Assembly: GCF_013620825.1 (NCBI RefSeq)
Contig: NZ_NJIC01000020.1
Span: forward strand, 1 to 64,000
Direction of reading: 5' to 3'
Source of the DNA: Rhodanobacter sp. PCA2
Lineage (GTDB): Bacteria; Pseudomonadota; Gammaproteobacteria; Xanthomonadales; Rhodanobacteraceae
Length of the DNA stretch: 64,000 bases
A model generated the notes under the pieces. It was given only the letters and a program-made list of their open reading frames with translations. It searched no databases and was not told where the DNA came from. Shown in pieces: positions 1 to 64,000 of the stretch (positions are counted from its first letter, which is position 1; each line of letters begins with the position of its first letter). Both the position numbers and the translations under genes were made by a program.

Positions 1-28
1 CTCTCGCCCGTCACCTACGCCATGGCAT

Positions 29-76
29 CATCAACCACCTCTACTTCCGGGTGACTCGGAAAAACGAGGACGCTTC
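29..76 (+). repeat. 48-bp inverted repeat, left copy
   Basis: Perfect reverse-complement match over 48 bp to 1427-1474. The match breaks off at position 76, exactly where recognisable glycosyltransferase coding sequence starts. On the outer side the two copies stay alike for a few bases but differ by one extra triplet. It may be a transposon end or a duplicated recombination junction; no transposase is visible in the window. Confidence 0.85.
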
Positions 77-451
77 ACGCTGACCCTGTGCAAACTGGCG
101 TTCGCCGTCAGCTTGGCATCTCGATACGACATGCGCGCCGTCGCTTCGCGCATCGCCTCGGCGCAGCACGCCGGCATTCCCCTGCTGTATGCCGGCACGC
201 AATATGGCCTGTTCACCTTCGCCGGCAGGCTGACGCAATCGATCCCCCAGGCCACAGGCAACGCTGCCATCGCCAGCTGGGCGCGTGCTCATCCTACGGG
301 GTGGGTTATCAGCGGTGACGCGAACTACCAGTACCGTGCTACGCCGCTGTACCGACAGGCTTATCTCGGCCGCAAGCTCGGCATCTGGCTCGCCACCGAT
401 ATCACACGGAGCACACCAACCATGCTTGCCCCACACATCCGTGGCGAGTGA
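77..451 (+). pseudogene. C-terminal fragment of a membrane glycosyltransferase (GT39/ArnT type)
   Basis: An open frame of about 124 codons ending in TGA. It starts with a hydrophobic stretch and continues into residues such as YDMRAVA, YAGTQYGLFTFAGR and GWVISGD, which resemble the soluble C-terminal part of integral-membrane glycosyltransferases of the ArnT/PMT superfamily. Those proteins are usually over 450 residues with many membrane spans, so most of the gene is missing. Homology stops abruptly at the 48-bp repeat. The only in-frame start candidate is a TTG at 113 with no good ribosome site. I read it as a decayed remnant cut off by a rearrangement. The family assignment rests on pattern memory and is moderate. 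Confidence 0.5.
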
Positions 452-661
452 TAGTCGAAGCGTCCGCGTTGTTTGACAGCGGTTAAAGGCAGCCAGAGCG
501 GGCGACTGCGATGGAGTTCGAACAGGTCAATGGCAGGTCTTTCCTACCTGCGATAACACAGGCTAATCCCCGCCCTGTCTCAGTATCCGTTTGCAACCAA
601 GAGTGTTCGGGCATGAGTGACAGCCTACACACTTCATGCCCAGTCACTAGCACCACAAACG

Positions 662-688
662 ACAAGGCCCGCCATTGGCGGGCCTTGT
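662..688 (-). terminator. Hairpin terminator after the immunity gene
   Basis: A perfect 12-bp stem with a 3-nt loop, rich in GGCCCGCC/GGCGGGCC, lying 14 bp past the stop of the minus-strand immunity gene. Read on the minus strand it is followed by a short T-rich stretch. It probably ends the toxin-tail/immunity transcript. Confidence 0.75.
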
Positions 689-701
689 GCGTCTTGGATA
701 G

Positions 702-1190
702 TCAGGATTCTGGGTCTGGATAGAAGAAGTCATAAGACCCGTTCTTCATTCGATGCACCAAACTGTCAGGAGGCACTACAACTCCGACTTCTGCGTTTCG
801 GTAGATGCCAGACAATGCACCGACATGTATGTAAGGACTATCGATTCTCCAAACGAACCAATTATTCGACGTCTTATGCTTGGATTTGCCGTAATCACTG
901 CTGTTCCTGAACAAGACATTCACCTCACCAACAACGTCGGCGCGAGCTACCTTTCGCCAAAATTTTTGCTTAATACCAGCACCAAGAAAAACATGAGCGT
1001 AGAAATCGATCTCGCCATGCACAATTTCACTCACATCAGGAGCCACATCCTCTCGGCACCTTCGCCTAAAGACCCTCACCACTTGGCTATTCAATTGAGA
1101 GACGTCGCGGGCAACATATTGGATAAAACCAACCACCGATGCATCCAGTGGAACCTCGAATACATCCCCAATAGCCAATCTATTGCTCAC
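702..1190 (-). CDS. Imm26-like immunity protein
   Basis: 162 residues from a GTG start that overlaps the upstream toxin-tail stop in a GTGA junction. The N-terminus (GDVFEVPL, then GFIQYV) matches the opening of Imm26-type immunity proteins, which bind and neutralise the C-terminal toxin domain of a cognate polymorphic toxin. The tight overlap with a toxin-like C-terminal reading frame supports a toxin/immunity pair. Base composition is clearly more AT-rich than the flanking core genes, as expected for horizontally moving immunity cassettes. The toxin is truncated, so this is now an orphan immunity gene, possibly kept for protection against sister cells. The family call is from motif recognition only. 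Confidence 0.6.
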   Translation of the reverse strand: MSNRLAIGDVFEVPLDASVVGFIQYVARDVSQLNSQVVRVFRRRCREDVAPDVSEIVHGEIDFYAHVFLGAGIKQKFWRKVARADVVGEVNVLFRNSSDYGKSKHKTSNNWFVWRIDSPYIHVGALSGIYRNAEVGVVVPPDSLVHRMKNGSYDFFYPDPES

Positions 1191-1426
1191 GGCGTGATTC
1201 CGTTTTTTTCCCAGTATTTCGGACTAATTGAATTGATTTTGTTCAATAGCTGGCCACCGTTTTTCTCCAACCCGTACTGATTAATCAAAGTTTGTTCCAT
1301 GACGCGGGCCTGCTGCTTGGTCAACCCTTGACCTCCCTCTATCGCTTGATAGACCAAGCCTTCTTTCCCACCACCAGCAGCAACGTGCTCGGCACCTCGT
1401 GTAGCAACATTACGAGAAGTTATGCT
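1187..1426 (-). pseudogene. Truncated C-terminal toxin domain (GIY-YIG/URI-like)
   Basis: About 79 codons ending at the TGA that overlaps the immunity start. The tail carries RGAEHVAAGG, then LTKQQARVMEQTLI, then NKINSISPKYW. This R..EH / QAR..EQ / NKINSIS pattern is typical of GIY-YIG (URI-like) nuclease toxin domains at the C-termini of RHS and contact-dependent inhibition proteins. The N-terminal half of the domain, with the GIY/YIG strand, is missing: sequence upstream of 1427 is the 48-bp repeat. The frame stays open to 1486 but lacks a credible start. It is probably inactive. Confidence 0.6.
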
Positions 1427-1474
1427 GAAGCGTCCTCGTTTTTCCGAGTCACCCGGAAGTAGAGGTGGTTGATG
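1427..1474 (-). repeat. 48-bp inverted repeat, right copy
   Basis: Exact reverse complement of 29-76. It abuts the truncated toxin domain just as the left copy abuts the truncated glycosyltransferase. In one shared reading frame both copies encode a short peptide (NHLYFRVTRKNEDAS) followed within one or two codons by a stop. It may therefore be the 3' end of a mobile-element gene. Confidence 0.85.
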
Positions 1475-1511
1475 CCGCGACAGCTGTCAGGGTTGAGTAT
1501 TAAGGTGTCGT

Positions 1512-1784
1512 CTATTTAACCTTTTTATTTGACGCCCTCAGTTTTTTTAACGACGCCCTGAATATGGCGACACAAAAAGTAACGCCCAATAATGCAATTG
1601 CTAATCCACCATAAATATATCTAATTTGTCCAATTACATGTCCAGACCTATCGTATATGTCTCCAAAAGAGACCCCGTATATGTAAATGATATGCGCAAG
1701 GACGCCGATGCTCGCAATCATTATAACTACCGAGCCAATCAGTGTCGTAATCAAAAGTAGTCTATCTATTTTTGCCTTCTTCAT
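1512..1784 (-). CDS. Small two-span membrane protein, possible immunity protein
   Basis: 90 residues from ATG, with a GTG one codon upstream as an alternative; AGGAA lies just before it. A lysine-rich start (MKKAKIDR) is followed by two hydrophobic segments, about residues 9-31 and 55-76, and a Lys/Arg-rich end, so a two-span inner-membrane protein is likely. The gene is strikingly AT-rich compared with its neighbours. It begins a few bases after the stop of a beta-rich C-terminal reading frame, the arrangement seen for polymorphic-toxin immunity proteins. I do not recognise a family; the immunity role is inferred from context only. Confidence 0.5.
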   Translation of the reverse strand: MKKAKIDRLLLITTLIGSVVIMIASIGVLAHIIYIYGVSFGDIYDRSGHVIGQIRYIYGGLAIALLGVTFCVAIFRASLKKLRASNKKVK

Positions 1785-1790
1785 CACTTC

Positions 1791-1910
1791 CTATCGATCG
1801 TCATGTTTAGCCCCAAAAGTGTAAGTTACATTGAATTGTTCTCCTCCACCAACCCATACCAATGTTCCAGGCCCAGCTCTCCCTGCACTCATTAGGAAGG
1901 TCCCGTACCG
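1791..1910 (-). pseudogene. C-terminal reading-frame remnant upstream of the small membrane protein
   Basis: A glycine-rich, beta-prone tail (GPGTLVWVGGGEQ, then NVTYTFGAK) ends in TAG a few bases before the small membrane gene. Upstream of about 1910 the sequence changes to high GC and no consistent homology can be followed in this frame. It looks like the end of a larger secreted or RHS-type protein joined to unrelated DNA. Product unknown. Confidence 0.3.
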
Positions 1911-2328
1911 CGTCGACGCCATGCAGGCCGTGGCGTTCGAACCGGCCACGCTGCTGATTAACCGGTCGCTGGGTACAGGTCGCGGCATCGCGTCGAAGTG
2001 GCTCGCCGTGCGAGCGCTGCCAACGGACACCGTTCGGCGCCAGCGCCCCCGCCCAAGCCGCGCCCGGCACCCCGCGTCTTTCGTCTATCGCGATCCGCCC
2101 TGCCCTTGCCCTGCCGCCGGCTGGATGACAGGGGCAGCCCGGCCCCGAGGCCTGCGCCACTTGTGGTTTCAACAAGGCCCAGGCGATGGGCGCGGTGGCT
2201 GCTGCGATGCATCGCCCGCCGTGGCCAGCTGCCTGCACAGCTTCCCTGAGCAATCCAATTTGTATGACAAGAATATTGACAAATTATCGTACTAATGATA
2301 TCTCAAGCAAACGACATGAAACGAAACA
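1911..2328. other. No confident gene; decayed GC-rich stretch then AT-rich promoter region
   Basis: Several short overlapping frames are open, but none has a convincing start, ribosome site or recognisable product. A plus-strand frame around 1905-2040 has high GC at third positions and may be a decayed coding fragment. From about 2255 the sequence becomes AT-rich, consistent with the promoter region of the receptor gene. Confidence 0.4.
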
Positions 2329-2354
2329 TATCTTTTTTGCATATCGAAAAGATA
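2329..2354. promoter_or_regulatory. Inverted repeat upstream of the receptor gene
   Basis: TATCTTTT and AAAAGATA form 8-bp arms around a 10-bp spacer in the AT-rich region about 110 bp before the receptor start. It could be an operator or a transcript hairpin. No regulator is identified. Confidence 0.35.
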
Positions 2355-2461
2355 CGTAAGTATTTGCCGGCCGAACCTGCGTTCCAAGGTGGCGCCGCAG
2401 CAAGGGGACGGGCGGACCGTTGAGCAGGGTTTGAATCAAACACGTGCGAGGGGAGGGAACG

Positions 2462-5400
2462 ATGGGCACCAATTCCAACGAAAACCGTTTTGCATCCGTA
2501 CGCAGGCACGGGTTGTTGCGGGCCAGCATCGGGCTAGCCATCGCGCTCATGGCCACCGGGTACGGCGGCGATGTGTGCGCACAATCGATCACGGGCGGCC
2601 TGTACGGTCGCGAGCCTGCCGGAGCCAACCTGGTCATCGTGGTCACCAGCCAGGCCACGGGATTCAAGCGAGAGCTGAAAACCGACGCGCAGGGGCGCTA
2701 CAGGACGGCCGGACTCAATCCCGGCAATTACCAGGTAACCGTGCAGAAGGATGGCAAGCCCGTCGGCGAGCGGACCGTCAGGGTCAAGCCAGACGTTCAA
2801 ACGCCGGTGCCCGCCCTGACGGCCACGGTCGCAGGTGCGACAGTCGCCACTGCAACGCACGAGCTCGGTGCCGTGGTCGTCTCCGGCAACGCCGCGGCGA
2901 CCCAGACGGTCCAGATCGACGTGTCGACTCCCGAGCTGACGAGCCATTACAGCAAGGAATTGACTGACGATCTTCCGCTGCCCGGCGCAGCGAGTCCCGA
3001 GAGCATCGCCTTGTTGCGCTCCAACGTGCGCTACGACGACAACAACACCGGCCTGGTGCAACTGGCTGGCGCCTCTCCGGCCGAGAACCGCTATTACCTG
3101 AACGAGTTCGACACCACCAACGACCGTACGAGTCTGGGTTCGAACCGCCTGCCACGCGAAGCAATCCAGGACACCCAGGTAATCGCCGGCAATTTCGGTG
3201 CGTCCTGGACGAATGCGACCGGCGGCATCATGGCGCAGACGATCCGCCAGGGCACCAACGACTTCGCCGCTGGGTATTCGTTGTACCTGACCCCGGGTAC
3301 CTCGCGCTTGCTGAACCCGCGTGCCCACAACGTCTACAGAGCCAGCGACGGCACTTTGGTCGGTTACAACTCGGAGAACCATCACGACTGGAGCGCCACC
3401 CAATATTTCTGGGGCTCGGGCGCGCTCATCCGCGATCGCCTGTTCGCGTTCGTGCTGCTCGGCAACAACCCTCCGACGAAGAGCTTCAGTTACAACTACT
3501 ACAACCAGAGGGCCTCGGTTTCCAGCGTCCGCCAGAAGAATGCGCTGGTAAACCTCACCTGGAACATCATGGACGGCATGACGTTCAACCTGGCCGGCTC
3601 GCGCATCTGGGGCCTGACCTCGACCAACACCTGGCAAACGACGGCCCCGGGTTCGACCGCATTCAACAAGTGGCTGGGTTACACGCGCAACCCGAACCGG
3701 CAGCGCTTCCTGATCGGCAACTACAACTGGCACATCAACGACGATCTCGACTTGCGTGTCATGGGTGGTCACCTCGGGCAACCAACCTATCGCGGCTCGG
3801 TCGACGACACCGTGCCGTACGTAACCTCATGCGCCGACAAGACAGGTATCTGCAACAACATCGGAAACAACATCAAGGAAAAGGGTTTCAAGCCGGACGA
3901 CTACTGGCGCACCGGTTACAAGGCAGACCTTACGTGGCATGTGGGCGACCACAAGCTGGTGTTCGGCGCGGAGCATTACAAACACTTCCTCAGCGAGAGC
4001 TGGGGCTATCCACTGGCCGGCGATTACACGTATCACGATCTGGGCAACGGCCCCATCCTGCTGCCGAACGGATCGACCGTTTCCGCGCCTTACGTGGAGC
4101 AGCAGTTCAACCGGGAAGGCGGCCGCATGATCTCGGTGAACAAGGGTGCCTATATCGAGGATTATTGGCAGGCCACCGATCGCCTGGTGCTGTATGGCGG
4201 CGTGCGCTTCGACCGCTATATCCAGAAAGACGCGATCGAACGCCCCATGTTCAACTTCCCCGTCGTCTCGCCGCGCCTGGGGGTGTCCTGGGATGTCAAT
4301 GGGGATTCCAGTCTCAAGGTTGGCGCCAACCTTGGGCGGTATTCGCTGTCGATGCCGTCCAACTTCAGTTTCGGTCTTGGCGAGTCGAACGAGACGTGGC
4401 AACAGTATTACTACTACACGGGCATCGATCCGGTAACCAAGGCGCCCACGGGGCTGACCCCGATCGGTGGGCGCATCCAGCAGCCGGGCAAGGACGGCAT
4501 TCCGCCTTCGGTCGACCAGGTCGCGGCAACCAATCTCAAGGCGCCGATGGAGGATATGGCGCAAATCTACGTGCAAAAGCAATTGGGCCGGAGCTGGATC
4601 GGCCAGGTCGATATCGGCGTCAACAACCTGAAGCGCGTGATCAATGAAACCTGCGACTACACCCTGATCGAGAGCTGGGCGCATTCGCACGGATACCCGA
4701 ACTACAGCGATCCGCAATACTGCTTCGAGATCAATCCCGGCAACCCGATCACCGTAGTGCGCGACTTCGCCGGCAACGGCACCAAGACAGCGATGACCAT
4801 CCCCAGTTCGGCGCTGGGCCTGGCTGCGCCAAGGCACAAGTACTACCACCTGACGCTCGACCTGAATCATGTCCGCACGGCCGAGGAGCCCTGGTACCTG
4901 GGTCTGAGCTATACGTGGACGCACTCCTACGGCAACACCAGTGGCTACCTCGACCTGTCGCGTCAAGGCGGATACGGACAAGGCTATATCGGCCAGCAGG
5001 ACCTCTGGGATTTCCCGCAACAGATGCTCGGGGCCAGCGGCAACCTGCCGAACGATATCCGGCACAGCTTCACCGCATCCGGCGTCTACTACTTCGCCAA
5101 TGGCCTGCGCCCCAGCTTCACGCTGGCCGTGCACTCGGGTGAGCCGCTGAGCTGCTTCGGTTTCATTCCGCAAACCATCCCCGGGGACGCCTACCTTCAG
5201 GACTACGGCTACTATTACGGCGACAGCTATTTCTGCAACGGGAAGATGGTGACGCAAGGTTCGGCCGGACGCCTCCCCTGGTATGTGCAGCTCAATGTTG
5301 GCCTCGGTTACGACATGAAATTCGGCAACCACAGCAAACTGAGCCTGGACATCGATATCCAGAACGTGACCAATCATCGCGGCGTCATCAACCGGTATCA

Positions 5401-5515
5401 GTACCACGACGCCAACATCGCTGCCGACGGCAGCATCATCGTGGATCCGAATTACGGGCAGGCGTCTTACCAGGCACCGCGCACGACGTACCTCGTTCTT
5501 CGGTACACGTACTGA
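2462..5515 (+). CDS. Oar-like TonB-dependent outer-membrane receptor
   Basis: 1017 residues from the ATG at 2462, preceded by a strong GGGGAGGGA ribosome site; a GTG 18 bp upstream is in frame but less likely. Residues 1-45 form a long signal peptide (ALMATGYGG then AQS). Residues about 45-125 form a carboxypeptidase-regulatory-like beta domain (DAQGRYRTAGLNPGNYQV). A plug region follows (about 150-270), then a large Tyr/Trp/Asn-rich beta-barrel ending in the aromatic strand YLVLRYTY. This is the Oar/OmpA-related TonB receptor architecture, common and multi-copy in xanthomonads, for energised uptake of large substrates such as peptides or glycans. The substrate cannot be told: no transporter or hydrolase is adjacent. 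It is monocistronic, with a hairpin downstream. Confidence 0.9.
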   Translation: MGTNSNENRFASVRRHGLLRASIGLAIALMATGYGGDVCAQSITGGLYGREPAGANLVIVVTSQATGFKRELKTDAQGRYRTAGLNPGNYQVTVQKDGKPVGERTVRVKPDVQTPVPALTATVAGATVATATHELGAVVVSGNAAATQTVQIDVSTPELTSHYSKELTDDLPLPGAASPESIALLRSNVRYDDNNTGLVQLAGASPAENRYYLNEFDTTNDRTSLGSNRLPREAIQDTQVIAGNFGASWTNATGGIMAQTIRQGTNDFAAGYSLYLTPGTSRLLNPRAHNVYRASDGTLVGYNSENHHDWSATQYFWGSGALIRDRLFAFVLLGNNPPTKSFSYNYYNQRASVSSVRQKNALVNLTWNIMDGMTFNLAGSRIWGLTSTNTWQTTAPGSTAFNKWLGYTRNPNRQRFLIGNYNWHINDDLDLRVMGGHLGQPTYRGSVDDTVPYVTSCADKTGICNNIGNNIKEKGFKPDDYWRTGYKADLTWHVGDHKLVFGAEHYKHFLSESWGYPLAGDYTYHDLGNGPILLPNGSTVSAPYVEQQFNREGGRMISVNKGAYIEDYWQATDRLVLYGGVRFDRYIQKDAIERPMFNFPVVSPRLGVSWDVNGDSSLKVGANLGRYSLSMPSNFSFGLGESNETWQQYYYYTGIDPVTKAPTGLTPIGGRIQQPGKDGIPPSVDQVAATNLKAPMEDMAQIYVQKQLGRSWIGQVDIGVNNLKRVINETCDYTLIESWAHSHGYPNYSDPQYCFEINPGNPITVVRDFAGNGTKTAMTIPSSALGLAAPRHKYYHLTLDLNHVRTAEEPWYLGLSYTWTHSYGNTSGYLDLSRQGGYGQGYIGQQDLWDFPQQMLGASGNLPNDIRHSFTASGVYYFANGLRPSFTLAVHSGEPLSCFGFIPQTIPGDAYLQDYGYYYGDSYFCNGKMVTQGSAGRLPWYVQLNVGLGYDMKFGNHSKLSLDIDIQNVTNHRGVINRYQYHDANIAADGSIIVDPNYGQASYQAPRTTYLVLRYTY

Positions 5516-5554
5516 TCTCGGGGATTGAAGGGCGGCAAAAGCCTGGTCGGAGAT

Positions 5555-5585
5555 AGCTGGGGCCTGTGTTGCACAGGCCCCAGCT
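5555..5585 (+). terminator. Strong hairpin after the receptor gene
   Basis: A perfect 14-bp stem with a 3-nt loop begins 39 bp after the receptor stop. It lacks a clear T-run, so it may be a hairpin terminator or a 3'-end stabiliser. Confidence 0.65.
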
Positions 5586-5610
5586 GCAGCCGGTCCAGTG
5601 ACCCAGGGAT

Positions 5611-5690
5611 GGTCCGATTTTGCTCGTCATCCCGGCGAAGGCCGGAGGCGCTTCACAGGAATGACGAGCAAGCAATCGATTGATCAGGCC
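5611..5690. repeat. Dispersed palindromic element, copy 1 (80 bp)
   Basis: Near-identical to 15670-15749 and related to 20019-20166. The ends are inverted repeats: GGTCCGAT...TGCTCGTCA on the left, TGACGAGCA...GATCAGGCC on the right. An inner CCCGGCGAAGGCCGG core forms its own small hairpin. There is no coding capacity. It resembles a MITE- or REP-type element mobilised in trans. Confidence 0.8.
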
Positions 5691-5919
5691 GTCACCAAGA
5701 CAAAACGGTGTAGCCGCCTGGCGGGATGATTTCCCTGCCCTGGCCGAACCTGCATGCCTTTCTCATCGCGGCGATGGCCGCCACCGCCATCGGCGGCCAA
5801 TGGCGTGCGCCAGGAGGAAGGTGCGCAGTCCTGGGTCGCCGCCAGGTTCACTCCCCTGCCCCCGACTTCGGAATTCAGGGAACGCCGCAAGTGGGCGCAT
5901 CCATCCGGATGCGTGAATA

Positions 5920-6435
5920 TCACGGCTGCCCTGGGTGCGAGGTGATGTGCAGCAGGCACTGCAGCAATGCCATTGGCTCGGGTGGGCAACCGGGCACCGT
6001 CGCGCTGACTGGAATGACGTCGCCCACGCGTCCGCGCGTGGCGTAGCTGGTCCCGAAAATGCCGCCGCAGGCGCCGCAATCCCCGACCGCGATCACCCAT
6101 CTGGGTTCGGGCATGACGTCATACGCCCGCTTGAGCGCTTCTTCCATGTTGACGGAAACGGGGCCCGTCACCAGCAGTATGTCGGCATGGCGCGGGCTCG
6201 CCACAAAGGCAATGCCCGCGCCTTCGAGGTTGTAATACGGGTTGGTGAGCGCCTGGATTTCCAGTTCGCAACCGTTGCAGGAACCGGCGTCCACGTGGCG
6301 GATGCGCAACGCGCGCCCGAACACGCGATGGAGATGCTCGTGGATCCCCCGGACGCGGGCTTCGGGCTGGTCGGACTCGGGCGGCGCATCGCTCAATATC
6401 CCGGTACGACGAATGCGCTTGATGATGTTCAGCAT
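5920..6435 (-). CDS. hyfI: NuoB/HyfI-like Fe-S subunit of an Ehr-type membrane complex
   Basis: 171 residues from ATG, 7 bp behind the large-subunit gene, with GGGTGACC as ribosome site. It carries the conserved cysteines of the complex I 20-kDa/hydrogenase small-subunit family: GSCNGCELE (Cys53, Cys56), GDCGACGG (Cys120, Cys123) and VPGCPPEP (Cys150). These would hold one [4Fe-4S] cluster equivalent to N2. There are no extra ferredoxin domains. It is the last gene of the operon and should sit with the HyfG-like protein as the peripheral electron-transfer module at the cytoplasmic face. Electron donor and acceptor are unknown. Confidence 0.85.
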   Translation of the reverse strand: MLNIIKRIRRTGILSDAPPESDQPEARVRGIHEHLHRVFGRALRIRHVDAGSCNGCELEIQALTNPYYNLEGAGIAFVASPRHADILLVTGPVSVNMEEALKRAYDVMPEPRWVIAVGDCGACGGIFGTSYATRGRVGDVIPVSATVPGCPPEPMALLQCLLHITSHPGQP

Positions 6436-6442
6436 CGTGGGG

Positions 6443-7987
6443 TCACCCGTCGTGGCCGCTGTAGGCAAGGTTGAACGACTTATTGATGAGCGGGAAATCC
6501 GGCACGATGTTGCCGATGATCGCGTGGTCGACCGTGGGCCAGTTCTGCCAGGAGGGATCGTGGACGTGGCAGCGCCGGATGGCGGACGGCGCCCCCGCTT
6601 CGAGCGCCACCATGACCGGCCCGCGCCAGCCTTCGACGACACCGAGGCCGATGCGGTCCGAATCGACCGCGGCAACCGGCGCCGACGTCGAACCCTGCGG
6701 CAGTTGTTCGAGCAGCAGCCGGCTCAGCCGCAACGACTCCATGACTTCATCGAAGCGCACCTGGACCCGCGCCGCGACGTCGCCCTCCATCCGCAGCGCC
6801 GCTGTCGGGCGCAGCTCTCCGTAGGGCGCCCACGGCATCGTCACGCGCAGGTCCTGCTCGATGCCCGAGGCGCGCCCCACCAGGCCGAACGCCCCCTGCG
6901 TTTTCGCGATCGATGGGGTGAGTTGGCCGGCGCCCTTGAAGCGATCCTGCAGCCCGGCATGCTCGTCGTAGATCGCACGCAGCGCCACCACGTCGCGTTC
7001 GATGCCGACGCCCTCGTCCAGCAACAGGCGAACCGTGCGCGGTCCCACATCCGACCGCACGCCGCCCGGGACGATGTAGTCCATCAGATAGCGCTGGCCG
7101 AAGACCTCGCGGTTGAGGCGCAGCATCCGTTCCTTCAGCGCCGAGAACTGCGTCAGGCCGAAGGCGAATCCGGCATCGTTGCCCAGCGCCCCCAGATCGC
7201 CCACGTGATTGGCGATGCGTTCGCGCTCCAGTGCCAGTGCGCGCAGGCTGGCCGTGCGCGGCGATACGGTCGCCCCGGCGAGCGCCTCCAGCGCGGCGCA
7301 ATACGCCCACGAGAAAGCCACCGTGCTGTCGCCGCACACCCGTGCCGCAAGCCGGTGGCCTTCCAGCAACGGCAAGGCTTCGAAGCGCTTGGCCACGCCC
7401 TTGTGGGCGTAGCCGAGACGCTCTTCCAGGCGCAGCACCTTTTCGCCGACGACGGAAAACCGGAAATGGCCTGGTTCGATGGTGCCCGCGTGGATCGGGC
7501 CCACCGGAATCTCGTGCACGCCCTCCCCTTCGACGCGCACGAACGGATACGGCCTGGACACGCCGGGACAGGCGGTGGCGGCATCGAAATCCTTGCGCAG
7601 GGGAAAGCGATCTTCCGGCCAGCCGCCATGACGCAGCCACGGGCGTGCATCGCCCTCGTCCGCCCGGATGCCCAGCAAGTCGTGGATCGCCCGCTGCAGG
7701 CGGGCGGCGACGGGAAAGCCGCGTTCCAGCGAGGGATAAACCGGCCGGTCGCCCGCCACGGCAAGCTCCAGAACCACCAGTTCCCCCGGCACGAGAAAGG
7801 CGGCAAACACATGGAACATGCCGTCGCGGTCCCGGTCGTCGGCGCCCCACAGCGTGAACAGGCCCGCGCCGGCTTCCTGCAGCTGCCGGGCGACTGCCGT
7901 CCACTGCTGCGCATCCACCGCCACGCGCCGCGCGGGAACGTTCGCGGGCAATCGCCGGCCCTCTTGCGCAATGAGTTCCAGTGACAT
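6443..7987 (-). CDS. hyfG: HyfG-like large subunit lacking Ni-Fe ligands (Ehr complex)
   Basis: 514 residues. Residues about 1-110 resemble the NuoC-like N-terminal domain fused to a NuoD/hydrogenase large-subunit domain, as in HycE/HyfG. In true [NiFe] enzymes the first metal motif is R-x-C-G-x-C; here it reads RVCGDSTVAF (residues 216-225), with Ser in place of the second Cys. The C-terminal DPCxxC motif is replaced by DPSWQNW (477 onward), followed by a non-cleaved tail. Two of the four Ni-Fe cysteine positions are visibly lost at the C-terminus and one near the N-terminus, so H2 chemistry is not expected. The ends fit energy-converting-hydrogenase-related (Ehr) proteins. It is co-transcribed between the HyfF- and HyfI-like genes. 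Confidence 0.85.
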   Translation of the reverse strand: MSLELIAQEGRRLPANVPARRVAVDAQQWTAVARQLQEAGAGLFTLWGADDRDRDGMFHVFAAFLVPGELVVLELAVAGDRPVYPSLERGFPVAARLQRAIHDLLGIRADEGDARPWLRHGGWPEDRFPLRKDFDAATACPGVSRPYPFVRVEGEGVHEIPVGPIHAGTIEPGHFRFSVVGEKVLRLEERLGYAHKGVAKRFEALPLLEGHRLAARVCGDSTVAFSWAYCAALEALAGATVSPRTASLRALALERERIANHVGDLGALGNDAGFAFGLTQFSALKERMLRLNREVFGQRYLMDYIVPGGVRSDVGPRTVRLLLDEGVGIERDVVALRAIYDEHAGLQDRFKGAGQLTPSIAKTQGAFGLVGRASGIEQDLRVTMPWAPYGELRPTAALRMEGDVAARVQVRFDEVMESLRLSRLLLEQLPQGSTSAPVAAVDSDRIGLGVVEGWRGPVMVALEAGAPSAIRRCHVHDPSWQNWPTVDHAIIGNIVPDFPLINKSFNLAYSGHDG

Positions 7988-7991
7988 GCGC

Positions 7992-9446
7992 CTACCTCAC
8001 GAACAAGTGCGCGGCCAGGCGGTACCACTCGGACAGCGCCGCCGGAATGCTGATGCCCAGTGCCAGCACCAGCCCCAGATGGACGAACACCGGCAGCAGC
8101 GACGGCGGATGCGGCAGCGCCGGCGCCTGCGTTTCGCCGAACACCATCGGCTGCACGCGTCCGAAGATGGCGGCGAAGGCCACGGCCAGCGAGACGAGCA
8201 GGATGGGCGTGGCCCACGGGTGGTCGCGCATCGCCGTCGTCAGCACCAGGTATTCGCTGGTGAAGACGCCGAACGGCGGCATGCCGAGTATGGCCAGCGT
8301 GCCCAGCATCAACCCCCAGCCCACGCTGGGATGGGTGGCGAGCAACCCGCGGATGCCGTCCATGCGCTGCGTGCCGGCGGTCTGGGCCGCATGCCCGGCC
8401 GCGAAAAAGATCGCCGATTTCGTCAGCGAATGCACGGTCATGTGCAGCAGCCCGGCAAAGCTGGCGACCGGGCCGCCCATGCCGAACGCGAACGTCATGA
8501 TGCCCATGTGCTCGATGGACGAATACGCGAACAGGCGCTTGATATCGCGCTGGCGCCAGAGAAAGAACGTCGCCCACACCACGGAGAGCAGGCCGAAGCC
8601 CATCAGCATGCGCCCGGGCAGGTCCGAATGCAGCGCGCCGTCGGCGATGATCTTGCAGCGCAGGACGGCGTAGAGCGCCACGTTGAGAAGCAGCCCGGAA
8701 AGCACGGCCGAAACCGGCGTCGGGCCCTCCGCATGCGCGTCCGGCAACCAGTTGTGCAGCGGCGCCAGTCCCACCTTGGTGCCGTAACCCACCAGCAGGA
8801 AGACGAAGGCCAGGCCGATCACCGTGGGTTCCAGCTGGCCCTTGGCCGCGTCCAGGTGGGTCCACAGCAGCGCGGACATGCCGTTGCCGCCAAGCTGCCC
8901 CTCGGCGGCCACGTACAGCAGGATCGTGCCGAACAGCGCCAGCGCGATGCCGACGCCGCAAAGGATGAAGTACTTCCAGGCCGCCTCGATGCTGGCCCGG
9001 GTGCGATACAGCGACACCAGCAGCACGGTCGAAAGCGTGGCCGCCTCCATCGCCACCCAGAGAAAGCCCAGGTTGTTGGTGGTCAGCGCCACCAGCATGG
9101 CGGCCATGAACAATTGGTACATGCTGTGGTAAAGCCGCAGCCGCCGCTCCGTCAGGCGCCCATGCGCGGCCTCGATGCGCATGTAGGGGCGCGAGAATAC
9201 CGCGGTGGTGAAGCCGACCAGCGCGGTCAGCGCAACCAGGAACACGTTGAACGGGTCGATGAAGAACTGCTCGTCGAACGCGCTGATCGGTCCGCCGCGG
9301 ATGACGCGGACCACCAGCGCCGCCACCGCCAGCAGCGTCGCCAGGCTGATGGCGACGTTGAGCTCGGGAGCACGGCGTTGCGCACCGGTCAGCGCGAGCA
9401 GCGCGGCGCCGACCAGGGGAAAGCCCACGACCAGTGCGATCTCCAC
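7992..9446 (-). CDS. hyfF: HyfF/NuoN-like proton-pumping membrane subunit
   Basis: 484 residues from a GTG one base after the preceding stop, with AAGGAGG inside the end of that gene as ribosome site. It is a hydrophobic polytopic protein of the Mrp-antiporter-like NuoL/M/N family. Conserved channel residues are visible: Glu in WVAMEAA, Lys in GYGTKVGLAPLHNWLPDAH, and Lys in HSLTKSAIFF. These residues carry proton translocation in complex I and hydrogenase-4. It lies in the operon between the HyfE- and HyfG-like genes, 4 bp before the latter. An ion-translocating role is inferred from family; the coupling ion is unknown. Confidence 0.88.
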   Translation of the reverse strand: MEIALVVGFPLVGAALLALTGAQRRAPELNVAISLATLLAVAALVVRVIRGGPISAFDEQFFIDPFNVFLVALTALVGFTTAVFSRPYMRIEAAHGRLTERRLRLYHSMYQLFMAAMLVALTTNNLGFLWVAMEAATLSTVLLVSLYRTRASIEAAWKYFILCGVGIALALFGTILLYVAAEGQLGGNGMSALLWTHLDAAKGQLEPTVIGLAFVFLLVGYGTKVGLAPLHNWLPDAHAEGPTPVSAVLSGLLLNVALYAVLRCKIIADGALHSDLPGRMLMGFGLLSVVWATFFLWRQRDIKRLFAYSSIEHMGIMTFAFGMGGPVASFAGLLHMTVHSLTKSAIFFAAGHAAQTAGTQRMDGIRGLLATHPSVGWGLMLGTLAILGMPPFGVFTSEYLVLTTAMRDHPWATPILLVSLAVAFAAIFGRVQPMVFGETQAPALPHPPSLLPVFVHLGLVLALGISIPAALSEWYRLAAHLFVR

Positions 9447-9447
9447 G

Positions 9448-10113
9448 TCAGTCCTCCTTGAGCGACTCGAGGTGATGCAGGTCCAGGCTGTCGAACTGTT
9501 CCCGGATATGGAAAAAGAACACGCCGAAGATGAAGACGCCGACCAGCACGTCCAGGGCGATGCCCAGCTCCACCACCATCGGCATGCCGTAGGTGGTGGT
9601 GGTCGCGGCAAAGAACAGGCCGTTTTCCAGCGCCAGGAATCCGATCACCTGGGTAAACGCCTTGCGTCGCGCAAGTATCATCAGCAGCGCCAGCAGGATC
9701 ACGGCAAGCGCTATGCCCAGGGTTTGCCGGATCACCGTCGTGGCGAGCGCCGTCACCGGCTGGGCCAGGCCGAAGGCGAAGATCACCAGCCCCAGGCCGA
9801 CCAGCATCAAGGTCGGCACGTTCACCAGCGGCTCGTTGTCCCGCTCTATTCCCAGCCGGCGCATCAGGCGCAACAGGATCCACGGCAGCACGCCGACCTT
9901 CAGCACCAAGGTGAGTACGGCGGAAAAGAACAGGTGCGGCAGGTGGGCGGTCGCCGCAACCAGCAGCGTGGACGTCACCAGCACCGCGCCCTGCCAGATC
10001 AGCAGCGTGACCAGGTGGCGGCTGCGCCGCTCGGCCAGCATCGCGAAGGAGATCAACAGCAGCGCGCCGGCGAGCGTCTGCAGCACCTGGGCGGAGAAAG
10101 TCGGTGCGGGCAT
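9448..10113 (-). CDS. hyfE: Hydrogenase-4 component E-like membrane protein
   Basis: 221 residues, ATG start 3 bp after the HyfC-like stop. It has about seven hydrophobic segments. The C-terminal half contains a NuoK-like stretch with acidic residues in the membrane (LALENGLFFA and MVVELGIALDVLVG), matching HyfE, in which NuoK-like helices are extended. It likely supplies part of the proton path linking the electron-transfer module to the antiporter-like subunits. The position between HyfC- and HyfF-like genes is the canonical hyf order. Confidence 0.85.
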   Translation of the reverse strand: MPAPTFSAQVLQTLAGALLLISFAMLAERRSRHLVTLLIWQGAVLVTSTLLVAATAHLPHLFFSAVLTLVLKVGVLPWILLRLMRRLGIERDNEPLVNVPTLMLVGLGLVIFAFGLAQPVTALATTVIRQTLGIALAVILLALLMILARRKAFTQVIGFLALENGLFFAATTTTYGMPMVVELGIALDVLVGVFIFGVFFFHIREQFDSLDLHHLESLKED

Positions 10114-10116
10114 CGG

Positions 10117-11070
10117 TCAACCCTTCAGCAGCAGGTGCACCAGCAGGCCGAGAACGGCCAGCAGGAACGCCATGGTGAGGAACTCCGGCGCACGGAACAG
10201 GCGCAGCTTGGCCGAAGCGGTCTCGAACAACGCCAGCGCGGCGCCGGCCACCGCCAGCTTCGCGACCAGCGCCAGCATGGCGAGCGCGATGCCGCCCGGG
10301 CTGACGCCGTGCGTGGCGATGCCCCACGGCGCAAACAGCGTGAAGCCGATGCAGGCGTAATTGAACAGCTTCAACCACGACGCCCACTCGATCAGCGCGA
10401 GGTGGCGCGCGGAATACTCCAGCGTCATCGCCTCGTGGATCATCGTCAGTTCGAGATGGGTGGTTGGATTGTCGATCGGCAGCCGCGCGTTCTCGGCCAG
10501 CAACACCATCACGAATGCGACGGCGGCGAACGCCAGGCTGGGATGCAGCGTCACCTGCGACTGCGTCAGCGTGTTCTGCACGATGGCCGGCAGCGCGGTC
10601 GTGCCCGCCATCAGGAACGCGTTGAAAAGCACCATCAGCAGCGCAGGCTCGGTGAGGAAGCCGATCATCATTTCGCGACGCGCACCCATCGTGCCGAAGG
10701 CCGTACCGACGTCCATCGCCGCCAACGCCATGAACATGCGCGCGGTCGCGAACAGGCCCACCAGCGCAATCGCGTCGGCGACGCGCGCCGCCGGCAGCTC
10801 CGTCGTCAGCGAGGGAATGATCGCGGCGGCCAGCACCATGGCGGCGAACACCACATACGGCGCGCCGCGGAACAGCCAGGAGGCGTCGTTGGCCAGCGTG
10901 GCTTCCTTGTGGAACAGCTTTCGCAACACGCGGTAGGGCTGCCACAGGGACGGTGCGGAACGGTTCTGGAGCAGCGCCCTGCACTGCCCCACCCAGCCGG
11001 CGAACAACGGCGCGAGCCCGATGGCGCACAGGCACACGCCAAGCTGCCAGAGATAGACGGCCCACGTCAC
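10117..11070 (-). CDS. hyfC: HyfC/NuoH-like membrane anchor subunit
   Basis: 317 residues from a GTG overlapping the HyfB-like stop by 4 bp (GTGA). Eight or so membrane segments are predicted from the pattern. The family signature ENARLPIDNPTTHLEL is followed by HEAMTLEY, as in NuoH/HycD/HyfC subunits that dock the peripheral arm and form the quinone-side or E-channel region. The overlap implies translational coupling. In an Ehr complex this subunit would connect the HyfG/HyfI-like module to the membrane arm. Confidence 0.88.
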   Translation of the reverse strand: MTWAVYLWQLGVCLCAIGLAPLFAGWVGQCRALLQNRSAPSLWQPYRVLRKLFHKEATLANDASWLFRGAPYVVFAAMVLAAAIIPSLTTELPAARVADAIALVGLFATARMFMALAAMDVGTAFGTMGARREMMIGFLTEPALLMVLFNAFLMAGTTALPAIVQNTLTQSQVTLHPSLAFAAVAFVMVLLAENARLPIDNPTTHLELTMIHEAMTLEYSARHLALIEWASWLKLFNYACIGFTLFAPWGIATHGVSPGGIALAMLALVAKLAVAGAALALFETASAKLRLFRAPEFLTMAFLLAVLGLLVHLLLKG

Positions 11071-13082
11071 AGCACGCACACCAGCAGGAAGATCAGGGTC
11101 AGGAAGCTGTAGAGCAGGTAGACGGACAGCCGCCCGCCCTGCAGTACGGCCATGCGCTCCGTGACCCGTTGCAGCAGGCGCCCGATCGGCTGATAGCACG
11201 CCACCCAGAAGCGGTCCTCGATCTCGATGCGATATGCCGGCGCCACGTCGGACGGCCGGGGCACCTCGCGCTCGATCTTGAAGATCGGGCCGAACAGATG
11301 GCGGATCGGTTGGCCGAACCCCTCCGCGGAATCCTGCATGCGCGGCGTCTGCCACGGGTAGCCGCAGTCCCACGGCGCCGTGCGCCGGCTGCGCCCGCGG
11401 TAGAAACGACGCACCAGCAGGAAGGTCACGCCCGTCACCAGCAGCAAGCCCGCCCAGTACCACAAGCCGCTGTAGGACGCCTGGTTGGCCGCCGTGGGCG
11501 TCATCCACCATGGCGAAGGTCCGCGCTGCGCCGTGGCGCCCACCAGCGCCTGCGTGACGCGGCCGGCGACATCGAGCGCGACCTGCGGGAACGCCCCGAC
11601 CAACACGCAGCCAAGCGCCAGCCAGCCCAGCCCGATCCGCTCCAGCCGGCTGGCGTCGCGGGCCGTGGCCAGGCTGCTCTCGCGATGCTGGCCAAGAAAG
11701 ACCACGCCGTAGAACTTCACCATCACATAGCCTGCCAGCGCCGCCGCCAGTGCGATGACCGCGGCGCCCAGCGGCACGATCATGTCGAGGAAGGCATGCG
11801 GGATATGGGGCGACTGCAGGAAGGTCTGCAGCAGCAGCCATTCGGAGACGAAGCCGTTGAGGGGCGGCAAGCCGGCAATCGCAAGCGAACCGATCAGCGC
11901 GAACGCCGCGACCCACGGCATGCGCCGGATCAACCCGCCCAGCTTGCCGAGGCTGCGCTCCCCGGTGGCGTGCATGACCGATCCGGTGGCGAGGAACAAC
12001 AGGCTCTTGAAGAGTGCGTGGTTGAAGGCGTGGATCAGCACCGCGGCCAAGGCCAGCGCCGCCAGCACGCGCAGGTCGAAGGTGCGGAAGATCAGCACCA
12101 GGCCGATGCCGGCCAGGATCAGGCCGATGTTCTCGATCGACGAATAGGCCAGCAGCCGCTTCATGTCGGTCTGTACGGCGGCAAAAATCACGCCGTACAG
12201 CGCCGTGAACAAGCCCATCACCAGCGCCAGCACGCCCCACCACCACGGGCCGACGGACAGCAGATCCAGGCTCACGCGCAAAAGGCCGTAGATCGCGGTC
12301 TTCAGCATCAGGCCGCTCATCATGGCCGATACCGGCGATGGCGCCGCCGGATGGGCTTCCGGCAGCCATACATGCAGCGGCACCATGCCCGCCTTGGTGC
12401 CGAAGCCGACCAGCGCCAGCAGGAACGCGATGCCCGCCCAGAGCGGCGCGAGCGTCGACGCACGCATGGCGTCGAACGTCATCTGCCAGCTGCCGCCGTG
12501 CAGCACGCCGAAGCACAGCAGGATGCCGAGCGCCCCGACGTGCGCCATCAACAGGTAAAGAAAGCCGGCGCGCCGGATCTCGGGCAAGCGATGCTGGGTG
12601 GTGACCAGGAAGTAGGAACTGAGCGCCATGGTTTCCCAGGCCACCATGAACAGGTAGGCGTCGTCGGCCAGCACCACCATCGCCATGCTGGCGAGGAACA
12701 CGTGGTACTGCAGGCACAGCAGGCCCGGAGCGGTGCCTTCGCCGGCGCGGAAGTAACCTGCCGAGAAGATCGAGATGCCGGCGCCCGCGACACCCAGCAA
12801 CACCAGGAAAAATCCCGAGAGCGCATCCAGCCGTACGTGGAAGGGCAAGTCCGGCAGCCCCAGCGGCAGCACGACCTGCTGCGTCGCGAACGCGGGCATC
12901 AACGACACCACTCCCGCCGCCGCCACGCCCAGGCCGATCAGCGCGCCCAGCGGAAACAGCACACGGGCGACCCAGCCGACGCCGGTCGGGCGCACCAGGC
13001 CCAGTCCGCCCACGAGCAGCCAGCCAGCCACCAGGCCCAGCAAGGCCGTCACCGTCGGCGACGCGGCGGCCCACTCATTCAC
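11067..13082 (-). CDS. hyfB: HyfB/NuoL-like proton-pumping membrane subunit
   Basis: 671 residues from a GTG (GGGAGCGG upstream), first gene of the six-gene operon. It is a large NuoL-type antiporter-like protein with the expected residues: Glu in MVAWETMAL, Lys in GFGTKAGMVPLHVWLPEAHP, and Lys in HALFKSLLFLATG. The C-terminal part (about residue 560 onward) carries the lateral-helix-like extension and the DCGYPW-type segment seen in HyfB proteins. With the HyfF-like gene this gives two pumping subunits. Only a 117-bp gap separates it from a divergent ribbon-helix-helix gene, and that gap contains a palindrome. Confidence 0.9.
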   Translation of the reverse strand: MNEWAAASPTVTALLGLVAGWLLVGGLGLVRPTGVGWVARVLFPLGALIGLGVAAAGVVSLMPAFATQQVVLPLGLPDLPFHVRLDALSGFFLVLLGVAGAGISIFSAGYFRAGEGTAPGLLCLQYHVFLASMAMVVLADDAYLFMVAWETMALSSYFLVTTQHRLPEIRRAGFLYLLMAHVGALGILLCFGVLHGGSWQMTFDAMRASTLAPLWAGIAFLLALVGFGTKAGMVPLHVWLPEAHPAAPSPVSAMMSGLMLKTAIYGLLRVSLDLLSVGPWWWGVLALVMGLFTALYGVIFAAVQTDMKRLLAYSSIENIGLILAGIGLVLIFRTFDLRVLAALALAAVLIHAFNHALFKSLLFLATGSVMHATGERSLGKLGGLIRRMPWVAAFALIGSLAIAGLPPLNGFVSEWLLLQTFLQSPHIPHAFLDMIVPLGAAVIALAAALAGYVMVKFYGVVFLGQHRESSLATARDASRLERIGLGWLALGCVLVGAFPQVALDVAGRVTQALVGATAQRGPSPWWMTPTAANQASYSGLWYWAGLLLVTGVTFLLVRRFYRGRSRRTAPWDCGYPWQTPRMQDSAEGFGQPIRHLFGPIFKIEREVPRPSDVAPAYRIEIEDRFWVACYQPIGRLLQRVTERMAVLQGGRLSVYLLYSFLTLIFLLVCVL

Positions 13083-13143
13083 GCGTCCGCTCCCCGGTGG
13101 CGGTCACGACCCGTAGCCCCTGAACACATCGCCATGTGCGTCT

Positions 13144-13164
13144 CATGGTAATTTGATTATCATG
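13144..13164. promoter_or_regulatory. Palindrome in the divergent promoter of the hyf-like operon
   Basis: CATGGTAAT and ATTATCATG form 9-bp arms with one mismatch around a TTG centre. It is midway between the HyfB-like start and the ribbon-helix-helix gene start, in the only AT-rich stretch of the gap. It is a plausible operator for the neighbouring regulator (inference). Confidence 0.5.
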
Positions 13165-13199
13165 CAGATCGATTCGTGTGTAAGTTGGAGAGTACTCCC

Positions 13200-13415
13200 A
13201 TGACCATAGAAAATCGCACTGCCCGTCTTACGGTGCTGATCGACCCGCGCAAGAAAGCCGTCTTCGAGCGCCTGTGCACGGCCGAGGACGCGACGCCGTC
13301 CCAGGTCGTGCGCCGGCTTATCCGCGAATACATCGAACGCACCTCCGGCCGCCCCTGGCATGCCGAGGACGAGACACTGCCGCAGGCACGGCACGGCCGC
13401 GCCAGCAACAAGTAG
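13200..13415 (+). CDS. Ribbon-helix-helix (CopG-type) DNA-binding protein
   Basis: 71 residues from the ATG at 13200, with GGAG upstream; a longer in-frame version from 13176 is less likely. A beta-strand (RTARLTVLID) is followed by two helices with the turn TPSQVVRRLIREYIERT, the ribbon-helix-helix pattern of CopG/MetJ-type repressors that bind palindromes as dimers. The C-terminal tail is short and polar. No toxin gene follows, so an antitoxin role is unlikely. Its divergent position beside the hyf-like operon suggests it regulates itself and that operon. Confidence 0.7.
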   Translation: MTIENRTARLTVLIDPRKKAVFERLCTAEDATPSQVVRRLIREYIERTSGRPWHAEDETLPQARHGRASNK

Positions 13416-13650
13416 CTGACCGCGCCATCGACCGGCGGGCGACGCCGAGGCCCTCCCCGCCCGATCCGACGCGGGTTGCACCCGCGGCAACCGGGGCCCC
13501 GGATACGCAGCGTCGTCGACGACGGCATCGGTGGCCGAGCGCGGAGTGGTTCGGCTGGATCAGCGATACGGCCGTCGTGCCGCATTCCTGGCAGGCCGCG
13601 GTTTCCCGACAGCCTTTCTGCTCCGAAGCAGCGTGTCGTCTCCGCTGGAT

Positions 13651-14292
13651 TCAGGGCTGTGTGGCAGGCACCTCGACCCACAGTGCACCGCGCAGGTCGC
13701 CAACACCGAAGCCGGTGGCGCCGTCGGTGGGATAACGGCTTGCGATCATGGCGCGGACTTGTGGCGCAACCTGCGTGCCGTGGCAGGCCAGGCAACCGGG
13801 CTCGGTGGGAATACCGCGGATCATGCGAAGAGCCACCCCCTCGGGCAGTCGTTCGCGCACCACAAGCGCCTGATCCGCCGCCGGCGCACCTTCGGAAACA
13901 GCTTTCTGGAACTGCTGAAGGGCCTCGAGTTGCCAGTCCTTCGCCGCCTGTGCCGGATTGCGGTTGCGCCCGGGCAGCGCGACCCGGCCCAGGCGGACGC
14001 CGTACCGGGACGCCACCTCCTCGGCAATAGCCGGCGCGGCCTCGCTGCAAACCTGCACACCGCTTGCGGGGCCGCCCTTTGCCATGGCGGCTTGCAATGT
14101 CGTCCGCAATCGACTGCTGAACTCCTGCGCCGCGGCTTTCGCACGCTCCAGCGGCACCGTCGCCGCTGTGGACGCAGGGGCCGGTGCAGCGGTGTCGACC
14201 TGGCCGGCCGCGGAGATTCGCGTGCAGAACAACAGGCCCGCGGCAAGAACCGCAACAGGTACAGGCAGGCTCCGTGGCGACAGTGACTTCAT
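13651..14292 (-). CDS. Tll0287-like (DUF3365) c-type haem protein
   Basis: 213 residues from the ATG with a textbook AGGAGG 7 bp upstream. A signal peptide (about residues 1-28, AVLAAGLLF) is followed by an Ala/Pro linker, then a domain with VQVCSEAAP, RNRNPAQAA and a single haem site GCLACHG near residue 180. This is the Tll0287/DUF3365 sensor-like fold, which binds haem c in the periplasm and is implicated in redox sensing. The same frame is open through a second good start at 14487 (GGAGG 9 bp before it), giving a 65-residue N-terminal extension with a GDT repeat. It diverges from the rhodanese group across an AT-rich palindrome. Confidence 0.75.
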   Translation of the reverse strand: MKSLSPRSLPVPVAVLAAGLLFCTRISAAGQVDTAAPAPASTAATVPLERAKAAAQEFSSRLRTTLQAAMAKGGPASGVQVCSEAAPAIAEEVASRYGVRLGRVALPGRNRNPAQAAKDWQLEALQQFQKAVSEGAPAADQALVVRERLPEGVALRMIRGIPTEPGCLACHGTQVAPQVRAMIASRYPTDGATGFGVGDLRGALWVEVPATQP

Positions 14293-14433
14293 GGCAACAC
14301 CTCCTTTCTTCCGTTGTGCGTGGGCGGCATGTGGGGGCAAAACAACCGGCGCCGGTTGTCGCACCAGTCGCGACGGACCGGGGATCGCCGGCTTCACCGT
14401 CAGCAGCTCGTGCAACTCGCATGCTGCGCTCGT

Positions 14434-14466
<33 letters not shown>

Positions 14467-14607
14467 GGGCCACAGGATGTTGGTCATGGCGGTTTGCCTC
14501 CACCGTTGGAGCATCGGCGGCCTTGCCGTGGACGGGCCGCGTCGTTGCCCGATCCGCTTGCCGGTTCATGCCCAACCGGCTTGCATCTATATTAGACATT
14601 AATTATA

Positions 14608-14621
14608 TTAGCGCAAGCTAA
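14608..14621. promoter_or_regulatory. TTAGC-N4-GCTAA palindrome in AT-rich divergent promoter
   Basis: A perfect 5-bp-arm inverted repeat sits inside a 45-bp AT-rich island between the leftward haem-protein gene and the rightward rhodanese group. AT-rich palindromes of this kind are bound by ArsR/BigR/SqrR-type sulfur-responsive repressors, and the rhodanese downstream fits, but no such regulator is encoded nearby. Confidence 0.4.
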
Positions 14622-14639
14622 TTAAATGAATGTGTCGCC

Positions 14640-14885
14640 ATGGTCCGCACCACGAACGGTTTGGCAACCGCCGCGCACCGCTGTGTTCACGGGATTTCCC
14701 CTGCCCTGCCGCAAGGCTGGAACGGCCATGGCCATTGGCAGATCGACCTGCGAAGCACCGCCGATGCCGCGGTTGTCAGCGACCCGAATGCGCCGCTCGA
14801 TCATGAGCGCCGTGGCCGCGACATTGCAGGCGATGCAGTCCTCGCACAACGACCATTGCGCACCGCCACGAAACAACTGAGGTAG
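14640..14885 (+). CDS. Uncharacterised small ORF before the rhodanese gene
   Basis: 81 codons from ATG, ending 9 bp before the rhodanese start, with moderately high GC at third positions. The sequence (HGHWQIDLRST, DHERRGRD) matches no family I know, and there is no clear ribosome site. Another plus frame and a minus frame are open over the same bases. It could be a real small gene in the operon, a leader, or noncoding. Confidence 0.25.
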   Translation: MVRTTNGLATAAHRCVHGISPALPQGWNGHGHWQIDLRSTADAAVVSDPNAPLDHERRGRDIAGDAVLAQRPLRTATKQLR

Positions 14886-14894
14886 GGAGAAGTC

Positions 14895-15266
14895 GTGATC
14901 AGCCTCATCAAGGCCTTGTTTGGCCGCACCGGAGAACAGGTGGGTTCCCAGGAAGCAGTCCGGCGCATCAACGCTGGCGCCGTGCTGGTGGACGTGCGCG
15001 AGCCGAACGAATTCGCCGCCGGCCACGCATCACAGGCGTTGCACCTGCCGCTGGGAAGGATCCGCAGCGAGGGCAGCCGCGCGATCGACGCGCTGGGCAT
15101 ACCGGAAACGACCACCGAGGTGTTGCTGGTCTGCCAGAGCGGCATGCGTTCGCGTATCGCCCAGAGGATCCTGTCCGGTGACTCCCGTCGTCGCTACACA
15201 AACGTCGACGGCGGCATGGCTGCATGGTCCGCCGCCGGTTTTCCCGTTACCCGGCGCAAGCGTTGA
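14895..15266 (+). CDS. Rhodanese-like sulfurtransferase
   Basis: 123 residues from GTG, with AGGTAGGGAG as ribosome site. It is a single rhodanese domain: VLVDVREPNEFAAGH, the active-site loop CQSGMRS with the persulfide-forming Cys near residue 87, and the closing GGMAAW. No signal peptide, so cytoplasmic. It probably transfers sulfane sulfur to a thiol acceptor. It is followed 48 bp later by an AhpD-like gene and is probably co-transcribed. The upstream AT-rich palindrome hints at sulfide- or redox-dependent control. Confidence 0.85.
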   Translation: MISLIKALFGRTGEQVGSQEAVRRINAGAVLVDVREPNEFAAGHASQALHLPLGRIRSEGSRAIDALGIPETTTEVLLVCQSGMRSRIAQRILSGDSRRRYTNVDGGMAAWSAAGFPVTRRKR

Positions 15267-15314
15267 TTGCGTTCGGGCGATCAAGCATCAAGGCAACCCA
15301 GAGGAGTCCATGCC

Positions 15315-15665
15315 ATGACCAAAACTCGCTACCGCGACCTCACCGAAAACACCAATGCGTACCTGGCGCCGCTGCGCCGTGATCTGCCGGACGTCATGCA
15401 GGGATTCAGCGCGCTGGCGCGCAGCGCCCTGGCGGCAGGTGCGGTGGACGCAAAAACCAAGGAGCTGATCGCACTGGCGATCGGCGTAGCCACCCATTGC
15501 GACGATTGCATCGGCTTCCACGCCAAGGCACTGGTGCGATTGGGCGCGACCGACGACGAAGTGCGCGAAATGCTCGGCGTCGCCGTCTACATGGGCGGTG
15601 GTCCGTCGCTGATGTACGCCGCGCATGCCTTGGAAGCGTTCCAGGAGTTCTCCGCAGCGGCCTAG
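15315..15665 (+). CDS. Carboxymuconolactone decarboxylase/AhpD-like protein
   Basis: 116 residues from the ATG at 15315 (GAGGAG upstream); a preceding ATG at 15310 is out of frame. It has the conserved AhpD-type CxxC with following His (HCDDCIGFH, residues about 57-65) and the helical segment ALVRLGATDDEVREML. Small proteins of this family act as peroxidase-linked disulfide reductases or as decarboxylases. With the adjacent rhodanese, a redox/thiol role is more likely here. A palindromic repeat begins 4 bp after its stop. Confidence 0.85.
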   Translation: MTKTRYRDLTENTNAYLAPLRRDLPDVMQGFSALARSALAAGAVDAKTKELIALAIGVATHCDDCIGFHAKALVRLGATDDEVREMLGVAVYMGGGPSLMYAAHALEAFQEFSAAA

Positions 15666-15669
15666 GGAT

Positions 15670-15749
15670 GGTCTGATTTTGCTCGTCATCCCGGCGAAGG
15701 CCGGAGGCGCTTCACAGGAATGACGAGCAAGCAATTGATTGATCAGACC
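15670..15749. repeat. Dispersed palindromic element, copy 2 (80 bp)
   Basis: Same length as copy 1 and almost identical. The terminal inverted repeat reads GGTCTGAT at the left and ATCAGACC at the right, with TGCTCGTCAT/ATGACGAGCA inside. It starts 4 bp after the AhpD-like stop codon and could fold into a long hairpin acting as transcript end. Confidence 0.85.
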
Positions 15750-15948
15750 TTCCCAAGCGATTGGCGTGACGGAGCGGCTTGTCGATGCCGGCGGCATGCA
15801 ACAAAGGAGTCGCCTGTCCATCCCCTGGGCAGGCGCAGGATTGAACAGATATCCAGGCGTCATCCCTGCCTCCAGATCACCAGGCCAGCCGGCGCCACCG
15901 GAACCGGAAGGGGGACCCGCAGGATCGGCAGTTCGAAGCTTCGACCGC

Positions 15949-16347
15949 TCAGGCCGTGGGCAGTCGCGCGATCACCTTGATCTCGAACTGGAAGCCAGAC
16001 AGCCAGGTCACGCCAACGCCCGTCAGCGTCGGATATGGCGCCTCGCCCCAGTAGTCCGGCAGCACTTTCCAGACGGTCTCCAACGTGTTCTGCGGATCAA
16101 CCAGGAATACGGTGACATCGACCACATCGTCGAACCTGCATCCGGCGGCTTCCAGTACAGCATTGAGGTTGTCAAAAGCGAGTCGAACCTGCGCTTCCGG
16201 GTCCGGCTCGGGCGAACCATCCTCTCGGCTGCCGACCTGGCCGGACACGAAAAGGAAGCCGTCCGCACGCACGGCCGGGGAATAGCGGTTTCGTTCATAC
16301 AGAGCTTGACGCCCTGCGGGAAATACAACATCACGGGACGACGCCAT
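15949..16347 (-). CDS. RidA/YjgF-family protein
   Basis: 132 residues with the Rid fold signature: FLFVSGQVGSREDG, then AFDNLNAVLEAAG and DVTVFLVD. RidA enzymes deaminate reactive enamine/imine intermediates. The catalytic Arg of RidA proper lies in the strand before the C-terminal EI.A motif; the equivalent stretch (GVTWLSGFQFEIKVIA) has no Arg, so this belongs to another Rid subgroup and may not have imine-deaminase activity. It is divergent from a LysR regulator with a 153-bp shared promoter region, a typical regulator-target layout. Confidence 0.85.
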   Translation of the reverse strand: MASSRDVVFPAGRQALYERNRYSPAVRADGFLFVSGQVGSREDGSPEPDPEAQVRLAFDNLNAVLEAAGCRFDDVVDVTVFLVDPQNTLETVWKVLPDYWGEAPYPTLTGVGVTWLSGFQFEIKVIARLPTA

Positions 16348-16500
16348 GGCGAGTTCTCACGTTCCTGCCCGGCAACCTTTGCCGGACTTCGTTGGGGGTA
16401 TGAGAAGACTCTACCGATGGGGGCTTCCGCGATAAACGGTCGATTCCCTCCAACATAATTCGTAAAATCGGAACAATAAGAATCAAGTTCGCGGAACAAA

Positions 16501-17403
16501 ATGGATCGATTCGATGCGATGCGGGTCTTTGCGTGCGTCGTGGAAACGGGCAGCTTCACCAAGGCGTCGGAAACCCTGCATATCAGCCGGGCGACGGCGA
16601 CCCAATTGGTGCAGCAGCTCGAGACACGCCTGCAGGCCAAGTTGCTTCATAGAACCACGCGCAAGGTCAAGGTGACGGTTGCAGGGCAAGCGTTCTACGA
16701 CCGGGTGATCCGACTGCTGGCCGATCTGCAGGAAGCGGAACATGGCGCGTTGGAAGGATCGGACATGCTCGAAGGGCGCTTGCGGATCGATGTGCCCAGC
16801 CCACTGGCCCGTTTGATCCTGGTGCCTGCGCTGGCCGACTTCCACGAACGCTACCCCGGCATCCAGATCGACATGCGGGTCAGTGATCGCACGTCCGATC
16901 TGCTGGACGAGAACATCGACTGTGTGATTCGGGGCGGGCCGATCACCGACCAGACGCTGATCGCCAAACGGGTGGGCAATCTCCATCTGCAGACTTACGC
17001 CGCGCCTGGGTATCTGCAGCGCAACGGGAGCCCCGGTCATCCGAGCGAACTGGATGGGCCCGCGCATCAAATCGTGGGCTATATGTGGGCACACAAGAAC
17101 CAGCGCGTTCCGTATCCGATGCGACGTGGCGAGGAGATCGTCAGCATCCGCGGCAACTATGCCCTTGCCGTCGATGACGGCAACGCTTATCTGGCAGCAG
17201 GCGTGGCCGGGTTGGGAATCGTATGGCTACCAGACTACATGGCCGAACCTTGCACGGCCGAAGGCAGATTGATCCCGTTGTTCACTGACTGGCAACTCGA
17301 TCCCATGCCATTGCATGTCGCTTTCCACCCGAGCCGGCGCGCCGATGTCAGGCTGCGCGCCTTCATCGCCTGGGTGGAGGAGTTTATCGGCGCGACCTCC
17401 TGA
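16501..17403 (+). CDS. LysR-family transcriptional regulator
   Basis: 300 residues. The N-terminal winged helix-turn-helix (about residues 1-60: FACVVETGSFTKASETL, then SRATATQLVQQLE) is followed by a type 2 periplasmic-binding-like effector domain. The closest subgroup by pattern is the LysR proteins with the opening MDRFDAMRVF. It lies divergently from the RidA-like gene and probably controls it. The shared gap contains an AT-rich segment (about 16455-16495) suitable for both promoters. The effector is unknown. Confidence 0.9.
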   Translation: MDRFDAMRVFACVVETGSFTKASETLHISRATATQLVQQLETRLQAKLLHRTTRKVKVTVAGQAFYDRVIRLLADLQEAEHGALEGSDMLEGRLRIDVPSPLARLILVPALADFHERYPGIQIDMRVSDRTSDLLDENIDCVIRGGPITDQTLIAKRVGNLHLQTYAAPGYLQRNGSPGHPSELDGPAHQIVGYMWAHKNQRVPYPMRRGEEIVSIRGNYALAVDDGNAYLAAGVAGLGIVWLPDYMAEPCTAEGRLIPLFTDWQLDPMPLHVAFHPSRRADVRLRAFIAWVEEFIGATS

Positions 17404-17504
17404 TCCGCCCGGCTTCGACGGCATTGCCTTGCCAGCCTTCCGGGGCGAGAGCGCCAGATACAAAAAAACCGGAAAACCGGGGCTTGTTGCAGATCAGGAG
17501 ATCG

Positions 17505-17671
17505 TGTGAGATGTCCGTGCGTCGTCGCCGCAAGGCCAAGCGTCCAGTGGGCGAACACCAGAAGCTGCTGGCAGCGTGCATGCCCAGCCGCCACAGCTTG
17601 CCGCCAGCTGGCGAGACTTCCAAGTACAGGCCGCCCCCGTCGAAGAGACGTTGTGGGACGCCGGATTGCAA
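17505..17671 (-). pseudogene. Remnant of a tyrosine-recombinase integrase N-terminus
   Basis: The minus frame reads RLFDGGGLYLEVSPAGGKLW, the hallmark N-terminal arm-binding (DUF4102) segment of P4-type integrases. After that the frame is disturbed, although GRLALRR resembles the next conserved piece. No catalytic domain is present in the window. It lies about 105 bp downstream of the 3' end of tRNA-Leu, the usual integrase position for an island inserted at a tRNA, so this is the scar of a lost or rearranged island. Confidence 0.65.
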
Positions 17672-17710
17672 TGGATGCCCCCGGACACGGCTGGACAGGC
17701 AGGTAATAAA

Positions 17711-17733
17711 AAACCCGCCTAAGTGGCGGGTTT
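17711..17733 (-). terminator. Rho-independent terminator after tRNA-Leu
   Basis: A 9-bp stem AAACCCGCC/GGCGGGTTT with a 5-nt loop, followed on the minus strand by a T-rich run. It ends the secG-tRNA-Leu transcript. Confidence 0.85.
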
Positions 17734-17777
17734 CCCTAGTCTTTCTGGTCCATTCTGGACGCTTCCGGACTATGCAT

Positions 17778-17862
17778 TGGTGCCCAAGAGGGGACTCGAA
17801 CCCCTACGCCTTGCGGCGCTACCACCTCAAGGTAGTGCGTCTACCAGTTCCGCCACCTGGGC
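17778..17862 (-). tRNA. tRNA-Leu(GAG)
   Basis: An 85-nt cloverleaf with encoded CCA. The acceptor is GCCCAGG paired to CTTGGGC with discriminator A. The anticodon loop TTGAGGT gives GAG. A long variable arm (CGCC...GGCG), as in class II leucine tRNAs, and the T arm AGGGG-TTCGAGT-CCCCT are present. It directly follows secG, a conserved pairing in gammaproteobacteria. It serves CUC/CUU codons and was apparently the attachment site of an island (integrase remnant downstream). Confidence 0.95.
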
Positions 17863-17873
17863 AGGTGTGATGC

Positions 17874-18326
17874 TCAGTGTTGCTTTTGCGGCGCGGGCGC
17901 GGCAGGTACCTCGCCTTGCTGCTTGCTCGTCGCCGGCGCGGCCGGGACCGCCGGGTTTGCTGCGGCCGCTGGCGCGGCGGCGGGGACTTCCGGGTTCGCC
18001 GGCGTGGCTGCCGCCGGGGCCTGCTTGGCGGGCGCCGGCTGCTGGCCCATGCCGGCCATCACGCCGAGGTCGGCGCCGCTGTTCTGCTGCGTGCCGTGGC
18101 TGTGCAGGTACACGCCCATGCCCAGGCTGAGGGCGAAGAACAGCCCGGCCAGCACGGCGGTGGCGCGGGTCAGGAAGTTGGCCGAACCGCGCGCGCCGAA
18201 CACCGTCGCCGAAGCGCCGCCGCCGAAGCCGGAACCGGCGCTGGCGCCTTCCCCGTTCTGCAGCAGGATCAGCACGGTCATGGCCGCGGCGATCAGGATG
18301 TAAAACACGCTGAAAATGACGAACAT
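17874..18326 (-). CDS. secG: SecG, preprotein translocase subunit
   Basis: 150 residues from ATG; a TTG one codon upstream is possible. Two membrane spans (about residues 3-24 and 54-74) flank the conserved loop NGEGASAGSGFGGGASATVFGARG, as in SecG, the non-essential partner of SecYE that eases SecA cycling. The C-terminal Ala/Pro/Gln-rich tail of about 70 residues is much longer than in E. coli SecG (110 residues in total) and low-complexity. It starts 18 bp after tpiA and is followed by tRNA-Leu, a conserved order. Confidence 0.95.
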   Translation of the reverse strand: MFVIFSVFYILIAAAMTVLILLQNGEGASAGSGFGGGASATVFGARGSANFLTRATAVLAGLFFALSLGMGVYLHSHGTQQNSGADLGVMAGMGQQPAPAKQAPAAATPANPEVPAAAPAAAANPAVPAAPATSKQQGEVPAAPAPQKQH

Positions 18327-18344
18327 CAATCGGGCCCGTGGCGC

Positions 18345-19094
18345 TTAGCGCGCCGCTGCGCAGATTCCAAGGAAGTCGGAAGCGGTCAACGAGGCTCCAC
18401 CGATCAGGCCTCCGTCCACATCCGACTGCGCGAACAATTCGGCGGCATTGGCCGCCTTGACGCTGCCGCCGTAAAGCAGCCGAGTCAGACGGGCAATCAT
18501 AGCATCTTCCTTTTGGAGTTGGCTACGGATGAAGGCGTGGACCTCCTGCGCCTGGGCCGGCGTGGCGGTGTGGCCGGTGCCGATGGCCCATATCGGTTCG
18601 TACGCGATCACGGCCGTGTCGAATGCGGCGATGCCGGCCACGGCAAGCACGGCCTGCAACTGGCGGGCGATCACCGTCTCGGTGTCGCCGGCCTCGCGCT
18701 GGGCCAGGGTCTCGCCCACGCAGAGTACGGGGGTGAGGCCGTCGGCGCGGGCCACCACGAACTTGCGCGCCACCAGCGCATCGCTTTCGCCGTGGTATTG
18801 GCGGCGCTCGGAATGCCCGGTCAGCACCCATTGCGCACCGCAATCGGCCAGCATCGCGGCCGACACCTCGCCGGTGTAGGCGCCCTGCCCCTCGTGTTCG
18901 CTGAGATCCTGCGCGCCGATGCCGATGCCGGCATCCGCGCAGGCCGCGGCCACGGTGTCCAGGTAGGGGAACGGCGGGCAGATCACCACGTCGACGCCAG
19001 CCGTGTCGGCGGCGGCGATCTCGCCGCACAGGGCGGCGGCCATCGAACGGCTGCCGTGCATTTTCCAGTTGGCGGCAACAAGCTTCTTGCGCAT
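18345..19094 (-). CDS. tpiA: Triose-phosphate isomerase
   Basis: 249 residues from the ATG giving MRKKLVAANWKMHG; an in-frame ATG 12 bp upstream (19106) is an alternative. Interconverts dihydroxyacetone phosphate and glyceraldehyde 3-phosphate in glycolysis/gluconeogenesis. Catalytic residues are visible: Lys in NWKMHG, His in TGHSERR and Glu in AYEPIWAIGTG, plus the phosphate-binding LYGGSV near the C-terminus. It is full length and cytoplasmic, upstream of secG in the same transcript, as in other xanthomonads. Confidence 0.97.
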   Translation of the reverse strand: MRKKLVAANWKMHGSRSMAAALCGEIAAADTAGVDVVICPPFPYLDTVAAACADAGIGIGAQDLSEHEGQGAYTGEVSAAMLADCGAQWVLTGHSERRQYHGESDALVARKFVVARADGLTPVLCVGETLAQREAGDTETVIARQLQAVLAVAGIAAFDTAVIAYEPIWAIGTGHTATPAQAQEVHAFIRSQLQKEDAMIARLTRLLYGGSVKAANAAELFAQSDVDGGLIGGASLTASDFLGICAAAR

Positions 19095-19204
19095 GTCTGA
19101 TGTCATTCCATCGCGGACAAACCCGAGATTTTACAGGACCATAGCAGGACTGGTATTGCTGCAGCGCAGCGTCCAGGATGTAGGGACGCTTCCGGGAGAT
19201 CCAC

Positions 19205-20014
19205 ATGACGCCTGCACGCCCCCTCAGCCTGGTCACCGGCGCCTCCGCCGGCATAGGCGCGACCTTCGCCAAGGCGCTCGCGGCACGCGGCCACGACCTG
19301 GTGCTGACCGCGCGGCGGCAGGACCGGCTGGAGGCGCTGGCGGCGGACTTGCGCCAGCGGCACGGCAGCGTGGTGACCACGCTGGCGGCCGACCTCGCCG
19401 ACCCGGCATCGCCGATGGCGCTGTGCGAGGAACTGGCCCAGCGCGGACTTGCGGTGGACTGGCTGGTCAACAACGCCGGTTACGGGGTGCCCGGCAGCTT
19501 CGTGGCGAACGACTGGCGAACGCACGCCGACTTCCTCCGGGTGTTGCTGGCCGCGCCGGTGGAACTGGCCTGGCGCCTGCTGCCCGGCATGCGCGAACGC
19601 GGCTACGGTCGCATCGTCAACGTCGCGTCGCTGGCCGGCCACGTGCCGGGCACCGCGGGCCACACGCTGTACGCACCCGCCAAGGCGTTCCTGATCAAGT
19701 TCTCGCAAGGGCTGGCGCAGGAAAGCCGCGGCCGCGGCGTGCACGTGTGCGCGCTGTGCCCGGGCTTCACCTGGTCCGAATTCCACGACGTCACCGGCAC
19801 GCGCACGATGATGAACAAGCTGCCCGGCTTCATGTGGCAGAACGCCGACGCGGTGGTGGCCGAAGGCATCTCCGCCGTGGAGCGCGGTACCGCGGTGCAG
19901 GTCACCGGCCGCGTGAACCGCGCGATCAAGAGCGCATTCAAGCTGATGCCGGACTGGCTTGCGGCGCACCTGTCGGCACGCCAGGCGCGGCGCTATCGCC
20001 AGCCCACCGATTAG
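19205..20014 (+). CDS. SDR-family oxidoreductase
   Basis: 269 residues, ATG preceded by GGGAGAT. Rossmann fold with TGASAGIG (residues about 11-18), VNNAGYG, a catalytic Ser in VNVASLAG and YxxxK as YAPAK. The C-terminal helices include FKLMPDWL, resembling SDRs of the DltE/YqjQ class. It should use NAD(P)H to reduce a carbonyl or oxidise an alcohol; the substrate is unknown. It is transcribed against the flanking housekeeping genes, and its TAG stop is 4 bp before a palindromic element. Confidence 0.88.
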   Translation: MTPARPLSLVTGASAGIGATFAKALAARGHDLVLTARRQDRLEALAADLRQRHGSVVTTLAADLADPASPMALCEELAQRGLAVDWLVNNAGYGVPGSFVANDWRTHADFLRVLLAAPVELAWRLLPGMRERGYGRIVNVASLAGHVPGTAGHTLYAPAKAFLIKFSQGLAQESRGRGVHVCALCPGFTWSEFHDVTGTRTMMNKLPGFMWQNADAVVAEGISAVERGTAVQVTGRVNRAIKSAFKLMPDWLAAHLSARQARRYRQPTD

Positions 20015-20018
20015 GCAT

Positions 20019-20166
20019 GGTCTGATTTTGCACGTCATCCCAGCGAAGGCTGGAGGCGCCTCACAACAGCGAAGCTGGTCATCCAGTGCCTGCAAACCAC
20101 TGAAAGCAAGGGCACTGGATTCCTGCTTTTGCAGGAATGACGAGCAAGCAGTCGATTGATCAGACC
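20019..20166. repeat. Dispersed palindromic element, copy 3 (148 bp, expanded)
   Basis: It has the same ends as copies 1 and 2 (GGTCTGATTTTG..CGTCAT and AATGACGAGCA...GATCAGACC), but the middle is expanded by about 68 bp. The insert contains GGTCATCCAGTGCCTG and GGGCACTGGATTCCTGC, which pair as a further hairpin. It shows the element has modular internal palindromes. Confidence 0.8.
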
Positions 20167-20224
20167 ATCCTTGGCGGCGCCGCGCGTGGGACATCGCGCA
20201 CCACGACGCGGCCGCACCCACCGC

Positions 20225-21160
20225 TCAGATCAGCTTGATCTCGCGCAGGCGCTGCTGCAGGTATTCGTGCGCGGTGATGGACGCGTCGTAACGCTTCGGG
20301 TTGTCCGGCGTCACGCACTGCGGCAGCGGGTCGAGCACCACGTCGGGATTCGGATGCAGGAAGTACGGCACCGAGTAGCGCGGCTTGCGCGCATTCGCGT
20401 TCTGCGGATTCACCACGCGATGGGTGGTGGACGGGTACACGTGGTTGGTCAGGCGCTGCAGCATGTCGCCGATGTTCACCACGATGGCGTCACCCTCGGT
20501 GGTGATCGGCAGCCACTGGCCCTCGCGCGTCAGCACTTCCAGCCCTTCGGCGCTGGCGCCCACCAGCAGGGTGATGAAGTTGATGTCCTCATGCGCGCCG
20601 GCGCGCACGTTCGGAACGTTCGCTTCGGTGATCGGCGGGTAGTGGATCGGCCGCAGGATGGAATTGCCCTGGTCGGTCTTGTCCTCGAAATACCGCTCGG
20701 GCAGGCCGATGTGCAGGGCCAGCGCGCGCAGCACGCGGCTGCCCAGTTGGTCCAGCGCCTCGTACAGGCCGTAGCCGTACGGGCGGAACTCCGGCACTTC
20801 GGTGGGCCACAGGTTCGGCGCCATCACGCCGGCGAACCTGGAGTTGGCGGGCAACTCGCGGCCCACGTGCCAGAACTCCTTGAGGTCCGGGTGCTTGCTG
20901 TCCTTCGCGGTCTCCACCTTGAACGGGGTGTAGCCGCGCGCGCCGCCGCTGCCGGGCACGTGGTACTGCATCTTCGTTTCGGCAGGCAGCGCGAAGAAGC
21001 GCTGGAAGGCGTCGTAGGCGCCTTCGACCAGTTCTCGCGGAATACCGTGACCGCTGATGCAGCAAAAACCGAACTCGCGATAGGCCGCGCCCAGCTCGGC
21101 GACGAAGCCGTCGCGGTCGGTGTCGTAACGGCGGATGTCGAGGGTGGGAACGCTTTTCAT
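20225..21160 (-). CDS. Isopenicillin-N-synthase-like 2OG-Fe(II) oxygenase
   Basis: 311 residues. It has the N-terminal DIOX_N region (FGFCCISGHGI), then the double-stranded beta-helix with iron ligands His-x-Asp in AGAHEDINF and a distal His in STTHRVVNP, and a 2OG-binding Arg in ARKPRYSVPYF. It resembles the broad isopenicillin-N-synthase/flavonol-synthase-type group found in many bacteria without beta-lactam pathways. Substrate unknown. It is a single gene between glmM and the SDR. Confidence 0.88.
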   Translation of the reverse strand: MKSVPTLDIRRYDTDRDGFVAELGAAYREFGFCCISGHGIPRELVEGAYDAFQRFFALPAETKMQYHVPGSGGARGYTPFKVETAKDSKHPDLKEFWHVGRELPANSRFAGVMAPNLWPTEVPEFRPYGYGLYEALDQLGSRVLRALALHIGLPERYFEDKTDQGNSILRPIHYPPITEANVPNVRAGAHEDINFITLLVGASAEGLEVLTREGQWLPITTEGDAIVVNIGDMLQRLTNHVYPSTTHRVVNPQNANARKPRYSVPYFLHPNPDVVLDPLPQCVTPDNPKRYDASITAHEYLQQRLREIKLI

Positions 21161-21281
21161 GGTTCAAGTCCTTCGGGATGCGGTCGATGATTGCCAAGCC
21201 GCCACGGGGCGGATCACGTCGGGCCATTCCGTGGCGACCGTATCCTGGTTGACCTGAGTCAGGCGCGGTGCGCCTGCTGGT

Positions 21282-22628
21282 TCACGAGCGTTCTGCGGAG
21301 GATTTTACGATGTCGGCCAGGCTTTGCGCCAACCGCTGGACTTCGTCCGCGTCGGCGCCCTCCACGGTGACGCGCACCAGCGGTTCGGTGCCGGAGGCGC
21401 GCAGCACCACGCGGCCGCGACCGCGCAAGGTCTGCTCCGTGGCGGCCAGCGCGTTCCGCACCGCATCGCCGCCCAGCGCCTCGCGGGCGCACTCGGCACG
21501 CACGTTGATCATCACCTGGGGCAGCTTGGCGAGGCCTTGCCGCGCGGTGGCGAAGTCCTCGCCGGCCAGCGCCTCCAGCACGGCCAGCGCGGAAACGATG
21601 CCGTCGCCGGTGGTGGCGCGGTCCAGGCACAGGATGTGGCCCGATGTCTCGCCGCCCAGCACGCCGTTGCGCTCCTTGAGCTGCTGCAGCACGTAGCGGT
21701 CGCCCACGTTGGCGCGGACCAGCTCGATGCCCATCGTGTCCAGCGCCAGCTGCAGGCCGTAGTTGCTCATCAAGGTGCCGACCACCGGCCCGTGCAGCAC
21801 GCCGCGCGCCTGCCAGGCGCGGGCGATCACGTAGAGCAGGTCGTCGCCGTCGGCGAGCACGCCGTGGCGGTCCACGAACTGCACGCGGTCGCCGTCGCCG
21901 TCGAACGCAACGCCCAGGTCCGCGCCCTGCTCCAGCACGGCGCGCTGCAGCGCCTGCGGATGGGTGGAGCCCACGTCGCGGTTGATGTTGAAGCCGTCCG
22001 GACGGTCGCCGATCGCGCTGACCTCGGCGCCCAGCTCGCTGAACACCTTCGGCGCGACCTGGTAGGTGGCGCCGTTCGCGCAGTCCAGCACGATCTTCAG
22101 GCCGTTGAGGCTGAAGTCCTCGGCGACCGTGCTCTTGCAGAATTCCGTGTAGCGCGTCACCGCGTCGTCGATGCGGCGCGCCTTGCCGAGTTGTTCGGAA
22201 GGGACCGTGACGAACGGCGCGTCGATCTCGGCCTCGATCGCCGCCTCCATCGCGTCGCTGAGCTTTTCGCCCTGCGCGGAGAAGAACTTGATGCCGTTGT
22301 CGTAGTGGGGGTTGTGCGAGGCGCTGATGACGATGCCGGCCTCGGCGCGCAGCGAGCGGGTGAGGAAGGCCACCGCCGGCGTGGGCATCGGCCCCAGCAT
22401 GCGCACGTCCACGCCGGCGGAAACCAGGCCGGCTTCCAGCGCCGCCTCGAACATGTAGCCGGAAACCCGGGTGTCCTTGCCGATCAGCACGCCGCGCCGC
22501 GCGCCGCCCTGCTGTTTCAGCACCGCGCCCAGCGCGCGGCCCAGGCGCAGCATGAATTCGGCGTTGATCGGCCACACGCCCACGGCGCCGCGAATCCCGT
22601 CCGTGCCGAAATACTTGCGCTCGCCCAT
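21282..22628 (-). CDS. glmM: Phosphoglucosamine mutase
   Basis: 448 residues from the ATG giving [14 protein letters not shown]. Converts glucosamine 6-phosphate to glucosamine 1-phosphate for UDP-GlcNAc, feeding peptidoglycan, LPS and the exopolysaccharide locus in this window. The phosphoserine loop is [12 protein letters not shown] (about residues 100-111), the metal loop is DGDGDR and the sugar-binding loop GGETSGH, with [11 protein letters not shown] at the C-terminus. It lies 79 bp after folP, the usual folP-glmM order. Confidence 0.97.
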
Positions 22629-22707
22629 GCGTGTCGTCTCCCTGTGTGATCCCTGGTGTGCGGCAGCCCGGCGTGTGCCGGCCGCCTTGCCGTTGTCGCG
22701 GCAACGG

Positions 22708-23622
22708 TCAATCGTCGTCGGGCCAGCGTGAAGCGGATGGCTTGGTCTCGCGCCGCGGCGCCTCGTCGCCGGCATGCACGGCCTGCCACACCGCCAGCGC
22801 GTCGACCGTGGCGGCCACGTCGTGCACGCGCACGATGCGCGCGCCGCGCTGAACCGCGATCAACGCGGCGGCGGCGGAACCCGCGGCGCGCTCGGCGGGC
22901 AGCTTGCGGCCGGTCAGCGCGCCTATCATCGACTTGCGCGACAGGCCGGTGTACACGCCGCTGCCGAGGTCGGCGAAGCGTTCCAGCGCGCGCAGCAAGG
23001 CCAGATTGTGTTCGAGGTTCTTGCCGAAGCCGAAGCCGGGATCGACCATCACCTTGCGCTTGTCGATGCCCGCCAGTTCGCAGGCGAACAGGCGGTCGGT
23101 GAGGAAGCGGTGCACCTCGCCCACCACGTCGTCGTAATGCGGATCGTCCTGCATGCTGCGCGGCTCGCCCTGCATGTGCATCAGGCACACCGGCACGCCC
23201 AGTTCGGCGACCGCGTCCAGCGCACCGTCGCGGCGCAGCGCATACACGTCGTTGACCATGCCGGCGCCTGCGGCGACCGCGGCGCGCATCACCTCCGGCT
23301 TGGAGGTGTCGACGGCGATCGGCAGCGCCACGCGCTTCGCCAGTTCCGCGATCACCGGCAGCACGCGGCGCAGTTCCTCTTCCGCCGATACCTCCGCAGC
23401 GCCGGGGCGGGTGGACTCGCCGCCGACGTCCAGCAGGTCGGCGCCCTGCTCCGCCAGCGCGAGCCCGTGCGCCACGGCGGCCTCGGTGGTGGCGTGCTCG
23501 CCGCCGTCGGAAAACGAGTCGGGGGTGACGTTGACGATGCCGGCCACGCGCGGGCGATCCAGCACCAGCCGGCGACCGCCACAATCGAGCACGGGCGCGA
23601 ACATGGCGTCGAGCGCGTTCAT
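22708..23622 (-). CDS. folP: Dihydropteroate synthase
   Basis: 304 residues, ATG overlapping the orn stop by 4 bp (ATGA). Condenses 6-hydroxymethyl-dihydropterin pyrophosphate with p-aminobenzoate in folate synthesis; it is the sulfonamide target. TIM-barrel motifs are present: [32 protein letters not shown] and [13 protein letters not shown], then GLSRKSMIG. It carries a 20-residue Arg/Lys-rich C-terminal tail. Coupled to orn upstream and followed by glmM. Confidence 0.97.
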
Positions 23623-24185
23623 GCGGAGCCCTGCCCGCCCAGCGCGCCCATGTGGCGGCGGTAGTAGACCAGCTCGTCGATGGAGTCGCGGATATCCGAC
23701 AGCGCGGTGTGCGCGGACTCCTTGCCGAAGCCCTTGCCGATCGCCGGCGCCCAGCGCCGTACCAGTTCCTTCAGCGTGGACACGTCGAGGTTGCGGTAGT
23801 GGAAATGACGTTCCAGCCGCGGCATCTGGCGATGCAGGAAGCGGCGGTCCTGGCAGATCGAGTTGCCGCACATCGGCGACTTGCCCGCCGGCACCCATTC
23901 GCGCAGGAAATCCAGCGTGGCCTGCTCGGCGATGGCGTGGTCCGTCGTGGAATCGAGCACCTGCTGCCACAGGCCGGATTTGCCGTGCTGGTTGCGGTTC
24001 CAGGCATCCATCGCCTCCAGCCGGTCCAGCTCGTGGCGTATCGCGAACACCGGGCCCTCGGCCAGCACGTTGAGATCCTTGTCGGTGACTATGGTGGCGA
24101 TCTCCAGGATGGAGTCGGCGTCCGTGTCGAGGCCGGTCATCTCCAGGTCGATCCAGATCAGGTTGTCGTCGTTGGCTTGGCTCAT
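23619..24185 (-). CDS. orn: Oligoribonuclease
   Basis: 188 residues. A DEDDh 3'-5' exonuclease that finishes degradation of di- and oligoribonucleotides, including pGpG from c-di-GMP turnover. The catalytic residues lie in [26 protein letters not shown] and [11 protein letters not shown] (His and Asp near residue 160). Length matches the family (about 180). It overlaps folP by 4 bp and is divergent from sbcB with an 81-bp gap. Confidence 0.97.
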
Positions 24186-24266
24186 GCGTCCTCCTGGCCG
24201 CGCAGTCTATCAAGGGACGCCCGGTCCGCGCCGGGGCCGCCGGGGCATCCGTGCGATCATCGGCGC

Positions 24267-25703
24267 ATGCAGACGTTCTTCTGGCACGACTACGAGACCT
24301 TCGGGGCCGATACCCGGCGCGACCGTCCCGCGCAGTTCGGCGGCATCCGCACCACGACGGACCTGCAGATCGTGGGCGAGCCGGTGATGTTCTTCTGCCA
24401 GCCGCCGCGCGACAACCTGCCCCATCCGGAGGCCTGCCTGATCACCGGCATCACGCCGCAACAGGCGCAGCGCGAAGGCGTGTGCGAGGCCGAGTTCGCC
24501 GCGCGCGTGCACGAACAGCTCGCCGCGCCGGGCACCTGCGGCGTGGGCTACAACTCGCTGCGCTTCGACGACGAGGTGACGCGGCAACTGCTTTACCGCA
24601 ACTTCCACGACCCCTATGGCCGCGAGTGGGAGAACGGCAACTCGCGCTGGGACCTGATCGACCTCGCGCGCATGTGCGAGGCGCTGCGGCCCGAAGGCAT
24701 CGCTTGGCCCACGCGCGAGGACGGCACGCCCAGCTTCAAGCTGGAACTGCTGGCCACCGCGAACCACTTGCAGCAGGAACGCGCGCACGACGCGCTGTCC
24801 GACGTGCACGCGCTGATCGGCCTGGCCCGGCTGATCCGCGCGCGCCAGCCCAGGCTGTGGGACTGGTTCTACGCGCTGCGCCGCAAGCAGCGCGTGTTCG
24901 AATTGCTGGACGTGGCCGGCATGACGCCGCTGGTGCACGTCTCCTCGCGCTACCCGGCCAGCCGGCACTGCCTCGCCCTGATCGCGCCGCTGGCGCAGCA
25001 CCCTGGCCGCCCGGGCGAAGTGATCGTCTGCGACCTCGCCGACGATCCGTCCGAATGGCTGCAACTGGACGAGGACGAGATCGCCGACCGCGTGTTCACC
25101 CCGCGCGCCGACCTGCCCGAGGGCGTGGCGCGCATTCCACTGCGCACCGTGCGTGCGAATCGCGCCCCCGCGCTGGCGCCGCTGTCCGCGCTGAAGGGCG
25201 CGGACCTGGCGCGGCTGCAGCTGGACCCCGAGCGCTGCCTCGCCCACCGCGACGCGCTGGCCGCCGCCGACGGGCTGGCCGCCAAGGTGGCCCGCGTGTT
25301 CGCCCGCGCCGCCGAGCTGCCGCCCGCGGAAGATCCCGAGCTGGCGCTGTACGGCGGCTTCCTGCCCGACGCCGACAAGCGCCTGCTGCGCGAGGTGCGT
25401 GCCACGCCGCCGGAGCAACTGGCCACGCGCGCGTTCCCGTTCCGCGATCCGCGCTACGCCGAGCTGCTGTTCCGCTACCGCGCCCGCAACTGGCCCGACA
25501 CCCTGGACGGCGCGGAGCGCGAGCGCTGGGAAGCCTTCCGGCGCCAGCGCCTCACCCGCGAGACGCCGCTCACCACGCTCACCTTCGACGACTACTTCGC
25601 CACGCTCGCCGCGCTGCGCGCCGATCCCGCCCGGCAGGACAAGCTGCCGGTGCTGGACCAGTTGCAGGCCTGGGGCGAACAGCTGGCCGCCGAACTGACC
25701 TGA
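24267..25703 (+). CDS. sbcB: Exodeoxyribonuclease I
   Basis: 478 residues, close to E. coli ExoI. A single-strand-specific 3'-5' DNA exonuclease in mismatch repair and recombination. The DEDDh residues begin in FFWHDYETFGAD; GYNSLRFDDEV and AHDALSDVHALIG carry the others, followed by the SH3-like and helical C-terminal ExoI domains (LYGGFL, then ELLFRYRARNWP). It is divergent from orn and followed 25 bp later by a DUF2461 gene, probably co-transcribed. Confidence 0.95.
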   Translation: MQTFFWHDYETFGADTRRDRPAQFGGIRTTTDLQIVGEPVMFFCQPPRDNLPHPEACLITGITPQQAQREGVCEAEFAARVHEQLAAPGTCGVGYNSLRFDDEVTRQLLYRNFHDPYGREWENGNSRWDLIDLARMCEALRPEGIAWPTREDGTPSFKLELLATANHLQQERAHDALSDVHALIGLARLIRARQPRLWDWFYALRRKQRVFELLDVAGMTPLVHVSSRYPASRHCLALIAPLAQHPGRPGEVIVCDLADDPSEWLQLDEDEIADRVFTPRADLPEGVARIPLRTVRANRAPALAPLSALKGADLARLQLDPERCLAHRDALAAADGLAAKVARVFARAAELPPAEDPELALYGGFLPDADKRLLREVRATPPEQLATRAFPFRDPRYAELLFRYRARNWPDTLDGAERERWEAFRRQRLTRETPLTTLTFDDYFATLAALRADPARQDKLPVLDQLQAWGEQLAAELT

Positions 25704-25728
25704 CCGAACCGACCCGAGCCGCACACCC

Positions 25729-26415
25729 ATGCCCCACGCCTACTTCACACCCGCCACGTTCAAGTTCCTGCGCGCGCTGGACCGCAACAACAGCCGCGAC
25801 TGGTTCCAGGCGCACAAGGACGACTACGAGCGCCACGTACGCGAGCCGTTCCTGCAATTCATCACCGACCTGCAGGCGCCGCTGGCGAAGATCAGCCCGC
25901 ATTACCGCGCCGACCCGCGCAAGAACGGCGGCTCGCTGTTCCGCATCTACCGCGACACGCGCTACTCCAACAACAAGCTGCCGTACAAGCCGTGGCAGGG
26001 CGCGCGCTTCTTCCACGAACGCCGCCACGAGATCCCCGCGCCGTCGTTCTACCTGCACATACAGCCCGGCGACTGCTTCGCCGGCGGCGGCATGTGGCAC
26101 CCGGAGCCGGATGCGCTGAAGAAGATCCGCGCGTTCCTGGCCGACAACCCCGCCGCCTGGAAGAAGGCCACGCGCAGCCCGGCGTTCCGCGAACACATGA
26201 CGTTCTGGGGCGAATCGCTGAAGCGTCCGCCGCACGGCTACGACCCCGGCCACGAACTGATCGAGGACCTGAAGCGCAAGGACTTCGCCTGCGGCGAAGG
26301 CTTCGATCAGGCGCTGGCCTGCTCCACCGAACTGCTGCCGTGGACCGTGGCCTGCTTCAAGCGCGTGGCGCCGATGGTGGACTACCTCTGCGCCACGCAG
26401 GAACTGGAGTTCTGA
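25729..26415 (+). CDS. DUF2461 family protein
   Basis: 228 residues. The TIGR02453/DUF2461 pattern is clear: NNSRDWFQAHKDDYE near the N-terminus, GSLFRIYRDTRYSNNKLPYK in the middle, SFYLHIQPGD and GGGMW after. The family is widespread, probably cytoplasmic, and of unknown function. It follows sbcB closely. Its last 34 bp overlap the 3' end of the convergent MFS gene. Confidence 0.92.
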   Translation: MPHAYFTPATFKFLRALDRNNSRDWFQAHKDDYERHVREPFLQFITDLQAPLAKISPHYRADPRKNGGSLFRIYRDTRYSNNKLPYKPWQGARFFHERRHEIPAPSFYLHIQPGDCFAGGGMWHPEPDALKKIRAFLADNPAAWKKATRSPAFREHMTFWGESLKRPPHGYDPGHELIEDLKRKDFACGEGFDQALACSTELLPWTVACFKRVAPMVDYLCATQELEF

Positions 26416-27725
26416 TCCGCCCTGCGGCGCAGCAGCAGCCACCCGCCCACGCCCGCGCTCACCAGCGCCGTGATCGCCACGTAATACGCCGGCGCCATGC
26501 GCCCGGCGTGCACGGCCAGCCAACCTATCATCGCGGCGGTGCCCGCGCCGAACATGGCGTAGGCCACGTTGTACGAGAACGACAGGCCGGAGAAACGCAC
26601 CGGCGGCGGAAACGCCTGCACCATCACCACGGGCACCACGCCGACCACGCCCACCAGCAGGCCGGCCAGCGCGTACAGCGGCAGGAAGTGCGCGCCGCCC
26701 GCGGCCAGGTCGGCGAACAGCGCGGCGGTGCCGGCGGTCAGCAGCAGCGAGCCGGCCGTCAGCGTCGGCAGCGCGCCGAAGCGGTCCGCCAGCCAGCCGT
26801 GGACCACGCAGCCCGCGGTCAGCGCGCAGGCGGCCAGGGCATTGCCGGAGAACGCCAGCGACGGCGGAATGCCGAAGCCCCTGGGCGCCAGCGTGGGCAG
26901 CATCAGGATCAGCACCACGATGGCGGCGGTGAGCATCCAGGTCACCAGCATGGACACCGCGACGGCACCCCGGTGGTTCGCCAGCACCACGCGCAGCGGC
27001 AGTTCGCGGCTGAGCTGCTGGCGTTCGCGCATCTCGGCGAACACCGGCGTCTCGCTGAGCCAGCGGCGCAGCCACACCGCCACGAAGCCGAACACGCCGC
27101 CCAGCAGGAACGGCAGCCGCCAGCCCCAGTCCAGCATCTGCGCGGGGGCCAGCCGCGCGTTGAGCCAGGCCGCCAGCAGCGAGCCGATCAGGATGCCGGT
27201 GGTGAGGCCCGCGGTGAGGCTGCCGCAGGCGAAGCCCGTGCGTCCGGCCGGCACGTGCTCGGCCACGAACACCCAGGCGCCCGGCACTTCGCCGCCCACC
27301 GCGATGCCTTGCACGATGCGCAGCAGCAGCAACAGCAGCGGCGCCAGCATGCCGATCTGCGCGTAGGTGGGCAGCAGGCCGATCGCCAGCGTGGGCAATG
27401 CCATCAGGAACACGCTGAGCGCGAACATGCGCTTGCGCCCGGAGCGGTCGCCGAAGTGCGCCATCACGATGCCGCCCAGCGGCCGCGCCAGGTAACCGGC
27501 GGCGAAGATGCCGTAGACCTTGAGCTGGGCCAGCCACGGCGCGGTGTCGTGCGGAAAGAACAGGTCGCTCAGCGGCGCGGCGAGGAACACGAACACCACG
27601 AAGTCGTAGAACTCCAGCGCGCCGCCCAGCGCGGACAGCAGCAAGGTGCGCGCGTCGCGGCGATCCAGCCGGCGCGCCGCCGCGCCGGTCATGTCCGGCG
27701 GCGGCAAGGTGGATGCTTCGCTCAT
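26382..27725 (-). CDS. MFS transporter, metabolite:H+ symporter type
   Basis: 447 residues from ATG. Twelve membrane spans; the loop 2-3 motif is GDRSGRKRM with the preceding GRP, and [12 protein letters not shown] in helix 1 matches the MHS subfamily (proline/betaine/shikimate/citrate carriers). A central loop (about residues 205-230) is charged. The substrate is unknown. The start has no obvious Shine-Dalgarno sequence, so an alternative start is possible. Convergent with DUF2461, with a 34-bp 3' overlap. Confidence 0.88.
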
Positions 27726-28195
27726 GGAGGAACCGGCCCAGCAGGCGGAAACGGTTCGGCAACATAGCGCAGCGGCCGTGCGATGTCTCCGCACCGGCCG
27801 CCCCGGGCTGTCGATGCACGGCCAAGCCGAAAACGCAGCCGACGACCCGGATCGCCCTGCCGCGGCCTCCATGCGGCAGGGCGCGGCTGCACCCGCCATC
27901 GAGCGGGCGCCACGCACTACCATGCAACGGTCACCGCAAACCCATGCGGATCATGCGAAAACACCGACCGGGCGCACGCGGGACACTTCGCGCAGGCGCC
28001 CGCTTCCCCTATGCTCACGCGGTCCGGCGGGATGCCGGGCCCAAGGGCGGGTCGACCAGCCTGCACCCGATCCGTCCAGCGGCGTTTTCAGGGGGAGAGG
28101 AAACGTCGTTCACGGCTGGCCTGCGGCCAGTCATCCGGCCTGCGTCGCCGCGCTGCGACGCCGTGTCCATCCACGCAATCGGGAAGGAGTTTTCG
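27726..28195. other. 470-bp intergenic region between the MFS carrier and aqpZ
   Basis: No reading frame here has a credible start or recognisable product. It must hold divergent promoters for both neighbours. A GAAGGAG ribosome site for aqpZ lies at its right edge. Confidence 0.5.
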
Positions 28196-28942
28196 ATGAA
28201 CCTGGGCAAACGCATGGTCGCCGAGTTTTTCGGCACGTTCTGGCTGGTATTGGGAGGCTGCGGCAGCGCGGTCTTGGCGGCGCACGTGGCGGGCGCGGAC
28301 GGCTACCCGTTCGGCATCGGCTATGCCGGCGTGGCGCTGGCGTTCGGCCTCACCCTGCTCACGATGTGCTACGCGATCGGCCACATCTCGGGCTGCCACA
28401 TCAACCCAGCGGTGACCTGCGGCCTCGCCGCCGGCGGCCGCTTCCCGGTGAAGGAAGTGGTTCCCTACATCATCGCCCAGGTGATCGGCGGCCTGGTGGC
28501 CGGCCTGGTGCTGTACACCATCGCCTCGGGCAAGACCGGCTTCGACGCCGTGGGCGGCGGCTTCGCCTCGAACGGCTTCGGCGCGCACTCGCCGGGCGGC
28601 TACTCGATGGCCGCGGCGGCGCTGTGCGAAATCGTGATGACCGGCTTCTTCATCTTCATCATCATGGGCGCCACCCATCGCAGCGCGCCGGTGGGCTTCG
28701 CCGGCATCGCGATCGGCCTCGCGCTGACCCTGATCCACCTGATCAGCATCCCGGTCACCAACACCTCGGTGAACCCGGCGCGTTCGACCGGCGTGGCGTT
28801 CTTCCAGGGCGGCTGGGCGGTGGAACAGCTGTGGTTCTTCTGGGTGATGCCCATCATCGGCGGCATCCTCGGCGGGCTGATCTACCGCTACCTGTGGAGC
28901 GACCGTCCGGCCCAGCCCGACATCACGGGCGACCGGGTCTGA
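28196..28942 (+). CDS. aqpZ: Aquaporin Z
   Basis: 248 residues with six spans and the two half-helix motifs [10 protein letters not shown] and [11 protein letters not shown]. The selectivity-filter pattern is of the water-specific AqpZ type ([12 protein letters not shown] start; Arg after the second NPA). It allows rapid osmotic water flux across the inner membrane. A GAAGGAG sits 8 bp upstream. It stands alone, with a strong hairpin after it. Confidence 0.96.
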
Positions 28943-28950
28943 GCATCCCC

Positions 28951-28976
28951 GCCACGCGGCCCCCGGGCCGCGTGGC
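28951..28976. terminator. Bidirectional hairpin between aqpZ and the VOC gene
   Basis: A perfect 12-bp GC-only-type stem (GCCACGCGGCCC/GGGCCGCGTGGC) with a 2-nt loop between convergent genes. It has no T-run. Confidence 0.6.
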
Positions 28977-28991
28977 GTGCCGCCGGGCGGC

Positions 28992-29384
28992 CTACGCCTC
29001 GTAAAGCTCGATCGGCAGCCCGTCCGGGTCGGCGAAGAAGACGAAGCGGCGGCCGGTGTGCTCGTCCATCCGCACCGGCTCGCAGGCGACGCCGCGCGCC
29101 GCAAGCACCGCCACCGCCGCGTCCACGTCGGCGACGACGAACGCGAGATGGCGCAGGCCTTGCGCCTCCGGCCAGGACGGGCGCGGCGGCGCGCCCGGAA
29201 ACGAGAACAGCTCCAGTTGCACGCCGGGGCCGACTTCCAGGTCGCATTTCCAGGAATCGCGCGCCTCGCGGTAGACCTCGCGCACGATGCGCAGCCCCAG
29301 CGTCCCGCTGTAGAACGCCTTCGAGCGCGGATAGTCCGAGCAGATCAGGGCGACGTGGTGGATGCCGCGCAGCAGGGGTTCCAT
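28992..29384 (-). CDS. VOC-family (glyoxalase-like) metalloprotein, YaeR type
   Basis: 130 residues with paired beta-alpha-beta-beta-beta units. Metal ligands by family are His in IHHVALI, Glu in LELFSFP, His in LRHLAFVV and the final Glu in IELYE. The SFPGAP and RHLAF pattern matches the YaeR/GloA2 subgroup, whose substrate is not firmly known. It starts 3 bp after the epmA stop, so it probably shares the ligA-epmA transcript. Confidence 0.88.
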   Translation of the reverse strand: MEPLLRGIHHVALICSDYPRSKAFYSGTLGLRIVREVYREARDSWKCDLEVGPGVQLELFSFPGAPPRPSWPEAQGLRHLAFVVADVDAAVAVLAARGVACEPVRMDEHTGRRFVFFADPDGLPIELYEA

Positions 29385-29387
29385 CGC

Positions 29388-32746
<3,359 letters not shown>

Positions 32747-32855
32747 TTAACGATGCGCGCGCCGCGGCGGACGGCCGGAGTAAGCGAATCGAAAGGCGGC
32801 GGGACTAGGCTGCACCACCGCCGGCCCCGTCTCCGGGCCGCAAGGGAGGCACCCC

Positions 32856-33488
32856 ATGCGCACGACAGTTCCCGCTTCGTTGCTGCTCGCCTTCACCCTC
32901 GCCACGCCCGCCTTCGCCAGCGGCGGCCCGTTCGGCATCGATCACCGCCTCCATTACGACAACAGCGGCATCTGGAAGCGCAGCAACCAGACCACGCTGA
33001 TGTACGGCACCATCGTCACGGTGGCCGGCGGCGCGCTGGCGTTCGGCGACCAGGACAAGCTGGGCGACACGTTCTGGCGTTCGGTGGACGCCATGGTGGT
33101 CTCCGGCGTGGGCGCTGAGGCGCTGAAACACACGTTCCAGCGCGAACGCCCCTCGCAGACCTCCGATCCGAACCGCTTCTTCGAGGGCAGCCATGCGCAG
33201 AGCTTCCCCAGCGGCGAGGTCACCGCCATCACCGCCGCGGTGACGCCGTTCATCGTGAACTACGGCCACGACCACCCGGCGGTGTACGCGCTGGCCCTGC
33301 TGCCCGCCTACGACGCGGTGGCGCGCATGAAGACGCGCGGCCACTGGCAGAGCGACGTGCTGGCCGGCGCCGCGCTGGGCGCGGGCGTGGGCATCTGGGC
33401 CGCGCACCGCCATTCGCCGCTGATCCTGGGCTGGCTGCCGGGCGGTTTCCAGGTGGGCTTCGTGCACCACTTCGGCACCCACCCGTAG
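32856..33488 (+). CDS. PAP2-superfamily phosphatase, secreted or periplasmic
   Basis: 210 residues with a clear signal peptide (cleavage after AFASG, about residue 22). Acid-phosphatase motifs: K-x6-RP as KHTFQRERP, then SFPSGE, then R-x5-H-x3-D as RMKTRGHWQSD. The second motif normally ends in His (PSGH); here it is Glu, a known variant in some envelope PAP2 proteins. A likely role is dephosphorylation of a lipid or lipid-linked phosphate in the envelope. Single gene, convergent with rnk. Confidence 0.85.
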   Translation: MRTTVPASLLLAFTLATPAFASGGPFGIDHRLHYDNSGIWKRSNQTTLMYGTIVTVAGGALAFGDQDKLGDTFWRSVDAMVVSGVGAEALKHTFQRERPSQTSDPNRFFEGSHAQSFPSGEVTAITAAVTPFIVNYGHDHPAVYALALLPAYDAVARMKTRGHWQSDVLAGAALGAGVGIWAAHRHSPLILGWLPGGFQVGFVHHFGTHP

Positions 33489-33525
33489 GCGGCGAACGAC
33501 GCCGCCCGTTGCCCGACCTGAAGGC

Positions 33526-33936
33526 TCAGCGGTGCAGGTCGCCGGCCGCCTCCGGCTGGTAGTCGATCGACACCACGGTGAGGCGGCGCTTGCGGCCGTC
33601 CGGCGTGGGCCAGTCGATGTGCTTGCCCTTGGCCAGGCCCAGCAGCGCGCTGCCCACCGGCGCCAGGATGGACACGGTGCCGGGCTTGCCGGCCGCGGCG
33701 GGATAGACCAGGGTCAGTTGCAGCGGCGGGCTGCCTTCCTCGTCGGTGAAGCTCACGGTCGAGTTCATCGTCACCACGTTGCCCGGCATCTCCTCGGGCT
33801 CCAGCACCTTGGCTCGGTCCAATTCCTCGCGCAGCGCCGCATGACCCGCGGCCTCGGCGGCCGACATGCGATCGAACAAGGCCTCGATGCGTTCGAGGTC
33901 GAGGCTGGAAACGGTGATGGCGGGTTTGCGGCTCAT
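33526..33936 (-). CDS. rnk: Regulator of nucleoside diphosphate kinase (GreA/GreB-type C-domain)
   Basis: 136 residues. A short N-terminal helical region (LERIEALFDRM) is followed by the FKBP-like GreA/GreB C-terminal domain (VTMNSTVSFTDEEG, then VSILAPVGSALLGLAKG). It matches Rnk, which binds RNA polymerase near the secondary channel but lacks the long coiled coil needed for transcript cleavage. The upstream leader contains a terminator-like hairpin facing the same direction. Confidence 0.9.
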   Translation of the reverse strand: MSRKPAITVSSLDLERIEALFDRMSAAEAAGHAALREELDRAKVLEPEEMPGNVVTMNSTVSFTDEEGSPPLQLTLVYPAAAGKPGTVSILAPVGSALLGLAKGKHIDWPTPDGRKRRLTVVSIDYQPEAAGDLHR

Positions 33937-33981
33937 GGTCCTTGGTCCTGTCGCAGGCAGTGCGGGTCGCGCAAAAACACA

Positions 33982-34005
33982 CGCCGGGGCGATGGCGCCC
34001 CGGCG
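33982..34005 (-). terminator. Terminator-like hairpin in the rnk leader
   Basis: A 10-bp perfect stem CGCCGGGGCG/CGCCCCGGCG with a 4-nt loop. Read on the minus strand it is followed by GTGTGTTTTTG. No minus-strand gene lies upstream of it before the divergent exporter, so it may act as an attenuator in the rnk leader. Confidence 0.5.
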
Positions 34006-34083
34006 CGCGGTCGTCTTGGGTGTGTCGCCGTCCCGAACTGGGGGCGGCGATCGATGAAACAAGGCTGACTCTGCGCAGGATCT

Positions 34084-34103
34084 TGACAGAAAGCAAGCTG
34101 TCA
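34084..34103. promoter_or_regulatory. Inverted repeat at the exporter promoter
   Basis: TGACAG-N8-CTGTCA lies 20 bp before the exporter start, overlapping a TTGACA-like hexamer. TetR- or MarR-type operators often look like this, but no regulator gene is adjacent. Confidence 0.45.
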
Positions 34104-34123
34104 CAACAGCTATCATTCGCCCA

Positions 34124-35593
34124 ATGCCACCGCAAGCCGCCGAGACATCTTCCCCCGCCGACGCGGCCGCAGCGCCCGAGGGGGCGGCGGCCCCGCCGGA
34201 AATCTCCACGCGCCAGCGCTATCGCGGCCTGCTGTGGCTGGTGGCCGCGGCGTTCTTCATGCAGTCGCTGGATTCCACCGTGGTCAACACCGCGGTGCCG
34301 GCCATGGCGGACGCGCTGCGGGAAACCCCGCTGGGCATGCGCAGCGCATTGACCAGTTACGTGCTGACGCTCGCGGTGCTGATCCCGGCCAGCCCCTGGC
34401 TGTGCGACCGCTTCGGCACGCGCCGCGTGTTCGGCGGCGCGATCGTGCTGTTCGGCCTGGGCTCGCTGCTGTGCGGCCTGTCGCAGACGCTGACCCAGCT
34501 GGTGGCCGCGCGCGTGCTGCAAGGCATGGGCGGCGCGGCGCTGATGCCGGTGGGGCGCTACGTGCTGGTGCGCAGTATCGACCGGCGCGAGTTCGTGCGT
34601 GCGATGAGCACGGTGGCCACCTTCGGCCTGCTCGGTTCGGTGCTGGGTCCGCTGCTGGGCGGCGCGCTGGTGGAATACACCTCGTGGCGGCTGATCTTCC
34701 TGATCAACGTGCCGGTGGCGATCGCCGGCGTGTGGATGAACCGGCACGACATGCCGGAATACCGGCTGGAGCACGCGAACCGTTTCGACCTCGCAGGCTT
34801 CCTGCTGTTCGCGCTCGCCTCCGCCCTGCTGCTCACCGCCTCGGAACTGGCCGGCGCCGAGCCCGTGCCCTGGCTGCAGATGGCCGCCTGCGGCGTGGTC
34901 GCCCTGGCGCTGGGCGCGGTCTACGTCTGGCACAGCCGGCGCACTCCGCACCCGGTGGCGGACCTTTCGCTGCTGCGCGTGCGCAACGTATGGGTGTCGC
35001 TGGCCGGCGGGCTGTTCACCCGCCTGGGCATCTCCGGCATGTTCCTGCTGCTGATGCTGTTCCTGCAGGTGGGCTGCGGCTGGTCGCCGCTGGCGGCGGG
35101 CCTGATGATGGTGCCGCAGGCGCTGGGCTCGATCGCCGCGAAGTGGATGGTGAACCGCGCGCTGGTGCATTACGGCTACCGCCGCCTGCTGCTGGGGAAC
35201 ACGCTGATCGTGGCGGTGCTGCTGGCCGCCTTCGCGATGTTCGGACCGGGCACGCCGCCCTGGGTGATCGCGCTGTTCACGTTCTGCTACGGCGGCTTCA
35301 CCGGGCTGCAGTACACCACGATGAACACGCTGATCTACCACGACCTCGACATCAGCCACGCCTCGATGGCGTCGTCGATGGCGTCCACCGTGCAGTACCT
35401 TGCGATGAGCTTCGGCATCGCGCTGTCCACGCTGCTGATGCAGGCGCTGCTGCGCGGGCACGCGCCCGAGGATTTCGTGGTCGCGTTCCGCTGGACCGTG
35501 CTGCTGCTGGGCCTGATCACCGCCGCCGCCAGCCGCGTGTTCGGCCGGCTTCGTCCCGACCGCCCGGCCGAGGCGCTGCCCTCCGCCGGTTGA
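34124..35593 (+). CDS. DHA2-family MFS drug exporter
   Basis: 489 residues with a 30-residue Ala/Pro-rich cytoplasmic start, then about 14 membrane spans. FFMQSLDSTVVNTAVPAM in helix 1 and DRFGTRRVF in loop 2-3 are DHA2 (EmrB/MdtD) signatures; a GSVLGPLLGG motif C in helix 5 marks drug/H+ antiporters. No periplasmic adaptor gene is adjacent, so it probably works alone in the inner membrane. An inverted repeat at its promoter suggests local regulation. Confidence 0.88.
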   Translation: MPPQAAETSSPADAAAAPEGAAAPPEISTRQRYRGLLWLVAAAFFMQSLDSTVVNTAVPAMADALRETPLGMRSALTSYVLTLAVLIPASPWLCDRFGTRRVFGGAIVLFGLGSLLCGLSQTLTQLVAARVLQGMGGAALMPVGRYVLVRSIDRREFVRAMSTVATFGLLGSVLGPLLGGALVEYTSWRLIFLINVPVAIAGVWMNRHDMPEYRLEHANRFDLAGFLLFALASALLLTASELAGAEPVPWLQMAACGVVALALGAVYVWHSRRTPHPVADLSLLRVRNVWVSLAGGLFTRLGISGMFLLLMLFLQVGCGWSPLAAGLMMVPQALGSIAAKWMVNRALVHYGYRRLLLGNTLIVAVLLAAFAMFGPGTPPWVIALFTFCYGGFTGLQYTTMNTLIYHDLDISHASMASSMASTVQYLAMSFGIALSTLLMQALLRGHAPEDFVVAFRWTVLLLGLITAAASRVFGRLRPDRPAEALPSAG

Positions 35594-35674
35594 GTACAGC
35601 GCCAGGGGCGCATCCGGGCCTCCGGTGCGGGCAACCGGTAGCATGCGGGCTCCACACCACTCCGGAGGCAACGC

Positions 35675-36883
35675 GTGCACCACGCCAGCGACATCCTGCT
35701 CGCCCTGTTCATCGTGTTCGTCGCCGCGCAGGTCGGCGGCGAGATCGCGCGCTGGCTGAAGCTGCCGGGCGTGGTGGGCGAGATCGCCGCCGGCTGTGTG
35801 GTCGGCCCCTCGCTGCTAGGCTGGATCACGCCTGGGCAGATCGCCACCGGCACGCCGCTGGACGTGCTGGCCGAGATCGGCGTGGTGCTGCTGCTGTTCT
35901 CGGTGGGCCTGGAAACGCGGCTGGAGGACCTGAAGAAAGTCGGCAAGGCGGCCTTCCTGGTCGGCGTGATCGGCGTGCTGGTGCCGTTCGGCATGGGCGC
36001 GCTGTGGGCGCACGGCAGCGGCTTCGGCTGGGACAAGTCGATGTTCGTGGCTGCCGCCTTCGTGGCCACCTCGGCCGGCATCACCGCGCGCGTGCTGCAG
36101 GAACTCGGCGCGCTGCAGCGGGTGGAAAGCAAGGTGATCCTGGGCGCGGCGGTGATCGACGACATCCTCGCCATGCTGCTGCTCGGCGTGGTGGTGTCGC
36201 TGCAGGGCGGCGCAGGCTTCAGGCCCGGCAAGTTGCTGTGGGTGCTGGGCGCGGCGGTGGGCTTCATCGCGGTGATCGGCTGGGGCGGCACGCGGCTGAT
36301 GCGGCGCGGCTCCGGCTGGCTCGACAAGCCGCGCCACGCGCAATCGCCGCTGCTGATCGCGCTGGCGCTGTGCCTGGGCCTTGCCTGGCTCTCCACCCTG
36401 TTCGGCCTCGCCGCGATCATCGGCGCCTTCCTCGCCGGCATGATCGCTTCGGAAACCCGCCAGCAGCACACGCTGGAACAGCAGACCCAGCCCCTGCTGA
36501 CCCTGCTCACCCCGTTCTTCTTCGTGGTCACCGGCAGCAAGATCGACCTGCGCGAACTGGCCACTGCCGACGCGTTGTGGACGCTGCTGGCGGTCACCGC
36601 GATCGCCATCGTTTCCAAGCTGCTGGGCGGCGGCCTCGGGGCGCTGTCGCTGGGCCGACGCAGCGCCGTCATCGTGGGCTGCGGCATGGTGCCGCGGGGC
36701 GAGGTGGGCGTGGTGATCGCCAGCCTCGGCCTCGCCGCCGGCGTGTTCGGCGACCGCATCTACGCGATCATCGTGGCGATGTCCCTGCTTACCGCGATAC
36801 TGACGCCGCCGGTGCTGGCGTGGCTGCTGCGCCGCGCGCCGCGGGGCGACGACACGACCGCAACGGACGCGCCGGCGCGTTGA
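35675..36883 (+). CDS. CPA2-type cation:proton antiporter
   Basis: 402 residues from GTG, about 12 hydrophobic spans. The Na+/H+-exchanger domain has the paired acidic motif GAAVIDDILAMLLLG and the unwound-helix segment GAFLAGMIASE. It lacks the C-terminal TrkA-N/KTN regulatory domain of KefB/KefC (about 600 residues), so it belongs to the short NapA-like group. Exchanges Na+ or K+ for H+ for pH and salt homeostasis. It follows the exporter by 81 bp and may be co-transcribed. Confidence 0.88.
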   Translation: MHHASDILLALFIVFVAAQVGGEIARWLKLPGVVGEIAAGCVVGPSLLGWITPGQIATGTPLDVLAEIGVVLLLFSVGLETRLEDLKKVGKAAFLVGVIGVLVPFGMGALWAHGSGFGWDKSMFVAAAFVATSAGITARVLQELGALQRVESKVILGAAVIDDILAMLLLGVVVSLQGGAGFRPGKLLWVLGAAVGFIAVIGWGGTRLMRRGSGWLDKPRHAQSPLLIALALCLGLAWLSTLFGLAAIIGAFLAGMIASETRQQHTLEQQTQPLLTLLTPFFFVVTGSKIDLRELATADALWTLLAVTAIAIVSKLLGGGLGALSLGRRSAVIVGCGMVPRGEVGVVIASLGLAAGVFGDRIYAIIVAMSLLTAILTPPVLAWLLRRAPRGDDTTATDAPAR

Positions 36884-36978
36884 CGCCGCGCCGGGCGGAA
36901 CGGCGGAATGCGTGCCGTGCGTCCACTCCACCTGCGGGTGGCTGCGGCATAAACTTGCGGGCAACCACATCGGTTTCG

Positions 36979-36987
36979 CCCCCCCCC
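36979..36987 (+). repeat. Homopolymeric tract of nine C, next to a ribosome site
   Basis: Nine consecutive C bases immediately precede the AGGAGG (36988-36993) of the glycine-zipper gene. Such tracts can slip during replication; here a length change would alter leader structure rather than reading frame. Confidence 0.6.
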
Positions 36988-36999
36988 AGGAGGTTTTCC

Positions 37000-37458
37000 A
37001 TGAACGCCAGGTCCCTGCTCGCCCTCCCCTTTGCCGCCATGGTCGGTCTCGCCGGCACCGCCGCCGCGCAGAGCAGCAGCGGCGTGCTCGTACGCAACGA
37101 CGGCATCTACCTGCGCTGCGACCAGTGCGGCACGGTGCAGCGCGTGGAGCACAACATCACCCAGGGCGGCGGCCACGGCACCGCTGGCGCGGTGATCGGC
37201 GCCATCGCCGGCGGCGTGCTGGGCAACCAGGTCGGCAAGGGCAAGGGCCGCAAGCTCGCCACGGTGGGCGGCGCGGTGGGCGGCGGCTTCGCCGGCAATG
37301 CGATCGGCAACAACGCCGGCAGCACCGACAGCTGGACCGTGCGCATCAAGATGGGCAACGGCAGCGTACAGAACGTCCAGGTGCGGGACGCCAGCGCGGT
37401 GCGCGACGGCGATCTGGTGCAGGTCGACGGCGACGGCAACATCACCCGCATCCGCTGA
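37000..37458 (+). CDS. Glycine-zipper 2TM envelope protein
   Basis: 152 residues, ATG with AGGAGG 6 bp upstream. A signal peptide (AMVGLAGTAAAQ, about residue 24) is followed by a CDQCG pair and then the glycine-zipper hairpin GAVIGAIAGGVLGNQVG...GGAVGGGFAGNAIGNN (two Gly-x3-Gly membrane segments), and a short beta domain. SlyB/Rick-17-kDa-like proteins with this core sit in the outer membrane or periplasm and affect envelope integrity. No lipobox Cys is visible, so it is not a lipoprotein. It is the last gene before the exopolysaccharide region. Confidence 0.85.
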   Translation: MNARSLLALPFAAMVGLAGTAAAQSSSGVLVRNDGIYLRCDQCGTVQRVEHNITQGGGHGTAGAVIGAIAGGVLGNQVGKGKGRKLATVGGAVGGGFAGNAIGNNAGSTDSWTVRIKMGNGSVQNVQVRDASAVRDGDLVQVDGDGNITRIR

Positions 37459-37915
37459 GCGCCCTTCACCATCCGCAGACGTCGCTCCTCCGGGGCGGCG
37501 TCCCGCCGGCCAACCGCCCCGCAGCGCGACCGCGCCCAGCCCCGGCCGACGCCTCGCCCGCACACGACGCTGACGTTCGGCCCCCTCCTGCAACGCGGTG
37601 CGGAGTCCATGCACTGCCCGCGCCCGCGATGAGGCCGTCCACCCCGCGCGGCACCGCAAGATCGCCGGACCGAGCCGCCGTTCCGCGACACGCATGAGCG
37701 CTGCACGATGTTGCAGCGGACGTCCCCTGCCCGCGAGCGCCGTGCACCCCCGGCGCAAGGCCGCATGCGATCCGTCGCGCGGCGTCGTCGCCACGCACAC
37801 GCCACTTCGAAGCCGGAAGCAGGTGCACGCATGCACCCGCGGCGGCCGGCCTCGCGGGTTCTGCGGCGATCGCGGCGCAATTCATTTCATTTTCGTCACA
37901 ATGAAAATCAAGACA

Positions 37916-37931
37916 ATGTGAAATTTCACAT
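37916..37931. promoter_or_regulatory. Perfect 16-bp palindrome upstream of the exopolysaccharide operon
   Basis: ATGTGAAATTTCACAT. The outer TGTGA/TCACA arms resemble CRP/Clp half-sites, but the spacer is 4 bp instead of 6, so a different dimeric regulator is more likely. It lies about 375 bp before the first gene. Confidence 0.5.
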
Positions 37932-38201
37932 AATCATCACTCATTCACATCGTCTTCAAACCGTTGCAATCACACTGCGCACAACGATTCAATGGATCAT
38001 TTGGCTCCGGTTCACTGACAAACAGTCTCGGCGTGCAATCATCGAACTTCATTCCGGGCCTGCAATGCCGAATCGCCCGGAATCCATCAGGTGTACAAAG
38101 CGCACCGCCGGAATCGTAATCAAGGGCAGGCAGCACGCCGTGAATTGCCCGCCATTTGCCTCACTCCGGGGCATTCGATGCATATTCCAAACAGGGCCAC
38201 G

Positions 38202-38224
38202 AAACTCGCATTCATGTGAGTTTT
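38202..38224 (+). terminator. Attenuator-like hairpin in the exopolysaccharide leader
   Basis: AAACTC..CAT pairs with ATG..GAGTTT, followed by a run of four T, about 80 bp before the phosphatase start. It could stop part of the transcription entering the operon. Confidence 0.4.
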
Positions 38225-38306
38225 CCTGAAATGCACAGGAGAATGGACCGCCATTACTGACATCCTTGGATCGACGTTGGCACGGGATCGGGAGTATGAC
38301 GGCGCT

Positions 38307-38741
38307 GTGTTCGAGCGGATATTGATTGTCTGCATGGGTAACGTCTGCCGCAGCCCCGCGGCCGAGTACCTGTTCAGGGCACGCACGGATTCGCCCGGCG
38401 TCAACTTCACCAGCGCAGGCCTTTGCGCGCCCGAGGGGCGGCCCATGGACCCTACCGCCCTGGAACTGCTGGCCGACAGCGGCATCGACGGAACCATGCA
38501 CCGGGCCCGTCAGCTGGCGCCTTCCATGCTGCATGAGGCGGACCTGATCCTGGGCATGGAAAAGAGCCATGTCGACGCAATGGTCCGCCTGGTTCCGGAA
38601 ACCCGCGGCAAGGTCTATCTGCTGGACAAATGGCTGGATGGAAACGACATACCCGATCCGTATCGCCAGCAGCGTCCCGCCTTTGAATACGTTCACGAAA
38701 TGATAGCGAGGGATATTGAAAGCTGGCGACCTTATCTCTGA
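38307..38741 (+). CDS. Low-molecular-weight protein-tyrosine phosphatase (Wzb type)
   Basis: 144 residues from a GTG; the frame extends to a TTG at 38277, so the start is uncertain. The P-loop CMGNVCRSP (C-x5-R-S) near residue 9 and the general-acid loop DIPDPYRQ match Wzb/Etp. It removes phosphate from the C-terminal tyrosines of the partner BY-kinase, encoded next, and so controls polymer export and length. First gene of the polysaccharide operon, behind a long AT-rich leader. Confidence 0.9.
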   Translation: MFERILIVCMGNVCRSPAAEYLFRARTDSPGVNFTSAGLCAPEGRPMDPTALELLADSGIDGTMHRARQLAPSMLHEADLILGMEKSHVDAMVRLVPETRGKVYLLDKWLDGNDIPDPYRQQRPAFEYVHEMIARDIESWRPYL

Positions 38742-38771
38742 CCACGATTCAAGTCATGTAATGGCAATCCT

Positions 38772-40970
38772 ATGACCAGCCCATTGAATCCCATGCAACG
38801 CGATAACGAAATCGACCTGAGCGAAATGCTCGGCACGCTCCGCGACAACAAATGGCTCATAGGCCGCATCGTAGGTTTCTTCGTCATTCTCGGCATTATC
38901 TACGCCCTGGTGGCCACGCCCATCTACCAGGCCACCTCGACCGCACAGGTGGACCAGAAGGTCCCCGAACTTCCCGGCCTGACGGCGCTCACCCAGACGC
39001 TGGGCACGGAGAGTCCCGAAACGACCACGCAGGCCGCGCTGATCACCTCGCGCATGGTGGTCGGCGGCGTGGTCGACAAGCTCAAGCTCACCACCAGCAG
39101 CAGCGCCGAGCGCATCCCCTTGTTCGGCAACTTCATCGCCCGCCTCTATGCCTCGCGCCATCCGGGCCAGGTGGCCGCACCCTGGTTCGGCATGAACGGC
39201 TACGACTGGGGCGGTTCGAAGCTGGACATCTTCCAGCTGAGCGTGCCGGAGTCGCTGCAGGACCAGCCGCTCACCCTGGTGGCGGGCGAGAACGGGGAAT
39301 ACGTGCTGCAGGACAAGGACGGCAACCTGCTGCTCACCGGCAAGGCCGGGCAAGGCGCCGGCAACCAGGGCGTGACGATGCAGGTGAAGACGCTGCAGGC
39401 CAACCCGGGCACCCATTTCCGCGTCGTCAGCCACAGCAGGCTGACCGTGACCAACCGGCTGCGCAAGGCCATCAAGGTCACCGAGCAGGGCAAGGATTCG
39501 GGCATCCTCGACATGACCTACGACAACGCCGACCCGGTCCTGGCGGGCAATATCCTGCGCGAGGTCGGCGAGTTGTACGTGCGCCAGGACGTGGATCGCA
39601 ATTCCGCGCAGGCGGCGAACAGCCTGGAGTTCGTCCGCGAGCAACTGCCCAAGGTGCGCAGCCAGCTGGAACAGGCCACCGCCGCGCTCAACGCCTACCA
39701 GCTCAAGGCGCGCTCGGTCGACATCAGCATGCAGACCCAGAGCCTGCTGGACCAGGAAGTCTCCATCCAGGGCAGCATCCAGCAGTTGCGCCTGCAGCAG
39801 GCCGACATGCAGCGCCAGTACACCCCCGCGCATCCGGCCTACAAGGCCTTGATGCAGCAGATCGGCCAGCTGGAAGCGAAGAAGGCCTCGATCGACAAGC
39901 AGGTCGGCACCCTGCCGAACACCCAGCAGGAACTGCTGAAGCTGACCCGCGACGTGCAGGTGAGCAACGACACCTACACCGGCCTGCTCAACCAGGCCCA
40001 GCAGCTGGACATCGCCCGCGCCGGCACGGTGGGCAACGTGCGCATCGTCGACAGCTCGGCCGTCGACGTCACGCAGCCGATATGGCCGCGAAAGTCCATC
40101 GTGGTGCTCAGCAGCACCTTCCTGGGCGGCTTCGTGGCGCTGCTGTTCGTGTTCATCCGGCAAGCGCTCAACCGCGGCATCGAAGATCCCGCCGTCATCG
40201 AGAACCTCGGCCTGCCGGTGTACGCCTCGATCCCGGTCAGCCTGCGCGAACAGGCCCTGCACGACAAGCGCGGCCGCACCTACGACAAGCAGCGACTGCT
40301 GGTCATGGATGCGCCGGCGGACATGGCCACGGAGGCCTTGCGCAGCCTGCGCACCAGCCTGCACTTCGCGCGCCTGGAGGCGAAGAACAACGTGCTGATG
40401 ATCACCGGCTCCAGCCCGGACGTCGGCAAGACCTTCGTCTCCGCGAACCTCGCCACCCTGGTCGCCCAGGGCAACCAGCGCGTGCTGCTGATCGACGGCG
40501 ACATGCGCATGGGCACGCTGCACCGGGTCATGGGCGGCCATGCCGAGGGCGGCCTTTCCGAGTTGATATCGGGCCAGGCCGACCTGGAAACGACGGTGCG
40601 CCAGATCGGCACGTCGCAGAACCTGTACTTCATCGGCCGCGGCAAGATTCCGCCGAATCCGTCCGAGCTGCTGATGAACTCCCGCTTCTCTGCCATGCTC
40701 GAACACGTCAAGAAGATGTTCGACCTGGTCATCATCGACACCCCGCCGATCCTGGCCGTGACCGACGCCGCCATCATCGGCCACCACGCCGGCACGGCGC
40801 TGATGGTGGTGCGCTTCGGACTCAACCAGGCGCGCGAAGTCGCGCTGGCAAGGCAGCGCTTCGAACAGAACAACATCCACCTCCGCGGCGCCATCTTCAA
40901 CGCCGTCGAGAAGCGCAGCAGCGGCTACTACTCCTACGCCTACTACGGTGTCGACAAGGCCGCCGGGTGA
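38772..40970 (+). CDS. Polysaccharide co-polymerase with BY-kinase domain (Wzc/GumC-like)
   Basis: 732 residues. Wzz domain with two membrane spans (about residues 33-53 and 443-463) enclosing a periplasmic coiled-coil part (VRSQLEQATAALNAY) and the GNVR region. The cytoplasmic kinase follows with Walker A SSPDVGKTF (about 549-557), Walker A' LLIDGDMR (about 572) and Walker B LVIIDTPP (about 653). A C-terminal tyrosine cluster, SGYYSYAYYG, is the autophosphorylation site. Together with the phosphatase and the Wza-like lipoprotein it controls chain length and export. One fused polypeptide, as in Proteobacteria. Confidence 0.94.
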   Translation: MTSPLNPMQRDNEIDLSEMLGTLRDNKWLIGRIVGFFVILGIIYALVATPIYQATSTAQVDQKVPELPGLTALTQTLGTESPETTTQAALITSRMVVGGVVDKLKLTTSSSAERIPLFGNFIARLYASRHPGQVAAPWFGMNGYDWGGSKLDIFQLSVPESLQDQPLTLVAGENGEYVLQDKDGNLLLTGKAGQGAGNQGVTMQVKTLQANPGTHFRVVSHSRLTVTNRLRKAIKVTEQGKDSGILDMTYDNADPVLAGNILREVGELYVRQDVDRNSAQAANSLEFVREQLPKVRSQLEQATAALNAYQLKARSVDISMQTQSLLDQEVSIQGSIQQLRLQQADMQRQYTPAHPAYKALMQQIGQLEAKKASIDKQVGTLPNTQQELLKLTRDVQVSNDTYTGLLNQAQQLDIARAGTVGNVRIVDSSAVDVTQPIWPRKSIVVLSSTFLGGFVALLFVFIRQALNRGIEDPAVIENLGLPVYASIPVSLREQALHDKRGRTYDKQRLLVMDAPADMATEALRSLRTSLHFARLEAKNNVLMITGSSPDVGKTFVSANLATLVAQGNQRVLLIDGDMRMGTLHRVMGGHAEGGLSELISGQADLETTVRQIGTSQNLYFIGRGKIPPNPSELLMNSRFSAMLEHVKKMFDLVIIDTPPILAVTDAAIIGHHAGTALMVVRFGLNQAREVALARQRFEQNNIHLRGAIFNAVEKRSSGYYSYAYYGVDKAAG

Positions 40971-41054
40971 GCGCGGCGGCGCACCTTGCCGCATGCGCCG
41001 CGCCACGGGGCGCATCCGGCAGGACGGGAACGAACGGCGGCGACCACCCGGTAG

Positions 41055-42080
<1,026 letters not shown>

Positions 42081-42092
42081 GGTAGCCACGGC

Positions 42093-42686
42093 ATGGACCA
42101 TTACCAGCAGCATCCCTCCGCCATCGTCGACGACGGCGCCCGCATCGGACCCGGCACCCGCATATGGCACTTCGCGCACGTGTGCGCCGGGGCGTGCATC
42201 GGCAGGCGCGTCTCGCTGGGACAGAACGTGTTCGTCGGCAACAAGGTGGTCATCGGCGACGACTGCAAGATCCAGAACAACGTGTCGGTGTACGACAACG
42301 TGACGCTGGAGGAAGGCGTCTTCTGCGGCCCCAGCATGGTGTTCACCAACGTCTACAACCCCCGCTCGCTGATCCCGCGCAAGGACGAATACCGCGACAC
42401 CGTGGTGAAACGCGGCGCCACCCTGGGCGCGAACTGCACCATCGTCTGCGGCGTCACGATCGGCGAGTTCGCCTTCGTGGGCGCCGGCGCGGTGGTCAAC
42501 CACGACGTCCCGGCGTATGCGCTGGTGGTGGGCGTGCCGGCGCGGCAGGTAGGCTGGATGAGCGAGTACGGCGAGCAGTTGGACCTGCCGCTGGCCGGGG
42601 ACGGCGTCGCCACCTGCGCGCATACCGGCGCCCGCTACGTGCTCGGCGGCGGGCGGCTGGAAAAGCGCGAGGCAAAGCGGGCGTGA
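42093..42686 (+). CDS. wbpD: UDP-amino-sugar 3-N-acetyltransferase (WbpD/WlbB-like)
   Basis: 197 residues. A left-handed beta-helix of hexapeptide repeats ([44 protein letters not shown]). It follows the WbpB-like gene by 12 bp and overlaps the aminotransferase by GTGA. It should acetylate the 3-amino group of UDP-2-acetamido-3-amino-glucuronate using acetyl-CoA. The C-terminal 25 residues are a short basic tail. Confidence 0.88.
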
Positions 42687-43777
42687 TCGACTTCAACGAC
42701 CTCAAGGCCCAGCAGGCCCGCATCAAGCCGCAGATCGACGCGGCGATCCAGCGCGTGCTCGCGCAGGGGCAGTACATTTCCGGGCCGGAAGTCGGGGAGC
42801 TGGAAGAGCGGCTCGCCCACCGCGTCGGCGCCCGGCACTGCATCAGCTGCGCGAACGGCACGGACGCGCTGCAGATCGTGCAGATGGCGCTGGGCATAGG
42901 CCCCGGCGACGAGGTCGTCACGCCCGGCTTCACCTACATCGCCACGGCGGAGACGGTGGCGCTGCTGGGCGCCCGTCCGGTGTACGTGGACATCGACCCG
43001 CGCACCTACAACCTCGACCCGGCCCGCCTCGAGGCGGCGATCACCTTGCGCACCCGCGCGATCATCCCGGTTTCGCTGTACGGGCAATGCGCGGATTTCG
43101 ACGCGATCAACGCAATCGCGGCACGGCACGGCATCCCGGTGATCGAGGATGCGGCGCAGAGTTTCGGCGCCAGCTACAAGGGGCGGCCTTCGTGCAACCT
43201 CGGCACGGTCGCCTGCACCAGCTTCTTTCCCAGCAAGCCGCTGGGCTGTTACGGCGACGGCGGCGCGATCTTCACCAACGACGACCAGCTCGCCCTGGCC
43301 ATGCGGCAGATCGCGCGCCACGGCCAGGACCGCCGCTACCACCACGTGCGCGTGGGCATCAACAGCCGGCTGGACACGCTGCAGGCGGCCATCCTGCTGG
43401 CCAAGCTGGCGATCTTCGACGACGAGATCGAGCTGCGCCAGCGGGTCGCCGCGCATTACGACGCGCGGCTGGCCGAGATCGGCATCGCCACCACGCCGTA
43501 CATCGAGCCGCACAACACCAGCGTCTACGCCCAGTACACCATACGCGTCGAAGACCGCGACGCTTTGCAGGCGCGCCTGAAGGACGCGGGCATTCCCACC
43601 GTGGTGCACTACCCGGTGCCGATCAACCGGCAGACCGCGGTGGCGCAGAGCAACGCCAGCCTGCCGGTGGGCGACGAGGTGGCGATGCAGGTGCTGAGCC
43701 TGCCCATGCATCCCTACCTCACCGAGGCGCAGATCGGCCGGATCGCGGAAAGCCTCGCCGCGGCGCCGGTGCGGTAG
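42683..43777 (+). CDS. wbpE: PLP-dependent aminotransferase (WbpE/WlbC-like)
   Basis: 364 residues from GTG, coupled to wbpD by a 4-bp overlap. DegT/DnrJ/EryC1 family: [10 protein letters not shown], the PLP-binding EDAAQSFGA, and the Schiff-base Lys in [15 protein letters not shown] (about residue 185). WbpE transfers an amino group to the C3 ketone made by WbpB. Products of B, E and D together give UDP-2,3-diacetamido-2,3-dideoxyglucuronate, a building block for this polymer. Confidence 0.92.
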
Positions 43778-43788
43778 GCGGAGCGGCC

Positions 43789-44280
43789 GTGCTGGATTTC
43801 CTCGCCAGGCTGATCAGCGGTTCCGTGGACTGGGCGCAGCGCCGAAGCCACGCCCGCCGCCTGCGCGAGTACAGCGGCATCTCCCCGCGGGCCACGATAG
43901 GGCTGGGGTCGAAGCTGATCGGCCCGAAGCAGAATTTCCTGATCGGCGAGATGAGCTACCTCAACCAGGCACACCTGTCGTGCGGGCCGCGCTCCAGGGT
44001 GGTCATCGGGCGCAGCTGCGCGATCGGCTACAACGTGTCGATCAAGGCGATCACGCATTCGCAGGCGCAGCCGACGAACAACGCGGCGGGCCCGATCATC
44101 CACACGGAGCGGGACATCGTCATCGGCGACGACTGCTGGATCGGCGACAACGTCTTCATCCGCGAAGGCGTCACGCTGGGCAACAACGTGATCGTCGGCG
44201 CCAACTCCGTCATCACCCGGTCCGTACCGGACAACCGGGTGATCGCCGGGGTCCCCGCACGAGTCATCAGGGAGCGATGA
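43789..44280 (+). CDS. Hexapeptide-repeat O-acyltransferase
   Basis: 163 residues from GTG. The N-terminal 40 residues are helical and basic; then a left-handed beta-helix with GPRSRVVIGRSC, DIVIGDDCWIGDNVFIREGV and GANSVITRSVPDN. This is the pattern of sugar O-acetyltransferases of the maltose/virginiamycin group. It probably adds acetyl or another acyl group to a sugar of the repeat unit. It lies 11 bp after the aminotransferase in the same operon. Confidence 0.85.
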   Translation: MLDFLARLISGSVDWAQRRSHARRLREYSGISPRATIGLGSKLIGPKQNFLIGEMSYLNQAHLSCGPRSRVVIGRSCAIGYNVSIKAITHSQAQPTNNAAGPIIHTERDIVIGDDCWIGDNVFIREGVTLGNNVIVGANSVITRSVPDNRVIAGVPARVIRER

Positions 44281-44432
44281 ATGCGCGCGTCGACCACCCC
44301 GTCCGGGCGTGTGCGCGTGCCTGGCGAAGCCTGCAGCGGCCCGCGCCGCACGGATCCCGCCGCCAGGCTCCAGGGTGCATGCCGGCGCGGCGCGATCCGT
44401 CCACAGTACCGTTGGCCGCCGGCCGTGGCCGC

Positions 44433-45539
44433 ATGAAGAAGATCATCTTCGGGAAATGCTATGCGTTCTCCGGCGAGGCGGTGCACGAACGCCACCTCGC
44501 CGAATGCCTCGCGCTGTACCAGGACGCCGGCGACGCGGCGCCGCAGGTGGCGATACGCATCATGCATGCGCTGCCGCCGCGCGTGCCTGCGGCGATCAAC
44601 CCGAAGTCGCACCGGACGTTCGCACGCGGCATGCTGACGTCGTTTCCGCCCGCCGACGTCTACTGGGGCTGGTCGGACGACGGCTGCCTGGAGATCGACG
44701 TCGCGCTGAAGGTCCGCCAGGGCGTGAAGCACGGGATCAAGAAGCTGCTGTCCACCGAATTCGCGAGCGAGCTCGAGCTGCTGGAAAAGGTGCTGCACGA
44801 ATTCGTGCTGGTCCCTTCCACGTATTTCTTCGACGACGTGGCGCCCATCCACGCGGCCTGCGTCACGGTGGACGGCGTGGCCTGCCTGCTGGCGGGGACT
44901 GCCGGCGTGGGCAAGTCGGCCGCGATGATCGCGCTGCGGCAGAACCACCGCGTCGGCTTCGTCAGCGACGACATCGTCATCGCGTCATCGGCGGGTCCGC
45001 AGGTCTACGCCAACATGGCCTGGCCGAAGATCTACGGCTACAACTGCAACGGCGACACGCTGAAAGGCGAGCTGCTCGCGGGACGCGGATGGGTCGACCG
45101 CACCCAGTTCCGCATCAAGAGCCGCATGGATTCGGCCAGCGCGCGCCGGATGATCCGGCCGGATCGCGTCTATCACCACGTGGAATCCGCGCCGGTGGCG
45201 CTTTCGCGCCTGTACTACGTGATCCGGGAGGACGTCCCCGGCATACGCGTGGCCGCCCTGGACGCCGCGAATGCCGTCGACATGACGATCGACGTGGTCC
45301 GCGCCGAGTACAGCATCTTCCACGACCATCTCCACTGGGAACGCTACAACGCGCTGGCCACCGGCACGGCGCCCATGCTGACCATGGACCGGGTGATCGC
45401 GAACTGGCGCTCGGCGCTGGCGAAATGCTTCGCCGGCGTCGCCTGCTTCAAGGTGAGCATTCCGTTCGACATGGACCAGCTCGCCTATCGCGCCGGCATG
45501 GTCGGTCTGATCGTCACGGACGCGGGAGGGCTGCCGTGA
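44433..45539 (+). CDS. HPr-kinase-like protein of the polysaccharide cluster
   Basis: 368 residues from the ATG giving MKKIIFGKCYAF. An earlier in-frame ATG at 44277, overlapping the acyltransferase stop, would add 52 low-complexity residues. The P-loop LLAGTAGVGKSAA (about 153-165) is followed by VSDDIVIA, as in the HprK kinase fold, inside an otherwise unassigned protein. HprK-like proteins recur in exopolysaccharide loci of Gram-negatives; the phosphorylated target is unknown. It is coupled to the next glycosyltransferase through GTGA. Confidence 0.75.
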   Translation: MKKIIFGKCYAFSGEAVHERHLAECLALYQDAGDAAPQVAIRIMHALPPRVPAAINPKSHRTFARGMLTSFPPADVYWGWSDDGCLEIDVALKVRQGVKHGIKKLLSTEFASELELLEKVLHEFVLVPSTYFFDDVAPIHAACVTVDGVACLLAGTAGVGKSAAMIALRQNHRVGFVSDDIVIASSAGPQVYANMAWPKIYGYNCNGDTLKGELLAGRGWVDRTQFRIKSRMDSASARRMIRPDRVYHHVESAPVALSRLYYVIREDVPGIRVAALDAANAVDMTIDVVRAEYSIFHDHLHWERYNALATGTAPMLTMDRVIANWRSALAKCFAGVACFKVSIPFDMDQLAYRAGMVGLIVTDAGGLP

Positions 45540-46780
45540 AGATCGCCATTCTCACGAATGCCTATCCCTACCATCCGGGCGAGCAGTTCATGGAGGACGA
45601 GATCGCATTCTGGGCCGGCAACCCGGTGGCCGAGGTGACGCTGCTGCCCGCGGTGGCCGCGGGCGAGCCGCGCCCGCTTCCCGCGGGCATTGCCGTCGAC
45701 CTCGGCATGGCCGGCGGCAGCCGGCTGGCGCGGCTGCGCTGCGTGTTGCGTGCGGCGGGCTCGCAGCTGTTTCGCCGCGAGCTGGCCTACCTGTGGGGCT
45801 CGCGCAAGCTGCGCGTCGCCACCGCGCTGCGCGCGATCCTGCACACGTCCAAGGTGCTGGAGCAGCAGCAGCGCCTGGAGCGGTACGCGAGGACGCACGG
45901 GCGGATCGACGTGGCCTACTGCTACTGGAACGAAACGCAGTCCTACGCCGCGCTGCGGGCAAGGGCGGCGGGAGCGGTGCGCAAGGTGGTCTCCCGGCTG
46001 CACGGCTTCGACCTGTACGAGGCGCGGCGGGAACACGCCTACATGCCGCTCAAGCGGCAGTTCATCGGCTGCTTCGACACGCTGTTCGCACTGTCGCGCG
46101 AAGCCCGCACCTACCTGGAGGCGACCTATGGCGCGCCCGCCGGGAACACCCGCATCAGTCCGCTGGGCGTACCGCTGACGGGCGCCCTGTCGGCGGCCAG
46201 CCCGCCGGGTTTCCTGCATCTTGTCTCGGTGTCGTCCTGCCTTCCGGTCAAGCGCCTGGACCGCATCGTCGAGGCGCTGCACCTGCTGGCTCGCCGCCAC
46301 GCGCAGGCCAGGATCACGTGGACGCACATCGGCGGCGGTCCGCAGCTGGCGGAGATCGCGCAGCTCGCGCAAACGCGGCTGGGCGGCCTGTCCAACGTCG
46401 CGTTCGAGTTCCTCGGCGACCTGCCGAACCAGGTCGTCAAGCATTACTACCTCGGCACCCCGGTCGACGTGTTCGTCAACACCAGCGAGTCGGAAGGCAT
46501 GCCGGTGTCCGTGATGGAGGCGATGAGCGCCGGCGTGCCGGCGGTGGCGCCCGACGTGGGCGGCGTTTCCGATCTCGTGTCGGACGAGTGCGGCGCCTTG
46601 CTGGCCGCCTCGCCCGGCAGCGGGGAGATCGCCGACGCGATCGCCCGGGTGGCGCTGGGAGGGGAAAAGGACGCGCTGCGCCTGCAGGCCCGCCGGGTGA
46701 TCGAGGCGCGCTTCTGCGCCGGCCGGAACTACCCGGCGTTCATCGCCGGCGTGCTGGCGATCGGGGCGGCGCCCGCATGA
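45536..46780 (+). CDS. GT4-type glycosyltransferase
   Basis: 414 residues from GTG, overlapping the kinase-like gene by 4 bp. GT-B fold: N-terminal acceptor domain with VVSRLHGFDLYEAR, C-terminal domain with SVSSCLPVKRLDRIVEAL and the nucleotide-sugar motif NTSESEGMPVSVMEAMSAG. Similar to WcaL/AmsK-type transferases of colanic-acid-like clusters. It adds one sugar to the undecaprenyl-linked repeat unit on the cytoplasmic side; donor and linkage unknown. Confidence 0.88.
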   Translation: MKIAILTNAYPYHPGEQFMEDEIAFWAGNPVAEVTLLPAVAAGEPRPLPAGIAVDLGMAGGSRLARLRCVLRAAGSQLFRRELAYLWGSRKLRVATALRAILHTSKVLEQQQRLERYARTHGRIDVAYCYWNETQSYAALRARAAGAVRKVVSRLHGFDLYEARREHAYMPLKRQFIGCFDTLFALSREARTYLEATYGAPAGNTRISPLGVPLTGALSAASPPGFLHLVSVSSCLPVKRLDRIVEALHLLARRHAQARITWTHIGGGPQLAEIAQLAQTRLGGLSNVAFEFLGDLPNQVVKHYYLGTPVDVFVNTSESEGMPVSVMEAMSAGVPAVAPDVGGVSDLVSDECGALLAASPGSGEIADAIARVALGGEKDALRLQARRVIEARFCAGRNYPAFIAGVLAIGAAPA

Positions 46781-46853
46781 ACCGCCCTCGCCCGCCCGCC
46801 CCACGCACCGCCGGCGAACCTGCCGGCGGCCCATGGCGCCGCGGGGCGGGTCG

Positions 46854-48293
46854 ATGAACATCAAGACCATACTGTCGTTCGCGATCGGCCCCATCGCGAC
46901 GGCCGGGCTGGGCCTGGTCACGGTGCCCATCATCGCCTGGGTGTTTCCGCCCGCCGACGTGGGCCGCCTCAACATCGTCCGGATCGCGGTGGACTTCGGC
47001 GTGTTGCTGTTCAACCTCGGGCTCGATCGCGCCTACGTGCGGGAATACTACGAATGCGCGGATCGCCCGGCCCTGCTGAAGTCGTGCTTCCTGCCGGGAT
47101 TCGCGCTGATGCTGTTCGCGTTCCTGCTCACGCTGCCGTTCCAGGGCCACATGGCGGCATGGCTGTTCGACCTGGGGCATCCGGGCTACTACTGGATACT
47201 GATCGCCTGCCTGGTGGTCAGCTTCGTCTCGCGATTCCTCTCGCTGATCCTGCGCATGCAGGATCGCGGCCTGGCGTTTTCCATGAGCCAGATCCTGCCG
47301 AAGGTGATCCTGCTGCTCGCCGTCGCCGTACTGGCATGGCCGGCCATTCCGAAATCCTTCGGCCAGCTCGAAGCCGCCTACCTCGTGTCCCTGCTCTCGG
47401 TGCTGTTCGTCTACAGCCTGAGCACGCGGCACGAATGGGTGCCGGCGCTGCGCGCGCCGCTGTCCCGCCCGCAGGTCCACGCGCTGCTGCTCTACGGATT
47501 GCCGCTGATCTTCGCCGGCGTGGCGTACTGGGGCCTCAGCGCCACCAGCACGCTGGTGCTGCGCACGATGTCCACGCTGTCCGAGCTTGCGGTGTACTCG
47601 GTGTCGATGAGCTTCGCCAGCATAGGCGCGGTCTTTCAGGCGATCTTCACCGTGCTGTGGGCGCCGCTGGTCTACAAGTGGGTGGCGCACGGCGTGGACA
47701 TGCGCCGGGTCGACCACATCGCGCACCAGGCGCTGGCCATCGTCTGCGCGATCTGGGTGCTGACCGGGGTGTTCTCGTGGGTGACCGACTTCGTGCTGCC
47801 GCCGCGCTACACGCAGGTGAAGTACCTGATGCTGTGCTGCATCGGGCAGCCGCTGCTGTACACGCTTTCCGAGGTGACCTGCGTGGGCATAGGCATCACG
47901 CGCAGGTCCGGGCTGTCGCTGTGGTCCACGCTCGCGGCGCTGGTCGCCAACGTCGCCGTCAGCGTGTATCTCACGCCACGGTACGGCGCGGCGGGCGCGG
48001 TGGTCGCGAACACGCTGGCGTTCCTGGTCTTCTTCATCGCGCGCACCGAGGCGTCGGCACGCGTGTGGCGCCCGTTCCCGCGCGCGCGGCTGTACGCCTT
48101 CGTTTCCGCGGGGGTGGGGCTTTCCATCGCCACGCTGGCGTTCGCGCCGCGCGCGCCGATGCTGTTCCACATCGTCTGGCTGGCCTTGCTGCCGGCGATC
48201 GCATGGGCGTTCCGCACGGAATGGACCGCGATCTACAGGTCGCTGCACTCGTCCATCAAGTTGACGCGATGGTCGCCGGAGCCGGAGCCGTGA
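46854..48293 (+). CDS. Wzx-type polysaccharide flippase
   Basis: 479 residues from the ATG giving MNIKTILSF. Twelve to fourteen hydrophobic segments in the MATE/MOP pattern; the start FAIGPIATAGLGLVTVPI and GAAGAVVANTLAF near the C-terminus are typical of Wzx proteins. It moves the lipid-linked repeat unit to the periplasmic face, where the polymerase encoded two genes later acts. It lies 73 bp after the previous gene with a GGGCGGG ribosome site. Confidence 0.88.
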   Translation: MNIKTILSFAIGPIATAGLGLVTVPIIAWVFPPADVGRLNIVRIAVDFGVLLFNLGLDRAYVREYYECADRPALLKSCFLPGFALMLFAFLLTLPFQGHMAAWLFDLGHPGYYWILIACLVVSFVSRFLSLILRMQDRGLAFSMSQILPKVILLLAVAVLAWPAIPKSFGQLEAAYLVSLLSVLFVYSLSTRHEWVPALRAPLSRPQVHALLLYGLPLIFAGVAYWGLSATSTLVLRTMSTLSELAVYSVSMSFASIGAVFQAIFTVLWAPLVYKWVAHGVDMRRVDHIAHQALAIVCAIWVLTGVFSWVTDFVLPPRYTQVKYLMLCCIGQPLLYTLSEVTCVGIGITRRSGLSLWSTLAALVANVAVSVYLTPRYGAAGAVVANTLAFLVFFIARTEASARVWRPFPRARLYAFVSAGVGLSIATLAFAPRAPMLFHIVWLALLPAIAWAFRTEWTAIYRSLHSSIKLTRWSPEPEP

Positions 48294-48448
48294 ACGTCTC
48301 CCGCAAGCCCGCGGCGGCGTGCCTGACTGCGGCCCGAACGCCGCGCGCCGGCGCCACGGAAATTCACGCAATGCTGCCCGGCGATGCGTTATTGCTCGAA
48401 GACATCGGCACGCGATGGCGAGGCGACGCGGAGATCGAGGATCCATCG

Positions 48449-49723
48449 GTGAAGAAGATCAACCTGTTCGTTTTCGCGGCACACCACCTGAGCGGCAACA
48501 TCGCCGCACAGCGGTTCAGGGCGCTGCTGAAATACCTGGATCCAGCGAAATACCGGGTGTTCGTGTTCACCCGGGAACCCGCCGCAGGCGTCCATGCGGC
48601 GAACGCGGCGACCGGCCCGGAAACCAGCATCCACGCGTTCCCGGGCCGTTGCGTGGGCAGCGAGTCGAGCGCCGCGGCATCGGCGCTCGCCTTGACCGCG
48701 GCCTTCGCGCATAGACTGCCCGCGATGCTGGCCAACGGCGATGCGCGGACGCGTCCGTGGTTCGCCCTGGCATGGGCAGAGGCCGACCGCCTCTGCGGCG
48801 AGCGGCTGGCGGCGGGCGAATCCTGCGTGGCGATCGGCACGTATTCGCCGGTCGATGCGCTGATCGCCGCCGCCGCGCTGGCCAGCCGGCGCCGCATCGC
48901 CTGCCTGCAGGATTTCCGCGATGGCCTGGTGTTCGAATCGCTGGGCCGGGGCGGCCGCCTGCGCGATTTCGCGCGGCGGGCGATCGAGCGGCGCGTGGTG
49001 GCGCCCGCGGCGCTGATCACATCGGTGAGCCGTCCCCTGGTGGACGACTTCCGCCGCCGTTATCCGGACAAGACCACGGTGAACCTTCCGAACGGCTTCG
49101 ATCCCGACGACTTCGCCCGGCTGCCCGCCGACACCGGCAGCGCCAGCCGGGCCGCGGCGATCCTCGCGCAGCAGGTGCCGGCCGGCGCGCAGCTGATCGG
49201 CCATTTCGGCCGCATCGGCGCCAGCGACTCATCGGCGTCGAACAGCCTGGACTGCTTCATCGACCTGTTGAACGACGCGCCCGAACTGGCGGCGGGCAGA
49301 CACGTGATGTTCGTCGGCGAGCTGACGGAGGCCGAGCGCGCATCGCTTCGGCGCGCCCGGTTCTCCGTTGGCGTGCTCGGACCGGTCGAGCGCGCGCTCG
49401 CGCTGCAGCTGATGCGACGCTGCGACAAGCTGCTGCTGCTGACCGGCACGCGCACCAGTTGCGCCACCGGCAAGCTGTTCGAATACCTCGCCGCCGGCGC
49501 GCCGGTGGTGTGCGTTTCCGGCGTGCCCAACGAAGCGACGGCCATCCTCGACGAAACCGGCGCCGGGCAGAGCCTGCTGACCAGCGTCGCCGCGGGCGGC
49601 GAGGCATTGCGCGCGGCGCTGGCGCCTGCCCCCGCGAACGTGCGCCGCGACGTGAGCACCTACAGCCGCATCGTGCAGGCCGGCCTGCTCGACCGGTGGC
49701 TTGCGCACATGGTGGCGGCATGA
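48449..49723 (+). CDS. GT-B glycosyltransferase
   Basis: 424 residues from the GTG giving a KKINLFVFAAHHLSGN start. The frame is open back to a GTG at 48290 that overlaps the flippase stop, which would add 53 residues, so the start is uncertain. The N-terminal half contains SVSRPLVDDF and LPNGFDPDDF; the C-terminal half has HFGRIGASDS and TGKLFEYLAAGAPVV, matching GT4-like transferases. It lacks the classical E-x7-E but keeps Glu in FEYLAAG. It adds a sugar of the repeat unit; specificity unknown. Confidence 0.8.
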   Translation: MKKINLFVFAAHHLSGNIAAQRFRALLKYLDPAKYRVFVFTREPAAGVHAANAATGPETSIHAFPGRCVGSESSAAASALALTAAFAHRLPAMLANGDARTRPWFALAWAEADRLCGERLAAGESCVAIGTYSPVDALIAAAALASRRRIACLQDFRDGLVFESLGRGGRLRDFARRAIERRVVAPAALITSVSRPLVDDFRRRYPDKTTVNLPNGFDPDDFARLPADTGSASRAAAILAQQVPAGAQLIGHFGRIGASDSSASNSLDCFIDLLNDAPELAAGRHVMFVGELTEAERASLRRARFSVGVLGPVERALALQLMRRCDKLLLLTGTRTSCATGKLFEYLAAGAPVVCVSGVPNEATAILDETGAGQSLLTSVAAGGEALRAALAPAPANVRRDVSTYSRIVQAGLLDRWLAHMVAA

Positions 49724-51042
49724 ACTCCGGCAACGGCCCCATCCCGGCCGGTGCGTCGCTGTCCGGCGTGGCGCCCGCCCTGCCCCGCTACGCCGGCGGC
49801 AGGTACCGGATCACGGCGGGCCACCTGTTCCTTGGCGCGGCGATCCTGCTGCTGCTGCTCACGGTGGTCGTGCCCAACTCCCTGCCTGTCCCCACTGGCG
49901 CGGCGATGGGCCTGGCGTTCCTGCTCGCGCTGCCCGGGCTGCAGATCGGCCCGGGCTTCCGGAACCTGCTCGCGTGCTACGGCGTCACGGTGGTCGTCAC
50001 CGTCGCCTACATGATCGTCGGCGGCATGCACGGCGCGACGATGGTCGCGCTCGCGCAGACCGCGGTGATCTACATCTTCTCGCCGCTGCTGTGGATGGTC
50101 ATCGCCCACGCCCTGCTGAAACGGCTGGGCACCGAGCGGCTGATCGACTGGTTCGCCATGCTCAGCGTGCTGTGCGCGGTCAGCGTGGCGGCGTTCTTCT
50201 ACCTGTATCTCCGGCATGGCGCCGCCGCCGTGGCGTTCTTCTTCAAGGGCGCCAACGTCAACCTCAACGACGGTTTTTCCGGCGCCACCATGCACGTCTA
50301 CGGCTCGCTGATCTTCCTGAGCGGCGCGTTCTTCAGTTCGCCGGAACTCATACGCAGCCGCCTCCTGCGGTTCGCGCTGCTGGGGATGCTGCTGGCGAGC
50401 GCGCTCACCTCCGGCCGTTCCGCGCTCATCCTGTCGGTGCCGCTGGGCTGGTGCCTCGGCCTGGCGCTGATGTCGCGCACCATCGGCAACACGCGCAAAT
50501 CCGCGTTCACCCAGCTCATCCGCTACGGCGTGCCGATGCTGGCCGCTGCCGCCGCGGCGCTTGCGCTGCTGCAGGCCTACACCCAGATCAACCTGGGCAC
50601 GGTGCTCACCACCGTCACGGACAAGCTCGCTTCGGGCGGCGGCAGCGCACGCGTGCAGATGGGCCGTTCGCTGTTCTCCGGCATCCTCGGCAACGGCGGC
50701 CTGGGCTCCGGCCATGGCGTGGGCGTGCCGTTCGTCAGCGACCCCATCCATCCCTGGCGCTATGAACTGGTGTGGGTCGCCACGCTGTACCGGGTCGGGA
50801 TACTCGGCGCGCTGGTCTACGCGCTGCCGTTCCTGCTGTATTTCGTCGCGATCCTGCGGCTGGCGCATGCGCGCCGGCTGCCGGCGCGGCACAAGTTCAT
50901 GTTCTGCGGCCTGGTGTGCGCCTTCCTCGCCACCAACACCAACCCCTACATCGAGGCGTTCGCGTTCCAGTGGATGTACGTCGTCCCGCTGGTGGCGCTG
51001 GCCATCGAGTACCGGGCGTGCTTCAGGCAGGAGCCGGCATGA
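49720..51042 (+). CDS. O-antigen polymerase/ligase-like protein (Wzy)
   Basis: 440 residues, ATG overlapping the glycosyltransferase stop. Ten or more hydrophobic segments, a periplasmic loop around residues 280-350 with GNGGLGSGHGVGVPF and HPWRYELVWV, and the short stretch LTSGRSALIL before it, as in Wzy_C (O-antigen ligase/polymerase) proteins. It should join repeat units blockwise in the periplasm. Sequence is poorly conserved, as usual for Wzy. Confidence 0.82.
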   Translation: MNSGNGPIPAGASLSGVAPALPRYAGGRYRITAGHLFLGAAILLLLLTVVVPNSLPVPTGAAMGLAFLLALPGLQIGPGFRNLLACYGVTVVVTVAYMIVGGMHGATMVALAQTAVIYIFSPLLWMVIAHALLKRLGTERLIDWFAMLSVLCAVSVAAFFYLYLRHGAAAVAFFFKGANVNLNDGFSGATMHVYGSLIFLSGAFFSSPELIRSRLLRFALLGMLLASALTSGRSALILSVPLGWCLGLALMSRTIGNTRKSAFTQLIRYGVPMLAAAAAALALLQAYTQINLGTVLTTVTDKLASGGGSARVQMGRSLFSGILGNGGLGSGHGVGVPFVSDPIHPWRYELVWVATLYRVGILGALVYALPFLLYFVAILRLAHARRLPARHKFMFCGLVCAFLATNTNPYIEAFAFQWMYVVPLVALAIEYRACFRQEPA

Positions 51043-52127
51043 GGCGCCTCAAGGTGCTGCTGTTCTCGAGGTATTCGCGGCTGGGGCCAAGCACCCGGTT
51101 GCGCAGCCTGCAATACCTGCCGCTGCTCGAAGGCCACGACATCGACGTGGAAGTGCACGAGCTGTTTCCCGACGCCTATCTGGAGAACCTGTACGGCGAG
51201 CGCCCGGCGAGCGCCCGGCGCAGCGCGTGGCAGTACTACGCCCGGCGCATGGCGCAGGTCCTGCGCCGCGATGCGCACGACCTGCTGTGGATCGAAGGCG
51301 AACTGTTCCCCTACCTGCCGTACTGGCTTGAATCCGGATTCGTGCCCTCGGCGAAGCCCTATGTCGTGGACTACGACGACGCGCTGTTCCACAAGTACGA
51401 CATGTCGCCCAACCCGCTGGTGCGCCGCCTGCTCGGGCGCAAGATCGACCAGGTGATGCGCCGGGCGGCCTGCGTGATCGCCGGCAACCGCTACCTCGCC
51501 GCGCGCGCCGCCCGGGCCGGCGCCGCGCGGATCGAGATCATCCCCACCGTGGTGGACGAGAAACGCTACGCGCTGGCGCGGCACGCGGACGCCGGGCAGC
51601 CGGTGATCGGCTGGGTGGGCTCGCCGGCCACCGAGGAATACCTGCTGGACGACCGCGAGGTGCTGGAACAGGCCTGCGGCATGCACGGCGCGCGCCTGCT
51701 GCTGGTCGGCCCGCGGCCGGAAGTGGCGGGCCGGTTCGGCAGCGTGGTGCCGGAGGTGGTGCCGTGGTCCGAGGTCAGCGAGGCCGCCACGATCGCCCGG
51801 ATGGACATCGGCATCATGCCGCTGCGCGACGGCCCGTGGGAACGCGGCAAGTGCGGCTACAAGATCATCCAGTACATGGCCTGCGGCCTGCCGGTGGTGG
51901 CTTCGGCGGTGGGCGCGAACGTCGACATCGTGCGCCACGGCGAGGACGGCTTCCTGGCCGCGGGCGCGGCCGACTGGCACGACGCGCTGGAACAACTGAT
52001 CCGCAGCCGCCCGCTGCGCGCGCGCATGGGCCTCGCGGGCCGCGCGCGCGTGGAGCGCGAGTACAGCGTGGGCGCGCAGGCGTCGCGGCTCGCGCAGGTG
52101 CTGCTGCACGGCGCGGGGTGGCACTGA
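51039..52127 (+). CDS. GT4-family glycosyltransferase
   Basis: 362 residues, overlapping the polymerase stop (ATGA). It starts KVLLFSRYSRLGPSTRLR; then VVDYDDALFHKYD and the C-terminal nucleotide-binding portion WERGKCGYKIIQYMACGLPVV, characteristic of GT4-like transferases acting on exopolysaccharide. Its stop overlaps the amidotransferase start by one base. Donor and linkage unknown. Confidence 0.85.
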   Translation: MRRLKVLLFSRYSRLGPSTRLRSLQYLPLLEGHDIDVEVHELFPDAYLENLYGERPASARRSAWQYYARRMAQVLRRDAHDLLWIEGELFPYLPYWLESGFVPSAKPYVVDYDDALFHKYDMSPNPLVRRLLGRKIDQVMRRAACVIAGNRYLAARAARAGAARIEIIPTVVDEKRYALARHADAGQPVIGWVGSPATEEYLLDDREVLEQACGMHGARLLLVGPRPEVAGRFGSVVPEVVPWSEVSEAATIARMDIGIMPLRDGPWERGKCGYKIIQYMACGLPVVASAVGANVDIVRHGEDGFLAAGAADWHDALEQLIRSRPLRARMGLAGRARVEREYSVGAQASRLAQVLLHGAGWH

Positions 52128-54094
52128 TGTGCGGCCTCGCGGGATTCTGGCAGTTGCGGGGCGGTTCGCGGGACGTGCTGCTGCGGCAGGTACAGGCGAT
52201 GTCGGACCGGCTGATCCATCGCGGCCCCGACGACCAGGGCGAGTGGTGCGACGAAGCGGCCGGCATTGCGCTGGCGCAGCGCCGGCTGGCGATCCTCGAT
52301 CTCTCGGCGGCCGGCCACCAGCCGATGCTGTCGGCCTGCCGGCGCCACGTGCTCGTGTTCAACGGCGAGATCTACAACCACCTCGACCTGCGCCGGCAGC
52401 TCCAGGCGCAGGGCGCGGCGCCGGCGTGGCGCGGCCATTCGGACACCGAGACCCTGCTCGCCTGTTTCGTCGCCTGGGGCATGGAGCGCACGCTGCGGGC
52501 CTGCACCGGCATGTTCGCGCTGGCCCTGTGGGACCGGCAGCAGCGCACGCTCACGCTGGCGCGCGACCGCATGGGCGAGAAGCCGCTCTACTACGCGTGG
52601 CAGGGCGACACCCTGCTGTTCGGTTCGGAACTCAAGGCGCTGAAGGCGCATGCGTCGTTCGGGGCGGAGGTGGACCGCGGCGCGCTGGCGCTGCTGCTGC
52701 GCCACGACTGCGTCCCGGCGCCGTATTCGATCTACCGGGGTGTCTCCAAGCTGCGCCCCGGGCATCTGCTGCATGTCGACGCCCTTTCGCCGCAGAGCGC
52801 GGAGCCCGAGGCGTACTGGCGCTACAACGACGTCGTCAGCGCGGGCCTCGCCGATCCGTTCCACGGCTCCGACGCCGAAGCCGCCGACGCGCTGGAGCAG
52901 CGGCTGGGCGCCAGCATAGCCGCGCAGATGCTGGCCGACGTGCCGCTGGGCGCATTCCTCAGCGGCGGCATCGACAGCAGCACCGTCGTGGCCCTGATGC
53001 AGGCGCGCAGCTCCCGCCCGGTCAAGACCTTCACCATGGGATTCGGCGAGGCCGGCTACGACGAGGCCGCGCACGCCCGCGCCGTCGCCGCGCATCTCGG
53101 CACCGAGCACACCGATCTCCGCGTGAGCCCCGACGACGCGCTCGCGGTGATCCCGAACCTTCCGTCCATCTTCTGCGAACCGTTCGGCGACAGCTCGCAG
53201 ATCCCGACCTTCCTGGTCAGCGAGCTGACCCGCCGCGAAGTGACGGTGGCGCTGAGCGGCGACGGCGGCGACGAGCTTTTCGGCGGCTACAACCGCTATC
53301 TCGGCGCGCGCAGGACCTGGGAGCGCATGCGCCGACTGCCGGCGCTGGCGCGCCGCGCCGGCACGGGCTTCCTGCGCACGATGCCGCCGGACGCGTGGAA
53401 CCGGTGGTTCGAGCGCATCCGGCCGCTGCTGCCCAGGCGCTGGCACCTCGCCACTCCCGGCGACAAGGCGCAGAAGCTGGCGGAGGTGTTGTCGCTGTCC
53501 AGCGGCGACGCGTTCTTCCTGCACCTCGCCAGCCAGTGGCAGCACCCGGAAAGCGTGGTGATGGGCGCGCACGAACCGGCGACCCTGCTCACCGACCCGG
53601 GCGCGTGGCCGGACACCGGGCACCTGGCGCAGTGGATGATGGCGATGGACGCGCAGAGCTACCTGCCCGACGACATCCTGGTGAAGGTCGACCGGGCGGC
53701 CATGGCGAACAGCCTGGAAACGCGCGTGCCCATGCTGGACCACCGCGTGGTCGAACTCGCCTGGCGCCTGCCGCCGCAGCAGAAGATCCGCGACGGCGAA
53801 GGCAAGTGGCTGCTGCGCCAGGTGCTGTACCGGCACGTGCCCAGGGCCCTGGTCGAACGCCCGAAGATGGGCTTCGCGATCCCGCTGGACAGCTGGCTGC
53901 GCGGTCCCCTGCGCGACTGGGCGGAGGCGTTGCTGGACGAGCGCCGCCTGCGCCACGAAGGCTATTTCCACCCCGCGCCCATCCGCCAGAAATGGCAGGA
54001 GCACCTCGGCGGCAGGCACAACTGGCAGTACCCGCTGTGGACGGTGCTGATGTTCCAGGCCTGGCTGCAGGAAACCCGGAGGACGTCCCTGTGA
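52127..54094 (+). CDS. Asparagine-synthase-like glutamine amidotransferase
   Basis: 655 residues. Class II amidotransferase domain with the Cys2 nucleophile (MCGLAGFW), NGEIYNHLDLR and GHSDTE. The synthetase domain has the PP-loop LSGGIDSST (about residues 279-287) and SGDGGDELFGGYNRY. It is homologous to AsnB, but relatives inside polysaccharide loci (WbpS type) amidate uronic acids. With WbpB/D/E next door making a diacetamido-glucuronic acid, amidation of that sugar is the natural inference. Coupled to the previous gene. Confidence 0.88.
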   Translation: MCGLAGFWQLRGGSRDVLLRQVQAMSDRLIHRGPDDQGEWCDEAAGIALAQRRLAILDLSAAGHQPMLSACRRHVLVFNGEIYNHLDLRRQLQAQGAAPAWRGHSDTETLLACFVAWGMERTLRACTGMFALALWDRQQRTLTLARDRMGEKPLYYAWQGDTLLFGSELKALKAHASFGAEVDRGALALLLRHDCVPAPYSIYRGVSKLRPGHLLHVDALSPQSAEPEAYWRYNDVVSAGLADPFHGSDAEAADALEQRLGASIAAQMLADVPLGAFLSGGIDSSTVVALMQARSSRPVKTFTMGFGEAGYDEAAHARAVAAHLGTEHTDLRVSPDDALAVIPNLPSIFCEPFGDSSQIPTFLVSELTRREVTVALSGDGGDELFGGYNRYLGARRTWERMRRLPALARRAGTGFLRTMPPDAWNRWFERIRPLLPRRWHLATPGDKAQKLAEVLSLSSGDAFFLHLASQWQHPESVVMGAHEPATLLTDPGAWPDTGHLAQWMMAMDAQSYLPDDILVKVDRAAMANSLETRVPMLDHRVVELAWRLPPQQKIRDGEGKWLLRQVLYRHVPRALVERPKMGFAIPLDSWLRGPLRDWAEALLDERRLRHEGYFHPAPIRQKWQEHLGGRHNWQYPLWTVLMFQAWLQETRRTSL

Positions 54095-54158
54095 GGTCGG
54101 CGCCTGCCATCCACCCGCATGCCCGCGCCGCCGCCACTTCCCTGCGCGAGACACGCCC

Positions 54159-55319
54159 ATGAAAGCGATACTGTTCGCCAACACGGACTGGTACCTCTAC
54201 AACTTCCGTCGCTCGCTGGCGCTCGCGCTGCAGCGGCAGGGCTGCGAGGTGCTGCTGGTTTCGCCGCCCGGCGCCTACGGCGAAAAGCTGCGCAGCCTGG
54301 GGCTGCGCTGGGAGCCGGTGCCGATGGCGCGGCGCAGCCTCAACCCGCTGCGGGAACTGGCGCTGCTGTGGCATCTGGTGCGCCTGCTGCGACGCGAGCA
54401 GGCGGAGCTGGTGCACGGCTTCACGATCAAGTGCGCGGTATACGGCTCGCTGGCGGCGCGCCTGGCGGGCGTGCCCGCCCGGGTGAACGCGGTGGCCGGC
54501 ATGGGCTACGTGTTCACCAGCCCGCAGTGGAAGGCGCGCGTGCTGCGGCCGGTGGTGCGCAGCCTGCTGCGCCTGGCGCTGGGCGGGCGCGGCGCGCGGC
54601 TGATCCTGCAGAACGCGGACGACGTGGCGCTGTTCGAGCGCGCCGGCCTGGTCGACCTCTCGCATATCCGCCTGATCCGCGGCTCGGGGGTGAACTGCGC
54701 GCAGTTCGCCTCGCAGGCGCACGGCAAGGCCCCCGGCGACGGGCGCACGCGCGTGCTGCTGGCGAGCCGGTTGCTGTGGGACAAGGGGCTGGAGGAGTTC
54801 GTCGCCGCCCTGCGCCAGTTGCGCCTGGAAGGCTGCAGCGTCCACGCCCTGCTCGCCGGCACGCCGGACCCCGGCAACCCCGCCGCCGTGCCGGAAGCGA
54901 CGATACGCGGCTGGGTGGACGAGAAGCTGGTCGCCTGGCTGGGCCATGTCGACGACATGGCCGCGCTGCTCGGTTCGGTGGACATGGTCGTGCTGCCCAG
55001 CCACCGGGAAGGCCTGCCGAGATCGCTGGTCGAGGCCGCGGCCTGCGGCCTACCCCTGATCACCACCGACGTGCCCGGCTGCCGCGAGGTGGTGTCCGAC
55101 GGCGTCGACGGCCTGCTGGTGCCCAGGGGCGACAGCCAGGCGCTGGCGCAGGCGATCCGGCGGCTCAAGGAAAACCCGCAGCTCGCGCGGCGGCTGGGCG
55201 ACGCGGCACGCCTGAAGGCGCGCTCGCAATTCGATGAAGGCATCGTCATCCAGCGCACCCTCGAGGTCTATGCGGAACTGTGCGATCCGCCGACGGTGCC
55301 CGCCGGGCTGCCCCAGTAG
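54159..55319 (+). CDS. GT4-family glycosyltransferase (PglA-like)
   Basis: 386 residues from ATG. MKAILFANTDWYLYNFR and VHGFTIKCAVYGSLAAR at the N-terminus match the PglA/WbpX-like GT4 group that adds N-acetylhexosamines to lipid-linked sugars. The C-terminal domain has VLLASRLLWDKGLEEFV and the E-x7-E motif in SHREGLPRSLVEAAACG. Last glycosyltransferase of the operon, 64 bp after the amidotransferase and followed by a hairpin. Confidence 0.9.
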   Translation: MKAILFANTDWYLYNFRRSLALALQRQGCEVLLVSPPGAYGEKLRSLGLRWEPVPMARRSLNPLRELALLWHLVRLLRREQAELVHGFTIKCAVYGSLAARLAGVPARVNAVAGMGYVFTSPQWKARVLRPVVRSLLRLALGGRGARLILQNADDVALFERAGLVDLSHIRLIRGSGVNCAQFASQAHGKAPGDGRTRVLLASRLLWDKGLEEFVAALRQLRLEGCSVHALLAGTPDPGNPAAVPEATIRGWVDEKLVAWLGHVDDMAALLGSVDMVVLPSHREGLPRSLVEAAACGLPLITTDVPGCREVVSDGVDGLLVPRGDSQALAQAIRRLKENPQLARRLGDAARLKARSQFDEGIVIQRTLEVYAELCDPPTVPAGLPQ

Positions 55320-55334
55320 ACCTCCCTCACCCGT

Positions 55335-55358
55335 GCCTCGCGGCTCCCGACGCGAGGC
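55335..55358 (+). terminator. Hairpin between glycosyltransferase and beta-helix genes
   Basis: GCCTCGCG/CGCGAGGC with an 8-nt loop, 15 bp after the stop. It lacks a T-run, so it may be an RNA processing or partial-termination hairpin separating the last gene from the operon body. Confidence 0.45.
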
Positions 55359-55467
55359 GACCCATGCGCCGTTCGGAGAACCGCATCTACTACATGGAAT
55401 CGATCGACGGGTTTCACGCGGGCCGCGACCCTGGCCCACGGAGCCCACCACCATCGGAGACCGTGCC

Positions 55468-56910
55468 ATGCGACCCTCCCCGCAAGTGACGAACGTGCTG
55501 GATTTCATTCCCGCCGCCGAGCATGCCGCCATCCGTGCGGGCCAGAGCTTCCACGACTGCACGCCGGGCATCCAGGCGGCCATCGACACGGGCAGCCGCA
55601 AGGTGTTCGTGCCCGCCGGCGTCTATCCGGTCAAGCAGGTCAACCTCCGCTCCGGGCTCGAGCTGCACGGCGAGGGGACCGCGAGCGTGCTGCGGGCCCA
55701 CGATGCATCGCTGGCCTGCGAATTCATGCTCGCCACCCATCTGCGCGACGGCGGCACCCCCAATGTCGCCGACAACATGCGCGACATCTGGCTGCACGAC
55801 CTCACGCTGGAAGGACGGGTGGAAGAATTCCGCTACCAGCAGTACTGGTACCTGCTGGCCGTGAATGCCACCTCGGACCTCAAGGTGGAGCGCGTGACCT
55901 TCCACGGCTTCCGCGGCGACGGCATGTACGTGGGCTCCGGAACGCTGCGGGGCACCGAACGGCACAACCAGCGCATCGTCGTTCGCGACTGCGTGTTCGA
56001 CGGGGCGATCAAGGACAACCGCAACGGCCTGTCGATCATCGATTGCGACCAGCTCACGGTCGAGAACTGCGTGTTCCGCAACATCGGCAACGCGAAGCTC
56101 TCCCATTCGGTGGGCGCCATCGACTTCGAGCCGGACCACCCGTGGAGCGTGTACCGCCACGTGACGATCGACCGCTGCACGTTCACCGACATCGACACGG
56201 TGAACACGGCGGGCATCACGTTCTTCAACGGGCGCCAGCGCGGCGACAACATCCACGACTGGACCGTGTCCCGTTGCCAGTTCAACAACTGCTACTGGGG
56301 CATAGACTCGGCGACCCGGCCCAAGACGGCGAAGGACACGCGCGACAACCTCGCCGTGCTGAACTGCCGTTTCCTCAACTCGATCCGCGTCGACATCGCG
56401 GTGAACGGCTTGAGCGGCACGCAGATCAGCGGATGCACGTTCCAGCGCTCGCCGCCGGGCTCGGGCCCTGGCGGCGATGCGATCAGGCTGGGGTCGTTCG
56501 CCTACGGCACCAGCGAGAACGCCATCGACACCGTGATCACCGGCAACGCGTTCATCGGCATACGCCCGCAGATGGGCGCGATCGGCGTGCTGGGCGCCGA
56601 AGGCGTGGTGTGCGCAGGCAACACCTTCGTCGACATCCACGGTTGCTGCATCAACTTCGCCGAAGGCAACACCCCCGACGATTCCAGGATCACGGAAGCG
56701 GTGATCATCTCGGGAAACCGGATCAACCGCAGCACGCATGCGGCTCCGGGCGCCGCCGGGATGTCGTTCCTGGGCACCAGCCACGAGATGCGCATCACCA
56801 GGGGGCGCATGGTGATGGATCGCTCCATCGCCTACGACAACGACGTACAGGGCGGCATCGCCGGCACCGCCGCCGGCGCGACCGTCCAGCTTGTCGGGAT
56901 ACGCGACTGA
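55468..56910 (+). CDS. Right-handed beta-helix (pectate-lyase/tailspike-like) protein
   Basis: 480 residues from ATG with GGAGA upstream. The opening VLDFIPAAEHAAIRAG followed by IQAAIDTGSRKVFVPAGVY is the entry motif of phage tailspike and pectate-lyase-3 proteins. The rest is parallel beta-helix repeats (VVRDCVFDG, VENCVFRNIGNA, ISGCTFQRS, ISGNRI). No signal peptide is present, so it is cytoplasmic or exported unconventionally. In this setting it may be a polysaccharide lyase, epimerase or scaffold. Catalytic residues cannot be assigned from sequence alone. Confidence 0.78.
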   Translation: MRPSPQVTNVLDFIPAAEHAAIRAGQSFHDCTPGIQAAIDTGSRKVFVPAGVYPVKQVNLRSGLELHGEGTASVLRAHDASLACEFMLATHLRDGGTPNVADNMRDIWLHDLTLEGRVEEFRYQQYWYLLAVNATSDLKVERVTFHGFRGDGMYVGSGTLRGTERHNQRIVVRDCVFDGAIKDNRNGLSIIDCDQLTVENCVFRNIGNAKLSHSVGAIDFEPDHPWSVYRHVTIDRCTFTDIDTVNTAGITFFNGRQRGDNIHDWTVSRCQFNNCYWGIDSATRPKTAKDTRDNLAVLNCRFLNSIRVDIAVNGLSGTQISGCTFQRSPPGSGPGGDAIRLGSFAYGTSENAIDTVITGNAFIGIRPQMGAIGVLGAEGVVCAGNTFVDIHGCCINFAEGNTPDDSRITEAVIISGNRINRSTHAAPGAAGMSFLGTSHEMRITRGRMVMDRSIAYDNDVQGGIAGTAAGATVQLVGIRD

Positions 56911-56917
56911 CAGGCCC

Positions 56918-56955
56918 GCCGCAGCCCCGGAGCGACCGGGCGCCGGGGCTGCGGC
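56918..56955. terminator. Bidirectional terminator hairpin between convergent genes
   Basis: A 13-bp GC stem (GCCGCAGCCCCGG/CCGGGGCTGCGGC) with a 12-nt loop, between the beta-helix gene and the oppositely oriented WecA-like gene. Confidence 0.6.
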
Positions 56956-57015
56956 GATATCCGTGGTGGTTGCGGTGCGGGCGGTCCGGAGGCGTCGTTG
57001 CGGCCCGCGGGCGGC

Positions 57016-58155
57016 TCAGGTTTCGCTGCGGCCCGCGCTGCCCTTGCTGCGCGCCGCCAGCTCCGACGCAATGCGCGACCGCCTGACCGCGGCCCGGTCG
57101 AGTCTCCGCCCAGCCACCCGCCGGCGCGCCTCCTGGCGCAGCCACATGTGCATGACCAGCGCCATGTAGACGCCCATGAGCAGGCAGAACGTCGCGAGGT
57201 TCGCCCCGGCGGAATGGACCACGCCGCTGACGACCGCCCCGACGCCGGCCAGGCCGACGGCGAGCGCGACCAGCGCGAGCAGGGTCTTGCGCGGGCCCAG
57301 TCCGGCATCCAGCAGGATGTGGTGGATATGCCCGCGATCCGGGTGGAACGGCGAGCGGCCCTGGCGCATGCGCCGGAACATCACCGCCAGCGTGTCGAAC
57401 ACCGGCAGCGCCACGCACCACAGTACGTCGACGGGCGAAAGATGCGTCTGCGGTATCTGGCTCAGGCGGATCAGCGCCCAGGCCAGCAGGTAGCCGATCG
57501 CGGTGCTGCCGGCATCGCCCAGAAAGATCTTTCCCCCCATGAAGCCGAGATTCGCCGCCAGGTACGGCAGCGTGGCCGCGGCCAGCAGGCCCAGCAGCAG
57601 CACGATGCCGCGCAGGGGCGTGGGCCACGCGAACAGGATCATGGCGCCAATGCCGACCAGGGTGAGGCTGCCGGCCAGGCCGTCGATGCCGTCCATCATG
57701 TTGAACGCGTTCACGAGGCCGATCACGGCGAGCACGGTCATCGGCACGCCCAGCCAGCCGAGGATCACCTCGTGGCCGAAGATGAATCCCAGCGTGTGGA
57801 TGTAGACGCCGGTGCTGGCGATCACGGTCAGTATCGCGATCGTCTGGATCAGCAGGCGGTCCCGCACGCTGAGGCCGAAACGGTCGTCCAGCGCGCCCAG
57901 CAGGACCAGCACGGCGGCGGTTTCGACCAGGGTTCCCTGAAAGCCGCGGAGTGCGCCGTGGGTGGCCGCCCCCGCGATCACGCCGAGGAAGATCGCCAGA
58001 CCGCCCACCAGGGGTATCTCGCCGTGGTGCTGCTTGCGTTGGTCGGGCCGGTCCACCAGGCCCAGCGCCGGGGCGAGCCGGCGCAAGACCACGATGGCCG
58101 CGGCGGACGTGCACAGGGCGACCAGGCCGTCCAGAACCAACTGCAATTCCTGCAT
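57016..58155 (-). CDS. WecA-like polyprenyl-phosphate GlcNAc-1-phosphate transferase
   Basis: 379 residues from the ATG with GGAGG ten bases upstream. Eleven or so spans; signature loops NAFNMMDGIDGLAG (Asp pair), FLGDAGSTAIG and the basic HPDRGHIHH. It belongs to the WecA/MraY/TagO family and starts the repeat unit by moving a HexNAc-1-phosphate onto undecaprenyl phosphate. It is placed on the opposite strand from the main operon. This cluster uses a WecA-like enzyme, not a WbaP/GumD-type initiator, so the first sugar is probably GlcNAc (or QuiNAc/GalNAc). Confidence 0.92.
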   Translation of the reverse strand: MQELQLVLDGLVALCTSAAAIVVLRRLAPALGLVDRPDQRKQHHGEIPLVGGLAIFLGVIAGAATHGALRGFQGTLVETAAVLVLLGALDDRFGLSVRDRLLIQTIAILTVIASTGVYIHTLGFIFGHEVILGWLGVPMTVLAVIGLVNAFNMMDGIDGLAGSLTLVGIGAMILFAWPTPLRGIVLLLGLLAAATLPYLAANLGFMGGKIFLGDAGSTAIGYLLAWALIRLSQIPQTHLSPVDVLWCVALPVFDTLAVMFRRMRQGRSPFHPDRGHIHHILLDAGLGPRKTLLALVALAVGLAGVGAVVSGVVHSAGANLATFCLLMGVYMALVMHMWLRQEARRRVAGRRLDRAAVRRSRIASELAARSKGSAGRSET

Positions 58156-58805
58156 GGGAGCTTCGCCTCCAGCCATCCTCGTGCGGCCCCCGTGACCCGA
58201 TCGAGTTCTACTTGTGGGTAACTCAGCCAACCGACGGCAAAACGGCGCCGGCACGTGGCGCCGCGAAATCAGCAAACCGGCGATTGCTCCCGCCAAAGAT
58301 CATCCGGACCGATGAACCATCCCGGCACGATCGAGTGGCAGAACGTATTGCCAATATCAGGCTCTCGAACCTATCACTACCGGATGTCGATTCACGTACA
58401 ACGCAGTCGTGTTATTCAGGTGCGGCCAGACTATGTGATCGATTCTTGAATTACATATTCAATTTTCATTCGACGCCCATCGTGTCGAGTCGATAACCGC
58501 GGCGTCCGTAAAACCTGAATCATCGATCAACAGCTTTCCAAACCATGCGGAACATCTGGATTGAACGTCGACACCCGATGAAATCACCCGGACGGAATCG
58601 TGAGCCATATTCGGTGAAGCGTGCGTGTGGCAATGGAATCGACAATTCTTGCGTACAAAATCGCGTGTTTCCGCGTTGTCATGCGACCGCAGCGATTTAC
58701 GCTCGCCCGCAGTGCATGCATCCCGGCTCGATCGCCGCGCGAATGCCACGGCGGTCGATCGCGCCCATGCCGGCGCCGGCATGGCTGCAGCAAGGTGCGG
58801 CCGGA
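58156..58805. other. 650-bp intergenic region between the WecA-like and Wza-like genes
   Basis: No credible gene. The central part (about 58380-58480) is AT-rich and probably holds the WecA-like promoter; the rest is open in several short shadow frames only. Nothing resembling an RNA gene was recognised. Confidence 0.5.
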
Positions 58806-59912
58806 TCAGTGGGTGGCGCTGTAATTCGCCGCGGCGGCGCTGGTCACCAGGGTGGCCGACGGCAGCAACTGGCTCAGGAAACGATTCCAGCGGGTGATGC
58901 CGGCAGCGCCCACGAACACCACGTCGCCGGACTTCAACTTGAAGTCGTCGCCCAGCGCGAATGCCGACGGCGAACGGGCGTCGAGCTGGAAGACCTTCGC
59001 CGGCGCGTTCGCCAGGTCGTTCGCGCCGCGGATGACGTAGACGGCCCGGCCGTTGGACGTGACCGGATTGAGGCCGCCGACACGACCCAGCGCCTGGGTC
59101 AGCGTGATGAAGGGAAGCGTCCTGAAGGTGACTGCCTGGGGACGCATCACCTCGCCCATCACGTACACCTCGGCGCTGTCGTTGTACGGCAGCATCAGGC
59201 GGTCGCCGGGCTTGAGGTAGATGTCTTTTGCGAGGCCCCGCTGGTCGTACAAGGCCGCCATGTCCAGATGGTAGACGTGCCCGTCGCGGCTCAGGATCAG
59301 GTTCGATACGTTGGCCTGGTCGGAATTGACCGTTGCAGTGCCGATCGCTTGCGAGAGGGTCAGGGGAACGGACGTGATCGACTGTGGATCCGTCTTCATG
59401 AAGGCGCCCTGGAGCATCACATGCTGGCTGTTGTAGGCCACCACGCTGACGTCCACCTGCGGGCGCTCGACGAATTTCGCGATTTTCGATGCGATGGTCT
59501 GGCGCACCTCTTCTATCGTCTTTCCGGCGACCTCGATCGAACCCACGTACGGATAGAACAGCGTGCCGTCCGAGCGCACCAGGCGGCCATTCGCCGCTGT
59601 CTGTTGCTGCGTGCCGGCCGGGGACGTCAACTCGGGGTGGTCCCAGACCGTGATGTAGAGCGAATCGCCCGGCCCGATGCGGTAAGGCCCCGGCTGATAC
59701 GACAGCAACTCCTGCGGCACCGTCGCATTCAATGTCGGCGAATGGTTCTCCGCCAGCAATTGCGGAGTAATCGTCACCAGCTGGATCTGGCTGTTGTCGG
59801 CAGGCGTCCCGCGCACCAGGCCTTTCTCGGACATTTCCTGTCCCGGCGACCATACGCAGCCATTGACCAGCAATGCGGACCCGAGAACGACGAACACACA
59901 AGTCTTTTTCAT
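58806..59912 (-). CDS. Wza/GumB-like polysaccharide export lipoprotein
   Basis: 368 residues from the ATG giving MKKTCVFVV. Lipobox LVNGC puts the lipidated Cys at residue 19. The Poly_export domain (YRIGPGDSLYITVWDHPEL) is followed by two SLBB-like beta-grasp repeats (VMLQGAFMKT, VYVMGEVMRP). It forms the outer-membrane export channel with the BY-kinase co-polymerase. C-terminal residues 340-368 include an amphipathic helix that would line the pore. It is transcribed away from the main operon, with a long AT-rich upstream region. Confidence 0.92.
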   Translation of the reverse strand: MKKTCVFVVLGSALLVNGCVWSPGQEMSEKGLVRGTPADNSQIQLVTITPQLLAENHSPTLNATVPQELLSYQPGPYRIGPGDSLYITVWDHPELTSPAGTQQQTAANGRLVRSDGTLFYPYVGSIEVAGKTIEEVRQTIASKIAKFVERPQVDVSVVAYNSQHVMLQGAFMKTDPQSITSVPLTLSQAIGTATVNSDQANVSNLILSRDGHVYHLDMAALYDQRGLAKDIYLKPGDRLMLPYNDSAEVYVMGEVMRPQAVTFRTLPFITLTQALGRVGGLNPVTSNGRAVYVIRGANDLANAPAKVFQLDARSPSAFALGDDFKLKSGDVVFVGAAGITRWNRFLSQLLPSATLVTSAAAANYSATH

Positions 59913-60637
59913 GGTCGACAGGACCTCGTGGATTGGATCTGCAGGGCACGGCGTACCCATCAGCCAGCAATGCGCATGACTGTCGGGACTCGTGTTCTTT
60001 CAGGCCGCAAGGCGAATATCCCGTGAAGCGATGCGCTATCCGGGAGTGGCCAGCTCAACCTGATCGTTTGATAGCCGCGGCGAGAATAGGCCGCTGATGG
60101 GTAATAACTTGATGCCACAAATTATGTGAAAGGAACATCACAAAACGGAACCGCATTTAGAAACCGTACACATGGTTATTACGTCCGTTGCATGTCGCGT
60201 CGCGTCAGTCGCGCCACCCCGCCAGCCGTCGCAGGCACGCCACGGCACCGTCGTGGCGGCGATCGCCGGCCGGCGAAACACGTGATGCGACGCGAGATCC
60301 CCGGGCCGCTTCCACGCCGCGCCGGCGGTATGCAGCGTGAAGAACGGGTCATCGTCGCGGCGCCGCCGCGCGCTGACGCAATTCGTCCCTGGCTGACCCA
60401 TCGCGCCACCGTGGATGCGGCGATGTCCGCGCCAGGTGAACCACCCCGAAACGCCAGGCATGCCTCTGCAGAGCGGGCGACGCCGGCTCCCCTCGGGCCG
60501 CAAACCGGCAAATCCGCGAAGTCAATCGCAAATCCGCGTCTCAGCTTGCGTTAAACAACACCTCACAGCTCCAGAACCTGCCCTTGGCACGATACTGGCT
60601 TCCCTCGGAAACCCGGCATGTTGTTCAGCCGACCGTT
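59913..60637. other. Upstream region of the export lipoprotein gene
   Basis: AT-rich around 60085-60180, with TGTGA-N8-TCACA at 60125-60142, then a GC-rich segment (60190-60550) without a recognisable gene. It probably contains the promoter of the Wza-like gene; I see no other feature. Confidence 0.45.
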
Positions 60638-60775
60638 ATGGATGTGAAAAACATGGGAAATGATGGGAAGAAACCGTTCTGGGGGAAGGATTCCCGTGGA
60701 TTCTGGCTTGTCGTTTGCCTGGGGATCAGCGCCCTGGCCGGCTGGCTGATGTTCCGCGCGGGCGTCATCACCTGA
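60638..60775 (+). CDS. Small single-span membrane protein
   Basis: 45 residues from ATG, possibly 40 from the ATG at 60653; no strong ribosome site. The first half is polar and basic (GNDGKKPFWGKDSRG), the second a single hydrophobic helix (FWLVVCLGISALAGWLMF), a typical N-in small inner-membrane protein. No family recognised. Confidence 0.4.
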   Translation: MDVKNMGNDGKKPFWGKDSRGFWLVVCLGISALAGWLMFRAGVIT

Positions 60776-61185
60776 TCCCGCTGCGCCGGTGGCGTTGAAT
60801 CGTCGCCCACCGGACGTTCCCGATCTCCCCTGCTGCCCTGGCTGCCCGAAGCGCCGACCTGAACCTGCGGCGACGCTACGCCGGCGTGCACGGATCATGC
60901 ACGGCGTTTCTTGGCATAGTCCGTTTCGCATCCGGGCACCGGCGCGAATCTGCATCGGCGCACCACGGAGCCGCATGTGCGCACAGGCGCAGGCGTCTGG
61001 ACACATCCCGAGAGACCGCATACGGAATCTGGAAGAAAGCAGGATCGCCACCCTCGACCCGAACCGTGCAGGGCCGCCGCTGACCGGGGACAGGCGCTCT
61101 TGGGGCGCGGTACCGGGCGCGACCATCGGCTCCGCGCTGCCGCGAGGCCGATCCGTCCGCCAGCCCGGTGCGGACTGGAGCTGGA
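60776..61185. other. 410-bp gap before the deacetylase gene
   Basis: Only overlapping shadow frames are open; no start, motif or RNA structure stands out. It presumably holds the promoter of the deacetylase-formyltransferase pair. Confidence 0.4.
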
Positions 61186-62157
61186 ATGAGCACCGGCACA
61201 TTCGCCATATCCATCGACTTCGAACTGTATTGGGGCGTGCGCGATACGCGCCGCCTCGAGGCCTACCGCAGCCGCCTGGACGGCGTCCGGACCGCCATCC
61301 CGCGCATGCTGGACCTGTTCGAGCGCAACCGCGTCCACGCCACCTGGGCCACGGTGGGCCTGCTGTTCTGCCGCGACCGCGACGCCGCGCTGTCGGCCGC
61401 ACCGCCGGAACGGCCGGGCTACGAAAACCTCGCGCTGTGCCCGTACCGATACCTGGAACAATCGACGGCGCTGGACGGGCGCTACCACTTCGCCCCCGAG
61501 CTGGTCGAAATGATCGCCGCCACGCCCGGGCAGGAAGTGGCGACCCACACGTTCTCGCATTACTACTGCCGCGAGGCCGGCCAGACGCTGGCCACGTTCC
61601 GCGCCGATCTCGCCGCGGCCATCCGCATCGCGGCGACGCGCGGGCTTCGGCTGCGCAGCCTGGTGTTCCCGCGCAACCAGTGGAACCCCGACTATCTGGA
61701 GGTGCTGGCCGAGCACGGCATCGCCGCCTACCGCGGCAACGAGGACGGCTGGCTGTATGCCGCTACCCACCACGGCGGCCAGAACGCCGTGCGCCGCATC
61801 GGCCGCCTGCTGGACAGCTACGTCAACCTCAGCGGGCACCACACTTATGCGCTGGAAAGCTGCGACGACGGCGCGACGCTGAACTTCCCGGCCAGCCGCT
61901 TCCTGCGCCCCTACAGCGCGCGGCTGGCATGGCTGGAAGGCTTGCGCCTGCGCCGGATCAAGCAGGCCATGCGCCACGCCGCCCGGCACGGCGAGGTGTT
62001 CCACCTGTGGTGGCATCCCCACAACTTCGGCGCCGACACCGACCAGAACATGCGCTTCCTGGCCCAGGTGATCGCCGAGTTCAACCGGTTGCGCGACCGG
62101 GACGGCATGCGCTCGCTGGGCATGGCCGAGCTTGCGGATGCATGGGCGGGCCGGTGA
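61186..62157 (+). CDS. Polysaccharide deacetylase-family protein
   Basis: 323 residues from the ATG giving MSTGTFAIS. NodB-homology pattern: the first Asp in ISIDFELYWG, the metal-binding His pair in ATHTFSHYYC (H-x3-H), and a late catalytic His in LWWHPHN. This is the DUF2334/XrtA-type deacetylase group often found with exopolysaccharide genes. It lacks a signal peptide and so may act in the cytoplasm on a lipid- or nucleotide-linked sugar. Overlaps the formyltransferase gene by GTGA. Confidence 0.85.
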   Translation: MSTGTFAISIDFELYWGVRDTRRLEAYRSRLDGVRTAIPRMLDLFERNRVHATWATVGLLFCRDRDAALSAAPPERPGYENLALCPYRYLEQSTALDGRYHFAPELVEMIAATPGQEVATHTFSHYYCREAGQTLATFRADLAAAIRIAATRGLRLRSLVFPRNQWNPDYLEVLAEHGIAAYRGNEDGWLYAATHHGGQNAVRRIGRLLDSYVNLSGHHTYALESCDDGATLNFPASRFLRPYSARLAWLEGLRLRRIKQAMRHAARHGEVFHLWWHPHNFGADTDQNMRFLAQVIAEFNRLRDRDGMRSLGMAELADAWAGR

Positions 62158-62927
62158 GCGCAAGAAGGCCGCGCATCGTCATGCTGTGCGACGACGGGGC
62201 GTCATCGCGCTACCTGTACAACGCGCTGGCCGGCGAGTCCGCGGTCCTTGCCGTGGTGATTGAACGCAGGCCCTCAGCCAAGGCAATGATCCGGCATCGC
62301 GCCCGCCTGCTGGGCTGGCCCGCGGTCTCCGGCCAACTGGCCTTCATCGCGTTCAACAGGCTGCTGGCGCGCTTCCAGCAACGCCGCAGCGACGAGCTGA
62401 TCCGCCGCTACGGACTGCAGGACGCGGCGCCACCCGCAGGCATCACCCACCGGGTGGAGAGCGTGAACACGGCGGCGGTGCGCCGCCTGCTGCGCAAGCT
62501 GGACCCCGACGCCGTGGTCGTGAACGGTACGCGCATCGTTTCCGCCAAGGTGCTCGATTGCATACGGCGCCCCTTCCTCAACACCCACGCCGGCATCACG
62601 CCGCGCTACCGGGGCGTGCATGGCGGCTACTGGGCGCTGGTGCAGGACGACGCCGCGAACTGCGGCGTCACCGTGCACCTGGTCGACCCCGGCGTGGATA
62701 CCGGCGGCGTGCTGTACCAGCAACGGATCGCCGTCGAGCGCAGCGACGGTTTCAACACCTACCCACTGCACCAGCTCGCCGCGGGGATTCCGCTGATGAA
62801 GCAGGCCTTGCGCGACGTGCTGGACGGCACGCTCGCCAGCCGCGACGGCGTCGCTCCTTCCGCGCTGTGGTACCACCCTACGCTGACCCAGTACCTGCGC
62901 TACCGGCTGACCCGCTCGGTCAGGTAG
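62154..62927 (+). CDS. Formyltransferase-family protein
   Basis: 257 residues from GTG, translationally coupled to the deacetylase. The C-terminal two thirds follow the Fmt/ArnA fold: LDPDAVVVNGTRIV, then the catalytic Asn and His in FLNTHAGITPRYRGVHGGYW and Asp in HLVDPGVDTGG. Such enzymes transfer formyl from N10-formyl-THF to an amino group. Paired with a deacetylase, the likely sequence is N-deacetylation followed by N-formylation of an amino sugar; this coupling is an inference. Confidence 0.85.
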   Translation: MSARRPRIVMLCDDGASSRYLYNALAGESAVLAVVIERRPSAKAMIRHRARLLGWPAVSGQLAFIAFNRLLARFQQRRSDELIRRYGLQDAAPPAGITHRVESVNTAAVRRLLRKLDPDAVVVNGTRIVSAKVLDCIRRPFLNTHAGITPRYRGVHGGYWALVQDDAANCGVTVHLVDPGVDTGGVLYQQRIAVERSDGFNTYPLHQLAAGIPLMKQALRDVLDGTLASRDGVAPSALWYHPTLTQYLRYRLTRSVR

Positions 62928-62957
62928 ACCGGGCCCGCCCAGCCGGCGTGTGGCGGC

Positions 62958-64000
<1,043 letters not shown>

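Follow-up and report, generated by a model that had tools for sequence, protein, structure and literature searches.

Does the six-gene, hydrogenase-4-like operon of Rhodanobacter sp. PCA2 encode a hydrogenase, or a related complex that does not handle H2, and what might such a complex do? In the window analyzed here (a stretch of 64,000 nucleotides), six open reading frames (ORFs) run on the minus strand from position 13082 to 5920. They are hyfB (11067..13082; an antiporter-like subunit of 671 aa, matching Pfam and, over the cut-off, the NCBIfam model of hydrogenase 4 subunit B), hyfC (10117..11070; a NuoH/HycD-like subunit of 317 aa with a GTG start, by Pfam), hyfE (9448..10113; a small membrane subunit of 221 aa), hyfF (7992..9446; an antiporter-like subunit of 484 aa with a GTG start, by Pfam and by NCBIfam over the cut-off), hyfG (6443..7987; a fused 30 kDa/49 kDa-type large subunit of 514 aa without nickel ligands, by Pfam and alignments) and hyfI (5920..6435; a small iron-sulfur subunit of 171 aa with four cluster cysteines kept, by Pfam and alignment). 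Five of the six proteins matched Pfam; HyfE matched only PRK11492 of NCBIfam, below that model's cut-off. The gene order hyfB-C-E-F-G-I is thus as the first-pass annotation described it, and the HyfA, HyfD and HyfH that it reported missing are not among the operon ORFs read. Since the six genes recur in identical order and strand in 65 of 80 fetched loci (counted by eye; the other 15 are broken off by the locus end), the set is not a product of chance. At least 572 relatives were confirmed in one scan.

Subunits B, C, E, F, G and I, as well as the large-subunit fold, are common to this operon and to hyf/hyc of E. coli (hydrogenase-4/formate hydrogenlyase), whereas A, D and H are not; when the operon ORFs were compared with E. 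coli hyf, the HyfA, HyfD, HyfH and operon-encoded formate dehydrogenase of formate hydrogenlyase-2 were not found. Alignment of HyfG with E. coli HycE and HyfG, a check that the first-pass annotation had proposed, places C218, S221, A508 and G511 at the nickel-ligand positions; three of the four nickel cysteines are gone, and the CGxC and DPCxxC motifs of group 4 [NiFe] hydrogenases are absent. The RVCGDS reported earlier is present and holds C218 and S221, but "DPSW instead of DPCxxC" was misplaced: DPSW aligns with the AATYANW stretch of HycE, and the true DPCYSC site corresponds to N506-L-A508-Y-S-G511. HyfG stops three residues past G511, and the C-terminal assembly peptide of the HycE/E. 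coli HyfG type, whose role is treated in PMC7654741, is missing. Across 110 homologue rows (including genomes present twice, e.g., L033/L005, L056/L012 and L106/L010, two distant members, L031 and L032, and one fragment, L030), the four positions hold Ser/Cys/Ala, Ser/Thr, Ser/Ala/Asn and Gly, with strongly conserved adjoining residues; the position of the remaining cysteine, C218 in the window, is Ser in 78 of the 110. The pocket is strongly conserved in these rows and also in a set of 34 sequences (seven of 41 had been omitted after one internal stop, although for six of the seven no fault was named).

Could the operon nevertheless encode a functional [NiFe] hydrogenase, misread through a sequence error or equipped with unusual ligands? 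The genome contains HypD (C33:149479-150492), and the ORFs beside it on this contig were read by us as hypF, C, E, A and B, so that the supposition that hyp genes are absent was rejected. These genes favor a functional hydrogenase, as does the Ni,Fe center claimed for Hyq of Azorhizobium (PMC2650096); however, they have a separate, true [NiFe] hydrogenase nearby. The same substitutions moreover occur in the 110 rows and in six plasmid records, including those of Cupriavidus metallidurans CH34 and Rhizobium johnstonii 3841 (the six were fetched from 80 matched, 60 of them listed, and two are unannotated and were judged by alignment alone), and this repetition makes both the sequencing error and the functional enzyme very improbable. 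The first-pass annotation had held that its view would fail if maturation genes were present and a corrected sequence restored the four cysteines: the genes are there, but the cysteines are not restored. HypD was not seen in 14 of 15 sampled genomes with close HyfG homologues.

The second enzyme to be compared is complex I, in which NuoCD, B, H and L/M/N-type subunits, as well as His, Arg and Glu residues along the proton path, are shared with the operon. It differs in its NADH-oxidizing module, NuoEFG, which is absent from the operon, and in its quinone site: H224 of NuoCD lies opposite I170 of HyfG and Y273 opposite G219, and the canopy Asp is also replaced. These replacements speak against an ordinary quinone site in HyfG. 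By fold, HyfG is nearest to HycE (Z 42.4) and then to NuoCD (Z 38.9). In the model built to examine the pocket, a check suggested in the first-pass annotation, the loops that would be decisive have a pLDDT below 50. A NuoD-like gene exists elsewhere in the genome.

The redox and membrane parts of the complex are kept. The cluster cysteines C53, C56, C120 and C150 of HyfI occur in all relatives with alignments extending that far (77-79 of 79), and the pump residues E150/K230/K261/E414 of HyfB and E134/K224/N255/E398 of HyfF are mostly kept among relatives, from which intact ion pumping may be inferred. No electron donor gene lies in the operon and none recurs nearby: clustering of the flanking ORFs of the 80 loci yielded 15 clusters present in at least four loci, none of them redox-partner-like. 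The claims made earlier about the iron-sulfur cysteines, the Glu/Lys channel residues of both antiporter-like subunits and the lack of an electron-input module are all borne out. Because the membrane and soluble subunits are homologous to those of group 4 hydrogenases and complex I, the large subunit lacks the Ni-Fe cysteines (three of four in the window HyfG, none conserved family-wide), the redox and pump residues remain and an electron-input gene is locally missing, the assignment to energy-converting-hydrogenase-related (Ehr) complexes, already made in the first-pass annotation, is supported; the operon is predicted to be inactive towards H2 and to couple a redox reaction to ion transport. 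It is a further example of Ehr complexes already known, and its gene order is already in print for Cupriavidus, Acidithiobacillus and Nitrospira.

The conserved Glu and Lys of the two Mrp-like subunits are also compatible with a complex that is no longer a redox enzyme and balances pH or salt as a cation/proton antiporter. This has been suggested for ehrABCDLS of Methylacidiphilum, with pH homeostasis as the role put forward in PMC6688271, and the record titles of several loci name what we read as peat- or mine-tailings-like habitats. The presence of all four HyfI cysteines in every row that reaches them and the strong conservation of the pocket count against such a role, which we consider improbable.

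Among the flanking clusters, the ArsR and ribbon-helix-helix (RHH) regulators adjoin the operon, and others (e.g., spermidine-synthase-like in nine loci, Mrp/ApbC-like in six and metG-like in five, in our naming) lie at scattered places. Nine neighboring genes of the window, compared with these loci for a common location, gave only weak matches of 29-37% to SDR, LysR and RidA. An integrase-like fragment adjoins a tRNA-Leu gene, but its score of 23.3 bits is below the Pfam cut-off and the window showed no repeat of the tRNA end, and a genomic island at this site was rejected.

Might the donor be a formate dehydrogenase encoded elsewhere, docking on HyfI to form a formate-oxidizing respiratory pump? 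Ehr subunits of Geobacter are reported to peak in abundance on formate (PMC7894505), PMC6349859 proposes a formate dehydrogenase-Ehr complex in cyanobacterial relatives and PMC7735108 a role linked to formate for Hyf of Acidithiobacillus ferrooxidans, and contig C33 of this genome carries, in our naming, an FdhF/YdeP-like ORF (267 bits to TIGR01591, below the cut-off) and an FdhD-like ORF. However, no fdh gene adjoins the operon, and the formate dehydrogenase alpha subunit (TIGR01591, over the cut-off), found in 79 of 197 family genomes, is present in only three of the 15 with close HyfG (p = 0.17), so that a formate link seems doubtful.

Upstream of hyfB lies an RHH regulator gene of the RHH_9 type (Pfam; 71 aa; 13200..13415, plus strand), transcribed divergently. 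Comparison of RHH-bearing regions revealed a palindrome, a putative operator, at 13145..13163 (consensus ATGATAAT-N3-ATTATCAT), and a pattern match places a promoter-like site, CTTACA-17-GATAAT, at 13156..13184 on the minus strand with its -10 element overlapping the palindrome; one such site against 0.6 expected in shuffles is weak by itself, and similar spacing was noted by eye in relatives. Of the 80 loci, 59 have upstream DNA, and a motif scan of these detected an RHH gene upstream of hyfB in 22; clustering of all 80 shows an ArsR-type gene ahead of the operon in 15. The palindrome occurs with at most two mismatches in 12 of the 22 RHH-bearing regions and in none of 200 shuffled sets, the consensus being derived from these same 22 regions, with L106 omitted for an RHH gene about 1.3 kb off; its absence from the other ten counts against repression. 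In its own genome of 3.9 Mb it is a single site. The regulator and palindrome were missing from the first-pass annotation; among the literature matches listed for RHH with hydrogenase-4 or hyfB there is no mention of ribbon-helix-helix, and no paper listed in a separate search mentions Rhodanobacter.

When would the complex be used? The nitrate reductase gene narG is present in eight of 15 genomes with close HyfG and in 22 of the remaining 170 (p = 5.6e-4, ignoring phylogeny and counting seven of 34 genomes with a HyfG match as remaining; some of the 15 are incomplete, e.g., 78, 86 and 87%), and in a second clade in 32 of 54 against 28 of 90 (p = 0.0016, likewise ignoring phylogeny), while the RuBisCO control showed no association (p = 0.59). 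Within the genus of the window alone the figures are 3/4 and 2/11 (p = 0.077). Against a link with nitrate, narG was found in only five of 14 genomes of the fetched loci; of these 14, at least L033, L056 and L106 duplicate genomes already counted in the first set, and L080, L081, L094 and L108 belong to the second. The association in two clades, uncorrected for phylogeny, is suggestive. The close-HyfG group showed no significant co-occurrence with HypD, formate dehydrogenase alpha or RuBisCO. A group of 12 genomes with 43-46% identity shows enrichment of HypD (5/12) and RuBisCO (7/12) but not of narG (1/12), which we read as a clade effect because nearly all 12 belong to one genus.

The narG association would also fit a small acceptor molecule containing sulfur or nitrogen, like the sulfane sulfur of the related archaeal MBS, whose chains (6u8y) match HyfG, HyfC, HyfF, HyfB and HyfI in a comparison at the sequence level. 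The window operon has no ferredoxin-type subunit, however, and such an acceptor is unlikely.

The hyfBCEFGI cluster of C. metallidurans CH34 has the same six genes in identical order, and its HyfG is 55.6% identical over the match, with S, S, S and G at the ligand positions; its RHH homologue lies upstream on the operon strand, in contrast to the divergent one of the window. Six hyfBCEFGI genes are reported for Cupriavidus necator H16 (PMC2864759) and the HyfG of At. ferrooxidans is termed a non-hydrogenase (PMC7735108), both being likened to the window, as is Nitrospira, by published gene order and not by sequence. Mycobacterial Rv0081-Rv0087, termed an Ehr complex in PMC6728331 and PMC6177252 and likened by description rather than sequence, lies in a hypoxia regulon and is preceded by an ArsR-type regulator gene, as are 15 of the fetched loci. 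In R. johnstonii 3841, R. leguminosarum GLR17 and Bradyrhizobium sp. Ash2021, a regulator precedes BCEFGI; it is of the Xre type with a helix-turn-helix, unlike the RHH of the window, and HyfG (43-45% identical to that of the window) has S, S, S and G in place of all nickel ligands. A crude pattern scan found no sigma-54 site before the regulators in these three loci and a NifA-like match in one.

This layout is that of hyqRBCEFGI, the "endo-hydrogenase" of Azorhizobium, which is described as induced at 2% O2, its deletion slowing diazotrophic growth, and which is read as an H2-oxidizing enzyme recycling H2 under NifA control (PMC2650096). Because the rhizobial clusters of the Hyq layout lack every nickel ligand, the phenotype of the deletion may reflect the loss of an Ehr complex; Hyq is likened here through its published layout by way of these clusters, not by its own sequence. 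A broader proposal, which we hold to be rather unlikely, is a distinct Ehr subclass, Hyq included, that would be widespread among soil bacteria that respire. Its pocket, formerly the nickel site, would act on something other than H2 or quinone (e.g., a small nitrogen or sulfur compound), ions would be pumped at low oxygen and a small regulator (RHH, ArsR or Xre) would be specific to the clade.

The reading that we prefer, with a probability of roughly 0.55, is a six-subunit, redox-driven Ehr ion pump with no part in the production or consumption of H2. A diffusible low-potential donor, as no donor subunit is encoded, would pass electrons to the iron-sulfur cluster of HyfI and from there to the re-tooled pocket of HyfG, where an acceptor other than protons would be reduced; a quinone bound in some non-canonical manner is the leading guess, taking about half of the probability. 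This reaction would push ions through HyfC, E, B and F. The divergent RHH protein presumably represses the operon by way of the single palindrome that overlaps the -10 box, and the complex would be used chiefly by cells living at low oxygen or respiring nitrate.

Placed between hydrogenases and complex I, Ehr complexes are common, and their function was still termed unknown in a paper of 2023 (PMC10284858). The pocket signature, a local regulator with a single site, the nitrate/low-oxygen lead and the likely hyq phenotype would make this function testable in laboratory strains, Cupriavidus necator H16 among them. If the distinct subclass that includes Hyq were real, the published H2-recycling reading of rhizobial Hyq would be wrong.

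Six closely packed ORFs on the minus strand (13082 to 5920) encode HyfB, C, E, F, G and I, as the first-pass annotation had proposed. The family models support these assignments, that of HyfE weakly, and the order B-C-E-F-G-I, counted by eye, is complete in 65 of the 80 loci fetched (the best 80 of at least 572 relatives confirmed in the scan), the remaining 15 ending at the locus edge. Dyella nitratireducens and Rhodanobacter are the nearest named relatives among the matches listed. Such six-gene clusters have been published for Cupriavidus (PMC2864759), At. ferrooxidans (PMC7735108) and Nitrospira (PMC5596200; as Ehr in PMC10284858), and Ehr for Geobacter (PMC7894505), Methylacidiphilum (PMC6688271), cyanobacterial relatives (PMC6349859) and mycobacteria (PMC6728331). 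The complex in the window is classed with Ehr.

The two nickel motifs of E. coli HycE and HyfG, CGIC and DPCYSC, align with C218-G-D220-S221 and N506-L-A508-Y-S-G511 of the window HyfG. Three of the four ligand cysteines are lost (S221, A508 and G511) and one, C218, is kept; DPSW (477-480), previously read as the altered second motif, is another conserved element. In 110 homologue rows, the residues at the ligand positions are, in order, Ser (78), Cys (24) or Ala (7); Ser (101), Thr (6) or Ala (2); Ser (85), Ala (17), Asn (5) or Thr (2); and Gly (109), so that the single ligand Cys of the window HyfG, C218, is no family feature. The 32-residue assembly peptide of HycE (at its C-terminus; PMC7654741) and E. 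coli HyfG is absent from the window HyfG, which ends three residues past G511. A more distant HyfG group (loci L018-L029; 43-48% identical, mostly one genus) has SxNGxYAG instead of SFNLxYSG and is possibly another subclass; several of these genomes also have a second large subunit (30-36% identical).

With residue roles assigned from the FHL structure paper (PMC9474812), the proton donor Glu193, His284, Arg395 and the canopy Arg478 of HycE correspond to E171, H261, R372 and R455 (each kept in 109 of 110 rows), and Glu437 to E414 (110 of 110), while the canopy Asp529, termed strictly conserved in that paper, is Asn in 106 of 110. The complex I quinone residues His224 and Tyr273 (NuoCD) align with Ile170 and Gly219. 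Judged from the sequence, the site is neither of the hydrogenase type nor a usual quinone site, though it is strongly conserved. The predicted HyfG fold (34 sequences, mean pLDDT 80, pTM 0.86; pLDDT below 50 at residues 146-195 and 507-514) best matches HycE (Z 42.4, rmsd 2.9, 488 residues), followed by E. coli complex I (Z 38.9, rmsd 3.1, 481 residues).

The iron-sulfur cysteines and most of the pump residues are kept, as first described. HyfI C53, C56, C120 and C150 (79, 79, 78 and 77 of 79) are kept in all rows reaching them. HyfB E150/K230/K261/E414 and HyfF E134/K224/N255/E398 align, with residue letters checked, with NuoM E144/K234/K265/E407; relatives keep them in 62, 63, 55 and 66 of 66 and in 72, 71, 71 and 74 of 75, respectively. 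No redox partner recurs among the flanking genes of the fetched loci, which agrees with the claim that no electron-input module is encoded.

A search for hyp genes, suggested earlier together with a check of the four HyfG cysteines, found HypD amid hyp-like ORFs in the same genome (3,912,255 bases, 62 contigs), on contig C33. RuBisCO lies about 11 kb away and the large subunit of a separate [NiFe] hydrogenase, which carries RACGIC and CLVC motifs, about 19 kb away. In the window HyfG three of the four cysteines are absent. Of 197 family genomes 15 have HypD; this genome is one of these, and the only one to have it among the 15 with close HyfG homologues (52-100% identity). The Ehr complex is independent of nickel maturation. 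A stretch of C33 at about 129-160 kb (L116, L117, L124, L125) brings together the hyp-like cluster, the [NiFe] hydrogenase, an NtrC-like regulator and RuBisCO with other Calvin-cycle-like ORFs, and within the genus (15 genomes) HypD or RuBisCO is found in this genome only; the organism is possibly an H2-oxidising autotroph. The contig also carries narG.

HyfG-like matches exist in 34 of 197 family genomes and 4 of 15 in the genus. The neighbour genes of the window are not found beside the operon in the other loci compared, so the operon seems to have been transferred as a unit. One of four families tried for co-occurrence, narG, is present in 8 of the 15 genomes with close homologues against 22 of 170 (p 5.6e-4, phylogeny ignored), and in the genus of Paraburkholderia sartisoli in 32 of 54 compared with 28 of 90 (odds ratio 3.2, p 0.0016, phylogeny ignored), where the control, RuBisCO, gives 37 of 54 compared with 57 of 90 (p 0.59). 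Among genomes of the fetched loci, narG occurs in only 5 of 14.

Small regulators recur beside the operon: a divergent ribbon-helix-helix (RHH) gene in 22 of 59 loci with upstream DNA, an ArsR-type gene on the same strand as the operon in 15 loci outside the RHH set, and an Xre-type gene in rhizobia. Between the divergent RHH_9 gene of the window (13200-13415) and hyfB lies a palindrome (13145-13163), whose consensus, drawn from the RHH-bearing regions themselves, recurs at up to 2 of 16 mismatches in 12 of these 22, at equal distance (47-49) to the RHH gene in 11 of the 12; no such match arose in 200 shuffled sets. At up to two mismatches the genome contains this one site only, and none for the reversed palindrome. 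A promoter-like CTTACA-17-GATAAT has its -10 overlapping the palindrome; the simple reading would be a dedicated RHH repressor acting there by promoter occlusion. No such regulator and palindrome of an Ehr operon were found in the literature searched. Upstream of the RHH gene (13651-15665) are Tll0287-like, rhodanese and carboxymuconolactone-decarboxylase-type genes, none seen beside the operon in the relatives compared. Further on (17384-17862), tRNA-Leu adjoins an integrase arm-domain-like fragment (below the Pfam cut-off), a possible old island border; the window holds no second copy of the tRNA end.

Deletion of the seven-gene hyqRBCEFGI of Azorhizobium caulinodans slowed diazotrophic growth in a 2009 study (PMC2650096), which reports strong induction at 2% O2 under NifA, interprets Hyq as an H2-recycling hydrogenase and lists R. 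leguminosarum and B. japonicum as having orthologous operons. The same layout, a regulator plus BCEFGI, exists in R. johnstonii 3841 and R. leguminosarum GLR17. In their HyfG, as in that of Bradyrhizobium sp. Ash2021, Sinorhizobium fredii GR64, Azospirillum thermophilum and C. metallidurans CH34, the ligand positions are Ser, Ser, Ser and Gly, and the canopy Asp is Asn. All four nickel ligands are missing in the Hyq-layout clusters L138-L143 (rhizobial, Azospirillum and Cupriavidus plasmids), whose records label the large subunit as NADH-quinone oxidoreductase subunit C, nickel-dependent hydrogenase or HypE. If HyqG is alike, the hyq deletion phenotype would be that of a nickel-free complex at low oxygen.
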